Source: Tepidimicrobium xylanilyticum
GTDB lineage: Bacteria > Bacillota > Clostridia > Tissierellales > Tepidimicrobiaceae
Direction: 5' to 3'
NCBI RefSeq assembly: GCF_900106765.1
Contig: NZ_FNNG01000001.1
Span: 313,774 to 377,773, forward strand
Length of the DNA stretch: 64,000 nt
Below are positions 1 to 64,000 of this stretch, piece by piece; the stretch's first letter is position 1, and every line of letters begins with the position of its first letter. The notes beneath the pieces are model-generated. The model searched no databases and was not told the origin of the DNA. It saw nothing but the letters and a program-made list of their open reading frames with translations. A program made the position numbers and the translations under genes.

Positions 1-280
1 CAGTAGTTCCATCTAAGGGATCTACAGCTATATCGACTTTTATTGAGTCTTTCGTTGCCTTTCCAATCTGCTCCCCTATATATAGCATAGGAGCTTCATC
101 CATTTCTCCCTCACCAATAACTACTACTCCATCGATGGTCAATGTATCAAACATTCTCCTCATGCCCCGTACCGCTGCTTCATCAGCCTTTATCTTATCC
201 CCTCTTCCCAGATAACGAGCGGATTGTAGGGCTGCAGCTTCCGTTACCCTAACTAAATTTAAGGTTAAATTTCTATCCAT
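1..280 (-). CDS. glpX: Fructose-1,6-bisphosphatase class II, second tandem copy (3' end outside window)
   Basis: This is the N-terminal 93 residues of a GlpX-type fructose-1,6-bisphosphatase, a gluconeogenic Mg-dependent phosphatase. The frame opens with ATG at 280 and reads [20 protein letters not shown]. It then shows [15 protein letters not shown] and the metal-site stretch DPLDGTT, almost the same as the neighbouring complete glpX. The ribosome site GGAGGC lies 6 bases before the ATG. The gene runs off the left edge, so the C-terminal half cannot be judged. It lies 86 bp after the first glpX and in the same direction. Two adjacent paralogues suggest duplication, with possible specialisation toward sedoheptulose bisphosphate; that last point is inference. 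Confidence 0.93.
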
Positions 281-313
281 AAAAAAGCCTCCATTAATTG
301 TTATTTACTATAT

Positions 314-343
314 AGTATATTTTATTTAGGCTTTTTATGTCAA
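314..343 (-). promoter_or_regulatory. Promoter of the second glpX, with RBS-complementary repeat in its spacer
   Basis: On the minus strand TTGACA (343-338) is followed after 18 bases by TATACT (319-314). The spacer contains AAAAAGCCT (336-328), the exact reverse complement of AGGCTTTTT (290-282), which covers the ribosome site of the second glpX. A transcript starting here would lack the left arm. A read-through transcript from the first glpX would contain both arms and could mask the RBS. Confidence 0.55.
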
Positions 344-366
344 TTAGTATGCCATATATATATTTT

Positions 367-1356
367 TTAATGATGCTTTTTTAATAGATTTTTCAATATC
401 TCGTTCTTATCCAGTCTATGGCGAGCTTCTATAAACCTTATAGTCCCACTTCTAGACCTCATGACTATAGAATGGGTTTTAGCTAATTTATCTCCATAGT
501 ATACTACACCTTTTAAAAGGTCTCCATCGGTAATGCCTGTAGCTGCAAAAAATATATCTTCTCCTTTAGCTAAGTCGTCTATTGTTAGAACCTGCTCCAA
601 CTTATCCTCTGTCCAGCCAAATTCTTCACACCTATCCCTTTCAGCTTGGCTCATGGGATATAGTTTCCCTTGAAAATCTCCTCCCATGCATTTCAATGCA
701 CAAGCAGTAATTACTCCCTCTGGTGCTCCACCGATGCTAATCATTATATCTACCCCAGTATCTTCAAAAGCTGTAGCAATTGCTGCGGCCACATCCCCTT
801 CTCCAAATAGCTTTATTCTAGCTCCCACTCTTCTCACTTCTTCTATAATCCCATTATGCCTTTCCCTATCCTGAATAATTACGGTTAAATCTGAAATATC
901 CTTATTTAAAGCCTTAGCCACATTGCTTAAGTTCTCTTCAATGGTCGCATCGATGTTTATTTTCCCTCGAGCCTTCGGTCCCACCGCTATCTTTTTCATA
1001 TATGTATCTGGTGCATTAAGTAAGCAACCTTTTGGAGCCATGGCTATTACTGAAATAGCATTGGGTAAACCCTTTGCCACAAGACTAGTACCATCTAATG
1101 GGTCTACTGCAATATCCGCTTCTACATCCATACCCTTACCTATTATTTCACCAATATATAGCATAGGCGCCTCGTCTAATTCACCTTCACCTATTACTAC
1201 CTGCCCCTTTGTATTTACAAGATTGAAGGCAGCTCTCATACCATCCACTGCGGCCTGATCAGCACTTGTTTTATCGCCCCTACCCATGTACCTAGCAGAA
1301 ACTAATGCTGCAATTTCAGTTACTCTCACTAAAGATAAAGCCAAATCCCTGTCCAT
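367..1356 (-). CDS. glpX: Fructose-1,6-bisphosphatase class II
   Basis: This 329-residue GlpX-family phosphatase hydrolyses fructose-1,6-bisphosphate to fructose-6-phosphate in gluconeogenesis. The [15 protein letters not shown] and [10 protein letters not shown] motifs carry the acidic metal ligands, and the C-terminal half contains GGAPEGVITA, typical of the family. Length is normal. I place the start at the ATG at 1356: AAAGGAG lies 8 bases upstream, while the possible GTG three codons earlier overlaps that ribosome site. It follows fsa in the same direction, with a terminator hairpin between them, so it may be partly independent of fba-fsa. The cluster provides both directions of the fructose-bisphosphate step. 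Confidence 0.95.
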   Translation of the reverse strand: MDRDLALSLVRVTEIAALVSARYMGRGDKTSADQAAVDGMRAAFNLVNTKGQVVIGEGELDEAPMLYIGEIIGKGMDVEADIAVDPLDGTSLVAKGLPNAISVIAMAPKGCLLNAPDTYMKKIAVGPKARGKINIDATIEENLSNVAKALNKDISDLTVIIQDRERHNGIIEEVRRVGARIKLFGEGDVAAAIATAFEDTGVDIMISIGGAPEGVITACALKCMGGDFQGKLYPMSQAERDRCEEFGWTEDKLEQVLTIDDLAKGEDIFFAATGITDGDLLKGVVYYGDKLAKTHSIVMRSRSGTIRFIEARHRLDKNEILKNLLKKHH

Positions 1357-1435
1357 CTCAATCACTCCTTTAATCTATATGCATCATATTTATTATAAAC
1401 CAAGGTATTAAATAATAAAAATAAAATTTACTATA

Positions 1436-1461
1436 AACAAAAAAGGCGGTCAAAACCGCCT
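1436..1461 (-). terminator. Intrinsic terminator after fsa-type transaldolase
   Basis: Arms AGGCGGT (1444-1450) and ACCGCCT (1455-1461) form a 7-bp GC-rich stem with a CAAA loop. On the minus strand the stem is followed by a run of T. It lies about 40 bp beyond the transaldolase stop. Confidence 0.85.
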
Positions 1462-1501
1462 CAAAAATTGTAATTTTACCTTTGCACATTATCTAAAATT
1501 G

Positions 1502-2146
1502 TCAATTGCTTACCTGCTCCCAGTCCTTTAAAAACTTTTCAATTCCAATATCCGTTAATGGATGACTTACCATCTGCATAAATACCTTATAGGGTATGGT
1601 TGCTATATGGGCACCAGCTTTTGCTGCTTCTATTACATGTATAGGATTTCTAATGCTGGCCGCAATAACCTCAGTATCTATGCCATGGATATCGAATATT
1701 TGAACTATATCTTCTATTATATTCATCCCATTATTGCCTATATCGTCTAATCTGCCCAAAAAAGGACTTACAAAAGTAGCTCCTGCTTTTGCAGCTAACA
1801 AAGCTTGATTAGCAGAAAACACCAAGGTTACATTGGTCTTTATACCTTCTTGTGTTAAAATCTTTACTGCCTTTAGTCCTTCTTTAGTCATAGGGATTTT
1901 AATAACGATATTCGGATGAATTTTTGCCAGTTCCCTTGCTTCTTCTAACATCCCTTCCTTTTCCAAGGAAATGACTTCTGCGCTAATAGGACCATCTAAT
2001 ATATTAGCAATTTCCTCTATAACCTGTTTAAAATCCCTACCTTCTTTTGCAATTAGAGATGGGTTAGTAGTAACTCCTGATATAACTCCCCACTCATTGA
2101 CTTCTTTAATTTCATCTATATTAGCAGTGTCAATAAATAATTTCAA
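1502..2146 (-). CDS. fsa: Transaldolase, fructose-6-phosphate aldolase (FSA/TalC) type
   Basis: This 214-residue single-domain (beta/alpha)8 protein belongs to the short transaldolase subfamily. It starts [13 protein letters not shown], continues with [13 protein letters not shown], and has the Schiff-base lysine K83 in VIKIPMT. The later [19 protein letters not shown] block is also diagnostic. These proteins either transfer dihydroxyacetone units (transaldolase) or cleave fructose-6-phosphate; sequence alone does not separate the two. It lies 41 bp downstream of fba and precedes glpX, an arrangement common in Clostridia that joins pentose phosphates to gluconeogenesis. The start ATG follows AAGGGGGGA-type purines in the fba-fsa gap. 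Confidence 0.93.
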
Positions 2147-2187
2147 AGTAATCCCCCCTTCATACTAAAGGCTACCAGTCTATTAGT

Positions 2188-3039
2188 TTAAGCCCTTCCA
2201 ACAGATCCGAATAGCTCCATCTTCTTCTTTATAACTTCTTTCATAGCCTTTTTAGCTGGTCCCAATATCTTCCTTGGGTCGATGTTATCAGGATTATCTG
2301 CTAAGAAATCCTTAATAGCTGTTGCAAAGGCTATTCTTAAATCCGTATCAATATTTATCTTATTTATTCCAAGAGATACAGCTCTTTTTATTGATTCATC
2401 AGGTACGCCACTAGAACCATGCAATACTAGAGGAATATTTACCATTTCCTTTATAGTCTTAATCCTATCAAAATCCAATTCTGGTTCACCTTTATATACT
2501 CCATGAGCAGTTCCAACAGCTACGGCTAAATAATCCACATTTGTTTCATCTACAAATATTTTTGCTTCCTTTGGATCTGTGAAAGTTGCTTCCCTTTCGT
2601 CTACCACTATATCGTCTTCTGTTCCACCAATTTTACCCAATTCTGCTTCCACAGAAACTCCTACTGCATGAGCAACCTCAATTACCTTTTTAGTAATGGC
2701 TATATTCTCTTCCAATCCATACTTAGAACCATCTATCATAACAGAAGAAAAGCCATGTCTTATACATAACATAATTTGTTGAAAATTTGTACCATGGTCT
2801 AAATGCAATGCTACAGGAACCTTAGCTTTATGGGCTGCCAATTTACCTAAAGCAGCAATATACTCAACTCCTGCATATTTTAATCCTCCTTGACTTGCTT
2901 GAAGGATTACAGGAGAGTTAGTTTCTTCAGCTGCCTCGATTATGGCTTGAACAATTTCCATATTGTTTACATTAAAAGCCCCTACTGCATAGTTGTTTTC
3001 ATGTGCATGTCGTAGAATTTCTATACCTGTTACTAACAT
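2188..3039 (-). CDS. fba: Fructose-1,6-bisphosphate aldolase, class II
   Basis: This 283-residue zinc-dependent aldolase interconverts fructose-1,6-bisphosphate with DHAP and glyceraldehyde-3-phosphate. HLDHG (catalytic Asp81, zinc ligand His82), VEAELGKIGG, AVAVGTAHGVYKG and PLVLHGSSG are all present. The start is the ATG at 3039. GAGGAGG lies 6 bases upstream, so the longer reading frame that begins at 3072 merely runs through the ribosome site. The upstream zinc-ribbon gene stops one base before this ATG, so fba translation is probably coupled to it. A second class II aldolase of this family lies at 61105-61950 in an unrelated operon. Confidence 0.95.
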   Translation of the reverse strand: MLVTGIEILRHAHENNYAVGAFNVNNMEIVQAIIEAAEETNSPVILQASQGGLKYAGVEYIAALGKLAAHKAKVPVALHLDHGTNFQQIMLCIRHGFSSVMIDGSKYGLEENIAITKKVIEVAHAVGVSVEAELGKIGGTEDDIVVDEREATFTDPKEAKIFVDETNVDYLAVAVGTAHGVYKGEPELDFDRIKTIKEMVNIPLVLHGSSGVPDESIKRAVSLGINKINIDTDLRIAFATAIKDFLADNPDNIDPRKILGPAKKAMKEVIKKKMELFGSVGRA

Positions 3040-3040
3040 A

Positions 3041-3703
3041 TTAAATCCTCCTCTTATTCTTTGCATTATCATTTTCCTTCATGGAATCGATACATGATAT
3101 ATTTTTTTCTTCAAGTAATATATTATCCTTTTTTTCTAAAACACTCAAGTCCTCTTCCGTTTCAGCAAAAATAAGTTTCACGCTATGGCAATTTAAACAT
3201 TTTAATTCTACCCTATCTGAAAACAATTCTATATTTATTTGAGAAAAACCGCAACTACATTTTATTTTGCTCCTCCTCTTCAAATCATATATGATGGTGA
3301 GCACCTTAGCCAATATCTCAAAATTGCTAAAACATTCTTTTGAAATGTTTTCTCCAATGCTAGAACCTACATTCAAAGACCTTTCCAACAACATATTATT
3401 AGCCCTTTGTTTATCACCTAAAAACAGGACCTCATGCCCATAAGCGCAATTTATTAAATTATCATTTAATAAAATATTATGTATATGTAGATTATAATAG
3501 TGCTTACTTCCACAAATAAAACAATTAATATAAATTTTTAGCCTCTTGTTATCCCTCGAAATAATAATATTTTCCTCACCGCAGTCGCATCTATATTTAA
3601 TCTTTTCTCCTGTCTTCATATTGAATAAATTAAAACTATATTCCTTCAATCTAGTACAGAAATGGCATCTAATAATTAGGCTCTTGCATCCATTTATTAC
3701 CAT
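3041..3703 (-). CDS. Unrecognised cysteine-rich zinc-ribbon protein upstream of fba
   Basis: This is a 220-residue protein of unknown function. It has five cysteine pairs of the CxC or CxxC kind: CHFC near residue 14, CDCG near 40, CFIC near 61, CSCG near 150 and CLNC near 170. They look like two or three zinc ribbons joined by a central region (SLNVGSSIGENISKECFSNF) and an acidic, Lys/Asn-rich tail. No signal peptide or membrane segment is visible. The ATG at 3703 sits 7 bases after TTAGGAGGT; the GTG three codons earlier overlaps that site. It is the first gene of the fba operon and its last codons contain the fba ribosome site. A regulatory or RNA/DNA-binding role is possible but unproven. 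Confidence 0.8.
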   Translation of the reverse strand: MVINGCKSLIIRCHFCTRLKEYSFNLFNMKTGEKIKYRCDCGEENIIISRDNKRLKIYINCFICGSKHYYNLHIHNILLNDNLINCAYGHEVLFLGDKQRANNMLLERSLNVGSSIGENISKECFSNFEILAKVLTIIYDLKRRSKIKCSCGFSQINIELFSDRVELKCLNCHSVKLIFAETEEDLSVLEKKDNILLEEKNISCIDSMKENDNAKNKRRI

Positions 3704-3765
3704 AGGACTCACCTCCTAACTACTAATTCTATATAAATCGATAAAATCCTCCTAATTGTCGAAAA

Positions 3766-3803
3766 TAAAAAAGTTCCTTTTGCAAAAATATGCAAAAGGA
3801 ACT
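3766..3803 (-). terminator. Intrinsic terminator after kce
   Basis: A perfect 13-bp stem, AGTTCCTTTTGCA (3772-3784) with TGCAAAAGGAACT (3791-3803), has a 6-base loop. On the minus strand it is followed by TTTTTATTTT, ending the kal-kce transcript 10 bp after the kce stop. Confidence 0.9.
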
Positions 3804-3812
3804 ATAACAAAA

Positions 3813-4631
3813 TTATCTCTTCTTTATCCCTAATATTCTTCTAGCTTCATCAGGAGTGGCTATCTCCCTTCCCAACTCCCTAGCAATTCTTACAACCTTT
3901 TCTACCAATTCACCATTAGATTTAGCCAAAACTCCCTTTTCCAGATAAACATTATCTTCAAAGCCCACTCTAACATGTCCTCCCATTGCAATACCCATTG
4001 CAGCCATTGGCATTTCATATCTTCCTATTCCAGCTACAGTCCAAGTCGATCCTGGTGGTATGCTATCCACTAAAAAAGCTAAATCCCTAGCTGTTGCAGC
4101 CATCTGTACTCCTAGTACAAAATCAAAATGCATGGGCTCTAAAATGTACCCTTCTCTAGCAAATCTAATTGCATAATCTACCATTCCTTTATCGAATACC
4201 TCTATCTCAGGTTTAATCCCTTTTTCTATCATTTTTTCACCGAAGTACTTTATAGTATTTTCCGTATTAACAAATATTTCATCGCCTCCAAAGTTTAGAG
4301 TTCCACAATCTAAAGTAGCCATCTCTGGGAGGAGTTCTATTGGTTGTAGCCTCTCATCATTGGACATACCTACTGCTCCCCCTGTTGAAGGCTGGATAAT
4401 AACATCGGGACATCTTCTCTTTATTTCTTCTATGCACACCCTAAATCTTTCCTTGTCTTGAGTAGGAGTACCATCATCATACCTTACATGCAGATGAATA
4501 ATACTAGCTCCAGCGTTATAAGCTGCTTCTGCCTCTCTTCCTATTTCTTCTACTGTATAAGGTACATTTGGATTATGCTTCTTTGTAACTTCCGCTCCAC
4601 AGATAGCAGCAGTAATAATCAATTTTTCCAT
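3813..4631 (-). CDS. kce: 3-keto-5-aminohexanoate cleavage enzyme
   Basis: This 272-residue BKACE-family (DUF849) enzyme is the lysine-fermentation type. It converts 3-keto-5-aminohexanoate and acetyl-CoA to 3-aminobutyryl-CoA and acetoacetate. The zinc ligands His46 and His48 (IIHLHVR), Glu14, Ser82 in QPSTGG and the RVGFED motif near 221-226 fit the characterised family. Length is normal. A GGGGG ribosome site precedes the ATG. kal lies just upstream in the same direction, so the product of this enzyme is the substrate of its neighbour. Aminomutase and dehydrogenase genes of the pathway are absent from the window. Other BKACE substrates are possible, but the kal neighbour makes this assignment firm. 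Confidence 0.93.
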   Translation of the reverse strand: MEKLIITAAICGAEVTKKHNPNVPYTVEEIGREAEAAYNAGASIIHLHVRYDDGTPTQDKERFRVCIEEIKRRCPDVIIQPSTGGAVGMSNDERLQPIELLPEMATLDCGTLNFGGDEIFVNTENTIKYFGEKMIEKGIKPEIEVFDKGMVDYAIRFAREGYILEPMHFDFVLGVQMAATARDLAFLVDSIPPGSTWTVAGIGRYEMPMAAMGIAMGGHVRVGFEDNVYLEKGVLAKSNGELVEKVVRIARELGREIATPDEARRILGIKKR

Positions 4632-4809
4632 TCAATTACCCCCTTATAAGAAATTGTAAATTGTAAATTTCTTTGCCTATCACATAGTTGGAACAGAGAA
4701 TCTGGTTCAGTGTCCCATATTTAAATTGCTAAAAAGCATATTTATAAAGATAAGACTCGTGACCCCATATCCCCAAAATTGTGTACTGCCAAAATTATCC
4801 ATTGGTGAG

Positions 4810-5193
4810 TTATTTCCTCATCTTTTCCTTTGGAACTACACAAGTTCCCACTGCTCTACATACGACTATAGGCTCATCTAAAACATCACAAGCAGATTCA
4901 TTTATATCTGGTCTTGGGATTATTACCTTTCTTGCTTCAAATTTCATCTTCCTTGAAGTATTGCCTACTTTTATAATCTCCCCTTCAGCTTCTATGAAAT
5001 CTCCAGCATAAACGGGAGCTAAGAATTCCACACTCTCATAGGCTACGAATAAGCCTTCATCTCCGTCATGCCTGATAAGCAATTCTGTAGCTACATCGCC
5101 AAATAATTGGAGCATTTTAGCTCCATCTACTAAATTTCCTCCATAATGGGCATCCCCTGCACTCATTCTAACCCTAATCATAGCCTTCTCCAT
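4810..5193 (-). CDS. kal: 3-aminobutyryl-CoA ammonia-lyase
   Basis: This 127-residue hotdog-fold enzyme removes ammonia from 3-aminobutyryl-CoA to give crotonyl-CoA in lysine fermentation. The sequence reads [23 protein letters not shown] at its N-terminus (shown here only as a position guide, residues 8-30) and contains [18 protein letters not shown], both typical of Kal. Size matches the family. TGGAGGG lies upstream of ATG 5193, and a TATAAT box sits about 35 bp before that. The gap to kce is 178 bp and carries no terminator, so the two are probably cotranscribed. Function is supported strongly by adjacency to kce. Confidence 0.92.
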
Positions 5194-5335
5194 ATTCCAC
5201 CCTCCATTTTTATGTAATCAAATCCATTATAACATAAGACTCTATCATATACCATATATACCATATCGTAAAATAAGTCCACAACCTGATATAAAATATT
5301 CAGATGAGGACCTATTTAATAATTTTATGATATTT

Positions 5336-6505
5336 CTATAAGGACTCAACACCCTCTTTTATTCTCATAAGAGCTTCTTCCATTATTTTTCTAGGACAAC
5401 CTATATTAAACCTATAAAATAGCTTGCCTTCTTCCCCAAACATGTCTCCTTGGTTTAAAGCCAATCTGCATTTATTTATGAAGAAATCCTTTAATTCCTC
5501 AGAGTCCATATTAAGGCGTGAACAGTCAACCCAAAGCAAAAATGTGCCTTCTGAGTCTATTACATCTAACTGGGGAAGGTTCTCTTTTACAAAATCCATA
5601 AAATAATCCTTGTTTCCCTCTATGTAGTCGATCAATTGCTCCAACCAATCTTCCGATTGTTCATAAGCTGCAATTAAAGCTTCTTGCCCAAATATATTAG
5701 GACTTAATATATGGTCCTTTTCCAATTCAATTATAAATCTTTCCCTTAATCTTCTATTTGGAATAATTATATTCGATACCTGTAAACCAGCTATATTAAA
5801 GGTTTTGCTTGGAGCAGTACATATGATGGAGTTCTCCTTTATTTCCTCGGAAACATTGGCAAATACCGTATGCTTATGGCCTTTAAATACTATGTCAAAA
5901 TGGATCTCATCGGAAACTACAATAATATCATTTTTTATACAGATTTCCCCAAGCTTTCTCAGCTCTTCTTCTTTCCAAACCCTACCTACTGGATTATGGG
6001 GGCTACATAGGAATAATAGTCTAGTTTTAGAATCTATTTTCTTCTCCAAATCTTCATAATCCATATAGTATTTTCCATCCCTATAGATTAAAGGATTGGT
6101 AACTACATGACGTCCATTATCTGTAATAGAGCTATAGAAGGGATGATAAACAGGGCTTTGTAATATTACTTTATCTCCAGGTTTTGTAAAGGCCTTAACC
6201 GCATAACTCAAAGCAGGAACCACACCTGGAGTAAAGACTATCCATTCCTTCTGTATAGACCAATTATGTCTTTTTTCCATCCATTTAATTACAGCTTCAT
6301 AATACCTGTTAGAGATTAGGCTATAGCCATAAACCCCATGTTCTAACCGTTTTTTTAAAGCCTCTGTAATAGCTGGTGCTACTGGAAAATCCATATCTGC
6401 CACCCAAAGTGGAAGTAGATCTTCCCTTCCATAAAGCTGGTCTAAACCATCCCATTTAACGGAATTGGTATTTCTTCTCTCAACTATTCGGTCAAAATCG
6501 TGCAT
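5336..6505 (-). CDS. patB: PatB/MalY-family pyridoxal-phosphate C-S lyase or aminotransferase
   Basis: This 389-residue fold-type I PLP enzyme begins MHDFDRIVERRNTNSVKWD, a PatB/MalY hallmark. It has PLWVADMDF near residue 32, SPHNPVGRVW near 168, SDEIHFD near 198 and the PLP lysine Lys234 in APSKTFNIAG. Relatives cleave cystathionine or cysteine to pyruvate, ammonia and a thiol, and some act as aminotransferases. Cystathionine beta-lyase activity is the usual annotation, but the substrate cannot be fixed from sequence. RBS AAGGAG is near ATG 6505. The gene ends 142 bp before kal without a clear terminator. Together with the methionine-gamma-lyase-like gene at 24.9 kb it adds to sulfur amino-acid turnover. 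Confidence 0.88.
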   Translation of the reverse strand: MHDFDRIVERRNTNSVKWDGLDQLYGREDLLPLWVADMDFPVAPAITEALKKRLEHGVYGYSLISNRYYEAVIKWMEKRHNWSIQKEWIVFTPGVVPALSYAVKAFTKPGDKVILQSPVYHPFYSSITDNGRHVVTNPLIYRDGKYYMDYEDLEKKIDSKTRLLFLCSPHNPVGRVWKEEELRKLGEICIKNDIIVVSDEIHFDIVFKGHKHTVFANVSEEIKENSIICTAPSKTFNIAGLQVSNIIIPNRRLRERFIIELEKDHILSPNIFGQEALIAAYEQSEDWLEQLIDYIEGNKDYFMDFVKENLPQLDVIDSEGTFLLWVDCSRLNMDSEELKDFFINKCRLALNQGDMFGEEGKLFYRFNIGCPRKIMEEALMRIKEGVESL

Positions 6506-6601
6506 AGGTCATCTCTCCTTATTGAGTTTTATCTAATTATAATTATAACATAAAAGGCTTTTCGTCTTAACATATTAAATTTTAATATTTAAACTTCTTG
6601 T

Positions 6602-6640
6602 TAAAAATGCTGCCCTCCCTATTGACTAGGGAAGGCAGCC
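6602..6640 (-). terminator. Intrinsic terminator downstream of a cryptic reading frame
   Basis: Arms GCTGCCCTCCCT (6609-6620) and AGGGAAGGCAGC (6628-6639) pair over 12 bp with one G-U. On the minus strand the stem is followed by ATTTTT. No conventional gene ends nearby; the closest stop on the minus strand is that of the short frame at 6655. Confidence 0.8.
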
Positions 6641-6654
6641 CTATAAATTTTATT

Positions 6655-6807
6655 TTAGTCCTTTATGGTATATGGCCTTTTTACTCTAAACCTAGCCAGT
6701 ATATTAACCCCTCTTTCTAAAGAATGTTTTCGACTGACCAGTCTGTCGTTAGGAATGATTATAAAATATAATATAGTACTTGTTAATGACTCAATGTAAT
6801 ATGTAAT
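6655..6807 (-). pseudogene. Possible gene remnant or non-ATG small ORF between two terminators
   Basis: A 50-codon open frame ends with TAA at 6655, 15 bp before a strong terminator. Its C-terminal part is rich in basic residues and looks protein-like (LARFRVKRPYTIKD at the end). It contains no ATG, GTG or TTG in frame. A purine-rich AGAAAGAGGGG precedes an in-frame CTG. It may be the 3' end of a deleted gene or a short peptide with an unusual start. I do not recognise the family. Confidence 0.22.
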
Positions 6808-6808
6808 T

Positions 6809-6855
6809 CAAAAAGCGCCTAGGAATTTACCATTAAACAGTTTATCCTAAGCACT
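6809..6855 (-). terminator. Terminator of the sodium symporter gene
   Basis: AGCGCCTAGGA (6814-6824) and TCCTAAGCACT (6845-6855) form an 11-bp stem on the minus strand with two G-U pairs, followed there by TTTTTG. It begins about 50 bp after the symporter stop. Confidence 0.82.
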
Positions 6856-6904
6856 TTTTTGTAGTTTATTATCAAGAATTTTTATCTTAAAGCATCTCTA
6901 TATC

Positions 6905-8260
6905 CTATATTATTCCAATTCCCGAAAGCAATACTAAGGCTATGATTATAGGAATTACAAATCTACACAAGAATATCCACGCATTGAATAGTGAAAATTT
7001 AACTGTACCATTATTGGTAACCTCTGTTTTCACCTTATCCCTATCCCAGAACCAACCTACAAATAAGGTGATGAATATACCACCTAGCGGCAACAATACA
7101 TTATTGGCAATCCAATCTAATAAACTGAATATGTTCATGCCTTTAACGGTATATTTTGACCATATTCCCATGGATAGGGAAGATGCAATACAAATTGCAA
7201 ACAATATTATGCTGGTAATTACAACAGCTCTTTTCCTGTCCCAGTTCCTATTATCTATTAGATAAGACACCACAACTTCCAATAAAGAAATAGAAGAAGT
7301 TAAAGCAGCCAGTGTAACCATTGAAAAGAATATAATTCCAAATATCCTTCCAATTACAGGCCCCATAGTAGCAAAAATTGCAGGAACGGTTACAAACACA
7401 AGCCCAGGTCCTGAGCCTAAATCAAATCCGAAGGATACGGTAGCAGGGATTATAACAACTCCAGCTAATAATGCTACCAAAGTATCTAATATAGGCACTA
7501 CAGTTGCATTTTCAACTAAATTTTCATTCTTACCCAAATAGCTGGCGTACGTAATCATACAGCCCATACCTAAGCTTAAGGAGAAAAAGGCTTGCCCTAA
7601 TGCTGCCATCATTACCTCTCCCGATATCTTAGAAAAATCAGGGACAAACAGATATTTTAAGCCTTCCATGGCATTAGGTAATGTTAAGGAACGAATAACC
7701 AGTATAATTAATAGTCCGAAAAGCATAGGCAACATAACTTTTGAAGCATTTTCAATACCTGTACTTATTCCCTTTGCAACAATCACGATGTTGACAATCA
7801 TATAAACCGCAGTCCAGAATATTGGAGAACCAACACCCTTTGTTAATGAATCGAATATCTCTCCCATTATTACTGCATCGGTGGAAAACTCGCCTAATAT
7901 TATTTTAAACACATAAGCTACCGACCATCCACCTACCACAGGATAATATCCCATGATTATAAAAGCAGCTAGTACTCCCATTACTCCAACGAAGGTAAAT
8001 CTTTTATCCAATTCTTTGAAGGCGTCTACTGATGATAATTGAGTATGTCTACCAATTATAAACTCAGCAAGCATAAGTCCAAAACCTAACACTACTACAC
8101 AAACTAAATAGAATAGCACGAAGACTCCTCCACCATTTTTACCTGCTAAAAATGGAAATCTCCAGATATTACCCAAACCTACAGCAGATCCAGTAGCAGC
8201 TAGTATAAAGCCAATCTTTGAAACAAATTGATCCCTGTGTGAAGCTTTAGGTTCTTGCAT
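6905..8260 (-). CDS. Sodium-dependent amino-acid transporter, NSS/SNF family
   Basis: This 451-residue integral membrane protein of the neurotransmitter:sodium symporter (LeuT-like) family imports amino acids or related compounds with sodium. The first helix has the family signature FILAATGSAVGLGNIWRFP near residue 20, which holds the substrate and sodium sites, followed by GKNGGGVF. About 11-12 hydrophobic segments are visible, as is usual for bacterial members. ATG 8260 follows AAAGGAGGG. A promoter with TTGACA lies about 170 bp upstream. The substrate is unknown; tyrosine, tryptophan, leucine or alanine are typical choices in fermenters. It is monocistronic, flanked by its own terminator. 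Confidence 0.92.
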   Translation of the reverse strand: MQEPKASHRDQFVSKIGFILAATGSAVGLGNIWRFPFLAGKNGGGVFVLFYLVCVVVLGFGLMLAEFIIGRHTQLSSVDAFKELDKRFTFVGVMGVLAAFIIMGYYPVVGGWSVAYVFKIILGEFSTDAVIMGEIFDSLTKGVGSPIFWTAVYMIVNIVIVAKGISTGIENASKVMLPMLFGLLIILVIRSLTLPNAMEGLKYLFVPDFSKISGEVMMAALGQAFFSLSLGMGCMITYASYLGKNENLVENATVVPILDTLVALLAGVVIIPATVSFGFDLGSGPGLVFVTVPAIFATMGPVIGRIFGIIFFSMVTLAALTSSISLLEVVVSYLIDNRNWDRKRAVVITSIILFAICIASSLSMGIWSKYTVKGMNIFSLLDWIANNVLLPLGGIFITLFVGWFWDRDKVKTEVTNNGTVKFSLFNAWIFLCRFVIPIIIALVLLSGIGII

Positions 8261-8621
8261 AATTTCCCTCCTTTAACAATCATATTATTTGATGCTCATC
8301 ATACTATTGCCCCTATGCCTCTTACTATAGTTATATTCTCCCTCCTTTCTAATACTTGTTAACATTATCACCATTTAATAATCCTTTATAAAAAGGGTTT
8401 GTATAGTAATATCACAATTTTTTTCATTTGTCAATAGATTGTTAATATTCTGATAACTTGTTCTGCTATCCCCTTATTTTATACTTAATCTCTACAATTT
8501 ACAAAAAATAACTATAGTTACATAGAACCATTTAAAAATTAACTATATTGTAACTACCTAATAAAAGAAATATATGGTAGAATTATATTGTTAAACTTGG
8601 CTCAGGGGGGTGTATCAATAG
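8261..8621. other. Divergent intergenic region (symporter / ABC operon)
   Basis: This 360-bp stretch has no gene. It holds the outward promoter of the symporter on the minus strand. On the plus strand an AT-rich zone precedes the ABC operon, with a TAGAAT box near 8577 but no convincing -35. I see no riboswitch fold or long repeat. Confidence 0.6.
8406..8434 (-). promoter_or_regulatory. Promoter of the sodium symporter
   Basis: TTGACA (8434-8429), a 17-base spacer and TATTAC (8411-8406) on the minus strand. The predicted leader is about 140 nt. Confidence 0.55.
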
Positions 8622-9341
8622 TTGGAGGATTTAATTGTACTAAAAAACCTTATAAAAATCTACAAAATGGGTGAAGAAAAAATTTATGCTTTAAGGGGTA
8701 TAGATTTGACAATAAAAAAGGAAGAGTTTGTATGTTTATTGGGAACTTCTGGCTCCGGTAAAAGCACCCTATTAAATATGATGGCAGGATTGGAAAAGCC
8801 TACTAAAGGAGAGATAATAATAGGAAAGCACCATATCGAAAAGATGAATGAGAAGGAATTAGCTAAGTTTAGGCAATTAAATATTGGCTTCGTATTCCAG
8901 TCCTATAATTTAATTCCTACTCTATCAGCTTTAGAAAATGTAAGCCTAGGCCTTACTTTCAGAGGAGTTCCAAAAAAACTTAGGGATAAGATGGCAAAGG
9001 ATATGCTTGAGGCTGTAGGATTAGGTAATAGATTAAATCACAAACCGTCAGAGATGAGTGGAGGCCAACAGCAAAGGGTTAGTATTGCTAGGGCCTTTGT
9101 AGGAAAACCTAAGATTGTATTTGCCGATGAACCTACAGGCAACTTAGATACTAAAACCACCATAGAGGTAATGGATTTAATGACTAATATGGCAAAGGAA
9201 AATAAGCAAACCTTAATAATAGTTACCCATGATGTAGAAATTGCACCATATGGTCATCGAGTAATCCATTTAAGGGATGGCAGAATTGAAAAAATAATTG
9301 AAAATCAACTAAAGGGGGATCAAGTCAAATGCGAAAATTAA
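8622..9341 (+). CDS. ABC transporter ATPase, MacB/LolD (MJ0796) class
   Basis: This 239-residue ABC ATPase drives a MacB-type mechanotransmission complex. It shows Walker A GTSGSGKST near residue 41, Q-loop FVFQSYNLIP, signature MSGGQQQR near 146, Walker B IVFADEPTG and the switch histidine in IVTHD. The start is TTG 8622 (GGGGGG about 11 bases upstream). A shorter start at ATT just after GGAGG would remove only four residues. The next gene starts inside its last codons with a 13-bp overlap, and an FtsX-like permease follows, so the three genes form one unit. Relatives export peptides, antibiotics or lipoproteins, or act as sensors. Confidence 0.93.
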   Translation: MEDLIVLKNLIKIYKMGEEKIYALRGIDLTIKKEEFVCLLGTSGSGKSTLLNMMAGLEKPTKGEIIIGKHHIEKMNEKELAKFRQLNIGFVFQSYNLIPTLSALENVSLGLTFRGVPKKLRDKMAKDMLEAVGLGNRLNHKPSEMSGGQQQRVSIARAFVGKPKIVFADEPTGNLDTKTTIEVMDLMTNMAKENKQTLIIVTHDVEIAPYGHRVIHLRDGRIEKIIENQLKGDQVKCEN

Positions 9342-11848
9342 TTAGTATAGTTTTAATTTTATTGATGCTCATACAAACACCTATTTGGGGAATAGCAGAA
9401 GGAAATTCAAGCAAGGAGCAAACAACCAAAATATCAACTGAAACTCATATTAATGATCAAAATGGCAACAACAATGGAAACAATGACAACAAGGATAACA
9501 ACGAAGAAGATATTACTACTAGTGAAGAGAATCCAGAAGACAGTAATGTAAGTATAATAATAACAGATGTTGACTCAGGTGAAACTACAATTCGTCCAAA
9601 TAATACTTTCACGCTAAAAATCGCCTTAAAAGTTTATCCAGAAACAACAGAAAAAATTCCTATATACGTTCAGCTAGAAAAGTCCGATTCCTTTTCTCCA
9701 GTAGGAACAGGGTCCAGAAAAAAAGCTGTTCCTGATAAAAGTATATACACCGTAACCTTCGATAAAATCTACTACAACGGTGGTGATAATACTACCATAC
9801 CTATAACCATATCTTATGATCTCAACGGAAAAACAAGGTCTATTTCCGATTATATAAGCATTACCAATATAAGTCCTTCTAAGGAAGAGGATAAAAAAAC
9901 AGAAGGAGATCCTAATATAACTATTGTAAGCTCTAAAACCATAAGCGGCCAAGCTGGTGAATCCCTATATGTGCCAATAACGATTAAAAACTCCAGTGAT
10001 AGCTGGGCTCGAAATATAACTGTAACTGCTGAAATAGAAGGAGGCTCCCCTATAGCTCTTAGAGGATCAGGGCACGAGGATATATACTATTTAAGGGGAG
10101 GAAAAACTGAAGATATTCAATTCAGGGTAGACATAGATGAATATGCAGAAAGTAAAACCTACCCAATTAAAATCAACTTTCAATTTTATAACTCTGATGG
10201 AAAGTCCTATACTGGCTCAGATACCGTTTATATTAAAGTCGAAAATAAGAATAAAAAGCCTTTAATATCCATTAACAAAATAGATATAAAACCAGAGGTA
10301 TCCGAAGCTGATAAACCTACCAAAGTAGGATTTCAATTAATTAATAACGGTACATTAGAAGCAAGGGATATTAAAATATCCTTAGGCGGCATAGGAAACG
10401 ATACTTTTACCATAGCTTCTGGTTTAAATAGCAGGTATATAGATAGAATATCCGGTGGAAAAACAGCCTATGTTGAATTTGAAATAATCCCTTCAATTAA
10501 ATTGCCAGGAGGTAGTCACGGATTAGATTTAGTTCTAAACTATAAAGATGGTACTGGACAGAGTTATGAAGATTCTAGTAAGTTTTTCGTCAATGTAGCT
10601 TCTAATAAGGGAAGGGGCTCTAACTTGATCATAGAAAATCTCATATATCCTGATGGAGCAGTCGGGCATAATAAAGATGTTAATATAGGATTTACTCTAA
10701 AAAATGTGGGTAAAATGGATGCAAAAAATATTAAAGTTTCAGTAGAAAGTTCTGATCAAGCTGCTATCGTTCCAAAAACTGTAAGCATTAAGAAAATCGA
10801 ATCTCTAGCCCCTAATCAATCTGAAAGATTAAGCTTTATATTCTTAACTACTAAGGATGGGGAAACAAGAAATTATCCAATCAATATTACAGTAGAATAT
10901 GAAGATGATTTAACAGAAGGACAAGAAAAACACACCTTAACCCAGTACGTTGGAGTTTACATAGTAAAACCTGGGGATGATATAAAGACCACACCAAAAC
11001 TTATAATAGATAAATATAGCTTTGAACCTAATCTTGTAAGAGCTGGAGAAAATTTTACCATGAGTTTATCCTTTTTCAACACCAATAGTCAAAAAGCTGT
11101 ACGCAATATAAAGATATTCTTAACAGCCGAAGAAAAAACAGACCCAAATAGCCAAAGTAGTGGAGGAAATGTATTTACACCTGTCGGCAGCAGCAATACC
11201 TTTTATATAGATAGCATCCCTCCTAAGGGACGAGTAGAAAAAGTTATTACCATGTTTACAGTACCGGATGCCAAGGCTAAAACCCATACCGTTACTGCTA
11301 ATTTTGAGTATGAAGATAGTGATGGTACTCAATATACAGCTACTGAACTAATTGGAGTACCTGTAGTCCAACAATCCAAGTTGGAAATTGGAGAGATATC
11401 TCTGCCATCTGAAGCTTTTGTGGGAGAGGCAATTCCTATTTCCGTTGAATTTTACAATACTGGAAAAGTTACTCTATATAATATGATGGTAAAATTGGAA
11501 GGAAATTTTCAAACAGAAGATAGCAGATATTATATAGGTAATTTTGAAATGGGTACTTCTGATTATTTTGAAGGCACCATAATTCCAGAAGAAACAGGCG
11601 AACTAACCGGATATTTAGTATTTACTTATGAGGACAGCTCCGGGGAAGTTGTTGAAATTAGAGAAGAGTTTACATTAAACGTAATGGAGGCTATGCCTAT
11701 GGATGAATCCCTAGAAGATATGGCCCCTGAAGAAGAATCAAAAGGATTTAAGGGAATATGGATAGCTTTAATATTGATTGCAGCCAGCATTGGTGGATTC
11801 ATATTCTACAAAAAAAAGAAAGAGAAAGGTATGGCTTTAGATGAGTAG
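9329..11848 (+). CDS. Secreted, membrane-anchored protein with six CARDB/NEW3-like beta repeats (COG1361 type)
   Basis: This 839-residue protein lies between the ATPase and permease of a MacB-like ABC system. An N-terminal signal segment (residues 1-24) is followed by an Asn/Asp/Glu-rich stretch (about 30-70). Then come six Ig-like repeats of 110-130 residues, starting near 75, 195, 311, 431, 556 and 686, each with the pattern of hydrophobic strands followed by a NTG/NVG-like turn and a DG-containing hairpin. One transmembrane helix lies near 810-830 with a KKKKEKG cytoplasmic tail. It overlaps the ATPase gene by 13 bp and the permease gene by 8 bp, so stoichiometric production is likely. It occupies the genetic place of MacA/YknX but has no HlyD features. 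I infer an external partner of the permease. Confidence 0.88.
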   Translation: MRKLISIVLILLMLIQTPIWGIAEGNSSKEQTTKISTETHINDQNGNNNGNNDNKDNNEEDITTSEENPEDSNVSIIITDVDSGETTIRPNNTFTLKIALKVYPETTEKIPIYVQLEKSDSFSPVGTGSRKKAVPDKSIYTVTFDKIYYNGGDNTTIPITISYDLNGKTRSISDYISITNISPSKEEDKKTEGDPNITIVSSKTISGQAGESLYVPITIKNSSDSWARNITVTAEIEGGSPIALRGSGHEDIYYLRGGKTEDIQFRVDIDEYAESKTYPIKINFQFYNSDGKSYTGSDTVYIKVENKNKKPLISINKIDIKPEVSEADKPTKVGFQLINNGTLEARDIKISLGGIGNDTFTIASGLNSRYIDRISGGKTAYVEFEIIPSIKLPGGSHGLDLVLNYKDGTGQSYEDSSKFFVNVASNKGRGSNLIIENLIYPDGAVGHNKDVNIGFTLKNVGKMDAKNIKVSVESSDQAAIVPKTVSIKKIESLAPNQSERLSFIFLTTKDGETRNYPINITVEYEDDLTEGQEKHTLTQYVGVYIVKPGDDIKTTPKLIIDKYSFEPNLVRAGENFTMSLSFFNTNSQKAVRNIKIFLTAEEKTDPNSQSSGGNVFTPVGSSNTFYIDSIPPKGRVEKVITMFTVPDAKAKTHTVTANFEYEDSDGTQYTATELIGVPVVQQSKLEIGEISLPSEAFVGEAIPISVEFYNTGKVTLYNMMVKLEGNFQTEDSRYYIGNFEMGTSDYFEGTIIPEETGELTGYLVFTYEDSSGEVVEIREEFTLNVMEAMPMDESLEDMAPEEESKGFKGIWIALILIAASIGGFIFYKKKKEKGMALDE

Positions 11849-13175
11849 TTTAGACTTAATCCGAATGGGAATTAAAAACCTTTGGAGAAGAAAACTAAGA
11901 ACCTTCCTCACCATATTAGGAGTTATCATCGGTACCAGCTCCATAGTAGTAATGCTGTCTTTGGGATTTGGTATGCAAGAAGCCTTTAAGGGGCAATTGG
12001 CTAGGATGGGTAGTTTAAATACCATAAACGTTTATAAAAGGGATTCTTTTGACTTTAGAGGAACAGATTCTAACAGAAACAAAAAAGAAGGTAAGTTAGA
12101 CGATAAGGCCATTGCCAATTTCAAAAATATACCCCATGTAACTGCAGTAACTCCTATAATAGAAACCTATGGAACATTAAAATGTGGCAAATACACTGCC
12201 TATACCTCCATTAAGGGTATAGACCCAGAAGCTATGGCATATTTCGATTTTAAAACTGCAGAAGGTCGACTTTTGCAGCCAGGAGACAATCTTCATGTGG
12301 TATTTGGTGGAGGAATGAAATATAATTTTTATGATGAAAAAGCTATGAGTAGAGGAAGATATAAACAACCAGAGATTGATCTTATGAATGATAGGATGGT
12401 ACTGACTTTCGATACGGACTCTGGCTATATTTCATTCCCTGATGGAAACAGTAACCGTACTAAGAATAAGGAGTATAACATAAAGGCAGTTGGAGTTTTA
12501 GAGGAAGGAAATTTTGAAACGGATTGGGGGATTTACCTCCCAATCGAAACGGTTAAAAAGCTAGTTAAAGAAAAAGAAAAGGTTGAAAACAATGCTAAAC
12601 AAGGTAAAAAAGCAAAACAGGAATATGAAAGGATCATGATTAGAGTTGATGATATAAAATATGTTGAAGAAATACAGGGAAAAATAAAAAATGAAGGTTA
12701 TGAGGCCTACAGCTTAAATGATATGCTAGAAGAACTAAATAAAATTACTGGAATAATTCAGGCAGTTCTAGGAGGTATTGGAGCAGTATCTTTACTTGTT
12801 GCAGCCATAGGAATTACAAACACCATGGTCATGTCCATCTATGAAAGGACTAAGGAGATTGGAATAATGAAGGTAATAGGAGCTTCCTTAAAGGATATTA
12901 AAAAGCTATTCCTATTTGAGTCTGCCATTATAGGCTTATTGGGAGGAGCTATGGGAATAATATTTAGCTTTCTACTATCCTTTATAGTCAACAGATTTAG
13001 TATGCAATTTAGCAATTTCCTAGGGCTAATGGAAGAAACCAATATAAGCATCATACCCATATGGTTAATATTTGCTGCCTTAGGCTTCTCCACTTTAATC
13101 GGTTTGATATCCGGCTATTATCCCGCTAGACGGGCTATGAACCTCTCAGCCTTGGAAGCTATAAGAACAGAATAA
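11841..13175 (+). CDS. MacB/FtsX-family ABC transporter permease
   Basis: This 444-residue permease has the four-helix MacB topology. TM1 lies near residues 20-45 (TFLTILGVIIGTSSIVVML), followed by a large external MacB_PCD domain (about 50-310). Three C-terminal helices include the FtsX block YERTKEIGIMKVIGAS near 333. The end reads GYYPARRAMNLSALEAIRTE, typical of the family. ATG 11841 overlaps the previous stop as ATGAGTAG. The periplasmic-type domain normally contacts MacA; here the only candidate partner is the beta-repeat protein. A bidirectional terminator follows. Confidence 0.93.
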   Translation: MSSLDLIRMGIKNLWRRKLRTFLTILGVIIGTSSIVVMLSLGFGMQEAFKGQLARMGSLNTINVYKRDSFDFRGTDSNRNKKEGKLDDKAIANFKNIPHVTAVTPIIETYGTLKCGKYTAYTSIKGIDPEAMAYFDFKTAEGRLLQPGDNLHVVFGGGMKYNFYDEKAMSRGRYKQPEIDLMNDRMVLTFDTDSGYISFPDGNSNRTKNKEYNIKAVGVLEEGNFETDWGIYLPIETVKKLVKEKEKVENNAKQGKKAKQEYERIMIRVDDIKYVEEIQGKIKNEGYEAYSLNDMLEELNKITGIIQAVLGGIGAVSLLVAAIGITNTMVMSIYERTKEIGIMKVIGASLKDIKKLFLFESAIIGLLGGAMGIIFSFLLSFIVNRFSMQFSNFLGLMEETNISIIPIWLIFAALGFSTLIGLISGYYPARRAMNLSALEAIRTE

Positions 13176-13180
13176 AAAAA

Positions 13181-13214
13181 CAAAAAATAAGACGGAATTC
13201 CGTCTTATTTTTTG
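13181..13214. terminator. Bidirectional terminator, 34-bp perfect palindrome
   Basis: The palindrome is centred on GAATTC (13195-13200), with arms through AATAAGACG and flanking A6 and T6 runs. It ends the ABC operon on the plus strand and the SLH gene on the minus strand. The SLH stop codon at 13205-13207 is inside the right arm. Confidence 0.93.
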
Positions 13215-14827
13215 TTTTCTACTTCAATGATCATTATCTCATCGCTTTCTAAATTCAATTTCACGTAGTCCTCTAATCTCAAATCGTATATTGTTCTTAT
13301 TTCCCCGTCCTTTTTTATTAGGACCTTAGAAGAAACATGATAATCTTTAATCTCTTCCTTATGGTTCAATATGGTTAATTTAGGGGTTCGAGAAATAAAT
13401 ACTTCCTTAATATACCCTTCGTCTGTTCCCGGAACGGATTCAGCTTCTATGGATTCTAATTCTTCATTAGCTATGGATAATACCACCCTATCTCCCCTTC
13501 TCAAATCCTCTAAAGAAACTCCATTAAAATTCCTGTTAATAATTAGACCTTTTCCTGCCAAATACTCATGGACAGATCCATCTTCTCTTTCCACCGATAT
13601 TATATTCTCATCAAGATTAATGTCTTTGATTATACCTTCTACTTTCCCATCTCTGCTTTCACCAATGACGGTTAGAGCTATGTTATCAAAAACTTCAACT
13701 TTTACCCAATCGCCTTCTTTAATGCTAAATAAATAAGCTGTCCTCCCATTTAATCTTATATGGGTGTTGTCTAGGATATTAAAAGCCTTAGTAACGCCTT
13801 CCGCAGAGGTCACAAAAATGGAAGAGGTAAAACTTCCAAAGTTTATTTTACTTATAGTTCCAGTGAAAATGTCTAAATCCTTATCTACAGTTAAGGATTT
13901 TATAATATTTCCCTCGTCTACTGTAACCCTAACGGTCATTCCCTCTTCTATATCATAAATACTTCTTTCGTTACCGCCTATGATTATTTTAGCATCCTTA
14001 GCTAATTGGTAAGAATCCACTCTATGTCCATGGTCTATAATAAGAAATTTGTCAATCTTTCCAGTAATAATTCCAGTTAATCCTTTTTTATCATCTATAA
14101 TTTCCCCTGCATTTACCCTCTCAGGTTCCTTTTCATTAGCCTTTGGGGGAGTTATAGAATTCTCATGTAATTGAGTATAAGATAAATATAGCATTTTAGC
14201 TAATACAGCTCTAGTAACAGGCTGATTGGGATTAAAATTACCAGTTTCATCCCCTTTAGCATCTAATATGCCCTTATCAATTAAGAACTTGATATAGGGC
14301 CTAGTCCTTTCCGGGATAAGGTCTGTATCATTGTATAAAAGTGCATATACCCCCTCTTCCCTTTCCTCCATTCCCAATGCTATGGCAAAGTATTTAGATA
14401 TCTCAGCCTTTGTAGCTTCCCTTAATTCTCCTTTACTAAATAGATTATTATTAACATAGGCTTCCGTTATCAAATCTTCAGATAAAGCAATGGCTATTGC
14501 ATTTTCCCTTTCCTCGGATAGATCAAATCTATTCAATACGTGAGCATATTCATTCCGCTTCTTTTCAATTTCTTCTTCAGTAAAATTAAAAAGTCTTGTT
14601 ATATATACCAGCGCATCGGCAGTATTAACTATCTGATTAGGCCTAAAGGTAGCATCTTCATAGCCATCCATGAGACCTATATCAACCAACTTTTCCACAT
14701 ATTCATAAGCCCAATGGGTTTCAACCATATCAGTAAACATGCTAGCTCCATAAGCTGAAAAAACACTTAAACTGAATAATATTACAACAAACAAAATGGT
14801 TATTCTTCGGTACTTTTGACTTGTCAA
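13205..14827 (-). CDS. SLH-domain cell-surface protein with four repeated beta modules
   Basis: This exported protein of about 540 residues is anchored to the wall through S-layer homology domains. After a signal peptide (hydrophobic RITILFVVILFSLSVFSAYG, residues about 8-27 of the chosen form) come three SLH-like units. The first has HWAYEYVEKLVDIGLMDGY and the third GNFNPNQPVTRAVLAKMLY. The rest contains four repeats of about 75-80 residues with the pattern G.I..I....I....Y.....I..NG....L.DL..GD.V.V. Their function is unknown. The best start is TTG 14827, after GGGGGAGG; the ATG at 14860 has no ribosome site. It sits downstream of pyrG in the same direction with a 70-bp gap. Confidence 0.85.
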   Translation of the reverse strand: MTSQKYRRITILFVVILFSLSVFSAYGASMFTDMVETHWAYEYVEKLVDIGLMDGYEDATFRPNQIVNTADALVYITRLFNFTEEEIEKKRNEYAHVLNRFDLSEERENAIAIALSEDLITEAYVNNNLFSKGELREATKAEISKYFAIALGMEEREEGVYALLYNDTDLIPERTRPYIKFLIDKGILDAKGDETGNFNPNQPVTRAVLAKMLYLSYTQLHENSITPPKANEKEPERVNAGEIIDDKKGLTGIITGKIDKFLIIDHGHRVDSYQLAKDAKIIIGGNERSIYDIEEGMTVRVTVDEGNIIKSLTVDKDLDIFTGTISKINFGSFTSSIFVTSAEGVTKAFNILDNTHIRLNGRTAYLFSIKEGDWVKVEVFDNIALTVIGESRDGKVEGIIKDINLDENIISVEREDGSVHEYLAGKGLIINRNFNGVSLEDLRRGDRVVLSIANEELESIEAESVPGTDEGYIKEVFISRTPKLTILNHKEEIKDYHVSSKVLIKKDGEIRTIYDLRLEDYVKLNLESDEIMIIEVENKK

Positions 14828-14896
14828 AATACCTCCCCCTTTGTCAATATAAAATGCCATCCAGTTATAATATTCTACAAACTTTGTTAATCTCCT

Positions 14897-16504
14897 TTAT
14901 TTATTTTTCTTTTCTTTAGCAGCTCTTATAAAATCTTTGAATAGAGGATGGGATCGAGTGGGCCTAGATTTAAACTCTGGATGGAATTGTACTCCTACAA
15001 ACCAAGGATGGTCCTTTAACTCCACTATTTCAACCAATCTTCCATCAGGTGAAATTCCACTTATTATTAGTCCTTTTTCTTCTAATCTGTCTCTAAAAAG
15101 GTTATTAAATTCATATTTATGCCTATGTCTCTCATATATTATTTCCTCTTGATAGATTTCCTTAACTTTTGAACCTTCAACTAGTTTACATGGGTATAAC
15201 CCCAATCTCATGCTGCCATTAGTAAGTTCTATATCTTTTTGCTCAGGCATTAGGTCTATAACTGGATAAGGGGTATTTGGATCTATTTCAGTCGAATGGG
15301 CATCTTTAAGTCCAATTACATTCCTAGCAAATTCAATTACTGCCAATTGCATTCCCAAACTTAATCCAAAGAAGGGTATATTATTCTCCCTAGCATATTT
15401 AACAGTAGAAATCTTTCCATCTATTCCCCTATCACCAAATCCTCCAGGAACTATTATACCATGAACACCTTCAAGTAGTTCCCTTACATTGCTATCATTT
15501 ACATCTTCTGCCTGTATCCATTTAATGTCTACATCTACATCATTAAATATGCCCGCATGTTTTAAGGATTCTGCTACCGATAAATATGCGTCCTTCAGCT
15601 CCACATATTTACCAACCAAAGCTATGGTTACTTTTTCCTTTAAGGATTTGATCCTATTCACTATATCATTCCACTCGGTTAAATCCAACTCACCACATTT
15701 TAAATTAAGATGGTCAATTACCAATTGAGAAAGTCCTTGTTTTTCTAACATTAATGGTATCTCGTATAGGGTTTCCGCATCTAAATTTTCAATAACTTCT
15801 GAGGGGTCTAAATCGCAGAAGAGGGCAATTTTTCTCTTTAAATCTTGGGATAAAGGTTGTTCCGTTCTACAAATCAAAACATCTGGCTGTATACCTATAC
15901 TCCTTAATTCCTTAACGCTATGTTGGGTTGGTTTGGTCTTTAACTCCCCTGCTGAAGAAAGGTAAGGAACTAAGGTTACATGAATATACATTACATTATC
16001 CTTTCCTACATCATATTTTATCTGCCTAATGGCTTCTAAAAATGGTAAAGACTCAATATCTCCTACAGTACCTCCTATTTCAGTTATTACCACATCTACT
16101 TCCCTATCTCTAGTAACCCTTTTTATCCTATCCTTGATTTCGTTGGTAATATGGGGGATGACCTGTACAGTTTTTCCGTCGTATTCTCCCTTTCTCTCCT
16201 TATTTAAAACAGCCCAATAGATCTTTCCTGTAGTTACATTGCTATATTTATTCAGGTTGATGTCGATGAACCTTTCATAGTGGCCTAAATCCAAATCCGT
16301 TTCTGCTCCATCATCAGTTACAAATACCTCACCATGTTGATAAGGACTCATTTCACCTGGGTCTACATTAATATAAGGATCAAATTTTTGAATGGTTACT
16401 TTAAGACCTCTACTTTTTAACAATTGCCCTAAACTAGCAGCAGTAATTCCTTTACCTAAGGAAGACACTACTCCTCCCGTAATGAATATATACTTAGTAG
16501 GCAT
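14897..16504 (-). CDS. pyrG: CTP synthase with Ser in place of the glutaminase nucleophile Cys
   Basis: This 535-residue enzyme makes CTP from UTP, ATP and an amino donor. The synthetase domain is intact: [13 protein letters not shown]-loop (8-19), [19 protein letters not shown] (41-59) and [11 protein letters not shown] (142-152). The C-terminal GATase class I domain keeps GGFGDRG, the NGSMRLG and ERHRHKYE loops, and the triad residues His508 and Glu510 in VQFHPEF. The nucleophile motif, normally GxCLGMQ, reads FFGLSLGMQ: codon 382 (15361-15359) is AGT, Ser. Without the cysteine the enzyme should not hydrolyse glutamine and would depend on ammonia. ATG 16504 follows GGGGAGG; promoter TTGACA/TAAAAT lies upstream. 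Confidence 0.95.
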
Positions 16505-16537
16505 TTCAAAAACCTCCCCAAATTTTATAACTATAGT

Positions 16538-16566
16538 ATTTTATACCATCATACCTAATCTGTCAA
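16538..16566 (-). promoter_or_regulatory. Promoter of pyrG
   Basis: TTGACA (16566-16561), 17-base spacer, TAAAAT (16543-16538) on the minus strand. The leader is about 30 nt. I see no GGGC-type initial run or attenuator hairpin of the kind that controls some Gram-positive pyrG genes. Confidence 0.6.
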
Positions 16567-16681
16567 TTACTTGATTAATCTATTTTCTATTATACACCAA
16601 TCTATTGTAATTATAATGTAATATTTATAGCCATCTAAATGGTGTATAATGTATAGTAGAATAACTATGAAGGGAGAGTTA

Positions 16682-19621
16682 ATGATGAAGAGAATATACT
16701 CACTAGTTCTAGCATTAATTATGATATTTTCAAATGTTTCTTTCATATACAGTACAAATGATGAAGAGGTTTTTTATAATCAAGCAGGACAAATATTGAA
16801 AAGCATAGGAGTGTTGAAAGGTTCGGAAACAGGCGATCTAATGCTAGATCAAAATCTTAAAAGAGAGGATATGGTAGTCCTCATAAGCAGATTATATAAT
16901 GAAGAAGATATTGCAAAAAAATATCCAGTAAAGAATACTTTTTCCGATGTTAAAAGTTCTTATTATAAACCCTTTATCTCATGGGCAGTGGACAAGGGCC
17001 TAATCATAGGAATTGGAGAGAATAAATTTGGATTTAATCAACCGATAAAAGTCCAGCAATTTCAAACATTACTTTTAAGGGTACTTCGTCGTGCAGATGA
17101 GGCAAAAGACTATACTCAAGTTCCAGAAATAGCCAAAGAGTTGAAGTTGATGGAAGGAATTTCAGTTGAACCTACTGCTAATCTAAAAAGAGGGGTAATG
17201 GCAGCTATGACCCTCAATGCATTAAGGCAATATCCAAAAGGTTCTTCTAATACATTAGCCCAGGAGCTAAACTTAAACATACCAGATGTATTCGAGGTAA
17301 CGTCTATTCATACGCTCGACAAGAACAATATAAAATTTGAGGGGGTTGCAAAAGGGACTAATGTTTTAAAGCTCCATTTAAAGCCCCTTTCTTCAAGCAT
17401 TACTTCTGGCGAGGAATATTATAATATCCCTTTAGAAGAGGATGGGCGGTTTTCTTATATAGTAGAAAATTTACAACCTGGGAAATATGAATATAAATTT
17501 TTGAGTAATGAATTAAACACTAAAGTCCAAACTTTTACAATTGAAGAACTCCCTTTTGAGCTAAATAATATAAAATCAGATAATTTAAAAGAGATAAAAA
17601 TCAATTTTACCGCACCAGTAGATAAGGCTTCCAGCCTATTTGCAAGTAAATACATTACTAATGCAGGAACTATAAAATCCGTTAGGCTAGCCGAAAACGA
17701 TACAACTGTAATACTTACTCTTAATGAAACTATGAAAAATCAAAGTACATATAGAATCTCCATAAATAAGATTAAATCAGCAAAAGGCGAAGAATTAAGT
17801 ATAAAGGATAGGGAATTTACTGTAATTGATAAAGATATGCCGAAAATATTAGATGTAAGTCAACTGGGTAATAAGGGCATAAAAATCCATATGTCAGAGC
17901 CAATTAAAAATCCCAAATCATCCAATTTTAAAATAGATGGCAAAGCTGTTTCTGCTCAGGTAGAAACAGAAAACGATATAATCATATTAAGATTTTACTC
18001 CTCTCGCTATGCTTTAGAAGAAGGAAGACATATTTTAAGCATATCGGGATTAATTGATTATGCAGGATTTGAGGGATTAGACCAAAATTTTCCCTTTGAT
18101 ATTATAGAGGATGAAAATCCACCTAAAGTAATTAATGCTTATGCCACAATGGATGAAGTAGTGATCCAATTCGATGAAGATATAGACCCCGATTCCATCT
18201 CAAGGAACAGCTTTTATTGGGAATCAGGTTCACGAAAAAAATATCCCAGCAGCGTAAAAGTTTCAGGAGATCAAGTCATTTTAGATTATTCAAAAGACAA
18301 TCTACCTAGTTACGAAATTACGTTGTATTTAGATAATGTGGCGGATTACTCCGATAATAAGTTGAGAAATTGGAAAATAAATGTTAAACCTGAGGTAGAT
18401 GATAGTCAACCTGAAGTGGTTAAATTAACCATATCTCAGGATGGAAAGACAATTACTGTATATTTTAGCAAAAACGTAGATGGAGGAAATAGAAACTATT
18501 ATAATATCAAAGATGAAAAAGGCAATAGAGTATTTGTTAGCAGCGTAGAGGGATCTGGTAGAGAATATAAGATACATTTGACTAATCACTTGCCCATAGG
18601 GTATAGTACCATTTCTATGGATGGAATAAGGGATACCACTCCTTTAAGAAATCCCATAGTGCCTTTTGAAGAAACTATATATATAGAAGATGTGGAAGCC
18701 CCTAAAATTGAAAGCTATTCAGCAAAGGGAAATGAGATAATAATCATATTCAACAAGGATATGGATTTATCCACTGTAGAAAATAGAGAAAATTATTTAA
18801 TCCGATTTGATAATGAATATGCTTATCTTCCTGAAGAAACTGAATTTATGTCTATAAATGATGGTAGAGTATATAAAATCATATTACCCGAAAGAATTGA
18901 TGGTAAAAGGATAAACATAGGCAGAGACAAAAATATCACCGAATTGGAAATTAGAAGTTTAAAATCTAGCAGTGGAATATTAATGGAACCAACAAGGCTC
19001 AAATTCGACGGACAAAATCAAGGCCAAGCTATCGTTCAAGAAGCTAAGCTTATTGAACCAGATAAAATACTAGTAATATTTGATCAACCAATCTTTTATG
19101 CATCTGAAAGGGATTTTTCAATTTCTGGACACAGTATTTATGAAGTTATATGTGATGGCACTAAAGAGGTTTCTATAATCTTACTGGATAGATCTCAAAC
19201 TACTATTGATGGAAAACTATCTATTAGGGATAGAAATTCAATAGAAACCATTTTAGGAACCAATGCCAAAGCCACTTCCATAGAAGTCAAGGATAAGGTA
19301 AAGCCCCTTATTAATTCAAGAAGGGATTGGCTCGACACTAGCGGCAATACAATCTACTTGCCCTTTACAGAAAAATTAGATAAGGAAATAGAAAAACTAT
19401 TTAGAAACGATTTGATAATAGAGTCCATAGGCGAAGGAATACTTGATCAATCCGAGTATGAAACTTCATTAGACTCTGACGGAAAAACCATAAGGATTAA
19501 AATAAACGGAAAATTCAACTCTGATGGATATATTATAAGATTGGCAAAGGAACCAAAATATATAATGGATACTAGTGGCAACATAGTTGAATACGATAGA
19601 TATGAATACTATACTAGATAA
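16682..19621 (+). CDS. Large SLH-anchored surface protein with Ig-like (SbsA/Big_5-type) repeats
   Basis: This exported protein has about 979 residues. A signal peptide (MMKRIYSLVLALIMIFSNVS) is followed by SLH-like units between about residues 35 and 190 (NTFSDVKSSYYKPFISWAV and NKFGFNQPIKVQQFQTLLL mark one unit). The remainder is a chain of about seven beta-sandwich modules. Recurrent motifs are of the SbsA/Big_5 kind: I.I.F...MD.STV.N..NY, VIIQFDEDIDPDSI, ITVYFSKNVD, IIIFNKDMDLSTV. The start ATG 16682 follows AAGGGAG; an earlier ATG at 16649 lies inside the TATAAT box and is unlikely. A structural or adhesive S-layer role is probable. Confidence 0.87.
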   Translation: MMKRIYSLVLALIMIFSNVSFIYSTNDEEVFYNQAGQILKSIGVLKGSETGDLMLDQNLKREDMVVLISRLYNEEDIAKKYPVKNTFSDVKSSYYKPFISWAVDKGLIIGIGENKFGFNQPIKVQQFQTLLLRVLRRADEAKDYTQVPEIAKELKLMEGISVEPTANLKRGVMAAMTLNALRQYPKGSSNTLAQELNLNIPDVFEVTSIHTLDKNNIKFEGVAKGTNVLKLHLKPLSSSITSGEEYYNIPLEEDGRFSYIVENLQPGKYEYKFLSNELNTKVQTFTIEELPFELNNIKSDNLKEIKINFTAPVDKASSLFASKYITNAGTIKSVRLAENDTTVILTLNETMKNQSTYRISINKIKSAKGEELSIKDREFTVIDKDMPKILDVSQLGNKGIKIHMSEPIKNPKSSNFKIDGKAVSAQVETENDIIILRFYSSRYALEEGRHILSISGLIDYAGFEGLDQNFPFDIIEDENPPKVINAYATMDEVVIQFDEDIDPDSISRNSFYWESGSRKKYPSSVKVSGDQVILDYSKDNLPSYEITLYLDNVADYSDNKLRNWKINVKPEVDDSQPEVVKLTISQDGKTITVYFSKNVDGGNRNYYNIKDEKGNRVFVSSVEGSGREYKIHLTNHLPIGYSTISMDGIRDTTPLRNPIVPFEETIYIEDVEAPKIESYSAKGNEIIIIFNKDMDLSTVENRENYLIRFDNEYAYLPEETEFMSINDGRVYKIILPERIDGKRINIGRDKNITELEIRSLKSSSGILMEPTRLKFDGQNQGQAIVQEAKLIEPDKILVIFDQPIFYASERDFSISGHSIYEVICDGTKEVSIILLDRSQTTIDGKLSIRDRNSIETILGTNAKATSIEVKDKVKPLINSRRDWLDTSGNTIYLPFTEKLDKEIEKLFRNDLIIESIGEGILDQSEYETSLDSDGKTIRIKINGKFNSDGYIIRLAKEPKYIMDTSGNIVEYDRYEYYTR

Positions 19622-19655
19622 AATAGAGACTGGGTTTTTGTCCAGTCTCTATTTT
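19620..19655. terminator. Bidirectional terminator between convergent genes
   Basis: AAAATAGAGACTGG (19620-19633) pairs perfectly with CCAGTCTCTATTTT (19642-19655) around an 8-base loop. The A/T flanks serve both strands. Confidence 0.92.
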
Positions 19656-20343
19656 ATTTGACTTGTTCCTTTAATTCAACACATCTCTTAGCCAATATGA
19701 CCATTGGATCGTAGTATTTTCTTTTTGGCTTTAACCTATCAACTAAAAGGGACAGTTCAGTACATCCAGCTATAATGGGAATATTCTCATCCTTAATATA
19801 TCTATTAACAAAGGTTTCAAACTCTTCTAGGCTTATATCAAAATCTGAAGACTTTATTCTATATATCCATTGCATGATAACCTTTTTATCCTTTTGGCTA
19901 GGCTCTATTATATTTAAACCAAAAGATTTGAATGTGCTTTGGTAAATCTTGGACTCATAGGTTCCTTCCGTAGATAAAAGAAAACAATCTCCATTTTCCT
20001 CCTTATCTATTACAACGTGTCTAGCAGTTTCCTCTATCATGTTTAAAATTTGAACCTTAGTATATTTTATTAAATCCTCATAAAAAAAATGGGCTGTATT
20101 ACAGGGTATGGCTATATAATCTACCCCCATGGATTCAAGCTTTACTACAGACCTTATCATTTCTAATCTAGGGTCCTCTCCCCTTCCCAGTATATATGCT
20201 GTCCTATCGGGAATATTTGTGTTGTTGTCGATTATAATATGCAAATGCTCTTGGTCCTTCTCTGCTTTTGTTAATTCTATAATATATTTAAAAAATTGGC
20301 AGGTAGCCATAGGCCCCATACCTCCTAATATTCCTAATATCAC
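19654..20343 (-). CDS. Aspartate/glutamate racemase family protein (amino-acid racemase)
   Basis: This 229-residue cofactor-independent racemase has two pseudo-symmetric domains. GILGGMGPMAT at the N-terminus and the two catalytic cysteines in IPCNTAH (near residue 83) and AGCTEL (near 196) are diagnostic of the RacD/YgeA group. The likely reaction is interconversion of D- and L-aspartate, or of another amino acid in broad-specificity members. It ends in the terminator shared with the SLH protein. ATG 20343 has a GGAGGGA ribosome site. It stands alone, with no operon partner to indicate substrate. Confidence 0.88.
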   Translation of the reverse strand: MILGILGGMGPMATCQFFKYIIELTKAEKDQEHLHIIIDNNTNIPDRTAYILGRGEDPRLEMIRSVVKLESMGVDYIAIPCNTAHFFYEDLIKYTKVQILNMIEETARHVVIDKEENGDCFLLSTEGTYESKIYQSTFKSFGLNIIEPSQKDKKVIMQWIYRIKSSDFDISLEEFETFVNRYIKDENIPIIAGCTELSLLVDRLKPKRKYYDPMVILAKRCVELKEQVK

Positions 20344-20512
20344 AATCTATCCCTCCTTAATAAAATCTCGCTCCTCATTTTAAAAATTATACCATTAATT
20401 TTTTACTTTTAAAATCCATTTTCACTTCAAGGAAAATGTTGGTATAACATAATAATAATATGATACCGGATACTTGGAAAGTCATACGTGATTATCAATA
20501 GGAGCTTTAACT

Positions 20513-20960
20513 ATGGATGTAGAAATTATAAAAGCACACTTAAAATGATTTATCATTGCTTGATAAGATTCAAATAGAGTCTTTTAGGCCACTAATCCCG
20601 GTAATAAAAATTAGACCAAATAATAAGGAGATATAATCAGGATTTTACTACATATTGGCTAATTAAAAGCCGAGGCAAAATCGTAGGTAGAGTAAGGCTC
20701 ATTAGTAAAGGAAATGGTTGTTATAGAATTAGTCCTATTTTTATACTTCCATCAGAACAAGGTAAAGGAATAGCTCAAAAACTGTTAAATTATTGAAGGA
20801 TTATTGCAGTAATTTTAAAAAATGGGAGTTAGACACTATACTTCAAGAAGAAGGCCTTTGCTATTTATATGAAAAAATAGGTTATAGAAAACTGGTAAAA
20901 TGGAAGAAAATAAGTTTACAATCAAGTCTACTAATAAATTTTAAGATATATGAAAAAAAA
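20513..20960 (+). pseudogene. Decayed GNAT acetyltransferase
   Basis: The remnant begins MDVEIIKAHLK at ATG 20513 after a good RBS (AATAGGAG) and stops at once. Farther on, one frame reads YWLIKSRGKIVGRVRLI and ILPSEQGKGIAQKLLNY followed by TGA. The QGKGIA segment is the acetyl-CoA-binding motif A of GNAT enzymes. The reading then continues in another frame as KDYCSNFKKWELDTILQEEG and LYEKIGYRKL, the usual GNAT C-terminus (YEKIGYxK). At least one frameshift and several early stops are present. A terminator follows at 20958. The 700-bp stretch between neighbouring genes holds nothing else I can support. Confidence 0.75.
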
Positions 20961-20987
20961 GAACATACTATATATAGTATGTTCTTT
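20958..20987. terminator. Hairpin terminator of the broken GNAT gene
   Basis: A 30-bp palindrome, AAAGAACATACTA paired with TAGTATGTTCTTT around TATA, with A8 before and T-rich sequence after. It could act on both strands. Confidence 0.75.
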
Positions 20988-21040
20988 CTTCTGTTTTTGG
21001 ATGTTTTTTGAAATTAAGTTTTGATAACAAACCTTATTTT

Positions 21041-23128
21041 TTATATTTCATTGAATAAATAATTGTATATTAGATTTGCTCCATCTTCTCTATTTAACTC
21101 CTGTTTAGGATTCAAATATCCATTGGATCCTTCAACTATTTTTAGACCATAGGCTATAGAAATATATCCTTTTAATCCTGGTGAAATATCTCCTGTATCC
21201 TTGAATATATCTTTATATATTTCAGTTAAATCTGCAATTTTATCGTATTTCAAGGCCCTTATAATATATTTTACAGCTTCTTCCTTTGTTACTATCCTTT
21301 CTGGTGCTTTCTCATCTTCTTTTACAATCCCTAATCCTACTAAAGAGGTATATAATTTATCTCTTGATTGATCTATTTCCACATAGGGGCTGTGCGCCTT
21401 TGCTAATAAGTATAGAAAATCTGCCTGTTTCATCTTCTCCTTAGGCTTAAACTTATCTCCGGATAATGCTATGCCATATTGAGCTAATATGTTAATCTTA
21501 TCCTTGGCATAACTATTCTCTATATCTTTATATTTAATTATTTCCGGTTCCTTAAATGGCTCTCCCAGATAGTTTAATAAGGCTCCAGTGCTGGCATCTA
21601 TAATGGATGGCTTATCGCTCTTTAAACCATAGACTAATATGGCTTCTTTATTATCCTTTATATCTTCTCCATGTGCGTTAGGGCTAAAATACTTCAGTTC
21701 TAAACCTATATCACCAAATAGGATATCATAGGCTTTATCTAAAGATATTACATTTTCCTGTGGTGGAAATTTCGTTGTAATCCAATCAATCCTGTATTCC
21801 CTTATATTTCCGCTGACCGCATCTACTGTAACCCATATTCCATCTTGTTCTACATAGGCATCATCAATTTTTCTTATGAATTGGAAACTGTACTGTCTTT
21901 GTTCTTCTAAGGGTCTATAGCCTTCATAATTTTTTCTAAGTTCAATTGATTCTATTTTATCTGGATTCATCTTCTTAATATATTCCTTAGCAATTTCTAA
22001 AGATTTTTCTTCGTTATATTGTACCTTTTTATTTGAATCTTCAGGACCAAACCTATAGAAGGATACCAATTCCCTAGTCTTTGCATCGATGCTTACACTA
22101 ACATAGTAAGCATTTGAATCTGAACCTTTAGTAAAATCCAATTGCCAATTATAGCTATCCTCTGCTCTCCAATTTTTATAAAGGTTTACATAATTTAATT
22201 TATATTCTGAATCTAGTTCAAGTATTTCCCTACTAATCTTTTCAGCTTCTCCTTGGGAAATAAGCCCTGCAATACCCTCCACAGCTGCCTTCTCATCTGG
22301 ACTTAGTTCTTCATTAGAAGTATATCCTCCTGCTCCCATATCTGCAGTCTTATCATAGAGAGGATAAAAATCGTATATGGAAGTTACCTCTCCATCCTTT
22401 GCATTAATGGCTAAGTTGGTATTTAATGGGCTATAGGTTAAAAATACATTTGGTTTGCCATCCTTATAACTTGTTTTATAAATTAAGTTTAAGCCTACCT
22501 TTTCCTTATATAATTCTTTAGCTTTTTCTAAAGTAATTAGATTCTTTACATCTGCAAATTTTAAATCCCTATCCCAATTTACATAATAATCCGTTACTTC
22601 ACCAGTGGAACTATCGACGGAAATATCAATTCTATTATTATAATAAGGAATTCCATTTTCTATCCTTACAAAATAGTATCCATAGCTATTGGAATTGATG
22701 TTTAAGGGTTGGGAAATTTCTATATGTTTTATGCTATTTCCTAACTTAGGTGAAACCTTTTTAATGAAATCCATTGCTATGTTTAAACCTTCTTCCTTGC
22801 TTATCTTTGGCAGTTTAGGCCTTTGATCTTCATAAATTGGTTTCCACTTACCAAAACTTAAAACGGTTCCATCTACCGCTATTGAAACGTGTACATTGTC
22901 TAACTTCCCCTTGCTATCAGACCAGCTTAAATAGAATACTGTAGTTCCACTCCATGAACCCACACTATAGTCAAATTGATCGTATTCACTGCTAATGTTA
23001 AACAGTTTTCTACTCCTTAAAATGGCCTCTTCCAGTTGTTTATCATATGCTTCTTCTGCATAAGAGCTAAATGGAATAACGCCTAAAGCTAATACAAAAG
23101 TCAAAAATAAAGCTATTTTTCTCCTCAT
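21041..23128 (-). CDS. Secreted protein with YcdB/YcdC (PepSY-like) repeats and C-terminal SLH domains
   Basis: This 695-residue exported protein has a signal peptide (RKIALFLTFVLALGVIPFSSYA). It carries four PepSY-like modules of the YcdB/YcdC type, each following the pattern (S/E)EEGLNIAMDFIKK, then strands, then V..DA.TGE..(D/S)(Y/F). They lie roughly at residues 70-200, 200-270, 285-380 and 385-530. The C-terminal 150 residues form SLH units (YGIALSGDKFKPKEKMKQADF, YLNPKQELNREDGANLIYN). PepSY-like domains are thought to restrain peptidases; the exact role here is unknown. ATG 23128 follows AGGAGAAGGGGG. It is transcribed in the same direction as the upstream salvage operon, with 108 bp between. 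Confidence 0.88.
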   Translation of the reverse strand: MRRKIALFLTFVLALGVIPFSSYAEEAYDKQLEEAILRSRKLFNISSEYDQFDYSVGSWSGTTVFYLSWSDSKGKLDNVHVSIAVDGTVLSFGKWKPIYEDQRPKLPKISKEEGLNIAMDFIKKVSPKLGNSIKHIEISQPLNINSNSYGYYFVRIENGIPYYNNRIDISVDSSTGEVTDYYVNWDRDLKFADVKNLITLEKAKELYKEKVGLNLIYKTSYKDGKPNVFLTYSPLNTNLAINAKDGEVTSIYDFYPLYDKTADMGAGGYTSNEELSPDEKAAVEGIAGLISQGEAEKISREILELDSEYKLNYVNLYKNWRAEDSYNWQLDFTKGSDSNAYYVSVSIDAKTRELVSFYRFGPEDSNKKVQYNEEKSLEIAKEYIKKMNPDKIESIELRKNYEGYRPLEEQRQYSFQFIRKIDDAYVEQDGIWVTVDAVSGNIREYRIDWITTKFPPQENVISLDKAYDILFGDIGLELKYFSPNAHGEDIKDNKEAILVYGLKSDKPSIIDASTGALLNYLGEPFKEPEIIKYKDIENSYAKDKINILAQYGIALSGDKFKPKEKMKQADFLYLLAKAHSPYVEIDQSRDKLYTSLVGLGIVKEDEKAPERIVTKEEAVKYIIRALKYDKIADLTEIYKDIFKDTGDISPGLKGYISIAYGLKIVEGSNGYLNPKQELNREDGANLIYNYLFNEI

Positions 23129-23236
23129 TAAAATTCCCCCTTCTCCTTAACCCAATAGGTTAATTTTCTTAACTATATTATAGTTTAAATGGGGGCAATA
23201 AAAGTTACAAACCATTTACGATTTGGGAAAATATTG

Positions 23237-23875
23237 TTATTGTCCATAGGTTTTGAATTTTTCAAGCATCAATCTCATCTCTTCTTCAGAAAGAATTACT
23301 GGCTCTCCAATGGATTTAGTCCTATAATATAGCTCTGCACAATATTCTATTTCTTCAGTTGTATTAAAAGCTTCTCCTAAATCCTTTCCTCCTGCTAACA
23401 TTCCGTGGTTTGCTAATAATACAGCCTTTCTGTCCTTCATAGCTTCAAAAGCATTCTCCGCCAATTCCTTAGTTCCAAAGGTGGCATATTTTGCACATCT
23501 TACATCTAGCCCTGCTAAGGCCACCATATAGTGAACAGGAGGCAGATTCCAATTTAAACATGCTATAGTTGTGGCATAAATTGTATGGGTATGGATTATA
23601 GCATCAATATCAGTCCTTCTTTCATAGAATATCCTGTGGAGTTCCACTTCACTAGATGGCTTTTTATCCCCATCAATCTGTTCTCCTCTAATGTTCAATA
23701 TGGCTACATTTTCGGGCTTGATTTCAAAATAATCAATTCCTGAAGGGCTTATGGCCATTAAACCCTTTTCCCTATTATAGATACTAAGATTCCCCCCAGT
23801 TCCTTTAGTCAAGCCAGAGGTTATTAGCTTTTTCCCATATTCTACGATCAATTTTCTTTCCTCTTCCATAAGCAT
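23237..23875 (-). CDS. Class II aldolase/adducin family (FucA/Ald2-type) sugar-1-phosphate aldolase
   Basis: This 212-residue zinc aldolase is the L-fuculose-1-phosphate aldolase type. It shows the phosphate loop GTGGNLS (26-32), SPSG (43-46), catalytic Glu76 in SSEVELH, and the zinc ligands His95, His97 (IHTHT) and His157 (ANHGML). In the DHAP shunt such enzymes split 5-methylthioribulose-1-phosphate or 5-deoxyribulose-1-phosphate into DHAP and methylthioacetaldehyde or acetaldehyde. It is the last gene of an operon with MtnA, an MtnA-like isomerase and a nucleoside phosphorylase, which is why that role is preferred over fuculose. It starts 4 bp after the MtnA-like gene. A Met at codon 3 is an alternative start. 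Confidence 0.88.
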   Translation of the reverse strand: MLMEEERKLIVEYGKKLITSGLTKGTGGNLSIYNREKGLMAISPSGIDYFEIKPENVAILNIRGEQIDGDKKPSSEVELHRIFYERRTDIDAIIHTHTIYATTIACLNWNLPPVHYMVALAGLDVRCAKYATFGTKELAENAFEAMKDRKAVLLANHGMLAGGKDLGEAFNTTEEIEYCAELYYRTKSIGEPVILSEEEMRLMLEKFKTYGQ

Positions 23876-23879
23876 ATTA

Positions 23880-24917
23880 TCAGTCCTCTCTATAGTAATT
23901 TTTTAGGTCATAAGGTGAGTAAATACCTTTATCCGTTACTACTCCACTTACAAACTCAGGAGGAGTAATATCGAATAGAGGGTAATATCCCTTAACTCCA
24001 TCCATTGCTATCCTTCTACCTAGAACCTCCAGCACATAGTTGCCATCCCTTTCCTCAATTTCCACTGACGAAACCTTTTCTACTCCCTTATCTGGAGTTC
24101 CAGTAACAAAATAAGGAATACCGTAATAATGAGCAGCCATGGCTATTTGGAAGGTTCCAATCTTATTTACCACATATCCATCTAAAGAAATAACATCTGC
24201 AGCAGATGTAAAGAGGGATACTCCCTTTTTCTTCATCACATATGCAGGCATATTATCTGTTATTATGGTAACATCAAAACCTTGTTCATAGGCTACACTT
24301 GCAGTAAGCCTAGCCCCTTGAAAATAGGGTCTAGTTTCCGGGCATATTAGTTTTATATTTTTTCCCTTTATTTTAGCTTGTCTAAGCATTAGACCTACAA
24401 CGGATTCTGCAAAGCATTGGGTCATAATACAACCCTCATCTGGAAACTGTTCTACAAGAGATTTAGCAATCTTATCCGTTCTTTTATATCTTTCATTTAC
24501 CGTTTGTAAAGTATGATTAAATATAGCCTCATCAATTTTCCCTCCAGACTCTATTGCTTTTTCTGCTACTTTTAAACATTCATTTACTATTAATTCCATT
24601 CTCTTTGCTGTAGTAGGCCTGGCATGGGATAGGGTATAAGCTGCTTCCTTTAAATAATTCATTATTTCAACTTTAGGTCTATCTTTAACTTCATAGGCAG
24701 CTAAGGCCATACCCATTCCTGCTGCCATATAAGGACCTCCACTTTGGGTAACCATATCCTTAATAGCCTTTGCCACTTCCTTATGATTTTCGCATATTAC
24801 AAACTCTACCTTAATAGGATAAACTCGCCTGTCCAATATTTTAACCTTTCCATCCTCATACCAGGCTATATTTTCATACCTAAGCATGAAAGCCAAATCC
24901 TTATCAAGTCGCTCCAT
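23880..24917 (-). CDS. MtnA/eIF2B-alpha-like sugar-1-phosphate isomerase, divergent paralogue
   Basis: This 345-residue protein is homologous along its length to the MtnA of the same operon. The catalytic pair is kept: Cys168 in TQCFAES and Asp241 in AADVISLDG. So are ARPTT (99-103), PETRPYFQGARLTA (193-206) and NKIGTF. The phosphate/substrate loop RGAPAIG of MtnA is replaced by SGGPYMA (59-65), so the Arg is lost. It should isomerise a 5-modified ribose-1-phosphate to the ribulose form but with changed specificity. 5-deoxyribose-1-phosphate is one guess; ribose-1,5-bisphosphate is another for this fold. It lies between the gamma-lyase-like gene and the aldolase with gaps of 10 and 4 bp. ATG 24917 follows AGGAGGG. 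Confidence 0.85.
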   Translation of the reverse strand: MERLDKDLAFMLRYENIAWYEDGKVKILDRRVYPIKVEFVICENHKEVAKAIKDMVTQSGGPYMAAGMGMALAAYEVKDRPKVEIMNYLKEAAYTLSHARPTTAKRMELIVNECLKVAEKAIESGGKIDEAIFNHTLQTVNERYKRTDKIAKSLVEQFPDEGCIMTQCFAESVVGLMLRQAKIKGKNIKLICPETRPYFQGARLTASVAYEQGFDVTIITDNMPAYVMKKKGVSLFTSAADVISLDGYVVNKIGTFQIAMAAHYYGIPYFVTGTPDKGVEKVSSVEIEERDGNYVLEVLGRRIAMDGVKGYYPLFDITPPEFVSGVVTDKGIYSPYDLKNYYRED

Positions 24918-24927
24918 CCTATCCCTC

Positions 24928-26118
24928 CTATTTTATCTGGGATAAAGCTTGATGCAAATCCTCAATTATATCTTCATGATGTTCCAAACCTACTGATATT
25001 CTTATCATGGTTTCCGTTAAACCAAATCTGGATAACTCTTCTGCAGGATAACCTCTGTGGGTCATAGCTGCTGGTAGTTCAATTAATGTTTCACAGTCAC
25101 CTAAGGACACTGCCAATTGGGCTAATTTAACGGAATTGACTACCTTTTTTGCATCATCTAAACTGCCATCTATTTCAAAGCTTATCATGGCTCCAAAACC
25201 ACTCATCTGGTCCTTAGCCAATTCGTGTCCTTTAAAATCCTCTAATCCAGGATAGTAAACTTCCCTCACCTTGGGATGATTTTTTAGAAATTCAGCCACC
25301 TTTTTTGCATTTTTCTCATGCTCTCTCATCCTAATACCTAGGGTCTTTAAACCTCTTAATAAAAGCCAAGCATTAAATGGACTCATCACTCCGCCAAATT
25401 CACACATATAATCGAATTTAAGATAATGGACATAATCTAAATCCTTTGCGATAGCAACTCCCCCTATTACATCTCCATGCCCACATATATACTTAGTAGC
25501 ACTGTGTACCACCACATCTGCCCCTAAGGTCAAAGGCCTTTGGAAATAAGGGGTAGCAAAGGTATTATCAATTACCACCTTTACATCCCTTTCCCTTGCA
25601 ATTTTAGAAATGCCTTTAATATCTAATATTGTTAGATTAGGATTTGATGGGGTTTCAAAATAGATTACCTTAGTATTATCGTCCATTAAGTTATTAAGCT
25701 CGTCTAAATCCCTTAAATCAGCTATCTTACACTCTACATTATACTGGGGTAACAGGTTGGTTACCACGTTGAAACTTGAACCATATAAGGTTTTATGGAC
25801 TATTAAATTATTTCCTGGCTTTAATAAGGAAAATAGTACTGAGCTAATGGCAGCCATCCCTGAAGAAAAGGCTACAGCCCCTTCTCCTTCCTCCAATGCT
25901 GCCATCCTATTTTCAAAAAGGCGCAAGGTAGGATTGTTGCCCCTTGTATAGACATAATCATCGCTTTCAAAAGACATAACCTTTTCTACATGCTCAATAT
26001 CATTGAATACAAAAGTAGACGTTTGGTATATGGGAGGATTTAAGGCATTATTAGCATGTTTTCCCTTCATTCCAGCATGGATTGCCATAGTTTCGAATTT
26101 GCATTTTTCATTCTTCAT
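24928..26118 (-). CDS. Methionine gamma-lyase-like PLP enzyme (Cys/Met metabolism family)
   Basis: This 396-residue trans-sulfuration-family enzyme has MAIHAG at the N-terminus, YTRGNNPT near 57, and DNTFATP near 184. The PLP lysine Lys209 is in HSATKY, and SLGDCETLIELPAAMTH is near 340. The best-known methionine gamma-lyases have Cys in TLYGCT; here it is TLYGSS (Ser114). Possible reactions are methionine to methanethiol, 2-oxobutyrate and ammonia, or O-acetylhomoserine plus methanethiol to methionine. Its place in a methylthioadenosine-type operon makes handling of methanethiol plausible. ATG 26118 has AAAGGAGAAG upstream. A stem-loop separates it from the ECF S gene. Confidence 0.87.
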   Translation of the reverse strand: MKNEKCKFETMAIHAGMKGKHANNALNPPIYQTSTFVFNDIEHVEKVMSFESDDYVYTRGNNPTLRLFENRMAALEEGEGAVAFSSGMAAISSVLFSLLKPGNNLIVHKTLYGSSFNVVTNLLPQYNVECKIADLRDLDELNNLMDDNTKVIYFETPSNPNLTILDIKGISKIARERDVKVVIDNTFATPYFQRPLTLGADVVVHSATKYICGHGDVIGGVAIAKDLDYVHYLKFDYMCEFGGVMSPFNAWLLLRGLKTLGIRMREHEKNAKKVAEFLKNHPKVREVYYPGLEDFKGHELAKDQMSGFGAMISFEIDGSLDDAKKVVNSVKLAQLAVSLGDCETLIELPAAMTHRGYPAEELSRFGLTETMIRISVGLEHHEDIIEDLHQALSQIK

Positions 26119-26147
26119 TTATATTCTTCTCCTTTCTTATTTAATAA

Positions 26148-26168
26148 ATCGGAGGATAATCCTCCGAT
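26148..26168 (-). other. Intercistronic stem-loop between ECF S gene and the gamma-lyase-like gene
   Basis: ATCGGAGGA and TCCTCCGAT form a 9-bp stem with a 3-base loop. It is followed on the minus strand by TTTATTAAAT rather than a solid T run. It may be a weak terminator, or protect mRNA ends and set the expression ratio within the operon. Confidence 0.55.
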
Positions 26169-26171
26169 CTA

Positions 26172-26963
26172 TCATTGCATAAGGCTTCCAACAAATGTGG
26201 CTAATACCCCAAGTCCTGCTATCAATACTATACTTACGCCTTCACCAGCTTGAGCAAAATTGAACAGTTCTTGGCCTCCTCCTACTGCTACTGCTAAACC
26301 ACCTATAAGACCTACTAATATTCCTATAAACATAATTATAGCTCCTGATCTTTGTCTAGGCCCTGTTTTAGGTAGATCTTCTTCTGGCATTATATCTTCC
26401 CACAACAAATCCCATTTCTTAATCCTAGGATATAATATCATTAGCAGAGGAATTCCTAAAACAAGTGATGGTATTGAATTGTTTAAGGATATTATAGCAC
26501 CTAAGGCGGCAAATGGAACCATGCCAAGCAATTCCAATCCCCATCCTATAATGAGAGCACAGGATAAAGCTCCTCCAATAGCTGCAACGATAAAGGCCCC
26601 TATTTTCCTACCGGATTTTAAGTTGGGTTCCCTGTCATTGGAATCTACTATTCCTAGATTATTCCATATTTTATATGGAACATAGGCAAACATAAAGTTA
26701 CCAACAAAACCAAAAGCACTACCAATTCCTAATGACCCAAAGAAATCCCCTATTAGATTTCCTATGGCAGAACCCCAAGCGCCTGCTGGTCCAAATAGTA
26801 ATCCAAATACTACTGGTAATGCACTAGCAGGTCTAATTTCTGTAATTCCAGGAATTAATACTAAAGATTTAAAAGGAATTAATAAAGCTGCATAAAGTCC
26901 TGCACATAGGGCCACTAAGACCACCATTTTTGTGGATTTCCACATTTTAATGACTTCTTTCAT
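26172..26963 (-). CDS. ECF transporter S component (substrate-binding membrane protein)
   Basis: This 263-residue hydrophobic protein has about 7-8 helices. An N-terminal ECF S-type domain contains ALCAGLYAALLIPF (the AxxAAxxxA-like helix that meets EcfT) and RPASALPVVFGLLFGPAGAWGSAIGNLIGDF. A longer C-terminal extension adds two helices. S proteins decide the substrate of ECF importers. Here EcfT, fused EcfA and nucleoside/sulfur salvage enzymes are in the same operon, so a methylthio- or deoxy-nucleoside, or a methionine precursor, is the likely cargo. A vitamin cannot be excluded. The start ATG 26963 follows AAGGGGG; a longer frame upstream lacks support. Confidence 0.82.
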   Translation of the reverse strand: MKEVIKMWKSTKMVVLVALCAGLYAALLIPFKSLVLIPGITEIRPASALPVVFGLLFGPAGAWGSAIGNLIGDFFGSLGIGSAFGFVGNFMFAYVPYKIWNNLGIVDSNDREPNLKSGRKIGAFIVAAIGGALSCALIIGWGLELLGMVPFAALGAIISLNNSIPSLVLGIPLLMILYPRIKKWDLLWEDIMPEEDLPKTGPRQRSGAIIMFIGILVGLIGGLAVAVGGGQELFNFAQAGEGVSIVLIAGLGVLATFVGSLMQ

Positions 26964-26982
26964 ATGAAATCCCCCTTTTTTA

Positions 26983-27750
26983 TTAGAGTTTAACAATTGC
27001 ATTACTGCAATTGCAATTGTCCTGATTCAAACCCTCGATAAAAACCTTTAAAAATACTTTAGTAATCTTTTCCTTATTCTGTGATAATAACTCGTGCATA
27101 TTATCTATGGTCATGGTTTCTTCCATCCCTGTACACCAGTTGGTTACTATTCCTACCGTTGCATAGCAAATTCCCAATTCCTTTGCCAAAACCACTTCAG
27201 GAACGCTAGTCATTCCTACTACATCGCCACCAAATCTTTTATACATTTTGATTTCACTAGCAGTTTCAAACCTAGGTCCTTCGGTGCAAACATATACTGC
27301 ATCCCCTTTAATATGTATTGATTCAGTTCTTGCAGCTTCATAAAATCTTTGTCTAAGATTTTTACAATAAGGGTCACTCATATCCACATGCTTAACTGGT
27401 TCATTGCCACCTTCAAAGAAGGTTAAAGGCCTTTGTTTAGTAAAATCAATGAAATCCTTAATAACCACAATATCCCCAGGAGCATAATTCTCATTACAAG
27501 ACCCTACTGCTGCTGTTGCATAGACATATTTGACTCCCAATTCCTTTAAAGCCATCATATTTGCCATATAATTTATTAGGTGGGGTGGTACTGAATGGTT
27601 TACTCCATGTCTTGCTAAAAACACTATTTCTTCCCCTTGGACCCTTACTATGTTTACCTCTGCCTTCCCATAAGAGGTTTCTATAGTTTTTGAATAACTA
27701 CCATCACCTATATCATATACTCCTGTACCTCCAATAATGGCTTTCCTCAT
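26983..27750 (-). CDS. mtnP: MTA/MTI-type nucleoside phosphorylase
   Basis: This 255-residue trimeric-type purine nucleoside phosphorylase belongs to the MTAP branch. It cleaves a 5'-modified purine nucleoside with phosphate to a free base and a 5-modified ribose-1-phosphate. IIGGTGVYD, LARHGVNHSVPPHLINY (residues 46-62), TEGPRFETASEIKMY and GMTSVPEVVLAKE are characteristic. Human MTAP has Thr-Asp-Tyr-Asp at the base-binding site; this protein has Thr-Asn-Trp (Asn204). That favours a 6-oxopurine such as methylthioinosine, or relaxed specificity; this is inference. ATG 27750 follows AGGAGGA. The neighbours MtnA and aldolase use its sugar product directly, so no kinase is needed. Confidence 0.88.
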   Translation of the reverse strand: MRKAIIGGTGVYDIGDGSYSKTIETSYGKAEVNIVRVQGEEIVFLARHGVNHSVPPHLINYMANMMALKELGVKYVYATAAVGSCNENYAPGDIVVIKDFIDFTKQRPLTFFEGGNEPVKHVDMSDPYCKNLRQRFYEAARTESIHIKGDAVYVCTEGPRFETASEIKMYKRFGGDVVGMTSVPEVVLAKELGICYATVGIVTNWCTGMEETMTIDNMHELLSQNKEKITKVFLKVFIEGLNQDNCNCSNAIVKL

Positions 27751-27762
27751 GACATTATCCTC

Positions 27763-28521
27763 CTATAATTTAAATGTTATTTTTGCATATATGGAAACTA
27801 ATATTAACAACAGTGTAATTATGAGTATCACATAATCTACACTTCTAAAACTTAATTCCATATAATAAGTTCTTTCCTTATCGTAGCCAAATCCTTTGGA
27901 TTCTAAGGCCATGGAAAATACATTGGTACTCCTTATTACTGAAACGAAGGTTGGTATTATTAGTGGCACATATTTTTTTATCCTTTGGATAAAAGACCCT
28001 GAATCCAAGTCTAAGCCCCTCGACCTCTGAGCTTGAGTAATGGTATAGCTTGTTGCAACTATCATGGGAACTAATCTTATAGCTGTTGAAAATGCAAAGG
28101 CTCCTCTATAAGGTACTTTCAATTTTACCAAACCCAATGATATTCCCTCTATTGTGGTAGAGCTTAAAAATATCATTCCTGAAATTATCATTACATTAAA
28201 TTTAATACCTACCGTTATGCCATAAATGATGCCTTCCAAGGTAATGGGACCTAATAATTTTGTTTCGCCTCCCCTTGTAATAGACCATATGACTATGGAC
28301 ATAAGACCAATCATGAATAGAATTACCCTTATTCGTTTTAAATTGGATAACACTTTCCCCGAATGGCCATATAGAAGTATAATTACTGCTAATGCTAATA
28401 ATATTGGAAGGGATTCGAACAACAATGCAATTACAAAACTTCCAAACATTACTGCCAATTTAGTTCTTGGATCCAGCCTATGTAAAAAAGTGTCCTTATC
28501 AATATATAGGAACATATCCAT
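27763..28521 (-). CDS. ecfT: ECF transporter T component
   Basis: This 252-residue membrane protein couples the ECF ATPases to the S component. It has about five to six helices and two cytoplasmic coupling-helix motifs: AQRSRG near residue 164 and ALESKGFG near 211, matching the family Ala-Arg-Gly pattern. The N-terminal LDPRTKL is a further EcfT hallmark. It starts 4 bp after the fused ATPase gene with GGGGGTG upstream and lies 12 bp before mtnP. Presence of A, T and S genes within one operon suggests a dedicated (group I) ECF importer rather than a shared module. Confidence 0.92.
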   Translation of the reverse strand: MDMFLYIDKDTFLHRLDPRTKLAVMFGSFVIALLFESLPILLALAVIILLYGHSGKVLSNLKRIRVILFMIGLMSIVIWSITRGGETKLLGPITLEGIIYGITVGIKFNVMIISGMIFLSSTTIEGISLGLVKLKVPYRGAFAFSTAIRLVPMIVATSYTITQAQRSRGLDLDSGSFIQRIKKYVPLIIPTFVSVIRSTNVFSMALESKGFGYDKERTYYMELSFRSVDYVILIITLLLILVSIYAKITFKL

Positions 28522-28525
28522 ACGT

Positions 28526-30229
28526 CTACACCCCCTTAGTACATCTAATCATTTCATCTACGGATAATAAGGTTTTCCCTAGCTTATTACTAAAGCTTAC
28601 TATATGAGGTGTTTTTAAATAAGTTTTTAATAACTCCTCCTCTTTTTTAAACACATCTCTAGTACTGCCATATAATACTACCTTCCCATCATTTACTACC
28701 GCTACCTTATGGGCATATTCTGACACTACCCACATGGTATGGGTAATCATAACTATAGTATGTCCCTTTTCATTTAACTGCCTTATCAATTCCATCATTT
28801 GCCTTTGTTCTTTAAAATCTAATCCTGTTGTTGGTTCGTCTAGAATGATTACCTTTGGCCTAGCAGACAGAATTGATGCCACTGCTATCCTCTGCCTCTG
28901 ACCTTTAGTTAATGAAAAGGGGTCTTCTTTTTCAAAGCCTTCCATATCTACTGCTTTCAAAGCCTCTCTTACTCTTTCTTCAATCTCAGTTTCCGAATAA
29001 CCTCTAATTTTAGGACTAAAAGCCACTTCTTCATATACCGTATCTGCAAATATCTGATGGTCCGGATTTTGGAAGGCATAGCCTACAAGCTTTCCAATTT
29101 CAAATATACTTGATTCCTTAGTATCCTTTCCACCTACAATAACCTGTCCCTTAGTAGGCAATAATAGACCATTGAAATGTTTTACCAAAGTGGTTTTTCC
29201 ACTGCCGTTATGACCTAAAATAGCAAGAAATTCTCCTTCTCTTATGGTCAAATTCACGCCCTTTAATGCAGTTTTTCCATTGGGATAGGTATGTTCTAAA
29301 CCCTTTACTTCGATTAATACATCTCCATAGTTTTTTTCTCTTTCCAAATCCTCATTGATTATATTGATATATTCCTTATCATCAATTTCAAGTTTTAAGC
29401 TATTAAACTTTTCTAATCCTTCCTCTGGAGTTAAAGGTAACTCATGACTTTCTAAAGATGAAACTTTTGAAAAATACTTAGGTATTTGTAAAGGCATTAT
29501 TCCTATTCTATCCATCAATTCCACATCTCTTAATATTTCCTCAGGATCCCCATCTCTCAATATATGCCCTTCTTCCATTATTATCAACCTATCAGCATAT
29601 AAGGCTTCTTCTGTCTCATGTTCTATTATTATTAATGTAAGACTGCCCTCTTGATGTAATTCTTTAGCAATGGTAAAAATACCCATTTTGCCTATGGGAT
29701 CTAAATCTGTAGTAGGTTCATCCATGCAGATAATCTTTGGCTTGGAAGCTAAAACTGAACCAATAGCAAGCCTTTGTTTCTGACCTCCCGACAAGGTAGG
29801 AGGTTGTCTATCTTCAAAACCCTCCAATTGGACAGTTTTTAAAACTTCTTTAATTCTCTTCTCTATTTCTGCTCTCTCAACCTTAAAATTTTCTGGGCCA
29901 AAGGCTATTTCCAATTTAGTATTAGTAGAAAATAGCTGGGATTCAAAATCCTGAAATACCAAGCCTATTTCCTTTGCCATTTTACTTACAGGATATTCTT
30001 TAGTATTCATTCCATTGATGAGTACTTGTCCACTGTACTCACCCCTAATAAAATGCGGTATCAAACCATTTAAGCAATTTGCCAAGGTAGATTTGCCTGC
30101 CCCACTAGGACCCATTATTACCACAAACTGACCTTCATCAATATCTAAATTTATATTCTCTATGGCATTGCCATTTTTTTGGTCCTTATATCTAAAAGTT
30201 AAGTTTTCAATGGATACAGCTTTTCCCAT
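28526..30229 (-). CDS. ecfA: ECF transporter ATPase, two ABC domains fused
   Basis: This 567-residue protein contains both ATPase halves of an ECF importer. Domain 1 has Walker A GPSGAGKS (40-47), signature LSGGQ (146-150) and Walker B ICMDEPTTDLD. Domain 2 has GHNGSGKT (339-346), a diverged signature LTKGQ (440-444) and IILDEPTTGLD. A linker of about 60 residues separates them. The single chain replaces separate EcfA1 and EcfA2. The altered second signature suggests one composite ATP site works differently from the other. ATG 30229 starts 12 bp after mtnA with GGGGGAGC upstream. Confidence 0.92.
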   Translation of the reverse strand: MGKAVSIENLTFRYKDQKNGNAIENINLDIDEGQFVVIMGPSGAGKSTLANCLNGLIPHFIRGEYSGQVLINGMNTKEYPVSKMAKEIGLVFQDFESQLFSTNTKLEIAFGPENFKVERAEIEKRIKEVLKTVQLEGFEDRQPPTLSGGQKQRLAIGSVLASKPKIICMDEPTTDLDPIGKMGIFTIAKELHQEGSLTLIIIEHETEEALYADRLIIMEEGHILRDGDPEEILRDVELMDRIGIMPLQIPKYFSKVSSLESHELPLTPEEGLEKFNSLKLEIDDKEYINIINEDLEREKNYGDVLIEVKGLEHTYPNGKTALKGVNLTIREGEFLAILGHNGSGKTTLVKHFNGLLLPTKGQVIVGGKDTKESSIFEIGKLVGYAFQNPDHQIFADTVYEEVAFSPKIRGYSETEIEERVREALKAVDMEGFEKEDPFSLTKGQRQRIAVASILSARPKVIILDEPTTGLDFKEQRQMMELIRQLNEKGHTIVMITHTMWVVSEYAHKVAVVNDGKVVLYGSTRDVFKKEEELLKTYLKTPHIVSFSNKLGKTLLSVDEMIRCTKGV

Positions 30230-30241
30230 TATTGCTCCCCC

Positions 30242-31279
30242 TTATTTTAGTTTTATTATGTTATCCCTAAATGGAGGTTTAATAATTCCCTTCTCTGTAA
30301 TAATACCCGTTATATTTTCATTGGGCGTTACATCAAATGCTGGATTATATACATCTATCCCTTCAGGAGCTATTCTTATATTTTCAATATGGGTTACTTC
30401 TTTGCTATCTCTTTCCTCTATCACTATTTCATCGCCAGTTTCTATGCTGAAATCTATAGTAGAAGTTGGTGCTACTATATAGAAGGGTACATTATACTCC
30501 TTAGCTAGTACGGATAACATAAAAGTACCTATCTTATTGGCAGTATCTCCATTTAAAGCAATTCTATCAGCCCCTACCAAAATGAGATCGACTTTTTTAT
30601 CCCTTATTAATGTGGCAGCTACGCTATCTGCAATAAGCTTAGCTGGTATGCCTTCTTGTACTAATTCCCAAGCTGTAAGCCTTCCTCCTTGTAATCTTGG
30701 TCTAGTTTCATCAGCATAGACGAATATGTCCTTTCCGCTGTAGAAAGCTTCCCTGATCACTCCTAAGGCTGTGCCAAAGCCTGCTGTAGCTAAAGCTCCC
30801 GTATTACAATGGGTTAAAATTGTTGCTTTTTGTCCAACGATCTGGTTACCAATTTCCCCTATTCTCTTGTTGGTTTCAATATCTTCCTTTAATATCCTAT
30901 CTGCTTCCTCCTTTAACTTCATATAAATATCCTCTACTGATAAATCCCTATTTCTTTCAATGAGATTATTCATTCTTTCAATAGCCCACATTAGATTTAC
31001 TGCTGTGGGACGAGACTCATTAAGAAAACTTAGGGCCTTTTTCATATTGGACAAAAATTCTTTCTTTTCGCCATCAATAAATTCCTTGGCTGCTAAAACT
31101 ACTCCATAGGCTGCTGTAGCGCCTATAGCTGGTGCTCCTCTGACAACCATTTCCTTAATAGCATAATATACGTCCTTATAGGTTCTACATTCAAATATTT
31201 CATAGGAAACGGGCAATTTCCTCTGGTCTATTAGGTACAGAGCATCTTCTTTGAATTCTATAGTCTTTATTTCCTTCAT
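30242..31279 (-). CDS. mtnA: 5-methylthioribose-1-phosphate isomerase
   Basis: This 345-residue isomerase converts 5-methylthioribose-1-phosphate to 5-methylthioribulose-1-phosphate. All MtnA marks are present: RGAPAIG (47-53), ESRPTAVNL (88-96), catalytic Cys158 in THCNTGALAT, DETRPRLQGGRLTAWEL, and Asp238 in GADRIALNGDTANKIGTF. Length is typical. In this operon the substrate comes from the phosphorylase and the product can go to the FucA-type aldolase. No mtnB, mtnW, mtnX or mtnD homologue is present, so the oxygen-requiring methionine salvage branch is not encoded here. RBS GGAGAGGG precedes ATG 31279. Confidence 0.94.
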   Translation of the reverse strand: MKEIKTIEFKEDALYLIDQRKLPVSYEIFECRTYKDVYYAIKEMVVRGAPAIGATAAYGVVLAAKEFIDGEKKEFLSNMKKALSFLNESRPTAVNLMWAIERMNNLIERNRDLSVEDIYMKLKEEADRILKEDIETNKRIGEIGNQIVGQKATILTHCNTGALATAGFGTALGVIREAFYSGKDIFVYADETRPRLQGGRLTAWELVQEGIPAKLIADSVAATLIRDKKVDLILVGADRIALNGDTANKIGTFMLSVLAKEYNVPFYIVAPTSTIDFSIETGDEIVIEERDSKEVTHIENIRIAPEGIDVYNPAFDVTPNENITGIITEKGIIKPPFRDNIIKLK

Positions 31280-31298
31280 AATTTCCCTCTCCTTCTAA

Positions 31299-32246
31299 TT
31301 AGTCCATTTTTAAGTCGAATATTACTTTACCTGCCTTTCTATCAAAAGCTTTTTCATAATCCTTTAAGGAACAAATTTCATCAATTAATCCATCTGCTGA
31401 AAACAATTTTCTTTCCATAATCCTCAATGCAGCATCCATAGGTCCACATCTAGACCCTAATATATTTACTTCATTAACCACCCAATTTGTAGGATTCAAT
31501 ACTGTATTGGAATTATAGGTACTCTTTAATATTATAGTCCCTTTTGGCTTTACTATTTCCCCTGCAACAATTAAACCCTGTTCATTCCCAGTACAATCCA
31601 CCACTACATCAAAATACTTATTAATTTTAAGCTCATCTATTAAGGCAACTTTACCTTTATCCTTAACTAAATTCAATTTTTGCAAATGTTTGCCTATTAT
31701 GGTAAGATCACAAGCCGTTAAACTTAGAACCTGAGCTATTAGCTGCCCCAATTTCCCATCTCCAATGATAGCTACCCTATGTTTAGGCTTGATATGAAAC
31801 ATTTCCGTTATCTCTAGTGCTGCAGACAAGGGTTCAGCAAACACAGCTTCTAAGTTGGAAACCCCCTCGGGAACTATATGAATATTATTATTAGGAAGAG
31901 TGATGTAGTCAGCAAAGACCCCATCTTTTCCAATCATCCCAAGAACCTTTCTATCATAACAGTGATTATATAGACCTTCTTTGCAAAACTCACATTGGTA
32001 ACAGCCAATATTAATCTCCCCTACTATCCTCTTTCCTATTAAGTTTTTATCGGTAGAATCCTCAACTATTCCCACAAATTCATGACCTAATATCCCAGTA
32101 AATTTCTTATAGCCCTTTAATATCTCCTTATCAGTATTACATATTCCAGCATATAAAATTTTAATTAAGGATTCATCCTTCTCCATTTTAGGCATGGGGA
32201 TGTCCTCTCTATATTGAAGTTTTCCATCAAAATACAATCCTCGCAT
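31299..32246 (-). CDS. Zinc-dependent alcohol dehydrogenase (MDR family)
   Basis: This 315-residue medium-chain dehydrogenase has catalytic zinc ligands in GICNTD (near 35) and GHEFVG (near 54). A structural zinc site follows the CxxCxxCx7C spacing (CYQCEFCKEG then C, near 82-96), and a Rossmann turn GDGKLGQL lies near 167. It is somewhat shorter than the usual 340-350 residues. It is the first enzyme gene after the regulator and lies 19 bp before mtnA. In this context it may reduce the aldehyde released by the aldolase (methylthioacetaldehyde or acetaldehyde), regenerating NAD(P). Polyol or threonine dehydrogenase activity is the generic alternative. RBS AAAGGGGGTAGG precedes ATG 32246. Confidence 0.88.
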   Translation of the reverse strand: MRGLYFDGKLQYREDIPMPKMEKDESLIKILYAGICNTDKEILKGYKKFTGILGHEFVGIVEDSTDKNLIGKRIVGEINIGCYQCEFCKEGLYNHCYDRKVLGMIGKDGVFADYITLPNNNIHIVPEGVSNLEAVFAEPLSAALEITEMFHIKPKHRVAIIGDGKLGQLIAQVLSLTACDLTIIGKHLQKLNLVKDKGKVALIDELKINKYFDVVVDCTGNEQGLIVAGEIVKPKGTIILKSTYNSNTVLNPTNWVVNEVNILGSRCGPMDAALRIMERKLFSADGLIDEICSLKDYEKAFDRKAGKVIFDLKMD

Positions 32247-32266
32247 CCACCTACCCCCTTTAAGCT

Positions 32267-33004
32267 TTAATAATGCCTTAATCTATTGACCTTAAATTTA
32301 AAAATATCCGGATTAAAGTAATCCATTGAATATATTTGAGGATGCCCTTCTTTATCATAGTGAACCTGGTACAATAATAGGAACAATTGATTTTCTTTAA
32401 TATCCATATGCTTTTTCATTTCCTCCGTTGGAAGGACAGGGATAATATCAGCAGTAGCATATTCTGGTATTATACCAAAATTTTCCTCAAGATATTCAAA
32501 CATGGACTCTTTATCAATATTTTTGGGTATATCTCCAACTATATTACTCCTCTTAATTGTGTCTACACAATATGCCGCAATCTTTCCATCGGCAGTTCTA
32601 ATTCTGGTAAATGTTATAACCTTTTCTTTAGGTTTGAGCTTCATCTTTTGAATCATATCCCTAGTGGGGAGTGACTCTTTTATATCGACCCATTTGGTGC
32701 CTGGCTTATAGCCAAAACTTTCTATTATATCCGTAATGCTCTCCAACTTTTCCAAGCCACTTTCAACTTGAATGGGCACCTTGTTTACAAAAGTACCTTT
32801 CCCATGTATTTTATATAGTATTTTATCCTGTTCTAAGAGAGCTAATGCTTCCCTTACTGTGTACCTACTGACACCAAACATATCTACTAATACAGCTTCT
32901 GAAGGAAGAATATCATCAGGTTGAAGATTTTCCTTCAAAATATATTCAATTATTTTTTTTTTGATTTTTTGGCTTAAGGAAACGGACCTCTCTTTAATAG
33001 GCAT
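32267..33004 (-). CDS. GntR-family regulator (HutC/UTRA subfamily) of the salvage operon
   Basis: This is a 245-residue repressor-type regulator. The N-terminal winged helix contains ILPSEAVLVDMFGVSRYTVREALALLEQ (helix-turn-helix, cited for position, residues about 32-59) and GKGTFV. The C-terminal UTRA domain (about 85-240) binds a small ligand, often a phosphorylated sugar or amine. The start is ATG 33004 with AAAGGAG 11 bases upstream; the upstream ATG at 33043 is inside a palindromic operator and near the predicted transcription start. It heads the operon of ADH, mtnA, ECF, phosphorylase and aldolase, all on the minus strand, so it most likely senses an intermediate of that pathway and represses itself. 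Confidence 0.9.
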   Translation of the reverse strand: MPIKERSVSLSQKIKKKIIEYILKENLQPDDILPSEAVLVDMFGVSRYTVREALALLEQDKILYKIHGKGTFVNKVPIQVESGLEKLESITDIIESFGYKPGTKWVDIKESLPTRDMIQKMKLKPKEKVITFTRIRTADGKIAAYCVDTIKRSNIVGDIPKNIDKESMFEYLEENFGIIPEYATADIIPVLPTEEMKKHMDIKENQLFLLLYQVHYDKEGHPQIYSMDYFNPDIFKFKVNRLRHY

Positions 33005-33020
33005 TAATCTTTTCACTCCT

Positions 33021-33048
33021 TTAACTTGTCTGTCATCAGACATGTTAA
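33021..33048. promoter_or_regulatory. Probable GntR operator, 28-bp interrupted palindrome
   Basis: On the minus strand the half-sites TTAAC, TGTCTG and CAGACA, GTTAA are arranged symmetrically around a 4-base centre (22 of 28 positions in perfect dyad pairs). It covers the predicted transcription start and lies between the -10 box and the ribosome site of the GntR gene, the classical place for an autorepressor. Confidence 0.75.
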
Positions 33049-33052
33049 TTTA

Positions 33053-33081
33053 ATACTAACACTTTTTGAATCTTCTGTCAA
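33053..33081 (-). promoter_or_regulatory. Promoter of the GntR/salvage operon
   Basis: TTGACA (33081-33076), 17-base spacer, TAGTAT (33058-33053). The expected start near 33046 is in the operator. Confidence 0.72.
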
Positions 33082-33148
33082 TAGTTTTGATCCAGTTCAT
33101 GGGAAAATGTAAAAAATGATAATAAATCATTTATTTATTAAAACTATA

Positions 33149-33157
33149 TGGTATAAT
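33149..33157 (+). promoter_or_regulatory. Extended -10 promoter of the foldase gene
   Basis: TGGTATAAT fits an extended -10 element; no good -35 is seen. It lies 34 bp before the TTG start. Confidence 0.5.
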
Positions 33158-33190
33158 CTAAGGAGATGAAATTAGAAAGGTGGAGGACTA

Positions 33191-34075
33191 TTGGAAGGAC
33201 AAATGAATAGTAAAAAGATTATTGCATTACTCTTAGCATTAGCAATGGTGGTAGGAGTATTGGTAACTCTGAAACTTAGTTTTAATAATAATGATGTGGT
33301 TGCCCTAGTCGGGGATGAAAAAATTACTAAAGATGAATTATACGATTTTTTAGTAAAAGCTAATGGTCAGAATGCCTTAGATGCTTTAATTATTAATAAA
33401 ATCATCCTTTTAGAATCTGAAAAAGAAGACATTAAAGTTTCTAAGGAAGAAATCGATGAGCAAAAAAATAAGATGATTGAAAACATGGGAGGGCAAGAAG
33501 CTTATAAATCAGCTCTTCAGCTCTATGGAATATCTGAAGAAGAACTTGAACACGATATAGAGATGAATCTATACCTTAAAAAGCTATTGGAGTCCAGAAT
33601 CCCTATAACCGAAGAGGAAATGAAGCAATACTTTGAAAAAAATAAGAATTCCTTTAGACAGGAAGAACAAGTAAAGGCTCGCCATATATTAGTAGATAGT
33701 GAAGAAACCGCTTTAGAAGTAAAGAAAAAACTAGATGAAGGAGAGAAGTTTGAAGACTTGGCAAAGGATTATTCAATAGATCTTAGCAATAGTCAACAAG
33801 GTGGAGACTTAGGCTTCTTCGGAAGAGGAAGGATGGTAGAAGAATTTGAGGAAGTAGCCTTTTCTTTGGGAATTGGTGAAATCAGTGAACCTGTAAAAAC
33901 TGAGTTTGGTTACCATATCATTAAAGTAGAAGATAGGAAGGAAGAAAAGGAACCAGATTTTGAAAATAGCAAGGATGAAATAAAGGATCTATTATTCCAA
34001 GAAAGATTCCAAGAAACTTATGATACTTGGTTGCAAGAAAAATTAGAAGAATATGAAATTCAAACATTCCTATAA
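33191..34075 (+). CDS. PrsA/SurA-like parvulin peptidyl-prolyl isomerase
   Basis: This 294-residue membrane-tethered foldase assists folding of exported proteins. An N-terminal hydrophobic anchor (residues about 9-28, [18 protein letters not shown]) has no lipobox Cys, unlike classical PrsA. A SurA-N-like helical region (about 45-150) is followed by a parvulin domain (about 163-255) with [20 protein letters not shown] and [11 protein letters not shown]. The start is TTG 33191 after GGTGGAGG or ATG 33203; both give the same anchor. It is monocistronic with a terminator, and divergent from the GntR gene. The many SLH proteins nearby are plausible clients. Confidence 0.9.
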
Positions 34076-34093
34076 GATTCAAATATAATATGA

Positions 34094-34119
34094 AAGGCAA
34101 GGGGTTAATCCCTTGCCTT
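34094..34119 (+). terminator. Terminator of the foldase gene
   Basis: AAGGCAAGGG pairs with CCCTTGCCTT around GTTAAT, followed by GTCTTTAT. The core GGCAAGGGGT is also found in the hairpin at 39792. Confidence 0.75.
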
Positions 34120-34123
34120 GTCT

Positions 34124-34966
34124 TTATCTAAATCTTCCCTTTAATCCAATATACTGGTCGAATACCAGTCTACTTATTTTTGCCCCAAATCTATAGGATT
34201 CGTGATCTTGGTAATAAAGGTTATCATTAAACTCCTTTGTAAATATACATATTACATAACCACCATAAGGAGTAAAAACTATGCCCCCGTCATTTCTGCA
34301 AGCATCCATACTTCCACTCTTAGAAGCAATGGAGATAAGCTCTTCATCACCAGTGTTTTCAGAATCCAAATAATACTGAGGCAGTTCTCTAGTTAAGATG
34401 GTATTGTAATGCTGCCTTTTGAATATATCTATCATTTCCTGAGAAATCTCTTGGCTCCATAATTCCCTTTTATACAGCTTTTCAAAGAATAAACCATAAT
34501 CTTTGGGAGTGGTAGTTCCTAATTTATCGTACTTATTAAAGTCGATTCTATTGTGAAGAACCGTATCCTTAAATCCTAAATTCTGACAGGTATTATTTAT
34601 ATTATCAATTCCCAGCAGGTCTATTAATATATTTGTAGCCACATTATCGCTGACGATGATCATAAGGGTAGCAATAGACTTTGCATCCAACTTAATACCA
34701 TAGCTTAAATCCCTTAAAACTCCGCTTCCTACTACAAAATGCTCTTCAGTATATTCTAATAGGTCATTACGGCTAACCTTTCCTTCATGTATTTGCCTAT
34801 ATAGTTCTGTTAGGACAAATACCTTGATGCAACTGGCTGACTCAAATTTTTCCTGAGAATTGACCCCTATAATATTCCCCTTAAAATCACTAGCATAAAA
34901 ACCAAGTTTCCCGCTAAAATTAAAGACCTCTGCATTAATTCTAGCTTCTAAAGACAGTTTATCCAT
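34124..34966 (-). CDS. Class A beta-lactamase-fold serine hydrolase, cytoplasmic, lacking Glu166
   Basis: This 280-residue protein has the penicillin-recognising fold with SxxK (Ser45-Lys48 in ASCIK), SDN (106-108) and KSG (216-218, in place of KTG). The omega loop aligns as NRIDFN...TTTP, so Asn144 corresponds to Asn170, but the general base Glu166 is Arg140. No signal peptide is present. Beta-lactam hydrolysis is therefore unlikely; an esterase, amidase or penicillin-binding role in the cytoplasm is possible. The gene is convergent with the foldase and downstream of the two-component genes (128 bp gap). RBS AGGGATAG-type purines precede ATG 34966. Confidence 0.85.
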   Translation of the reverse strand: MDKLSLEARINAEVFNFSGKLGFYASDFKGNIIGVNSQEKFESASCIKVFVLTELYRQIHEGKVSRNDLLEYTEEHFVVGSGVLRDLSYGIKLDAKSIATLMIIVSDNVATNILIDLLGIDNINNTCQNLGFKDTVLHNRIDFNKYDKLGTTTPKDYGLFFEKLYKRELWSQEISQEMIDIFKRQHYNTILTRELPQYYLDSENTGDEELISIASKSGSMDACRNDGGIVFTPYGGYVICIFTKEFNDNLYYQDHESYRFGAKISRLVFDQYIGLKGRFR

Positions 34967-35094
34967 TCTATCCCTCCAGTAATATTTAGTTCCATGTCTA
35001 ATTCGACAATTACATGAAAATTCCTTTATTTTTTGTCATTAATTTTGATTCTCTCCCATTAGCCTATATGTTTTAGAGGGAACTTAAAAGGAGG

Positions 35095-36582
35095 TTAGTT
35101 TTGCTCGTGAGTGCTTCTACTATTAGAAGCATCTTCAACAGCCGGAAATACGATGGTTATTCTAGTCCCTATGTTAACCCTACTTAATACTTCAAAATAT
35201 GCACCATGGCGTTCTACTATCCATTTAGCAATGGACAGGCCTAAACCAGAACCACCTGTTTCCCTAGCCCTCGATTGGTCAGAACGATAAAAACGGTCAA
35301 AAATATGAGGTAGGTTTTCAGGATTAATTCCAATCCCATTATCCTGTACTGTAATATGAATATTTCCATCCTTAGGACAGACCCTTAACATTATTTTTTC
35401 TCCATTGGGAGTATATTTCATGCTATTGTCAACCAATATTCTTATTGCTTGCTTTAGAAGCTGCCTATCCCCATTAATATAGGCAGGACTAGTTAGTTCC
35501 ATTTTAAAATCATGGCTTTTGTCGATTAGTTGGGCTTCTCTAACTATTTCATCCACTAGTTCGGAGGCATCTATTACTTCTTTGTGTAGTTGGATAGTTT
35601 CATTATCGCCTCTCGCAAGGAATAGCAGCTTTTCTACTAATTCCTTCATATTTTCTGCTTCCGTCTTAATTGCATCTATGGACTCTTGCAAAGTCTTTTC
35701 ATCCTTTTTACCCCATCTATCCAAAAGATTAGCATACCCCTGTATGACGGATATAGGAGTTCTTAATTCATGAGAAGCATCGGAAACAAACCTAACTTGT
35801 GACTGATATGCAGCATGAATCCTATTTAACATTTGGTTTATTGCAGCAGCTAAATCCTTTAACTCCGATTGTGAACTATCAACAGATATACGGCTATCCA
35901 ACTTATTTGCATCGATTTCACTAATAACCCCTGCCAAATCCTTAATATATGCTCCATTCCCCATGGAAGATACTTCTTTATTAAGGCTCTTAGCCGTTTC
36001 TGATAACTCTTCTAACGGCTTCAAAGTCCTCCTTATCATCCTGAAGCCTTTTCCTACATTTCCAATCAATATCAATAACTCTAATGACAGTATCGCTGAG
36101 AATAGGATTAAGAACAGTTTTAAACTAGGACCTAAAGAATAAACTATTTGATAAGGTTCTCCATCTATGGTCAATCCAATAATATATTTTACTAAGCTCA
36201 TTCTTTCAAGGAAATTCAGTCCTTGACTTGCTTCAGGTATATGGATACTTCGCTTTGCATCCTTTATTACTCCAGGTAATCGTTTTTGCAGGCTGGCAGG
36301 AATCTTTATCCCTGTTTTTAATTCTTCACCTGATATTACCTGATAGTTACTACTAGGATTTATTTGTTTTATATTACCAGAAGTCCCTTCAATAATATAT
36401 ATTATATCTTGAGCACCCTCTTCTACCTTCCATAAGGTAATGATAAAACCCATTAATAAAATCAGTATATTAATTGCAAGAAATCCGGAAAAAAGTCTTC
36501 CCAGCATTCCTAAATTTAGCTTAATAACTAACGATGAACGTATTTTATTAGTTAAATTGGTCGAAGATTTACTTTTACTCAT
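35095..36582 (-). CDS. Sensor histidine kinase
   Basis: This 495-residue membrane kinase has two transmembrane helices (about 30-50 and 154-174) enclosing a 100-residue external sensor. A HAMP-like linker (about 180-260) precedes the HisKA domain with phospho-acceptor His271 in DASHELRTP. The ATP-binding domain has N box DNSMKYT, G1 DNGIGI, F box FDRFYR and G2 GGSGLGLSI. It overlaps the response-regulator gene by 8 bp (ATGAGTAA), so both are made together. The third partner is the DUF4342 membrane protein at the operon head. The signal is unknown; envelope stress is a reasonable guess. Confidence 0.93.
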   Translation of the reverse strand: MSKSKSSTNLTNKIRSSLVIKLNLGMLGRLFSGFLAINILILLMGFIITLWKVEEGAQDIIYIIEGTSGNIKQINPSSNYQVISGEELKTGIKIPASLQKRLPGVIKDAKRSIHIPEASQGLNFLERMSLVKYIIGLTIDGEPYQIVYSLGPSLKLFLILFSAILSLELLILIGNVGKGFRMIRRTLKPLEELSETAKSLNKEVSSMGNGAYIKDLAGVISEIDANKLDSRISVDSSQSELKDLAAAINQMLNRIHAAYQSQVRFVSDASHELRTPISVIQGYANLLDRWGKKDEKTLQESIDAIKTEAENMKELVEKLLFLARGDNETIQLHKEVIDASELVDEIVREAQLIDKSHDFKMELTSPAYINGDRQLLKQAIRILVDNSMKYTPNGEKIMLRVCPKDGNIHITVQDNGIGINPENLPHIFDRFYRSDQSRARETGGSGLGLSIAKWIVERHGAYFEVLSRVNIGTRITIVFPAVEDASNSRSTHEQN

Positions 36583-37258
36583 CTTTAATTACGTACCCCA
36601 CTCCCCGTACAGTATGTATTATCTTTAGTCTAAAAGGTTCTTCAATCTTGGCACGAATATATCTTATATATACATCCACTGCATTGGTATCTCCTGCAAA
36701 GTCATAGCCCCATATCTCTTCCAGAATGTTTTCTCTGCTCAATACTATATTCTTATTTTTCAATAGATAATGCAACAGGTCAAATTCTCGTTTAGTTAAA
36801 TGTATTAAGTTGCCTTTTACCCAAACCTCCCTTTTCATTGGATCCAGTTGCAAATCCCCTACTGTCAGTTGAGTAGAATTGGTGGATTGATTTACTTGAT
36901 TCCTTTTCCTAAGGGCAACTCTAATTCTGGCCAACAATTCCTCTATTGCAAAAGGCTTAGTAATATAGTCATCTGCACCACCGTCTAATCCCGTAACTTT
37001 ATCTACAACAGCATCTCTTGCTGTAAGTAGTATTATTGGTATATCGGAAAATTGCCTTATCCTCCTCAGAACTTCAATTCCATTAATACCCGGCAGCATT
37101 ATATCTAATAGAATTAAATCAAAGGGCTGGTTTTTTGCAATCTCCAGCCCATCTCTCCCATTGAAGGCCTTCTCCACTTCATAGCCTTCGTATTTAAGCT
37201 CTAATTCAATAAAACGTGCTATTTTCTCCTCATCCTCAATTATCAGAATTCTCCTCAT
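36575..37258 (-). CDS. OmpR/PhoB-family response regulator
   Basis: This 227-residue regulator has an N-terminal receiver domain with phospho-acceptor Asp52 (LILLDIMLPG), acidic pair EDE at 8-10, and Lys in TKPF near 103. Its C-terminal winged helix contains LTKREFDLLHYLLKN and HTVRGVGYV. The start is ATG 37258 with GGTGAGG 6 bases upstream; the GTG at 37270 overlaps that site. It overlaps the DUF4342 gene by 23 bp and the kinase by 8 bp. It controls genes I cannot identify from this window. Confidence 0.94.
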   Translation of the reverse strand: MRRILIIEDEEKIARFIELELKYEGYEVEKAFNGRDGLEIAKNQPFDLILLDIMLPGINGIEVLRRIRQFSDIPIILLTARDAVVDKVTGLDGGADDYITKPFAIEELLARIRVALRKRNQVNQSTNSTQLTVGDLQLDPMKREVWVKGNLIHLTKREFDLLHYLLKNKNIVLSRENILEEIWGYDFAGDTNAVDVYIRYIRAKIEEPFRLKIIHTVRGVGYVIKDE

Positions 37259-37805
37259 TATATTCCTCACCTTTTACTTCCTTTTTAAGGTTCTCAGCAG
37301 CATTAGCCACTGAATTCATGGCACGGTTTACACTCTCTTTCCCTAAATCTGGACCAGTAAATACATATCTATACCCGAAGAATAGGCCTAGTATGATGAT
37401 TGGAATAGTAATCCAGAAGGTAAACATTACAAGGATTACTAACACGGTTACAGGTATGGTCATAATCTTTTCGCCATCTTTGATTACTTCAAAATGATTC
37501 CTATTCCCTCTATTTATTATATTACCACACCATCTAAAAAATTTGCCTATTAAATCTCCAAAAGAAACTCCATATTCATTTTTGGATTTAGCACCTTTAG
37601 TTTGATACTCTTTACTCCCGTCCTCCTGTGAGCCCTTTGAGCTGTAATAACCTCCACCTTCAGGGGGTTTCACCCGGTTTTGCTTTTCAAGATTAATTAG
37701 TGCTTCAAGTATGTCTCCATTGGCTTCTTCCAAGGCCTTTTTTGCTTCATCATATGAAACGTTAGCTCTTTTTCTCAATTTTTCAACTTGATCTAAAGTA
37801 ATCAT
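37236..37805 (-). CDS. DUF4342 membrane protein with N-terminal UBA-like domain
   Basis: This 189-residue protein begins with a UBA/TS-N-like three-helix domain (TLDQVEKLRKRANVSYDEAK and ANGDILEALINLEK, residues 3-41). A Gly/Ser/Lys-rich linker follows, then the DUF4342 core (FGDLIGKFFRWCGNIINRGN, EVIKDGEKIMTIPVTVLVI) with one long hydrophobic hairpin (about 118-148) and an acidic tail. DUF4342 proteins often neighbour two-component systems in Firmicutes; the function is not established. ATG 37805 follows AGGAGGT by 7 bases. The gene heads the operon with the response regulator and kinase, so it may report membrane state to the kinase. Confidence 0.87.
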   Translation of the reverse strand: MITLDQVEKLRKRANVSYDEAKKALEEANGDILEALINLEKQNRVKPPEGGGYYSSKGSQEDGSKEYQTKGAKSKNEYGVSFGDLIGKFFRWCGNIINRGNRNHFEVIKDGEKIMTIPVTVLVILVMFTFWITIPIIILGLFFGYRYVFTGPDLGKESVNRAMNSVANAAENLKKEVKGEEYNEENSDN

Positions 37806-37837
37806 AAACACAACCTCCTGTTATTTAATGTGGTTCC

Positions 37838-37865
37838 ATTATAACAACAGAAGCTTTGAATACAA
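37838..37865 (-). promoter_or_regulatory. Promoter of the DUF4342/two-component operon
   Basis: TTGTAT (37865-37860), 16-base spacer, TATAAT (37843-37838) on the minus strand. Confidence 0.6.
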
Positions 37866-38029
37866 TTTAAAAAAGATTAAAATTCGATTAAAATTTAAAA
37901 ACTTTTTTATTTTTGCCATTATATCATATGGAAATTATACTTTCAATGAATGAAAATATTCATAATATGAAAACCCTGCAGGAAAAGAATATATTGTATG
38001 TAATATATAAGTATATTTGATTTAATACT

Positions 38030-38057
38030 TTGTATTTAATATTATTTATGCTAGAAT
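38030..38057 (+). promoter_or_regulatory. Promoter of pck
   Basis: TTGTAT (38030-38035), 16-base spacer and TAGAAT (38052-38057), 45 bp before the start codon. The surrounding sequence is very AT-rich, so this is a moderate call. Confidence 0.4.
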
Positions 38058-38101
38058 ATTTAAGTGTAATATTATAAATTTTATATAACGGAGGTATTCC
38101 T

Positions 38102-39772
38102 ATGGCAACTATTTCAAAATTTAAAAGAAAAGAAATTAATAAAAATAACCCCATCTTTTCTCCAATTAGAACTACTGTGGAAACTGTTTTTTATGGAAAT
38201 AATGTGATAAAAATTAATACCCTAAAAGAAGCCTATAAATTAGCTAAAGATTCTGCCGGCACTATTGTCACCGATATGCCCGTATATAGGCCTGAAGAAA
38301 TAGGTTTAGATGCAGATGCTAAAATTCTACTATTCAATGATGGTGGAGTTACTGGTAGGACTGCAGCAGCAAGAAGAATTATTGGAGACCCTAATATCGA
38401 TGCTTCTAAATATGCAGAAATAATTAGGGAGGCTGTTTATAACACTAGATTTCGAAAGATGTACCATGCAGAAGCTTTAATAGGTTTAGATAAGGATTTT
38501 ATGGTCAAATCCCATCTATTAATTCCTGAAGGCTTTGAAAATACATTATACAACTGGCTGCTTAATTTTCAATATATAAATGAAAAATATGCCAAAATGT
38601 ATCAAGAATCCATTAAATTTAATGATGAAGGGGATATTTACATATTATCTGTACCAGATTGGGAAGATGTAAATCATCCGCTAGGTCTAGCCATATTCGA
38701 TCCTGAACATAATTGTGCTTGTATATTAGGTATGAAGTACTTCGGTGAGCATAAAAAAGGAACTCTCACTTTAGCTTGGGGAATTGCCAACAGAAATGGC
38801 TATGCCTCATGCCATGGTGGATTAAAAAGGTACGATATAGATGGAAAGAATAAATATACAGTAGGAGTCTTTGGCCTATCTGGTTCTGGCAAGTCTACCA
38901 TAACCCATGAAAAACATGATGGCAAATATGATATAACCATATTACACGATGACGCCTATATAATATCCACAGAAAACGGTTCTTCCGTTGCATTAGAACC
39001 TTCCTATTTCGATAAGACGCAGGATTATCCTTTGGATTCTTCAGCAAATAAGTATCTCATCACCGTTCAAAACTGTGGGGCTACTTTAGATGAAGATGGT
39101 AAATGTGTAATAGTAACTGAAGATATTAGAAATGGCAATGGTCGTGCAATAAAATCAAAATTATGGGCTGATAATAGGGTGGACAAGATAGAAGAACCAG
39201 TAGATGCTATTGTATGGTTAATGAAAGACCCTTCACTGCCACCTGTAGTAAAAATAAATAATCCGACTTTAGCGGCTGTAATGGGGGCTACATTAGCAAC
39301 TAAAAGAACCTCTGCAGAAAGGCTGACTAGTGATGTGGATAAAGATGCCCTAGTAATCGAATGCTATGCCAATCCCTTCCGCACTTATCCGCTAAAGGAT
39401 GATTATACTAAGTTTAAAGAGCTATTTGAAAAGAGAAATGTAGACTGCTTTATATTCAATACAGGCCATTTCCTAGACAAGAAGGTACCAAAAGAGGTTA
39501 CATTAAAAGCTTTGGAGCTCATAGTGGAAGGAAAAGCTGAATTCAAGCAATGGGGAAGCTTTTCAAATATAGAATACCTTGAAATAGAAGGTTTCCCAGT
39601 AAATATGGAAGATGAAAATTATATAGAAAAGCTAAATAACAGTATAGACTATCGAATAAAATTCCTAGAGTCCCTCAAGGGTAAGAGGGATGAACTAGCT
39701 CAGGAAACCTTAGATATTCTATATAATATGAAGAAAGAATTATGCAGCATAAATGCAGCAAATTGTGAATGA
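38102..39772 (+). CDS. pckA: Phosphoenolpyruvate carboxykinase (ATP-type)
   Basis: This 556-residue enzyme interconverts oxaloacetate and phosphoenolpyruvate with ATP/ADP. The kinase-1 P-loop GLSGSGKST (258-266), kinase-2 motif ILHDDAYII near 285 and the upstream CHGGLKRYD region are present. The N-terminal part differs from the E. coli type but fits a subgroup common in Clostridia. In fermenters it may run toward oxaloacetate and make ATP, or supply PEP for gluconeogenesis together with glpX and fba at the left end of the window. RBS GGAGG lies 7 bases before ATG 38102. It stands alone and ends at a hairpin shared with rnz. Confidence 0.92.
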   Translation: MATISKFKRKEINKNNPIFSPIRTTVETVFYGNNVIKINTLKEAYKLAKDSAGTIVTDMPVYRPEEIGLDADAKILLFNDGGVTGRTAAARRIIGDPNIDASKYAEIIREAVYNTRFRKMYHAEALIGLDKDFMVKSHLLIPEGFENTLYNWLLNFQYINEKYAKMYQESIKFNDEGDIYILSVPDWEDVNHPLGLAIFDPEHNCACILGMKYFGEHKKGTLTLAWGIANRNGYASCHGGLKRYDIDGKNKYTVGVFGLSGSGKSTITHEKHDGKYDITILHDDAYIISTENGSSVALEPSYFDKTQDYPLDSSANKYLITVQNCGATLDEDGKCVIVTEDIRNGNGRAIKSKLWADNRVDKIEEPVDAIVWLMKDPSLPPVVKINNPTLAAVMGATLATKRTSAERLTSDVDKDALVIECYANPFRTYPLKDDYTKFKELFEKRNVDCFIFNTGHFLDKKVPKEVTLKALELIVEGKAEFKQWGSFSNIEYLEIEGFPVNMEDENYIEKLNNSIDYRIKFLESLKGKRDELAQETLDILYNMKKELCSINAANCE

Positions 39773-39791
39773 TATATTTTCAATTATAAAG

Positions 39792-39816
39792 TGGCAAGGG
39801 GTCTGACCCCTTGCCA
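39792..39816. terminator. Hairpin between convergent pckA and rnz
   Basis: TGGCAAGGGGT pairs with ACCCCTTGCCA around CTG, an 11-bp GC-rich stem. T runs are weak on both sides, so it may work as a transcription barrier or be a dispersed hairpin repeat; it shares GGCAAGGGGT with the hairpin at 34094. Confidence 0.65.
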
Positions 39817-39820
39817 TACA

Positions 39821-40777
39821 TTAGGGATAATTCAATTGTATGGTAAGTCTATCGTAACCAATCGTGGTCTGGGGGAAAACTCTCCTTGCATTTTCAATAT
39901 GCTTTTCAGGCTCTTCCATAACTGGACTAAAATGGGTTAACAAAAGCTCCTTAACTTTCCCCTCATAAGCTAGTCTAGCTGCCTCAGAAAACAGCATATG
40001 CTTATTTTTAATAGCCCGTTCCCTATCTTGTTCATCACCATAGGTCCCTTCGCAAATAAATAATTGGCTGCCCTCTATGAAATCTGGTATTGTATCTATG
40101 GGCCTTGTATCCGTAATAAAGCTCAACTTAATTCCCTCTCTATTATCATCCAATACCATGGAAGGCTTTATAGTCATTCCTTCATATATCACTGTTTCCC
40201 CTTGCTGAAGTCTTTTCCACAGATTCTTAGGCACCCCATTGGATATGGCTTTTTCAGGGTTAAATTTAGGCCTCCTAGGTACATAGAAACTGTAGCCTAT
40301 GCAGGGTGATGAATGGTCTAATTCTAAAGTGGAAATTATTAGATCTCCATAGGATTGGCTAGACTCATCTGCCTCTTTTATCTCCAAACCATGCTTGTTA
40401 AAACTTACCACAATGGAAATCTCTGAAACCTCTACTAGATGGATGGAATAGGGAAGGTAGGAAAGGGAAGCCAATAATCCTTCTATTATCTTCTTTATGC
40501 CCTGTGGTCCTATTATCATCATAGGTGCCCTTCTTCCAGAATTCCCAATAGTCGTAAGAAGGCCTGGCAATCCTAATATATGGTCTCCATGCCAATGGGT
40601 TATCAATATCATATCAATAGATTTAAAACCCCATTTTAAAAGTCTGAGAGAGACCTGCGTCCCTTCTCCACAATCAACTAAAATCTTACTCCCTTTATAT
40701 TTTATTAATAAGGAGGACAAAAACCTTTCCGGTATGGGCATACTTCCTCCCGTCCCCAATAAAGCTAAATCTAACAT
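39821..40777 (-). CDS. rnz: Ribonuclease Z
   Basis: This 318-residue metallo-beta-lactamase-fold endonuclease matures tRNA 3' ends. The metal motif is THWHGDH (60-66: His61, His63, Asp65, His66), with further ligands in LDHSSP, ITDTRP and LTHFSP. The GEGTQ motif near 38 and the exosite-like insertion (about 165-200) suit the RNase Z group rather than a generic hydrolase. Length is normal. RBS AAAGGAGAAG precedes ATG 40777. It follows the ribokinase gene after 40 bp in the same direction, with no terminator between. Confidence 0.93.
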   Translation of the reverse strand: MLDLALLGTGGSMPIPERFLSSLLIKYKGSKILVDCGEGTQVSLRLLKWGFKSIDMILITHWHGDHILGLPGLLTTIGNSGRRAPMMIIGPQGIKKIIEGLLASLSYLPYSIHLVEVSEISIVVSFNKHGLEIKEADESSQSYGDLIISTLELDHSSPCIGYSFYVPRRPKFNPEKAISNGVPKNLWKRLQQGETVIYEGMTIKPSMVLDDNREGIKLSFITDTRPIDTIPDFIEGSQLFICEGTYGDEQDRERAIKNKHMLFSEAARLAYEGKVKELLLTHFSPVMEEPEKHIENARRVFPQTTIGYDRLTIQLNYP

Positions 40778-40817
40778 GTTCTTCTCCTTTTAATTAATTC
40801 CCTTATGTAAATATTTA

Positions 40818-41699
40818 CTACAGTCCCTTCAAATCCTCTAAATAGGGCATTCCCTCTTGTGCACCAATTTTAGTTACCGATATGGCAGCTGCCTTATTTG
40901 CAAATAACAAGCTTTCATATAAACTATTACCTTCTACAATTGCTACAGCAAAAGCACCATTAAAAGAATCTCCTGCACCAGTTGTATCTACCACATCTAC
41001 CTTAAAGGCTGGTATATTAACTTTTTTATTTCCATCGTGGTATAAAACGCCTTTATCTCCCACTGTAACAATCAATTTGTTCGGATACTTAGTTAGTAAC
41101 CCATCTGTATTGGGGTTACCAAAGGCTATCTTACATTCATGTTCATTAGGCGTTAAATAATCTATCTTGTTCACAATGCTTTCCTTAAGCTTAACTGCAG
41201 GAGCTGGATTTAAAATGACCTTAATATCTTTCCCAAAGCATAAATCTATAATGTGTTCAATAACTTCCATGGGAATCTCATTTTGAAGCAGTATAAGTTT
41301 AGAATTTAATAATATATCCATATTTTTATCTATCATATCTTTTGAAATAGAATAATTTGCACCAGGTATTACAATTATACTATTATCTTCTTCAGCAACC
41401 ACTATATTTGCCACTCCGGTAGGAACATCATCTACTATTTGAATATATTGGGTTTCAACGTTATTCCCCCTCAAGTTTTCTATCAACTTCTTCCCATTAT
41501 CATCATTTCCAACACAGCCAATAAAACCCACCTTTTTACCTAGCCTTGCTGCAGCTATGGCTTGGTTTGCTCCTTTGCCCCCTGGAAGAACCTTAAAGTC
41601 TTTACCCATTACAGTTTCACCTGCTTTTGGCCTTATATCAGATATAAAAACCAAATCAGCATTTATACTCCCTATAACTAAAATATCAAACATAGGCAT
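40818..41699 (-). CDS. rbsK: Ribokinase
   Basis: This 293-residue PfkB-family kinase phosphorylates ribose to ribose-5-phosphate. It shows LVIGSINADLVF near the N-terminus, GGKGANQAIAAARLG (38-52) and the C-terminal catalytic motif DTTGAGDSFNGAF, in which Asp is the base. Length is typical. The neighbouring nucleoside hydrolase releases ribose, so both work in ribonucleoside use. The gap to that gene is 81 bp. Regulation may come from the cre-like palindromes at 42826-42863 upstream of the pair. Confidence 0.92.
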   Translation of the reverse strand: MPMFDILVIGSINADLVFISDIRPKAGETVMGKDFKVLPGGKGANQAIAAARLGKKVGFIGCVGNDDNGKKLIENLRGNNVETQYIQIVDDVPTGVANIVVAEEDNSIIVIPGANYSISKDMIDKNMDILLNSKLILLQNEIPMEVIEHIIDLCFGKDIKVILNPAPAVKLKESIVNKIDYLTPNEHECKIAFGNPNTDGLLTKYPNKLIVTVGDKGVLYHDGNKKVNIPAFKVDVVDTTGAGDSFNGAFAVAIVEGNSLYESLLFANKAAAISVTKIGAQEGMPYLEDLKGL

Positions 41700-41780
41700 T
41701 TTCCTTTCATTTAAGTACTAAATATTTTTTAGGCTTTCTATACTAATCCTCAATATAATTTTACTTAGCCCTTGTTTCTG

Positions 41781-42728
41781 CTATTTACATATTTCATCTA
41801 GCTTTTTAAACCCCTCGAAAAGTATATCAATAAATCTCTCTCTATCAATATTGAGTAAAACTCTTGCATTAGGCCTTTCGTATTTTACCCATTCCCTAAG
41901 ATCAGCGAAAGTCTTACCCCTACTAGGCCCGTCTGAAGTATCTATATAAACTTGTAAATCCTTGTATTCAAATATTTCAGGATGTAATAAATACATTATG
42001 CTGCAAACATCATGTAATGGATAGGAAGAATAACCTTCCCTACGATGGTATCTAGTATAAAAATGTAAAAGTTCTCCGCACATTTTAGATATCCTTCCAT
42101 CCATAGCCCTCAATTTTTCAATTTCTTCATCGGTAATAGCAGCTTTATGGGTCACTTCTAATCCACTCATTATGATTGGAATGCCTGAATTGAATACTAT
42201 CTTAGCTGCTTCCGGGTCTACATATATGTTAAATTCAGCATTAGGAGTATAATTCCCAGAATATATAGAGCCCCCCATTAAGGATATTGCTTCCACCTTT
42301 TCCTTTATCTCTGGAAAAGCAGAGAATAATAAGCCAATATTTGTAAGAGGCCCTGTTGGAACTAAAATTACCTTATCCTCCAAATTCATTATCTTTTCGT
42401 ACATAAAGGTCATTGCATTGGTAGAGTCTAGTTGGAAGGTAGGTTCTGGAAAATCCCAACCATCTAATCCAGTTTCTCCATGAACTTCTTTTCCTGTTGT
42501 TAATTCCCTAATAATAGGTTTTGCTGCTCCACTTGCTGCTGGTGTAGATATTCCCAAATAAGTATAAAGCTTACGAAGGTTTAAAGTTACCCTTTCCAAG
42601 GTTTGGTTTCCAGCCACAGTGGTAACTCCCAAAATATTAAACTTGTCCTGATTTGCTAAAGCAAGTAATATAGCCATCACATCATCATGACCTGGGTCGC
42701 AATCTATGATAATATTTTTCTTTGTCAT
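41781..42728 (-). CDS. Inosine/uridine-preferring nucleoside hydrolase
   Basis: This 315-residue calcium-dependent N-ribohydrolase splits ribonucleosides to base and ribose. The N-terminal DCDPGHDDVMAILLA (9-23) is the metal-binding signature; VPTGPLTNI near 124, NAEFNIYVDPEAA near 163 and the C-terminal PLHDVCS near 237 hold other site residues. It belongs with RihA/RihC types; the preferred base is not decided by these motifs. RBS GAGGAGG is 6 bases before ATG 42728. rbsK follows, so the released ribose is phosphorylated. Two cre-like palindromes lie about 100-135 bp upstream. Confidence 0.92.
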   Translation of the reverse strand: MTKKNIIIDCDPGHDDVMAILLALANQDKFNILGVTTVAGNQTLERVTLNLRKLYTYLGISTPAASGAAKPIIRELTTGKEVHGETGLDGWDFPEPTFQLDSTNAMTFMYEKIMNLEDKVILVPTGPLTNIGLLFSAFPEIKEKVEAISLMGGSIYSGNYTPNAEFNIYVDPEAAKIVFNSGIPIIMSGLEVTHKAAITDEEIEKLRAMDGRISKMCGELLHFYTRYHRREGYSSYPLHDVCSIMYLLHPEIFEYKDLQVYIDTSDGPSRGKTFADLREWVKYERPNARVLLNIDRERFIDILFEGFKKLDEICK

Positions 42729-42821
42729 ATTCTACCTCCTCTATAAATTATAATACCCTTAACAAACATTATAATATAAGTTTATCCATTTTCTACCCCT
42801 CGAAAAGGGCTGAAAAATATA

Positions 42822-42867
42822 AACTTGTAATCGATTACAGCTAAAATACTGTAATCAATTACAAGTT
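42822..42867. promoter_or_regulatory. Paired cre/LacI-type palindromes that also form a 19-bp hairpin
   Basis: TGTAATCGATTACA (42826-42839) is a perfect palindrome and matches the CcpA cre consensus TGWAANCGNTNWCA at every fixed position. TGTAATCAATTACA (42850-42863) is a second copy with one change, centred 24 bp away. The copies lie upstream of nucleoside hydrolase and rbsK. The two arms can also pair as one 19-bp stem, followed on the minus strand by TTATATTTTTC, so it may in addition terminate the PPC-domain gene. Confidence 0.65.
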
Positions 42868-42885
42868 ATTAATTTAATCATTAAA

Positions 42886-43305
42886 CTAAAACTTAAAAAG
42901 ATTTAACCCCACTTCTTCATTAAATTCCCTGTCTACTTCTCCGTCTATTGTATCTATTATTATTTCGCCTGTAGCACTAATTACTGCTGAAGTTAAGTGG
43001 CCTCCATATGCATTATAACTAGGATCAGCTAGGGTAACATGAAGATGCAGATAAACCTCTCCTCCCATTTGGCTAACATTACCTGTTAGGCTTGTGATTT
43101 CCATGTCTCCTGTTAATTCCTTGGAGTGATATTTCTTGGTACTAGTTTCAAACAAGCCTACTACTGCCCTATTTGTAGCTCCAATACCAGTAACAGAAGC
43201 AAGTTTAATTCCCTCTTTGCTACATAAAGTCTTGATAGATTCTACTATCTCTTCTCCTTTATCCAATCTAAGTACATATTTACTTCCAAATCTCTTATAA
43301 TCCAT
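42886..43305 (-). CDS. PPC (DUF296) domain protein
   Basis: This 139-residue single-domain PCC/DUF296 protein is widespread in bacteria and also fused to plant AT-hook proteins. The metal-site histidines are in YLHLHVTLAD (near 88) and YGGHLTSAV (near 101). The earlier VTGIGATNRAVVGLF block is typical. Function in bacteria is not established; a trimeric metal-binding or small-molecule role is likely. The ATG at 43305 follows GGAAGGG by 6 bases; longer frames are not supported. It lies upstream of the nucleoside hydrolase but is probably separated from it by the hairpin at 42822. Confidence 0.85.
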   Translation of the reverse strand: MDYKRFGSKYVLRLDKGEEIVESIKTLCSKEGIKLASVTGIGATNRAVVGLFETSTKKYHSKELTGDMEITSLTGNVSQMGGEVYLHLHVTLADPSYNAYGGHLTSAVISATGEIIIDTIDGEVDREFNEEVGLNLFKF

Positions 43306-43397
43306 ATTCATCCCTTCCTTTGTAATAATTTTATTATAAAGTCCTATATATTTTCTTCCCAATATATCCTCTATTATATCATATCAAAAAATTTCAT

Positions 43398-43427
43398 TAA
43401 AAAAAGACACTCTCAAGGAATGTCTTT
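43398..43427 (-). terminator. Terminator after the 90-residue hypothetical gene
   Basis: AAAGACA (43403-43409) and TGTCTTT (43421-43427) form the stem. On the minus strand it is followed by a long T run (43402-43398). The loop is 11 bases. Confidence 0.75.
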
Positions 43428-43429
43428 AA

Positions 43430-43702
43430 TCAACGAAATCTATAGGTGGTATGGTCATTTCCTAAATATTCAACCTTTGCATAAATCCGTACAATATTAC
43501 TTTCTCCATCATAGCTAATGTCTACATCTACAGGTTTTCCATCATCTCCCCTATATTCTAAATGCCTTTCTAAAATATTCAAGGCGTAATCTTTGTTGTA
43601 CTCATCATAATCCTTTTTATATTCATCTGCAGAAATTTCTAAAACTAGATTATGTTTTCCGTCATCCACCATCCTTCTTTCTATAATATTGTCAAAATTC
43701 AT
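43430..43702 (-). CDS. Small hypothetical acidic protein
   Basis: This 90-residue protein of unknown family is rich in Asp, Glu, Tyr and Asn, with no signal peptide, membrane segment or cysteine. Its middle is helical (SADEYKKDYDEYNKDYALNI) and the C-terminal half looks like beta strands (DVDISYDGESNIVRIYAKVEY). ATG 43702 has GGAGGG upstream, and a terminator lies directly behind the stop, so it is very likely a real monocistronic gene. It is divergent from the FAD-Rieske gene with 165 bp between. Confidence 0.75.
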   Translation of the reverse strand: MNFDNIIERRMVDDGKHNLVLEISADEYKKDYDEYNKDYALNILERHLEYRGDDGKPVDVDISYDGESNIVRIYAKVEYLGNDHTTYRFR

Positions 43703-43867
43703 TTAACACCCTCCTAAAAAACATTTTATATTATATTCTCACTTTTACAGATATTTATGTTTATACTTTCTAAATATATTTAAAAAAAATTATAAAGCTC
43801 TATACTTGGAATATTTTAAGCTATAATGGTAAAAATAGACTTATATTGATTTGTTGGAGGGATTTTC

Positions 43868-45433
43868 ATGGATATTAATAATCAAAACAACATTCAAGAC
43901 TTGCCAAAATCCTATTGGCTTGCCTCTACCCCTACCACTGAATATCCTCCTTTGCAAGAGGATATAGAGGTAGATATAGCCATTATAGGCGGTGGATTAG
44001 CAGGTATATCCTGTGCCTATCTTTTGGAAAAGGAAAAGTTTAAAATTGCAATTTTAGAATCCGATAGGATTTGCCAAGGGACTACAGCCCATACTACAGC
44101 TAAGATCACATCCCAACATGGACTAATATACAATAAAATCAAAACCAAAATGGGTATAGAATTAGCTCGCCAATATGCTGAAATCAACGAAAGAGCAATA
44201 AATAAAATTAAAGGCATTATTGAAGAAAACAATATTCAGTGCGATTTTATATCCCAACCTGCTTTTGTTTTCACGCAGGATGAAAAATATGTAAAGAAGA
44301 TTGAAGATGAGGTAAAAACTGTATCGGAATTGGGTATTAAAGCTTCTTTCATCGATAAAATACCCTTTCCCATACCCATTAAAGCTGCTATACGCTTTGA
44401 TGACCAAGCTCAATTCCATCCAAGGAAATATGTATTAGCCTTAACTGAAATTCTTCACAATAAAGGAGTCAGCATTTATGAAAAAACTAGAGCAGTTAAT
44501 ATAGAAGAAAATGATAAATATATAATTACTACTGAAAAAGGAAATAGAGTAAAGGCAAAAAGGGTTATAATTGCATCCCAATATCCCTTTTATAATAAGC
44601 GAGGTATGTACTTTGCTAGGCTTTTTCCCATTAGATCCTATATAGTAGGAATTAAAGCTAAGGAAGAGTATCCTTGGGGAATGTATATCAATGCAGAGAC
44701 TCCCACCCGTTCCCTTCGCTGTCAGAATACGAAAGATGGTGAACTAATTTTAGTAGTTGGATCTAATCATACTACAGGTCAAGAAGAAAATACGGATAAG
44801 CACTATGATGAATTAATAGATTTTGCCAATAATACGTTCACAGTAGAGGATATTCCTTACAAATGGTCTACTCAAGACTATATAACTTTAGATGGAATGC
44901 CTTATATTGGACATTTTACAGCAGATACCCCTAATATGTATGTTGCTACCGGATTTCAACAATGGGGTATGACCAATAGCGTGGCTTCTGCAATGATTAT
45001 TAGAGATTTAATAGTAGAAGGAAAAAGCAAATGGCAAGAAGTTTATAATCCATCTCGGAAAAATATTATTGCATCAGCCAAAAACTTTCTGGTAGAAAAC
45101 TTAAATGTAGCAGCCTATTTATTAAGTGGGAAACTATCCCCTTTAACTGATGATATAGATATTAAACCCGGGGAAGGCAAGGTTTTAAAATTAGAGGGTG
45201 AAAGGATTGGAGCTTATAAAACTGAAGAGGGAACCCTTCACTTAGTAAATACTACCTGTCCACACATGGGCTGTGAACTAAACTGGAACTCTGCAGAAAA
45301 ATCTTGGGATTGTCCCTGCCACGGTTCAAGATTTACCTATGAAGGAGAAATAATTGAAGGTCCTGCAGTTAAACCATTAAGGGCAGGCAATAATGTAAAC
45401 ACCCTAGAAAAGTTGATAAAGGACGATTTTTAA
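43868..45433 (+). CDS. FAD-dependent oxidoreductase with C-terminal Rieske domain
   Basis: This 521-residue fusion has an N-terminal DAO-type FAD domain (Rossmann IAIIGGGLAGISCAYLLE, 37-54; CQGTTAHTTAKITSQHG, about 69-85). Its C-terminal Rieske [2Fe-2S] domain (about 430-515) has the ligand motif CPHMGC ... CPCHGS, that is CxH then CxxH. Proteins of this arrangement (YhfW type) are found in Bacilli and Clostridia; the substrate is not known, but an amine or amino acid is expected for the DAO domain. RBS TTGGAGG lies 7 bases before ATG 43868. It is convergent with the VOC dioxygenase gene. Confidence 0.9.
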   Translation: MDINNQNNIQDLPKSYWLASTPTTEYPPLQEDIEVDIAIIGGGLAGISCAYLLEKEKFKIAILESDRICQGTTAHTTAKITSQHGLIYNKIKTKMGIELARQYAEINERAINKIKGIIEENNIQCDFISQPAFVFTQDEKYVKKIEDEVKTVSELGIKASFIDKIPFPIPIKAAIRFDDQAQFHPRKYVLALTEILHNKGVSIYEKTRAVNIEENDKYIITTEKGNRVKAKRVIIASQYPFYNKRGMYFARLFPIRSYIVGIKAKEEYPWGMYINAETPTRSLRCQNTKDGELILVVGSNHTTGQEENTDKHYDELIDFANNTFTVEDIPYKWSTQDYITLDGMPYIGHFTADTPNMYVATGFQQWGMTNSVASAMIIRDLIVEGKSKWQEVYNPSRKNIIASAKNFLVENLNVAAYLLSGKLSPLTDDIDIKPGEGKVLKLEGERIGAYKTEEGTLHLVNTTCPHMGCELNWNSAEKSWDCPCHGSRFTYEGEIIEGPAVKPLRAGNNVNTLEKLIKDDF

Positions 45434-45442
45434 GCAAAAGAG

Positions 45443-45465
45443 AAGGAACTCTTTTAGAATTCCTT
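45443..45465. terminator. Hairpin between convergent genes
   Basis: AAGGAAcTCT pairs with AGAaTTCCTT around TTT with one mismatch (lower case). It overlaps the stop of the VOC gene. T-rich flanks exist on both strands but are short. Confidence 0.55.
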
Positions 45466-46389
45466 TACATTAATAGGGGGTAACTTCTTCTCTATTTCAT
45501 CCCTAATGGATTCGTATTGGCTTGGCAGCTTTAAATTTTTCCCCAATTCCCCTACTGGCTCATCTACTGTAAATCCTGGCCCATCAGTAGCTATTTCAAA
45601 TAGATTTCCGCCTTTCTCCCTAAAATATATGGATTTAAAATATTTCCTATCCCTAACAGGGCTGACTATAAATCCTCTTTCCTTCAACATATTACTCCAC
45701 TCTATCAGCTCATTCTCATCTTTAACCCTTAGGGCAATATGGTGTACCGTTCCAATACCCATTTTCCCCAAACCCATGGGAGTGGTTTTTAAATCTATTA
45801 TATTCCCAATAGAAGCTGTAGATTTATACCTGATTACATCCAATCTCTCATCTACCTTTTCAAATTTTAGAACATTCTCCATTATATCCTTCGTTTTTTC
45901 TGGAAATAAGGACCGAAGAGTTGCTCCAGCAAATCCCTTAATGGCCGAATGGGAGGCTATACCGTTAAATTCCCATTTGCTTTCTTCTCCACTGTCGGTA
46001 AAAACAAGCTCTAATTGTAGGCCATGAGGGTCTTCAAATTGAACATATTCTTCACCAAATTTCTCTCCCTTTACATAGATTATGTTAAATTTCTTAAGTC
46101 TCTCTTCCCAGAAATCTATAGAACCTGTTGGAACTGCATAAGAGGTAGTAGATACCTGCCCACCGCCTAATATACCCTTCCTGCCATTGGTATGGGGAAA
46201 AAAGGTAATAGCTGTTCCTGGTTTTCCTTCCTTATCTCCATAATAAAAATGGTAAGTATATGGGTCATCGAAGTTTACCGTCTTTTTGATTAACCTCAAG
46301 CCTAATACTTCAGTATAAAAGTCTATATTTTCCTGAGGATATCCCACTATAGCTGTAATATGGTGTATCCCAGTAAGTTTATTTGACAT
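45454..46389 (-). CDS. VOC-family ring-cleaving dioxygenase (MhqA/MhqO-like)
   Basis: This 311-residue protein of the vicinal-oxygen-chelate superfamily has paired modules. The first contains GIHHITAIVGYPQENIDFY (residues 5-23) and the second GTVHHIALRVKDENELIEW (about 214-232). Metal ligands are expected at the His of HHIT, His of VHHIA and Glu of NLFEIATDGPGF. Bacillus relatives (MhqA, MhqE, MhqO) cleave hydroquinone- or catechol-like compounds with oxygen. Its presence in a probable anaerobe suggests quinone detoxification or another metal-dependent reaction. ATG 46389 has AAGGAG 9 bases upstream; the TTG three codons earlier has no spacer. Confidence 0.86.
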   Translation of the reverse strand: MSNKLTGIHHITAIVGYPQENIDFYTEVLGLRLIKKTVNFDDPYTYHFYYGDKEGKPGTAITFFPHTNGRKGILGGGQVSTTSYAVPTGSIDFWEERLKKFNIIYVKGEKFGEEYVQFEDPHGLQLELVFTDSGEESKWEFNGIASHSAIKGFAGATLRSLFPEKTKDIMENVLKFEKVDERLDVIRYKSTASIGNIIDLKTTPMGLGKMGIGTVHHIALRVKDENELIEWSNMLKERGFIVSPVRDRKYFKSIYFREKGGNLFEIATDGPGFTVDEPVGELGKNLKLPSQYESIRDEIEKKLPPINVKEF

Positions 46390-46543
46390 TATTTTCAACT
46401 CCTTAAATCTACATTCATACCTTTATTATATACTTACCACTAAATAATATAATCTAATCAAATAAGGCCACTCTTTGGTAACCATAATATTAACTGCGTA
46501 AGCAACCCAAGAGTAATCTTCTTAAAGTATCCCCAGATAGAGC

Positions 46544-46792
46544 TTATCCTCCAGCAATAGGCGACAAAATGCTAACGTTATCGTTAGGACCTATCTTAGT
46601 TTTAAACATATTCAACTCTATAATATTTTTATTGTTTACAAAAATCAGGCTCCTTTTCAATTCCTCCATATTTAAATTAGATTCCATTACAGATAGTTTA
46701 ATCAATAATTCCTCGATATTATCCGCTTCTATTATCAATTCATCCAATGCTACTTTAGTACTGAGGATACCAAACAACTTAATTTTAGCCAT
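46544..46792 (-). CDS. ThiS/MoaD-family sulfur-carrier-like protein
   Basis: This 82-residue beta-grasp protein ends in the Gly-Gly tail (SILSPIAGG) that is thiocarboxylated in MoaD and ThiS. The start MAKIKLFG and the pattern of strands fit MoaD better than ThiS. ATG 46792 is 8 bases after AAAGGA; the longer frame from 46801 overlaps that site. It lies 12 bp after the aldehyde:ferredoxin oxidoreductase gene, so it probably serves pterin (molybdopterin-type) cofactor assembly for that tungsten enzyme. No MoaE or activating enzyme is found here. Confidence 0.85.
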   Translation of the reverse strand: MAKIKLFGILSTKVALDELIIEADNIEELLIKLSVMESNLNMEELKRSLIFVNNKNIIELNMFKTKIGPNDNVSILSPIAGG

Positions 46793-46804
46793 TAAAATCA
46801 TCCT

Positions 46805-48706
46805 TTATTCTATCAGCTTTAATTTTTCCAATTTAGATTGTGTAGGAATTCCATCTTGGTCCCATCCCCTTAGCCTATAATACCTTTCCTTTAACTCATC
46901 TAATGGGACATAACTATTGGTCTCATCTTCTTTCTGTTTAACTTTTGTAAGCCTATCTGGCAATGAATCGTCCTTTGACCTTATTCCCCTCTCTACATTA
47001 TATATCCGTTCCAAATTATACCCTCTATCGCCTATATCTAGTAATTTCCCAAGACTCATCTTCATTCCCGTTACCAACTCAATGGCCTTTATTTGAGGTA
47101 TAGGAGAATATTTAATAGGCAATAGCCTTTTATCCGCTTTATTAACAAATTTTATTATATTTGCACTTAAACTGGTAGTCAAAAATCTATTTGTTAATCT
47201 GGTAATCCTGCTATTGGGATTTTTAACTAGGTATTTTGGCAACATTGAATAAAGCGTAAATAGACAGTTTCCTGCTGAAGAAATAGCCTCCATTAAATTC
47301 TGGGTCAAAACGGTAAGCTCCGCTTTTGATTTAGTGGTATAGGGGTCTATAGAAAGGCCTAATCCTTCAAAAAGGACTAGATATCCAGCATTCAAATGAC
47401 AGCCTCCCCTATTGGATACAGCATACCCTAATCCTTGACCTACAGCAGACCTAGGCTCATAAGCTGAAAGCTCCATTCCCTTAGAATGCATGGCAAATTC
47501 AGCACCACCATATTTATTGGAAAGATACCTAGTCCCTTCTGCTAATTCATTTCCTATTCCCCTTCTATAAGCTATATCTTTGAATATATCGGATAAATTC
47601 CCCGTTTTCCCAAACTCCAAACCATTTTCCCATAGTCCCTTTTCATTTAATTCCATAGCGAAAGCAATAGTTCCTCCTGTACTTATGGTATCCATTCCAA
47701 GCTCATCTAGTTCTAAATTCCACCTCAATATGAGTTGTAAATCATTATTCAATAGATTAGAACCCAAAAGGGCTAGAGTTTCCAGTTCCGGTCCTTTTAC
47801 TATCCTACCGTCAACTTCTACTTGACGACCGCATTGTATTGGGCATGTTATACAACCTCTGTTTCTTACTAAGAAATCCTTCCTCAGCCTTTCTCCAGAT
47901 ATTTTGTCAAAGTCATGGTAGTTCCCATATTTAAAGTTCTTAGTGGTCAGTACATTTCTATGCTGCATCAAACTAATTAATCCAGCTGTACCAAAGGTGG
48001 GTAATTGCTCTCCTGTTAAGGGATGGTTTTTTAATAGTTCTATCCATTTCCTATAGAATTCTTTAGTTCCTTCTACGTTATTAATCTTAGGTTTTAAATT
48101 ACCCTTAGCAGTTATGGCCTTGATATTCTTATCCCCCATAACTGCTCCTATTCCGCCTCTACCAGCAGTCCTTTCCCCGCTGAATATGCTAGCATACTTT
48201 ATTAAATTCTCTCCTGCAGGGCCAATAACTACTTTTCCAGCCTTTGGATCTAAGGCTTCTTGTGTTTGCCCTACCATCTTCCCCCATAAATCCTTTGCAT
48301 CATGGAATAAAACCTCATCCTCGGTAATCTCTATCCATATAGGCGATTCAGATTTATTCTTTATTATCAAAGCATCATATCCTGCTCTTTTTAAATGTAT
48401 TCCAAAATTACCACCGCAATTTGAAGAAGTAAGTAATCCCGTTAAAGGAGAAATAGTGGATATATTAAACCTACTGGAAGCAGGAGCATTTGTACCAGTC
48501 AATGGACCTGTACTTATTACCAAAATATTTTCTTCATCAAAGGCTTGGACATTAGACCCTACATTATCTTTGATTATCTTAGCTGCCATTATCTTTCCAC
48601 CTAGATAATCTTCCCTTTCACCATCCGACCAAGGATAGAGGCTGGTAGTTCTATTTTTTACATCTATTATCAAAACCTTTCCCATGTACCCACCATATTT
48701 AGTCAT
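46805..48706 (-). CDS. aor: Aldehyde:ferredoxin oxidoreductase (tungsten)
   Basis: This 633-residue AOR oxidises aldehydes to acids with ferredoxin. It has the pterin-binding stretch TGPLTGTNAPASSRFN (66-81) and STISPLTG, and the [4Fe-4S] cysteines Cys285, Cys288, Cys292 (GCITCPIQC) plus a distal Cys in GNCLF near 490. AGRGGIGAVMGDKN near 181-194 is typical. Length is normal. ATG 48706 follows AGGAGG. In amino-acid fermenters AOR handles aldehydes derived from 2-oxoacids. It is cotranscribed with a MoaD-like protein. Substrate preference cannot be read from sequence. Confidence 0.93.
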   Translation of the reverse strand: MTKYGGYMGKVLIIDVKNRTTSLYPWSDGEREDYLGGKIMAAKIIKDNVGSNVQAFDEENILVISTGPLTGTNAPASSRFNISTISPLTGLLTSSNCGGNFGIHLKRAGYDALIIKNKSESPIWIEITEDEVLFHDAKDLWGKMVGQTQEALDPKAGKVVIGPAGENLIKYASIFSGERTAGRGGIGAVMGDKNIKAITAKGNLKPKINNVEGTKEFYRKWIELLKNHPLTGEQLPTFGTAGLISLMQHRNVLTTKNFKYGNYHDFDKISGERLRKDFLVRNRGCITCPIQCGRQVEVDGRIVKGPELETLALLGSNLLNNDLQLILRWNLELDELGMDTISTGGTIAFAMELNEKGLWENGLEFGKTGNLSDIFKDIAYRRGIGNELAEGTRYLSNKYGGAEFAMHSKGMELSAYEPRSAVGQGLGYAVSNRGGCHLNAGYLVLFEGLGLSIDPYTTKSKAELTVLTQNLMEAISSAGNCLFTLYSMLPKYLVKNPNSRITRLTNRFLTTSLSANIIKFVNKADKRLLPIKYSPIPQIKAIELVTGMKMSLGKLLDIGDRGYNLERIYNVERGIRSKDDSLPDRLTKVKQKEDETNSYVPLDELKERYYRLRGWDQDGIPTQSKLEKLKLIE

Positions 48707-48831
48707 CGAATTCCTCCTATTTCCTATTTAACATCATTATACAATACATTAATGTCTAATTAAATATAAGTCCTTCTAACTTTAATGTGTGAAAATTAAA
48801 ATGCAAATAGAAGCATCTTAAAATTCTTTAT

Positions 48832-48865
48832 AAAATAAAACTAAGCTAGTTTAAAACTAGCTTAG
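48832..48865 (-). terminator. Terminator of the opp-tldD-pmbA operon
   Basis: CTAAGCTAGT and ACTAGCTTAG form a strong stem (48841-48865) followed on the minus strand by TTTTATTTTA. The pmbA stop codon is within the right arm. Confidence 0.88.
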
Positions 48866-50196
48866 TTACCTGATACTGTTAATCTATCTATAATCATTGA
48901 GGGGGAGACAAAATAATAATTACCTGATATAGAAAAACCAATATCATCTCCTAAAGCTTCAATTCCTTTTATCATATCATAAAAATTACCTGCGATAGTA
49001 ATCTGATTTACGGGTTTCACTATCTTTCCATCTTCTATATAATATCCATTGGATGATAAGGAAATCTCTCCAGAAACGGTATTGATACCTGCGTGTAAAC
49101 CTTGAATATCGGTAATCAACACCCCTGTATCTATAGACCTAATCATCTCCTCTAACGTATTATTACCCATTTCTATATACATATTAGTGGGCATTACTCC
49201 TATAGTAGACTTATGAGAAGTTCTAAAACCATTACCAGTAGACTTTATCCCATCTTTTTCTGCTGTTTTATTATTATGAAGAATGGTTTTTAAAATTCCA
49301 TTTTTGATAATATGCTTAGTAAAGGTAGGAGTCCCTTCATCATCAAACATCCTATTTATTATTCCTCTCTTAAGGAATGGATCCTCGACTATATTTAATA
49401 AATCAGAACCTACTTGTTCTCCTATCTTCCCTTTCATCAAAGACATATTCTCCTGAACCATATTTGCTAAAAACACTGGAACCATTGTACCAAATAGATC
49501 TGCTGCCACATTATTTCTAAGAATTACTTTATAATTTCCCGAAGGGATAGAACTAGCACCAAGCATATTTACTGCATCTTTAACGGCTTCATCTACCAAA
49601 GCGGTTTTATCTTCTTCTAATAAATCATCTATAACTCTATGGGAATAACCCGTTTGTGTATCATCATTATCTTTAGCAACTACAAATAGACTGATAATTG
49701 CTGCACCATAGCTATCCTTTAATTCCAGTCCCTTTGTGTTTTTTATATAAACGGTATTTTCATATTCCTCATAATTGCAAGTTTGCACCAGATAAACCCT
49801 TTCATCCATAGAATAGGCCATTTTTTCTATAGACTTTAAAAAGGATATCTTTTTTTCATCATCATATTGATTCAATCTATTGGCCCTATCCTTTCTTTCT
49901 ATTTTAACATGACCTGATAATCTTTCCACATATTCCCTTTCATTGCATTGGGCGTACTGTATGAGATTAGATATTAATTCGTCTATGGAATCCTCCGTTA
50001 ATTTTTCAGTATATGAATACCCCATCTTCCCATTGTAAACCCCTCTTAAGGACAAGGCCTTTTCTTTGGAAATATTTTGATTTTCAAGCTCTCCCTTGTA
50101 TATTTTAAATTTAGTAGAAGACTTTTCTACCACATATACTTCCATATCTTCTATCCCCAATTCTTTGCCCCTGTTAAACAATCTATCTATATCCAT
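48862..50196 (-). CDS. pmbA: PmbA/TldE-type subunit of the TldD/TldE metallopeptidase
   Basis: This 444-residue protein pairs with TldD in a heterodimeric peptidase that degrades unfolded or small peptides and matures some modified peptides in other bacteria. As expected for TldE, it has no HExxxH motif, but keeps the fold markers MEVYVVEKS near 19, ALSLRGVYNGKMGYSYTE near 47 and STGNGFRTSH near 321. The start at 50196 lies 2 bp after tldD, so translation is coupled. A terminator overlaps its stop. Upstream are five oligopeptide-ABC genes in the same direction, pointing to digestion of imported peptides. Confidence 0.92.
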   Translation of the reverse strand: MDIDRLFNRGKELGIEDMEVYVVEKSSTKFKIYKGELENQNISKEKALSLRGVYNGKMGYSYTEKLTEDSIDELISNLIQYAQCNEREYVERLSGHVKIERKDRANRLNQYDDEKKISFLKSIEKMAYSMDERVYLVQTCNYEEYENTVYIKNTKGLELKDSYGAAIISLFVVAKDNDDTQTGYSHRVIDDLLEEDKTALVDEAVKDAVNMLGASSIPSGNYKVILRNNVAADLFGTMVPVFLANMVQENMSLMKGKIGEQVGSDLLNIVEDPFLKRGIINRMFDDEGTPTFTKHIIKNGILKTILHNNKTAEKDGIKSTGNGFRTSHKSTIGVMPTNMYIEMGNNTLEEMIRSIDTGVLITDIQGLHAGINTVSGEISLSSNGYYIEDGKIVKPVNQITIAGNFYDMIKGIEALGDDIGFSISGNYYFVSPSMIIDRLTVSGN

Positions 50197-50198
50197 CG

Positions 50199-51584
50199 TT
50201 AATCCTCCCTTCCCCCTACTGTCATAGATTTGACTCTAATGGTTGGCTGCCCAGCCCCTATGAAAATAGCACCACTACTTGCAAAACAGTAGCCCTGGCC
50301 TATTTCCAAATTATTAGCTACCATATCCACATCCATCAATATCCTACTGCCATTTCCAATAAGGGTAGCTCCCCTTACTGGTTTAGTAATTTTTCCATTC
50401 TCAATTAAATAGGCTTCGGAAAGGGAAAAGTTAAAATCTCCAGTTGCAGGGTTTACAGATCCAGCATTTATCTGTTTAGCAAATAATCCTCTCTCAGTGT
50501 TTGATATTATTTCCTCCTTAGTGCTATCCCCATTATCTATATAGGTATTAGTCATTCTTGAAGTAGGAGCAAATCTATAGGATTGTCTTCTACCTGAAGC
50601 AGTTGATTCCAATCCCATCCTTCTTCCATTCAATTTGTCTACCATGTAGGATTTTAAGATTCCTTTTTCTATAAGAATATTTTTCTGGGTCCTCTTACCT
50701 TCATCATCAACACCTAAGGAACCCCAGTAATTTGGAATGGAACCATCATCTATTAAAGTTACCACATCCGATGCAATCTTCTGACCTAATTTATTGGAAA
50801 AAACAGATACTCCTTTTGCAACAGAGGATGCTTCTAGGCTATGACCACACGCTTCATGAAACATCAATCCACCAAATCCATTATCTATTACTACTGGCAT
50901 TACTCCAACTGGCGAATAGTCAGCATAGACCATAGTCTTAGCCATTCTAGCTGCTTCTTTGGCATATTCCTCTACATCTATGGTATTGTAAAATTCTAAT
51001 CCCATTAGAGCACCAGGTCCAACATAACCTGTTTCTAATTGTCCTCCATGTTCCGCCACTGCCATTATTAACATTCTGGTCCTAACCCTTTTATCTTCAA
51101 CAAAAATACCTTCTGTATTTGCAATTAATACATTTTGTTCCTGATCTATATAGTTAATTGTAACTTGAGTTATTTCCTCTCCATAATTTTTTGCTGCATG
51201 GGTAGCCCTCTTCATCAAGTCTACTTTTCGTGATAATTCGACATTTCTAGGAAGTATGTCGAATTGATGAATATATGGTCTTAAAGGTTTATCAAAATTT
51301 AAAACCATATCCCTTTCACTTTCTCCAAACATTTTAGCTGCTTTTTTAGTCATATTTATCAAATTGTCCTTAGACAAATCATTAGTATATACGTAAATGC
51401 TATTAAGACCACAAAATATCCTGATACCTATGCCAAAATCTTTACCACTCATTCCCTTTTCAATATATCCACCAATTGTAGATATTTCCGTAGTATAATT
51501 TTCTTCTAAAAATATTTCTGCAAAATCTCCTCCGTTAGAAATAGCTACATTAAAAATATCTTCTATAACATTCTTGTCTAGCAT
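50199..51584 (-). CDS. tldD: TldD zinc metallopeptidase subunit
   Basis: This 461-residue catalytic subunit has the zinc-binding HExxxH in MFHEACGHSLEA near residue 240 and the third ligand region with a Cys/His near the C-terminal part. The middle section contains GFGGLMFHE, and AGSVNPATGDFNFSLSEAYLIENGK occurs near 380, which are family marks. Substrates pass through a channel formed with TldE, encoded 2 bp downstream. ATG 51584 follows AAGGAGG. It lies 38 bp after oppF without a terminator. The pairing of importer and TldD/E suggests cytosolic peptide hydrolysis; maturation of a modified peptide is the alternative, but no precursor peptide is visible. Confidence 0.93.
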   Translation of the reverse strand: MLDKNVIEDIFNVAISNGGDFAEIFLEENYTTEISTIGGYIEKGMSGKDFGIGIRIFCGLNSIYVYTNDLSKDNLINMTKKAAKMFGESERDMVLNFDKPLRPYIHQFDILPRNVELSRKVDLMKRATHAAKNYGEEITQVTINYIDQEQNVLIANTEGIFVEDKRVRTRMLIMAVAEHGGQLETGYVGPGALMGLEFYNTIDVEEYAKEAARMAKTMVYADYSPVGVMPVVIDNGFGGLMFHEACGHSLEASSVAKGVSVFSNKLGQKIASDVVTLIDDGSIPNYWGSLGVDDEGKRTQKNILIEKGILKSYMVDKLNGRRMGLESTASGRRQSYRFAPTSRMTNTYIDNGDSTKEEIISNTERGLFAKQINAGSVNPATGDFNFSLSEAYLIENGKITKPVRGATLIGNGSRILMDVDMVANNLEIGQGYCFASSGAIFIGAGQPTIRVKSMTVGGRED

Positions 51585-51622
51585 TAAATTCCTCCTTAAA
51601 AGTCAACCACTTTATCAAACTT

Positions 51623-52579
51623 TTAATATAAATGACAAGCTACAAAATGGTCTTTTTCAATTTCTTTTAATTCTGGACGACTGTTTCTACATTTATCCAT
51701 TGCACGAGCACACCTTTTGTAAAACTTACAACCTTCTGGTGGATTTATAGGGCTTGGTACTTCTCCCTCCAGCTTAATCCTATTTCTTTCATCCTCTATC
51801 TTAGGATCCGGAATTGGTATTGCAGATATCAGAGCCTTTGTATAAGGATGTAATGGTTTCTCATACAAGTTAAAACTTGGTGCCAATTCTACTATTGAAC
51901 CTAAATACATAACCCCTACTCTATCTGATATATGCTTTACCATAGATAGGTCATGGGATATGAATAGATAAGTAAGCCCCATTTCTTTTTGTAGCTTTAC
52001 CAAAAGATTAACTATCTGGGCTTGAATTGATACATCTAGAGCTGATATAGGTTCATCGCATACTATAAACTTAGGCTCTACAGCCAAGGCCCTGGCTATT
52101 CCAACCCTTTGCCTTTGTCCACCTGAAAGCTCATGAGGAAATCTGGAAGCATGTTCCTGATTCAATCCAACTATCTCTAGTAATTCATTAATCCTCTTCT
52201 CCCTTTCCTTATGAGTTAATTTAAAATGTACATCCATACCCTCCGCAATTATCTCGCTTATGGTCATCCTTGGATCTAGAGATGCATAAGGGTCTTGAAA
52301 AATAATTTGGGCGTTTTTTTTGAATTTAAGCTTTTCACTTCGGTTCATAGCATGTACATCTTGTCCATCAAAATACACATGCCCTTCAGTAGCATTATAA
52401 ATACCCAATATAGTCCTTCCACATGTAGTCTTACCACAACCAGATTCTCCTACCAACCCTAAAGTTTCTCCTTCTTTAATGTTAAAGCTTACATCATCTA
52501 CCGCCTTTAATACCATGTCTTTCCCAACGTTAAAGTACTTCTTCAAATTAACTACTTCTATTAGATTCTTCTTACTCAT
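51623..52579 (-). CDS. oppF: Oligopeptide/dipeptide ABC transporter ATPase, OppF/DppF type
   Basis: This 318-residue ABC ATPase has Walker A GESGCGKT near 46, signature LSGGQRQR near 152 and Walker B FIVCDEPISALD. The C-terminal oligo_HPY extension carries the cysteine cluster (CKFYKRCARAMDKC, near 284-297) that is characteristic of OppF/DppF. It works as a heterodimer with OppD, whose gene overlaps it by 8 bp. It lies upstream of tldD in the same transcription unit. Confidence 0.94.
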   Translation of the reverse strand: MSKKNLIEVVNLKKYFNVGKDMVLKAVDDVSFNIKEGETLGLVGESGCGKTTCGRTILGIYNATEGHVYFDGQDVHAMNRSEKLKFKKNAQIIFQDPYASLDPRMTISEIIAEGMDVHFKLTHKEREKRINELLEIVGLNQEHASRFPHELSGGQRQRVGIARALAVEPKFIVCDEPISALDVSIQAQIVNLLVKLQKEMGLTYLFISHDLSMVKHISDRVGVMYLGSIVELAPSFNLYEKPLHPYTKALISAIPIPDPKIEDERNRIKLEGEVPSPINPPEGCKFYKRCARAMDKCRNSRPELKEIEKDHFVACHLY

Positions 52580-53600
52580 TTACTTCACCTCGCACTACTT
52601 CTGATCGATTAACTTTAGGTGCATTAGGATGTTGTAGCCAACAAGATAGACTATGGGTGGTAGATAGTTGAGTTTCAATAGGTTTTCTTTCCAAGCATAT
52701 TTCCATTGCATATTCGCACCTAGAACTAAAAGCACATCCTTGTAAAGGTAGAATTAAATCTGGCGGAGTCCCACCTAAAGCATATAGCTGTTCCTTACTT
52801 TCCGTATCTAAGCGAGGCACAGAATTTAACAGCGCCCAAGTATAGGGGTGCATACTCTTATAAAATATTTCTTCTCTTGTACCCCTTTCAACTATTTCTC
52901 CTGCATACATAACCTGTACTTTATCAGCAAAATTAGCTACAACTCCCAAGTCATGGGTTATAAGTATTATTGCTGTATTGAATGTATGTTTTAACTCGTT
53001 TAACAAGTCCATTATTTGAGCTTGTATTGTCACATCTAATGCAGTTGTAGGCTCATCCGCTATTAAAATCTTTGGATTACAGGAAATAGCCATGGCTATC
53101 ATAACCCTTTGCCGCATTCCTCCAGAAAGTTGATGGGGATAATTATTTATTCTTTCCTCTGGATTAGGTATATTAACAGTTCTTAATAGTTCTATTGCTT
53201 CCTTTTTAGCTTCATCTTTTTTCATTCCCTTATGGATTATCAGTGCTTCCATAATCTGTTTTCCAATTGTCATTGTAGGGTTCAAGGATGTCATTGGGTC
53301 TTGGAATATCATACTCACATCTGCCCCTCTGAAGGACTTTAGCCTCTTTTTGCTCATCCTTGTTACATCTTCTGTTCCATTGAATATTATCTGGGAACCT
53401 TCCTTTATCTCGGTTGGAGGCTCTTTCAATAATCTCATGATAGATTTAGCTGTAACAGTCTTACCACAGCCAGATTCTCCTACAATTGCTAATGATTCAC
53501 CCCTATTTAAATCGAAACTTACACCTCTTACCGCTTTTACTTCCCCAGCGTAAGTATGGAATGAAACATTTAAATTCCTTACTTCAAGTATTTTCTCCAT
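52572..53600 (-). CDS. oppD: Oligopeptide/dipeptide ABC transporter ATPase, OppD/DppD type
   Basis: This 342-residue partner ATPase has Walker A GESGCGKT near 38, signature LSGGMRQR near 149 and Walker B ILIADEPTTALD. The C-terminal extension has the cysteine pattern CAFSSRCEYAMEIC (about 289-302) that can bind an iron-sulfur cluster in this family. The signature LSGGMRQR distinguishes OppD from OppF. It overlaps oppF by 8 bp and follows oppC by 13 bp, in normal opp order. ATG 53600 has GGGAGGAAG upstream. Confidence 0.94.
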   Translation of the reverse strand: MEKILEVRNLNVSFHTYAGEVKAVRGVSFDLNRGESLAIVGESGCGKTVTAKSIMRLLKEPPTEIKEGSQIIFNGTEDVTRMSKKRLKSFRGADVSMIFQDPMTSLNPTMTIGKQIMEALIIHKGMKKDEAKKEAIELLRTVNIPNPEERINNYPHQLSGGMRQRVMIAMAISCNPKILIADEPTTALDVTIQAQIMDLLNELKHTFNTAIILITHDLGVVANFADKVQVMYAGEIVERGTREEIFYKSMHPYTWALLNSVPRLDTESKEQLYALGGTPPDLILPLQGCAFSSRCEYAMEICLERKPIETQLSTTHSLSCWLQHPNAPKVNRSEVVRGEVNE

Positions 53601-53613
53601 TTTTCTTCCTCCC

Positions 53614-54534
53614 TTACTCTCTTAGTCTTGGGTCAAGTGCATCTCTAAGACCATCCCCTAAAAGGGTAAAAGACAACATGGTCAAAGCAATCATCAAGCC
53701 TGGAAAAAATAATTGATAGGGATAGAATATAAAATTACGTTGAGCAGCAGATGCTAATGCACCCCAAGAAGTGTTGGGAGGCTGAATTCCAAGTCCTATG
53801 TAAGACAGAAAAGATTCTGAGAATATATAACCTGGAATGTTAAATGTAATAGACACTATCAATACATTTAGCACATTGGGTATAAAATGTCTTACAATTA
53901 TCTTCGATGGCCTTACACCTAATGCCTCAGCTGCTAATATATACTCCTGGGATTTTACCTGTAGCATTTGGCCCCTAACCATACGAGCTGTACCACACCA
54001 GCCAGTTAAGGTCAAAGATATTAACATTGTTCCTAAGCTTCTTGAGTCAGTTAATATAGAAATAAGTATTACTACTAATAAATATGGGACACTTAAAAGT
54101 ATTTCTACTATTCTCATCATTATCGTATCTACCTTGCCACCAAAATATGCTGAAATTCCTCCATAAATAGTACCAACTACTGCAGAAATAAGTGCTCCTG
54201 TAATACCTATTACTATAGATACTCTACCTGCTATCCAAACTCGTGCAAATATATCTCGTCCCAATTCATCCGTTCCAAACCAATGCTCTTTACTGGGTCT
54301 TTGATTTATTTTAGTAGAATCAACCTCTTTAAAATCATATCCACTTAATGCGGGACCTATTATAGTCATAATTGCAATAGTAATTAATATAATTAAAGAT
54401 ATTGTAGCAACTTTATTGGTCTTTAATCTTCTCCATGCATCTTGCCAGTATCCTATCTGTGGCCTAGCTATCTTTTCCGATTCCTTAGAATCTATTTGAA
54501 CCCTCTTAAATTTATCTTTTGGAATCGCTTCCAT
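53614..54534 (-). CDS. oppC: Oligopeptide ABC transporter permease, OppC/DppC type
   Basis: This 306-residue inner-membrane permease has about six helices; the first lies near 41-64. The N-terminal soluble part ends in HWFGTDELGRDIFARVWIAGR, the standard OppC entry (about 87-107). The EAA coupling loop is EYILAAEALGVRPSKIIVRHFIPN near 205-228. It ends with LLGDGLRDALDPRLRE, another family marker. The gene lies 15 bp downstream of oppB. It pairs with OppB to form the peptide channel. Confidence 0.94.
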   Translation of the reverse strand: MEAIPKDKFKRVQIDSKESEKIARPQIGYWQDAWRRLKTNKVATISLIILITIAIMTIIGPALSGYDFKEVDSTKINQRPSKEHWFGTDELGRDIFARVWIAGRVSIVIGITGALISAVVGTIYGGISAYFGGKVDTIMMRIVEILLSVPYLLVVILISILTDSRSLGTMLISLTLTGWCGTARMVRGQMLQVKSQEYILAAEALGVRPSKIIVRHFIPNVLNVLIVSITFNIPGYIFSESFLSYIGLGIQPPNTSWGALASAAQRNFIFYPYQLFFPGLMIALTMLSFTLLGDGLRDALDPRLRE

Positions 54535-54549
54535 AATTAAACCCCCTAT

Positions 54550-55485
54550 CTATTTATCCTTACCTGATACCCTTATTCTTGGGTCTACTATTCCATATAA
54601 TATATCTGTAACTAGCTGAGCTATTACAAATAATGCCGCATAAAAAACGGTAGTACCAATGATCATAGTATAGTCCCTATCATTAATGGAAGTTACATAA
54701 TAAGAACCAAGGCCTGGAATTCCAAAAATACGCTCTATTACAAAGGAACCTGTAAATATTCCGGCTATCTGAGGGCCAATAATAGTAATAGCAGGCAAAA
54801 TGGCATTTCTTAAAACATGATTTACTATTATATTAAAAGTGCCAACTCCTTTTGCTTGAGCTGTTAGAATATAATCCTGATTAATTACCTCCAATACATT
54901 TGACCTCATATATCTAGCGTAGGTTGCTATTGAACCAAAAGCCAAAGCAATAGTAGGAATAATTGTATGTTTAAATTCTCCCCAACCAGTAGTAGGAAGT
55001 ATCTGATATTTGACAGAAAAAGTATACTGAAGTATTGATGCTATTATAAAAATGGGAACTGTAACACCCAAAATAGCTACAAACATGACCAGATAATCAG
55101 GCCATTTATTTCTAAATAAAGCTGCAATAATACCTAATACAATCCCAATGGTTATCCCGATGGCAATTGCTTGTATTCCTAGTCTTCCCGATACTTTTGA
55201 ATGTGTTAAGATAGTATCTGTAACTGATCTACCAGGATACCTTAATGATTGGCCTAGATCCCCTTCAGTTATTAAGTTCTTCATGAACTTACCATACTGA
55301 ACTATTACTGGCTGATCTAACCCATATTTCCTATAATAATTCTCCTTTATCTGATCAGGTAAATTTTTAGCCATATGGGCTAATGGATCACCGGGTATAC
55401 TGTGCATCAGAAAAAAAGTAATGGTAGTTATAATAAAGAGGGTTAAAAACATATAACCTATTCTTTTTATTATGTATCTGCCCAT
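54550..55485 (-). CDS. oppB: Oligopeptide ABC transporter permease, OppB/DppB type
   Basis: This 311-residue permease begins MGRYIIKRIGYMFLTLFIIT and has six helices. Family motifs are the early HSIPGDPL, the periplasmic YGLDQPVIVQYGKFM region and the EAA loop DYILTAQAKGVGTFNIIVNHVLRNA near 203. The end GIVDPRIR is typical. It lies 73 bp after the substrate-binding gene, separated by a strong stem-loop that probably lowers its expression relative to oppA. RBS AAGGAGAAT precedes ATG 55485. Confidence 0.94.
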   Translation of the reverse strand: MGRYIIKRIGYMFLTLFIITTITFFLMHSIPGDPLAHMAKNLPDQIKENYYRKYGLDQPVIVQYGKFMKNLITEGDLGQSLRYPGRSVTDTILTHSKVSGRLGIQAIAIGITIGIVLGIIAALFRNKWPDYLVMFVAILGVTVPIFIIASILQYTFSVKYQILPTTGWGEFKHTIIPTIALAFGSIATYARYMRSNVLEVINQDYILTAQAKGVGTFNIIVNHVLRNAILPAITIIGPQIAGIFTGSFVIERIFGIPGLGSYYVTSINDRDYTMIIGTTVFYAALFVIAQLVTDILYGIVDPRIRVSGKDK

Positions 55486-55513
55486 TTAGTGATTCTCCTT
55501 CCTTAGACTTTAA

Positions 55514-55545
55514 GATAGCAGTTTGTTAATCAACAAACTGCTATC
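55514..55545 (-). other. Intercistronic stem-loop between oppA and oppB
   Basis: GATAGCAGTTTGTT pairs perfectly with AACAAACTGCTATC around a 4-base loop. No T run follows on the minus strand (TTAAAG), so partial attenuation or mRNA end protection is more likely than full termination. Such elements raise binding-protein output over the membrane parts. Confidence 0.75.
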
Positions 55546-55558
55546 CAAATTTTATCTA

Positions 55559-57259
55559 TTACCTTCCTTGAGTATAACCATATTTCCATCCAGCTGTACC
55601 AAATGGTGTAGCACTTAATCCATGAACATATTTATATCTAAATATATTTGATTTTGGATAAACTGATGGAGCTACTACTGATTCTTCGTATAATAGAATA
55701 TTTTCAGCTTCCCTATAATACTCTAAACGTTTTTGATCATCCATTTCTGCAGCTGCTAAGTCAATCAACTCATCATATCTTTCATTTGTCCAACCAGTTG
55801 CTATGGCAGTAGAGTCGGATTTCAATAAGCTTAGCATTGATGCTGGGTCATTATATTCTGCTCCCCATCCCATATAACCTATCTGGAATTCGCCTTTCAT
55901 AATATTTGAGTTGAATATTGGCCACTCTAACTGCTCAATTTCTATGTTAACCCCAAGATTTCTATTATACATCTGTTGCAAATATTCTCCATAGGTTCTA
56001 AACCACTGATCTGTTCCACCTAATGAAATTTTCACAGTTAAGTTCTCTGGATTAGTATCCATTCCCAATTCTTCCAATCCTTTAATAAGCAATGCTTTTG
56101 GATCTGGGTTTTCTTCAGCAAGTTTTTTTAGTGGCCCTTCGACTACAGATCTGTATTCCTGATCTCCTAATGAAATGCTTGGTGGCACCCAGCCATAGGC
56201 AGGCTCATGTATTCCGTGGAATATAACATTTGACAATTCTTGTCTATCAATAGCAAGTGAAAATGCTTTCCTTATATTGGCATTTTCAAATACGTCATCC
56301 TTAGTATTGAAGAATAGATAGAAAGTTGATGGATTAATAATCTCAATATGTCGTAAACTATCTTCTGAACTAAATTTCTCTATCCATTCTGGACTCCCAA
56401 CGCTTGCTGTATCGATGGATTTATTGGACAATGAATTATATATAGCATTTTCATCAGATATTATCTTCATGCTTACATTTTCAAACTTAACATTTTCCGC
56501 ATCCCAGTAGTTTGAATTCTTAGTAAATTTAAGTTCACTATTATGTATCCATTCAGTTAAAATAAATGGTCCATTATATACTATGGTATCTGGCTCTGTA
56601 CCATAAGTATCACCATATTTCTCTACTATATCTTTTCTCTGCGGTAACATTACTCTTTGATATGTTAACTGCACAAAATATGGAGTTGAATATTCTAATG
56701 TTATTTCTAAGGTCTTATCATCAAGTGCTTTAACGCCAAGCTCATCTACTGGAAGCTCTCCACTATTTACTGCTGCTGCATTCTTTATTGGAGTTAATAG
56801 ATAAGCATAAGGTGAACCAGTATTTGGGTCTAAAGATCGTTTAATACCATATTCATAATCATGAGCTGTTACTGGCTCTCCATCAGACCATTTGTTATCC
56901 CTTAAATAGAAAGTCCATACTGTGCCATCTTCATTAACATCCCATCTTTCAGCACCAGCCGGAGCCAATATATTATTTAAGTTCTCGTCTTCTTCCAATC
57001 TAGTTAAAGGTTCTAATACATTGTTTAATACTGTATTGGAATAAGAATCTGAACCTTTTGATGGGTCTAAAGTACTAGGTTCTGCTACAAGATATCCATT
57101 AAGATACTGTTCACTATCAATACCAATTTCACTGTTTTCAACTTGTTCTCCTTCTTGTGCAGCTTGTCCTGTTTCCTTGCTATCTCCACCACATCCAACT
57201 AACCCTGTCAAAATTAGAGTTAGTATAAGAAACAAGGACAAATACTTCTTGATTTTCAT
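55559..57259 (-). CDS. oppA: Oligopeptide-binding lipoprotein (SBP family 5), OppA type
   Basis: This 566-residue lipoprotein captures peptides for the Opp importer. The signal peptide ends in the lipobox LVGC near residue 24, followed by a Gly/Ser/Glu-rich linker. The SBP_bac_5 domain (about 50-560) has EPSTLDPSKGSDS, WTFYLRDNKWSDGEPVTAHDYEY (cited for position near 121) and IRKAFSLAIDR near 335. The start is ATG 57259 preceded by GGGAGGG; the ATG five codons earlier overlaps this site. It is the first gene of the operon, with a TTGACA/TATACT promoter overlapped by a palindrome shared with the neighbouring regulator. Confidence 0.94.
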   Translation of the reverse strand: MKIKKYLSLFLILTLILTGLVGCGGDSKETGQAAQEGEQVENSEIGIDSEQYLNGYLVAEPSTLDPSKGSDSYSNTVLNNVLEPLTRLEEDENLNNILAPAGAERWDVNEDGTVWTFYLRDNKWSDGEPVTAHDYEYGIKRSLDPNTGSPYAYLLTPIKNAAAVNSGELPVDELGVKALDDKTLEITLEYSTPYFVQLTYQRVMLPQRKDIVEKYGDTYGTEPDTIVYNGPFILTEWIHNSELKFTKNSNYWDAENVKFENVSMKIISDENAIYNSLSNKSIDTASVGSPEWIEKFSSEDSLRHIEIINPSTFYLFFNTKDDVFENANIRKAFSLAIDRQELSNVIFHGIHEPAYGWVPPSISLGDQEYRSVVEGPLKKLAEENPDPKALLIKGLEELGMDTNPENLTVKISLGGTDQWFRTYGEYLQQMYNRNLGVNIEIEQLEWPIFNSNIMKGEFQIGYMGWGAEYNDPASMLSLLKSDSTAIATGWTNERYDELIDLAAAEMDDQKRLEYYREAENILLYEESVVAPSVYPKSNIFRYKYVHGLSATPFGTAGWKYGYTQGR

Positions 57260-57353
57260 TAAAATCCCTCCCATTTTTGTTAATTTAATTATTAACTAAT
57301 CTAATACTATTAACTACAATATAGATATAGTTAATAGTTTAACTATTACCTTA

Positions 57354-57393
57354 AGTATAGAATATTTTCTAACACGTGTCAATAATTTCTAAC
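57354..57393 (-). promoter_or_regulatory. opp promoter with overlapping palindromic operator
   Basis: TTGACA (57382-57377), 17-base spacer, TATACT (57359-57354). The minus-strand sequence GTTAGAAAATATTCTAT (57373-57357) spans spacer and -10. A further half-like copy GTTAGAAAT lies at 57393-57385, 20 bp upstream. The same 17-mer with one change lies at 58747-58763 beside the ArsR-type gene. Confidence 0.75.
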
Positions 57394-57400
57394 ATGCCTT

Positions 57401-58630
57401 TTAATCTTCTATTGCTGCTTGGATACACATATCTTTAGTAAAATCATCATTAGGAGTAGCATCTACTTGAATATGGGGTATAGTTTTAGTTTCCATATTG
57501 ATAGTGCCATCACTATTTATACCTAACTCAGCACTGAATCGAATTACAAATCCGCTATTTGGCAAATACGCAAATGGTATTTCTGGAAAAACTCTATCCC
57601 CACCAGTAGGTTCTCCTATCAAGGTAGCAAAGCCAGAATCCTTTGCAAAGGAAGCAAACTTCTCTGCAGATGAAAATACATATCTATCAACTAACAAGTA
57701 AACCTTCCCCTTAAAATCCAATACGTTCCAAGGCTGAACCATAACTACATTTTTAGAATAATAATCGTAATCCTCCCTTACTTCAGGTGGAAACTCATTC
57801 AGTATTCCCTCATCTAAGTCTTCTATGGGTTTGCTAAAGGGAACCTTATATAAATCATACTTATCCCTGTAGTCACCTCTGTAAAAGGAATAATATTCAA
57901 CTTTTAATGTCTCATCTATTAAGAAGCCTACAATATTCTTCCAATAGTCGTCAAAACCTCCTGTATTACCCCTAATATCAATAATTAATTTGTCATAATC
58001 TTCTACTTCCTTTAAAAATGCTTCCACTTTTACATAATCTTCCTTTATATGGTTGTAAGACATAGAATCTATTTTCATATAAGCTACCTCATCCTCAATC
58101 AATATGTCAGTTTTTAATACTTCATCGTCAATAATTAAAAAATCGGAATTTGGATCTAGGTCTATATTCTCAACATTTCCGTCAAAACCATAGCGTTCCA
58201 TGGATTTTTCATAATTCAATATCGGATGTTCATATGGATAAAAATGTTTATAATATCTCTTATATACATCGCCACTAAATATATGGGTATGAGGATTATT
58301 TAAATCGCTCAAAATATTGTCTAAGGCTACGAAAAATTCAGCATCATTTTTTGTATTTTTAATCATCTTTTCATATTTGCTTTTATTCTTTAGCCAATCT
58401 ACATTATGTAATCTTTTATTTACTTTGAAAAAAGGATAGTTTTCTTTCAAAAGTGTATACATATACTCAAAATCTTCCAATTTTTCATCTGTAGACATAT
58501 TAGTTTCAATTATTCCATAGGCTTCAGCATCCTCTGCAGTAATAGCAATATCGTCATTAGAGCAGCCTATCAACCCGAACATAATTGTGATTAAAATAAC
58601 ATAGATAATTATAAATCTCCTTTTTTCCAT
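57401..58630 (-). CDS. S41-family (tail-specific type) peptidase lipoprotein
   Basis: This 409-residue lipoprotein has the lipobox GLIGC at residues 19-23 and a C-terminal S41/Tsp domain (about 175-400). The nucleophile is the second Ser of [14 protein letters not shown] near 310; [11 protein letters not shown] near 213 and GEPTGG near 332 complete the fold marks. No PDZ domain is obvious. It should cleave peptides or proteins outside the membrane. It lies directly upstream of the oppA promoter, with no terminator between, and divergent from the ArsR-type gene. A peptide-feeding role is likely. RBS AGGGGG precedes ATG 58630. Confidence 0.87.
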
Positions 58631-58702
58631 AATATCCCCCTTCTTTTATAACAATAAATATTAAATATAGGACCAAGCCTAATATAAATTTGATTTTAAT
58701 AT

Positions 58703-58731
58703 AGTATATATTAAAAATATTTAATATTCAA
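58703..58731 (-). promoter_or_regulatory. Promoter of the S41 peptidase gene
   Basis: TTGAAT (58731-58726), 17-base spacer, TATACT (58708-58703) on the minus strand. The palindrome at 58747-58763 is 16 bp upstream of the -35. Confidence 0.55.
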
Positions 58732-58746
58732 TGATTTTCTTATATA

Positions 58747-58763
58747 GTTAGAAAATTTTCTAT
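58747..58763. promoter_or_regulatory. Palindromic operator shared with the opp promoter
   Basis: GTTAGAAAATTTTCTAT contains the perfect 14-bp palindrome TAGAAAATTTTCTA. It matches the opp promoter site at 57357-57373 in 16 of 17 positions. It lies in the divergent region between the S41 peptidase and the ArsR-type regulator. Confidence 0.65.
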
Positions 58764-58831
58764 TTATATTTTATTCTTTATTTATCAAATACTTTGTGGT
58801 ATTATTTAGTATATCGAAAGGAGGTGGACAA

Positions 58832-59887
58832 ATGGAGTATAAGATTGAATATAATAAGGCCATAGAATTTGTGGAATCCATGTTTAAATACACCATTAAT
58901 AGATACCATAGAATTAATTGGGGTAGGAATATCGTTCAAGAAAATCTTACAAATGATATTTTAGATTTCGCCCCAAGCAAAAAAGTAAAAGACTGGTTAA
59001 AATACGTGGATGACAATATATCTCCCATATTTAGGAATGACTTAATATTTGTTGCTAACACTACCATAGATATGGTGGATGCTTCCATTGAGATCATACT
59101 TGAAAAGGATTTCAAGGAGCCCTTAATGCTCATAGAATATATTAAATCTATAGAAGCCAATGAATTGGTTAGACTCATGTATAATAGATTCGATATAGAG
59201 CTACCTTTTGACAGTGATGATGTATTAATTAAAAATGCTTTAATGGATACATACGATGAAGAGAAAGCCTTGATTTTTATGCAAATAAAGAATCATCCTG
59301 AGGAATATAAAAAAAAGGTTATAGAAGTATACGAAACCTTTTATCGCTTATATTATCAACCCTTTGAAGAAAAAGTGTACGAATTTATGGAAGAAAAACG
59401 TGATAAACATAACGAATTATTTCAAAAGGATCCTATTGAATTTTTAAATACCATAGGATTAGCAGATTACACTGAATTTATAACTAATGAAAAAAAGTTA
59501 AAAATGATTGAAAGCTTTTACATAGATTTAGGTCTTTTCCATTATTACGTTGATGATACTTTTATAATATTATTTGGACATTCAATAGAACACAAATTTA
59601 ATCATAAATTAAATCATGAACAATGTAAGAACCTCTTCAAAGCTCTTTCCGATGAAACAAGATTAGAAATTATAAGAATGACCAGTAAGCGTCCTTGGTA
59701 TAACAGAGAACTAGCCAATTATTTTAATCTATCAACAGCAACTCTATCCTACCATTTAAACCTTCTCTTAAATCTCGGAATACTTAATTTTGAGCCTAGT
59801 ATAAAAAATAGATATTATTATACTACAAATAAGAAAAATCTAAAGAATTTGTTCGATATAGCTTATAAAATAATAGTGGAGCAATAG
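58832..59887 (+). CDS. ArsR-type transcriptional regulator with long N-terminal domain
   Basis: This 351-residue regulator has a C-terminal ArsR-like winged helix (about 265-345). ALSDETRLEIIRMTSKRPWYNRELANYF and STATLSYHLNLLLNLGILN show the recognition helix. The 250-residue N-terminal part is mostly helical, acidic and unrecognised; it may bind a peptide-like or other ligand. Standard ArsR metal-site cysteines are not present. ATG 58832 lies 6 bases after AAGGAGGT. A longer frame from GTG 58796 runs through that site. It is divergent from the S41 gene, and its upstream palindrome recurs at the opp promoter, so it probably regulates peptide use. Confidence 0.86.
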   Translation: MEYKIEYNKAIEFVESMFKYTINRYHRINWGRNIVQENLTNDILDFAPSKKVKDWLKYVDDNISPIFRNDLIFVANTTIDMVDASIEIILEKDFKEPLMLIEYIKSIEANELVRLMYNRFDIELPFDSDDVLIKNALMDTYDEEKALIFMQIKNHPEEYKKKVIEVYETFYRLYYQPFEEKVYEFMEEKRDKHNELFQKDPIEFLNTIGLADYTEFITNEKKLKMIESFYIDLGLFHYYVDDTFIILFGHSIEHKFNHKLNHEQCKNLFKALSDETRLEIIRMTSKRPWYNRELANYFNLSTATLSYHLNLLLNLGILNFEPSIKNRYYYTTNKKNLKNLFDIAYKIIVEQ

Positions 59888-59914
59888 AGTTTACTTTACT
59901 CTATTGCTCCTTTT
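59878..59914 (+). terminator. Terminator of the ArsR-type gene
   Basis: GGAGCAATAGAGT (59878-59890) pairs perfectly with ACTCTATTGCTCC (59898-59910) and is followed by TTTTCCCTT. The left arm overlaps the stop codon. Confidence 0.9.
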
Positions 59915-59917
59915 CCC

Positions 59918-61087
59918 TTATAAGGCTCGTCTTAATATTTCCAAAACATCATCATAATATAATGGTTTGAAATTGCCTATTACCCCGCCTTTGTCATCGA
60001 TTGCGGCCTGTGCCATTTTTTCTAGATTTTCTTCCCCTATTCCGACTTCCCTTAATGATTTAGGCAATCCTATTGAAGTAAAGAATTCGCTAGTCTTTTC
60101 TATTGCCTCCTTAGCTATTTCATACTTATCCTTATTGGGATCTATTCCCCATACATTTACTCCATATTCTGCGAACTTGTCTACCCTTTCGTCATCTAGT
60201 ACGTACTCCATCCATACTGGAGTTAAGATTGCCAAGGCTACACCATGAGTTAACCCGTAATAAGCTGTCAACTCTTGAGCTATACCATGAACACTCCAGA
60301 TGGCATTTTTACCGCATAAAACAAGTCCATTTATTGCATTGGGAGCAGCCCACATTATGTTGGCTTTTGCTTCATAGTTTTCCGCTTCATCATAGGCTAT
60401 CTTACCATACTTTATACAGGTTTTTAGTATTGCTTCTGCAAACCTATCCTGTAGGTAAGCTCCATCATTTAAGGTAAAATAACTTTCAAAAGTATGACTC
60501 ATTATATCAGCTATACCTGCTGCTGTTTGCTCCTTTGGAAGAGTAAAAGTATAAGTTGGATCTAATATAGAGAATTTAGGCATTAAATTTGAATGCATTA
60601 TATGCAGCTTTTGTTTTGTCTCCCTATTAGATATGACTGCACCTGAATTCATTTCTGAACCAGTTGCTGACATTGTAAGAACAACTCCAAGGGGTAGTGC
60701 ATTAGTTACTGGTGCCTTCTTGGATACAAGATCCCAAGGGTCTCCATCATAATAGTATCCCGCAGCTATTGCCTTTGAACAATCTATGGTGCTGCCTCCT
60801 CCAATTGCTAAAATAAGATCTACATTATTATCCTTGCAGATTTTCACACCTTCTCTTACACTTTTGATATCAGGATTAGGTTCTATGCCTGATAACTCAT
60901 AAAACTCTATATTATTTTGGTTTAATATATCAGTTACCCTATCATATATACCATTCTTCTTAATACTTCCTCCCCCATAGGTTAAAAGTACTTTTGTTCC
61001 ATAGTCTTTTATCTGTTCTTCTAAAACATCCACTTGACCTTTACCAAAGAATATTTTAGTTGGTATTGAATAATTGAAATTTAGCAT
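59918..61087 (-). CDS. Iron-containing alcohol dehydrogenase (YqhD/BdhA type)
   Basis: This 389-residue group III dehydrogenase reduces aldehydes, usually with NADPH. Cofactor motif AIGGGSTIDCSKAIA (about 94-108), metal ligands in GIADIMSHTFE (Asp and His) and two His in NAIWSVHGIAQELTAYYGLTHG are all present. Broad aldehyde specificity is usual. It is the last gene of a minus-strand operon of aldehyde dehydrogenase, SIS isomerase and class II aldolase, 17 bp after the aldolase. Reduction of the aldehyde released by that aldolase is the likely job. RBS GGAGGG precedes ATG 61087. Confidence 0.92.
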   Translation of the reverse strand: MLNFNYSIPTKIFFGKGQVDVLEEQIKDYGTKVLLTYGGGSIKKNGIYDRVTDILNQNNIEFYELSGIEPNPDIKSVREGVKICKDNNVDLILAIGGGSTIDCSKAIAAGYYYDGDPWDLVSKKAPVTNALPLGVVLTMSATGSEMNSGAVISNRETKQKLHIMHSNLMPKFSILDPTYTFTLPKEQTAAGIADIMSHTFESYFTLNDGAYLQDRFAEAILKTCIKYGKIAYDEAENYEAKANIMWAAPNAINGLVLCGKNAIWSVHGIAQELTAYYGLTHGVALAILTPVWMEYVLDDERVDKFAEYGVNVWGIDPNKDKYEIAKEAIEKTSEFFTSIGLPKSLREVGIGEENLEKMAQAAIDDKGGVIGNFKPLYYDDVLEILRRAL

Positions 61088-61104
61088 ATAAAATCCCTCC
61101 AGTA

Positions 61105-61950
61105 TTATGCTTTGCCTTTTGCACCTAATTTAACTAGGTATTCCCTGATTACTGGAACAGCCGCTTCATTAGCTGGTTTCCATATTGTAGGAGTATATAA
61201 TTTCTCCAATGGTTGTGTAGTTAATATCTCCTTAGCTTTTTCCCTTATTGGTATTTGCAAATCTGTGAATACATTAACCTTTGAAATTCCTAATGGTGGA
61301 GTTTTTTCCATACCTGGAGTCCCAGAACCTCCATGTAATACTAATGGTATGGACACCTTTTCACTTATCTTTTTAAGTATATCTAAATCAAGCTTTGGTT
61401 CATACTTATACAATCCATGAGCTGTACCAATTGCAACAGCTAGAAAATCTACATTGGTTAATTCAACAAACTTAGCTGCTTCGTCTGGATCTGTATACAT
61501 CTTCTTATTCTCTTCTTCATCACTAGAGCCTTGTCCTACATGACCTAATTCAGCTTCTACAGCTACTCCAACAGAATGAGCCAATTTTACAATTTCCTTT
61601 GTTATTCTTACATTCTCATCAAAAGGCTTTTGGGATGCATCAATCATGACGGAACTAAATCCCGCTTTTATGGCCTTTACGAAGGTCGCATACCTATAGG
61701 AATGGTCCAAGTGAAAAGCTACAGGTACTTTTGCCTCACTAGCAGCAACCTTAACTATCGCAGCTATATATTCTGCACCATAAGTATCTATAGTGGTTTC
61801 TGTAGCCTCTAATAGACAAGGTGCATTTTCTTCCTCACATACCTTCACCACCGTCTGAATACTTTGCATGTCGGTTACGTTGAAAGCTGGTACAGCATAA
61901 CCTTCCTTTCTGGCCTTTACTAAAATCTCTTTAGTAGTAACTAATGGCAT
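61105..61950 (-). CDS. Class II ketose-bisphosphate aldolase (second Fba/GatY/IolJ-type)
   Basis: This 281-residue zinc aldolase belongs to the same family as Fba at the left end but is clearly distinct. HLDHS (near 83) holds the catalytic Asp and zinc His; VEAELGHVGQ, AVAIGTAHGLYKYEP and PLVLHGGSGTPG complete the site. It could act on fructose-1,6-bisphosphate, tagatose bisphosphate, or another ketose phosphate such as 6-deoxy or 6-sulfo compounds. The operon context with SIS isomerase and both aldehyde-oxidising and aldehyde-reducing enzymes favours a substrate that yields DHAP and a non-phosphorylated aldehyde. RBS AAGGAGG precedes ATG 61950. Confidence 0.9.
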   Translation of the reverse strand: MPLVTTKEILVKARKEGYAVPAFNVTDMQSIQTVVKVCEEENAPCLLEATETTIDTYGAEYIAAIVKVAASEAKVPVAFHLDHSYRYATFVKAIKAGFSSVMIDASQKPFDENVRITKEIVKLAHSVGVAVEAELGHVGQGSSDEEENKKMYTDPDEAAKFVELTNVDFLAVAIGTAHGLYKYEPKLDLDILKKISEKVSIPLVLHGGSGTPGMEKTPPLGISKVNVFTDLQIPIREKAKEILTTQPLEKLYTPTIWKPANEAAVPVIREYLVKLGAKGKA

Positions 61951-61987
61951 TTAAACTCCTCCTTAAATTATTATTTTATATAAAAAT

Positions 61988-62548
61988 TTATTTCAATACT
62001 TTACAGAGAATAGAATTAATTTCAGCCATTACATTCTCTATCTGAGTTGGTTGTCTACTTGGTATTTTTATGATGAAATCTACAATTTCTTTTAATTTGC
62101 CCCCACTTTCACCAGTTATGGCAACTGTATAGGCTCCTTTAACTTTTGCCTTTTCTATTCCATTTATTACATTTAACGAATTTCCACTGGTGCTTAATCC
62201 GATAACTAAGTCGTTTTGCGAAGCATATACCTCTACTTGTTTTTTATAGATGTTTTCAAATCCATAGTCGTTAGATAGGGTAGTTATTATGTCTACATTT
62301 GAAGATAAGGACAATACTGGTCTACCTTCTTTGCCAGATTTAAACCTACCTATAAATGATGCTGCCATTATGTTGGCTACTCCAGCGCAACCTCCATTAC
62401 CAAATGCTATTATCTTATTCCCATTCTCAAAAGTTTTTTCAAACAAATCTGCTAGTTTTACTATATCTTCAACTAGAACTGATTTACACCTTTCTGACGT
62501 ATTCTTAGTTTCATCCAAAAAATTCACTATAAGGCTTTTATCAATCAT
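61988..62548 (-). CDS. SIS-domain (GmhA-like) sugar-phosphate isomerase lacking GmhA catalytic residues
   Basis: This 186-residue single SIS-domain protein matches GmhA from end to end: FGNGGCAGVANIMAASFIGRF near 49-69, NDYGFENIYKKQVE near 93 and GLSTSGNSLNVI near 116. In GmhA the motif is AAELVGRF with catalytic Glu; here it is AASFIGRF. The catalytic/zinc His of QEVH is replaced in QIENVMAE. It is thus not a normal heptose isomerase; another aldose-ketose phosphate isomerase or a sugar-phosphate binder is more likely. It lies 37 bp before the aldolase and 38 bp after the aldehyde dehydrogenase. Confidence 0.85.
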   Translation of the reverse strand: MIDKSLIVNFLDETKNTSERCKSVLVEDIVKLADLFEKTFENGNKIIAFGNGGCAGVANIMAASFIGRFKSGKEGRPVLSLSSNVDIITTLSNDYGFENIYKKQVEVYASQNDLVIGLSTSGNSLNVINGIEKAKVKGAYTVAITGESGGKLKEIVDFIIKIPSRQPTQIENVMAEINSILCKVLK

Positions 62549-62586
62549 AGCCTTCCCCTTTCTTTATTATGGAATTTACTACCTTT

Positions 62587-64000
62587 TTAAAATGGAGGAT
62601 TCACATTATCTCCTAATTCTACAAAGATTGTTTTAGAACGCATATATTTATGAATTCCTGCCACTCCTATTCCACTTTGTTTCCAACCTGCTCCGGGAGA
62701 TTCTACCATTCCTTTGCTGAAATAGGTATTAATATAAATTTGTCCACCTTTAATCTTAGCTGCTACCCTATGGGCTCTTGCCACATCCTTTGTAAATACA
62801 GCTCCTGCTAATCCATAATCCACTAAATTTGCTAAGTTTATAGCTTCTTCCTCCGTTTTAAATTTACTTACACATACTACAGGTCCAAATATTTCTTCCT
62901 GAAAAATTGTCATTTCAGGAGTTATATCAGTAAAAATAGTAGGTAATATGAAATTACCATCCTTCAATTCTTCTGCAACACATCTACCATCTTTAATTAA
63001 AGTTGCCCCTTCTTTAATCCCTTTCTCTATATAGTTGCACACATTATTGTAATGCTCTTTTGAAATTAGGGGACCAAAATTCACACCTTTTTCATAATTA
63101 AATCCATCACCTGGTTTAAATTCATTACTATACCTGCATAAGGCTTCTACAAATTTATCATAAATAGACTCCTGAACTATTATTCTGGTACCGGATACAC
63201 ACACTTGTCCAGAATTTAATGTAAATCCATGTAATGCCCATTTGGCTGCATTTTCTATATCTACATCTTCAAAAATGATATTAGGGCTTTTCCCTCCTAA
63301 TTCTAACGCTAAATCCTTTATAGTAGAACTAGCTGCATTAAATACCTTTCTGCCCGTTTCTGTTCCTCCTGTCATAGATATCATGTCCACATCCTTGTCT
63401 TTGACAAGAACTTCTCCTACCAAAGATCCTGGACCTGTTACAATATTCACTACCCCTTTAGGGAATCCCGCCTCTTCAAACACAGAGGCTAAAGCCAACC
63501 AACTTAAAGATGCCCAAGAAGAAGGTTTTACAATTACAGTATTTCCTGCAGCCAAAATAGCAGCAATTTTCTGGCAACCCATCATCAATGGGCCATTCCA
63601 AGGCAATATTTCAGCTACAACTCCATAGGGTTCCCAATTTACATAATTTAAATAGTTTCCACCACCATCTACAGGGACTACCTTCCCTTCTATGCACCTA
63701 GCCTTCCCTGCGTAGTATTCAAAAGCATCTAAGCTTTGAGGCAATTCATAATATAGTACGCTGGGATAGAGTTTCCCACAATCCAGTGTTTCCAAACAAG
63801 CAAATTCCTCCTGCTTTTTAGCCAATGTATCTTTGAATTTTAAAAGTAGTTTACTCCTTTCCAAATTAGTCATCTTACCCCAGGGTCCCTTATCAAATGC
63901 ATCTTTGGCAGCTTTTATTGCTTTTTTTACATCATTTTCTCCACCTTTATATACTTTTGCAAAAGACTGATTATTTACAGGATTTATTACATCCATAGTT
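62587..64000 (-). CDS. NAD(P)-dependent aldehyde dehydrogenase (5' end probably outside window)
   Basis: At least 469 residues of an ALDH-superfamily enzyme are visible. Motifs are PWNGPLMMGCQKIAAILAAGNTVIVKPS (cofactor region, near 130-157), LELGGKSPN with the general-base Glu near 236, and NSGQVCVSGTR with the nucleophile Cys near 270. The visible frame begins DVINPVNNQSF, which in relatives is residue 15-25. The frame remains open upstream of the ATG at 63996 to the edge, so the true start is likely beyond the window. It oxidises an aldehyde to an acid and heads the SIS-aldolase-ADH group. Confidence 0.92.
   Translation of the reverse strand, partial: TMDVINPVNNQSFAKVYKGGENDVKKAIKAAKDAFDKGPWGKMTNLERSKLLLKFKDTLAKKQEEFACLETLDCGKLYPSVLYYELPQSLDAFEYYAGKARCIEGKVVPVDGGGNYLNYVNWEPYGVVAEILPWNGPLMMGCQKIAAILAAGNTVIVKPSSWASLSWLALASVFEEAGFPKGVVNIVTGPGSLVGEVLVKDKDVDMISMTGGTETGRKVFNAASSTIKDLALELGGKSPNIIFEDVDIENAAKWALHGFTLNSGQVCVSGTRIIVQESIYDKFVEALCRYSNEFKPGDGFNYEKGVNFGPLISKEHYNNVCNYIEKGIKEGATLIKDGRCVAEELKDGNFILPTIFTDITPEMTIFQEEIFGPVVCVSKFKTEEEAINLANLVDYGLAGAVFTKDVARAHRVAAKIKGGQIYINTYFSKGMVESPGAGWKQSGIGVAGIHKYMRSKTIFVELGDNVNPPF

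What the first reader, a model, noticed from the sequence alone, without database searches (positions are those of the whole stretch)
15359..15361. CTP synthase with Ser382 in place of the glutaminase nucleophile Cys
The motif normally reading GxCLGMQ is FGLSLGMQ (codon AGT). The rest of both domains, including His508 and Glu510, is intact. In vertebrate carbamoyl-phosphate synthetase I the same Cys-to-Ser change makes the enzyme ammonia-dependent. An amino-acid fermenter with high internal ammonia could tolerate or favour ammonia-only CTP synthesis.
Basis: partly seen in the sequence, partly recalled or inferred. Interest (0 to 1): 0.75.

Follow-up and report, generated by a model that had tools for sequence, protein, structure and literature searches.

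The report
CTP synthase with disabled glutaminase site
The only CTP-making enzyme found in this bacterium has lost the cysteine it would need to take nitrogen from glutamine, and some related bacteria have lost the same cysteine on their own, which suggests that they make this building block of DNA and RNA from free ammonia.

Summary
Confirmed: pyrG (14897-16504, -) has Ser382 (AGT) where 109 of 109 relatives have Cys. It is the only pyrG found in the genome. A second private change, T51E, hits another position invariant in the same 109; E. coli Thr51 lies at the GTP site beside the ammonia-tunnel gate. Both domains are under purifying selection.

It recurs. In this order 13 of 158 readable pyrG genes lack Cys (Ser, Ala, Gly, Gln), and four more lie elsewhere in the phylum. 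GTP-activation and oxyanion residues erode in the same genes. This genome shows no glutamine synthetase, and its GuaA nucleophile is also lost. Of the 13, 12 have GuaA without glutaminase nucleophile or domain; in one no GuaA was found.

Best explanation: an ammonia-dependent CTP synthase, a late step in a wider move from glutamine to ammonia. Against: three non-Cys genomes outside the order have glutamine synthetase; kinship-aware tests are not significant; nothing was assayed. Works like vertebrate CPS1. Nine searches of an open-access library listed no such natural CTP synthase.

The parts
14897..16504 (-). pyrG, CTP synthase, 535 aa, the only copy found in the genome
   Evidence: TIGR00337 861.3 bits against cut-off 462.75; NF003792 890.6 against 308
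15359..15361 (-). codon 382, AGT = Ser, in place of the glutaminase nucleophile Cys (E. coli Cys379)
16352..16354 (-). codon 51, GAA = Glu, in place of Thr invariant in 109 relatives; E. coli Thr51 is listed at the GTP site, next to Met52
   Evidence: PMC9138612, figure legend passage
16325..16345 (-). residues 54-60 with Pro54, His57, Val60: ammonia-tunnel constriction residues, present
   Evidence: sequence; PMC9138612 section 2.3.4 passage
16175..16192 (-). residues 105-110 (L4 loop, K-G-E-Y-D-G; E. coli Asp107/Leu109 coupling region); E107 and D109 are shared with G001 and other Cys relatives
   Evidence: PMC9138612 passages
15707..16504 (-). synthase (amidoligase) domain, residues 1-266
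   Evidence: dN/dS 0.027 against G001
14915..15631 (-). glutamine amidotransferase domain, residues 292-530; predicted fold mostly above pLDDT 80, low around 421-431; Ser382 between strand 378-381 and helix 383-397
   Evidence: dN/dS 0.034 against G001
15440..15445 (-). oxyanion-region glycines 354-355, intact here; at least one changed in 7 of 17 non-Cys and 1 of 85 Cys genes of the thinned tree set
15200..15220 (-). GTP-activation motif GG(T/S)(M/L)RLG, here NGSMRLG (residues 429-435), shared with Cys sister G001
   Evidence: motif from PMC9138612 section 2.3.1 passage
14981..14983 (-). His508 of the triad, present
14975..14977 (-). Glu510 of the triad, present

Best explanation
A functional CTP synthase that has lost glutamine hydrolysis and aminates 4-phospho-UTP with free ammonia. 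The synthase domain phosphorylates UTP with ATP as usual. Ammonia enters from solvent, most likely through the GTP-side opening of the tunnel, and not from glutamine, because Ser382 cannot form the glutamyl thioester efficiently. GuaA glutaminase loss is found in all 14 family genomes where a GuaA was found, and glutamine synthetase was not found in this genome or its sister. The PyrG nucleophile was lost later, on this genome's own branch, together with T51E at the GTP/tunnel loop. Shown: sequence changes, their recurrence, one pyrG and no glutamine synthetase found, GuaA nucleophile loss, purifying selection. Inferred: loss of glutaminase activity, ammonia use in the cell, the order of events, the role of E51.
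For: One pyrG, both domains under purifying selection (dN/dS 0.027 and 0.034 against G001). Cys lost in 13 of 158 readable in-order pyrG genes, replaced by Ser, Ala, Gly or Gln, and in G140, G177, G406 and G751 outside it. Some have also lost the triad His or Glu (G611 His to Arg, G406 and G751 His to Gln, G177 Glu to Gln). Columns that erode with the nucleophile include GTP-activation and glutaminase sites: 431 differs in 14 of 17 non-Cys against 8 of 105 Cys, 51 in 10 of 17 against 4 of 104, 354 in 6 of 17 against 0 of 105. Glutamine synthetase not found in 13 of 13 in-order non-Cys genomes and 42 of 145 Cys genomes. GuaA of this genome has Cys to Gly. E. coli CTPS G352P loses glutamine-dependent but keeps almost full NH4Cl activity (PMC9138612 passage). 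CPS1 precedent, Ser294 (PMC4655335 passage).
Against: No biochemistry. His508, Glu510, the oxyanion glycines and Gln386 remain, and the glutaminase domain is still under purifying selection, so some glutaminase activity with Ser cannot be excluded. All three out-of-order Ser genomes tested have glutamine synthetase. The Fisher test (p 4e-7) ignores kinship; paired tests on the tree rest on 5 pairs and do not reach significance for glutamine synthetase, Thr51, GTP motif or oxyanion. Same-genus G001 has Cys although no glutamine synthetase was found in it either (93% complete). Seven of 17 non-Cys genes keep Thr51. Internal ammonia is unknown.
Confidence: 0.75

Rival explanations
1. Ser382 acts as a serine nucleophile in a Ser-His-Glu triad, so the enzyme keeps a slow or altered glutaminase (or other amidase) activity.
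For: His508, Glu510, the oxyanion glycines and Gln386 are kept, the glutaminase domain is under purifying selection, and Ser sits between strand and helix of the predicted nucleophile elbow. Ser is the commonest replacement: 9 of 17.
Against: Relatives carry Ala, Gly or Gln at the same place, and three Ser genes have also lost the triad His or Glu (G611, G406, G177), so the trend is loss, not exchange. Human CPS1 with Ser at this place cannot use glutamine (PMC4655335 passage).
Confidence: 0.12
2. Assembly or sequencing error, or a strain-private damaged allele of no lasting meaning.
For: Same-genus G001 and all 109 relatives first compared have Cys; reads and other strains were not available; estimated contamination of the assembly is 3.56%.
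Against: A second change at an invariant site (T51E, at least two bases) in a functionally linked loop; 0 of 202 invariant columns broken in GuaB; position 51 is also changed in 9 of the other 16 non-Cys genes, one of them (G611) sharing its Ser51 with Cys sisters; GuaA nucleophile or domain lost in 14 of 14 family genomes where GuaA was found, of 17 searched.
Confidence: 0.07
3. CTP comes mainly from cytidine salvage, and the enzyme is decaying under relaxed selection.
For: Some relatives seem to lack pyrG altogether: G009 and G024 gave no match at E 0.001, and 53 of 218 order genomes gave none at E 1e-60.
Against: dN/dS about 0.03 in both domains, end branch 0.079 against 0.069 for G001, and two of 140 invariant sites changed. 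Salvage genes were not searched.
Confidence: 0.06

Closest known systems
Vertebrate carbamoyl-phosphate synthetase I (human CPS1, Ser294)
   Same: Class I amidotransferase-like domain with nucleophile Cys replaced by Ser; takes ammonia from the environment (PMC4655335 passages).
   Different: Different synthetase, in animals; activated by N-acetylglutamate. Here the enzyme is CTP synthase, and the loss recurs in bacteria with several residues.
Bacterial CTP synthase PyrG (E. coli, Lactococcus)
   Same: Whole-length family member with both domains and the tunnel residues Pro54, His57, Val60.
   Different: Lacks the Cys of the Cys-His-Glu triad; Thr51 at the GTP site replaced by Glu; GTP motif NGS.
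E. coli CTP synthase variant G352P (laboratory mutant)
   Same: No detectable glutamine-dependent CTP synthesis, NH4Cl-dependent synthesis almost full (PMC9138612 passage); the predicted phenotype here.
   Different: Made in the laboratory; changes the oxyanion/lid, not the nucleophile.
Single-domain NAD synthetase NadE
   Same: An ATP-dependent amidating enzyme reported to use free ammonia in vivo (PMC3376133 passages).
   Different: Proposed there to be ancestrally without glutaminase; here a glutaminase was present and lost.
Archaeal two-subunit GMP synthetase, ATPPase subunit
   Same: ATPPase unit able to use external ammonia in vitro (PMC10526850 passages); resembles the ATPPase-only GuaA seen in relatives.
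   Different: In archaea a separate glutaminase subunit exists; in the fetched neighbourhoods of the ATPPase-only genes a GuaA reference found no second glutaminase piece, but remote genes were not searched.

Membership tests
CTP synthase PyrG (TIGR00337 'glutamine hydrolyzing', NF003792) | Whole-length match above the curated cut-off | tested here: met
   861.3 bits against 462.75 and 890.6 against 308
CTP synthase PyrG (TIGR00337 'glutamine hydrolyzing', NF003792) | Synthase domain with P-loop and tunnel gate Pro54, His57, Val60 | tested here: met
   Residues 10-19 and 54-60 of the translation; PF06418 at E 1.2e-134
CTP synthase PyrG (TIGR00337 'glutamine hydrolyzing', NF003792) | Cys-His-Glu glutaminase triad | tested here: not met
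   Ser382, His508, Glu510; it belongs to the family by descent, but 'glutamine hydrolyzing' is not supported
CTP synthase PyrG (TIGR00337 'glutamine hydrolyzing', NF003792) | Glutamine-dependent, GTP-activated CTP formation | not testable with these tools
   needs the purified enzyme
Ammonia-dependent class I amidotransferase-like enzymes (CPS1-like in working) | Nucleophile Cys replaced while the synthetase domain is conserved | tested here: met
   C382S; synthase dN/dS 0.027
Ammonia-dependent class I amidotransferase-like enzymes (CPS1-like in working) | Free ammonia is the nitrogen source in vivo | not testable with these tools
   only indirect: no glutamine synthetase found, GuaA nucleophile also lost
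CTP synthase C-terminal region-related (seleno)protein PRK06186 (NF004836) | Whole-protein score above the curated cut-off | tested here: not met
   146.9 bits against 260, C-terminal part only

The most novel reading that the evidence does not exclude
A bacterial lineage is retiring glutamine as nitrogen donor for nucleotide synthesis. GuaA's glutaminase was lost first (point loss, erosion or deletion of the domain), glutamine synthetase was lost in many of these lineages, and PyrG's nucleophile went later and repeatedly. In PyrG the former GTP-activation site, position 51 above all, is then remodelled into an open port for outside ammonia. In this genome PurF may be following: its Cys is kept, but the Asn of HNG is Asp against B. 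subtilis.
Probability: 0.45. Interest if true: 0.87.

Novelty: new variant of a known kind. Interest (0 to 1): 0.77.

Why it matters
Glutamine, not free ammonia, is the accepted nitrogen donor for CTP and GMP. A 2012 survey listed PyrG (800 genomes) and GuaA (730 genomes) as 100% fused to a glutaminase (PMC3376133 Table 1, passage seen; it counts domains, not catalytic residues). If these enzymes run on free ammonia, CTP synthase joins CPS1 and NadE as a natural ammonia user. The repeated losses give ready-made pairs (G611 against G612; G000 against G001) for asking what the GTP site and tunnel gate do once no ammonia has to be channelled. They also suggest that glutamine-site inhibitors would not act on such enzymes, and show how an ammonia-rich way of life might dispense with glutamine.

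Tried and rejected
Chance motif: the Ser pattern hit in G269 gave no pyrG match, its ORFs looking like purine-pathway genes, and was dropped. A strict rule 'no Cys only without glutamine synthetase' was rejected: G140, G177 and G406 have it. A second pyrG as rescue was not found. A GuaA glutaminase piece beside the ATPPase-only guaA genes was not found in the fetched stretches; remote ones were not searched. Paired tests on the tree were underpowered; the one for GuaA was cut from the output and is not used. A rough branch-length estimate put branches without glutamine synthetase at 0.435 of the tree with all 5 parsimony events on them (about 0.016), but that reconstruction lets Cys be regained, and I give it little weight. 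The tree is a quick one with long branches (warning on G140 and G406). The nucleophile pattern can also match other glutaminases (HisH, recalled): three second places lay outside pyrG and were dropped; 115 places lay inside the pyrG place, and 8 genomes whose pyrG place was not printed were fetched and proved to be pyrG with Cys. The class survey printed part of its match table, read by eye, and may hold such other genes; I use it only for G751, checked as pyrG. Seven of 165 in-order pyrG genes were not read (G522, G524, G525, G526, G528, G576, G595). Absence of glutamine synthetase means absence from the 135 positives printed; weak PF00120 matches (about 1e-18 to 1e-40, long frames) were counted as present, taken from recall to be type III enzymes. 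In the paper searches I saw listings, and passages of PMC9138612, PMC8325340, PMC3376133, PMC10526850 and PMC4655335 (for PMC9138612 also the outline); no whole paper was read, and most subscription papers are not in that library. The AlphaFold model has low confidence at 46-59 and 428-431, the very loops of interest, so it was not used to place E51.

Full report
What is there. The window carries one CTP synthase gene, 14897..16504 on the minus strand, 535 aa, with TIGR00337 at 861 bits. Codon 382 is AGT, Ser, in the motif FGLSLGMQ where the glutaminase nucleophile belongs. His508 and Glu510 are present. The genome G000 (3.0 Mb, 38 contigs, completeness 100, contamination 3.56) shows no second CTP-synthase N-domain.

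A second private change. Of 140 columns invariant in those 109, this protein breaks two: C382S and T51E. All 109 have a Thr codon at 51; the window has GAA. Residues 54, 57 and 60 are Pro, His and Val, as in E. coli, so the N-terminal numbering agrees, and E. coli Thr51 is listed among the GTP-site residues beside Met52 (PMC9138612, passage seen). Residues 50-58 of the fly enzyme form part of the ammonia tunnel (PMC8325340, passages seen). GuaB of the same genome breaks 0 of 202 columns invariant in 39 relatives, which speaks against general base error, though the two sets of relatives differ. Against G001, dN/dS is 0.027 for the synthase and 0.034 for the glutaminase domain, with synonymous distance about 1.5, near saturation. 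In the PyrG tree the end branch is 0.079 against 0.069 for G001; private residues number 16 against 10. The gene is not decaying.

Recurrence. A Ser-codon (AGY) pattern in 398 phylum genomes hit 5: this one, three other pyrG genes (G140, G177, G406) and one chance hit. In the order (218 genomes of at least 85% completeness) 165 have pyrG at E <= 1e-60. I could read the nucleophile in 158: 145 Cys and 13 not; 7 were not read (places checked). The 13 are G000 Ser; G597, G598, G599 Ala; G600, G590 Gly; G500 Gln; G509, G518 Ser; G502 Gly; G607, G608 Ser; G611 Ser. G611's sisters G610, G612 and G613 keep Cys. A class survey (393 genomes, 236 with a match, table cut) showed one more among the rows printed, G751 Gly (pyrG). 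On a quick tree of 102 PyrG proteins, built without the trait columns, the state needs at least 7 changes, 5 of them forced by well-supported branches; some long branches make the exact number unsure.

What erodes with the nucleophile. I compared 105 Cys and 17 non-Cys genes column by column. Besides 382, well-conserved columns that differ most are 431 (Thr of the GTP motif; other than Thr in 14 of 17 against 8 of 105, two of the 14 being Ser, which the motif allows), 429 (14 of 17 against 8 of 105), 466 (11 of 17 against 6 of 105), 51 (10 of 17 against 4 of 104), 506 (9 of 17 against 0 of 104), 471 (9 of 17 against 11 of 105), 354 (oxyanion region, 6 of 17 against 0 of 105) and 462 (6 of 17 against 0 of 105). 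For 466, 471 and 506 I know no special role, so part of this may be general relaxation of the glutaminase domain. The GTP motif and Thr51 belong to the GTP site and tunnel mouth (PMC9138612 passages). Some genes also lost the triad His or Glu: G611 Arg, G406 and G751 Gln for His, G177 Gln for Glu. In this genome N429 and S431 are shared with Cys-bearing G001, so erosion of the GTP motif came before the loss of Cys; E51 and S382 are its own. Seven of the 17 keep Thr51, so that change is not obligatory. G596 (Met51) and G610, G612, G613 (Ser51) changed 51 while keeping Cys.

The nitrogen setting. No glutamine synthetase was found in G000 (PF00120: 0 matches; 14 of 14 control genomes positive). 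In the order 135 of 218 have a match. Among genomes whose pyrG was read it was not found in 13 of 13 non-Cys and 42 of 145 Cys genomes (Fisher p 4e-7, not corrected for kinship). Against this, G140, G177 and G406, outside the order, all have it; G751 was not tested. Independent-pair tests (5 pairs) do not reach significance. In the own family 3 of 17 genomes of that search have it, and it was not found in G001, which has Cys, so its loss probably came before the PyrG change here.

GuaA went first. Only two class I glutaminase domains (PF00117) were found in G000: PyrG and GuaA. GuaA reads SIGYGAD where Cys-bearing relatives read GICYG. A GuaA search of 79 genomes matched 73; I read 68 of them: 26 keep Cys (one of these, G523, in a gene split between frames), 2 (G406, G591) have one intact and one degenerate copy, 39 have lost it, 1 (G501) is unclear. 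The 39 are 12 losses of Cys in a whole-length gene (11 in the own family, plus G609), 17 with the ATPPase domain alone (G004 cut by a contig end), 8 with an eroded remnant, and G177 (Gly) and G511 (Ala). Of the 17 own-family genomes searched, 14 gave a GuaA and all 14 have lost it. Among the 17 non-Cys PyrG genomes, 14 have a GuaA without glutaminase nucleophile or domain (G599 judged from its search row alone), G406 has one intact and one degenerate copy, G502 gave no GuaA, and G751 was not searched. Many Cys-PyrG genomes have also lost it. So, G406 apart, PyrG loss is nested within GuaA loss. The only PF13522 hit in G000 is PurF. It keeps its Cys, but against B. subtilis PurF the HNG motif is YDG and RYAT is RTGS; its relatives were not compared.

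How it most likely works. CTP synthase can use outside ammonia (PMC9138612 passage), and E. coli G352P keeps NH4Cl-dependent activity while losing the glutamine-dependent one. Human CPS1 with Ser for Cys cannot use glutamine and takes ammonia from the surroundings (PMC4655335 passages). I infer that this enzyme makes CTP from UTP, ATP and free ammonia entering by the GTP-side opening. With no nascent ammonia to hold in, the GTP 'bung' is dispensable, which would explain the relaxed GTP site. Neighbouring window genes resemble an oligopeptide transporter, TldD/PmbA proteases and an aldehyde ferredoxin oxidoreductase (the best NCBIfam models, below their curated cut-offs) and a Cys/Met-type lyase (Pfam), compatible with an amino-acid fermenter rich in ammonia; internal ammonia is not known. 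The predicted structure keeps the nucleophile elbow (strand 378-381, helix 383-397) but is unsure at 46-59 and 428-431.

Known or new. By descent it is PyrG; as a working type it resembles CPS1. A survey table of 2012 gave PyrG (800 genomes) and GuaA (730) as 100% fused to a glutaminase (PMC3376133, passage). Nine paper searches, judged from their listings, showed no report of a natural glutaminase-less CTP synthase. I recall, from no call, an E. coli Cys379 mutant that keeps the ammonia reaction. The order is probably Tissierellales, judged only from the title of L032 (78% identical). I file this as a new variant of a known kind.

Noticed in passing
G000:C1:92953-94467 (-), locus L161; outside the window: GMP synthetase GuaA with nucleophile Cys to Gly (SIGYGAD); the glutaminase is lost or deleted in 14 of 14 family genomes where GuaA was found.
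   Followed up: yes
L231-L239, L248-L250: guaA genes of bacteria that code only the ATPPase domain (312-331 aa, L249 cut by a contig end), mostly next to guaB, with no second glutaminase piece in the stretch; G611-G613 show eroded intermediates of 408 aa.
   Followed up: partly
G000:C1 near 51114, locus L251:739-2097 (-): PurF keeps its Cys, but HNG reads YDG and RYAT reads RTGS against B. subtilis PurF, possibly a third fading glutaminase; relatives not compared.
   Followed up: partly
G000 genome: PF00117 matched only PyrG and GuaA, and PF13522 only PurF, so CarA and GlmS may be missing; other glutaminase families (PF13537, PF00310, PF13507) were not searched.
   Followed up: no
G009, G024 and the rest of the 53 order genomes without pyrG: Near-complete genomes with no CTP synthase match (G009 and G024 none at E 0.001); none of the 29 genus g302 genomes (G452-G480) is among the 165 with pyrG. 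Perhaps cytidine auxotrophs.
   Followed up: no
L247 (G406) and L262 (G591): Two guaA copies near each other in each genome, one with the Cys motif and one degenerate, as if caught in transition.
   Followed up: no
window 13205-14860 (-) and 16649-19621 (+): pyrG lies between a gene with an S-layer homology domain and a large gene with bacterial Ig-like domains.
   Followed up: no
window 43868-45433 (+): A glycine-oxidase-like flavoprotein with a C-terminal match to a Rieske-type iron-sulphur subunit, all below curated cut-offs.
   Followed up: no
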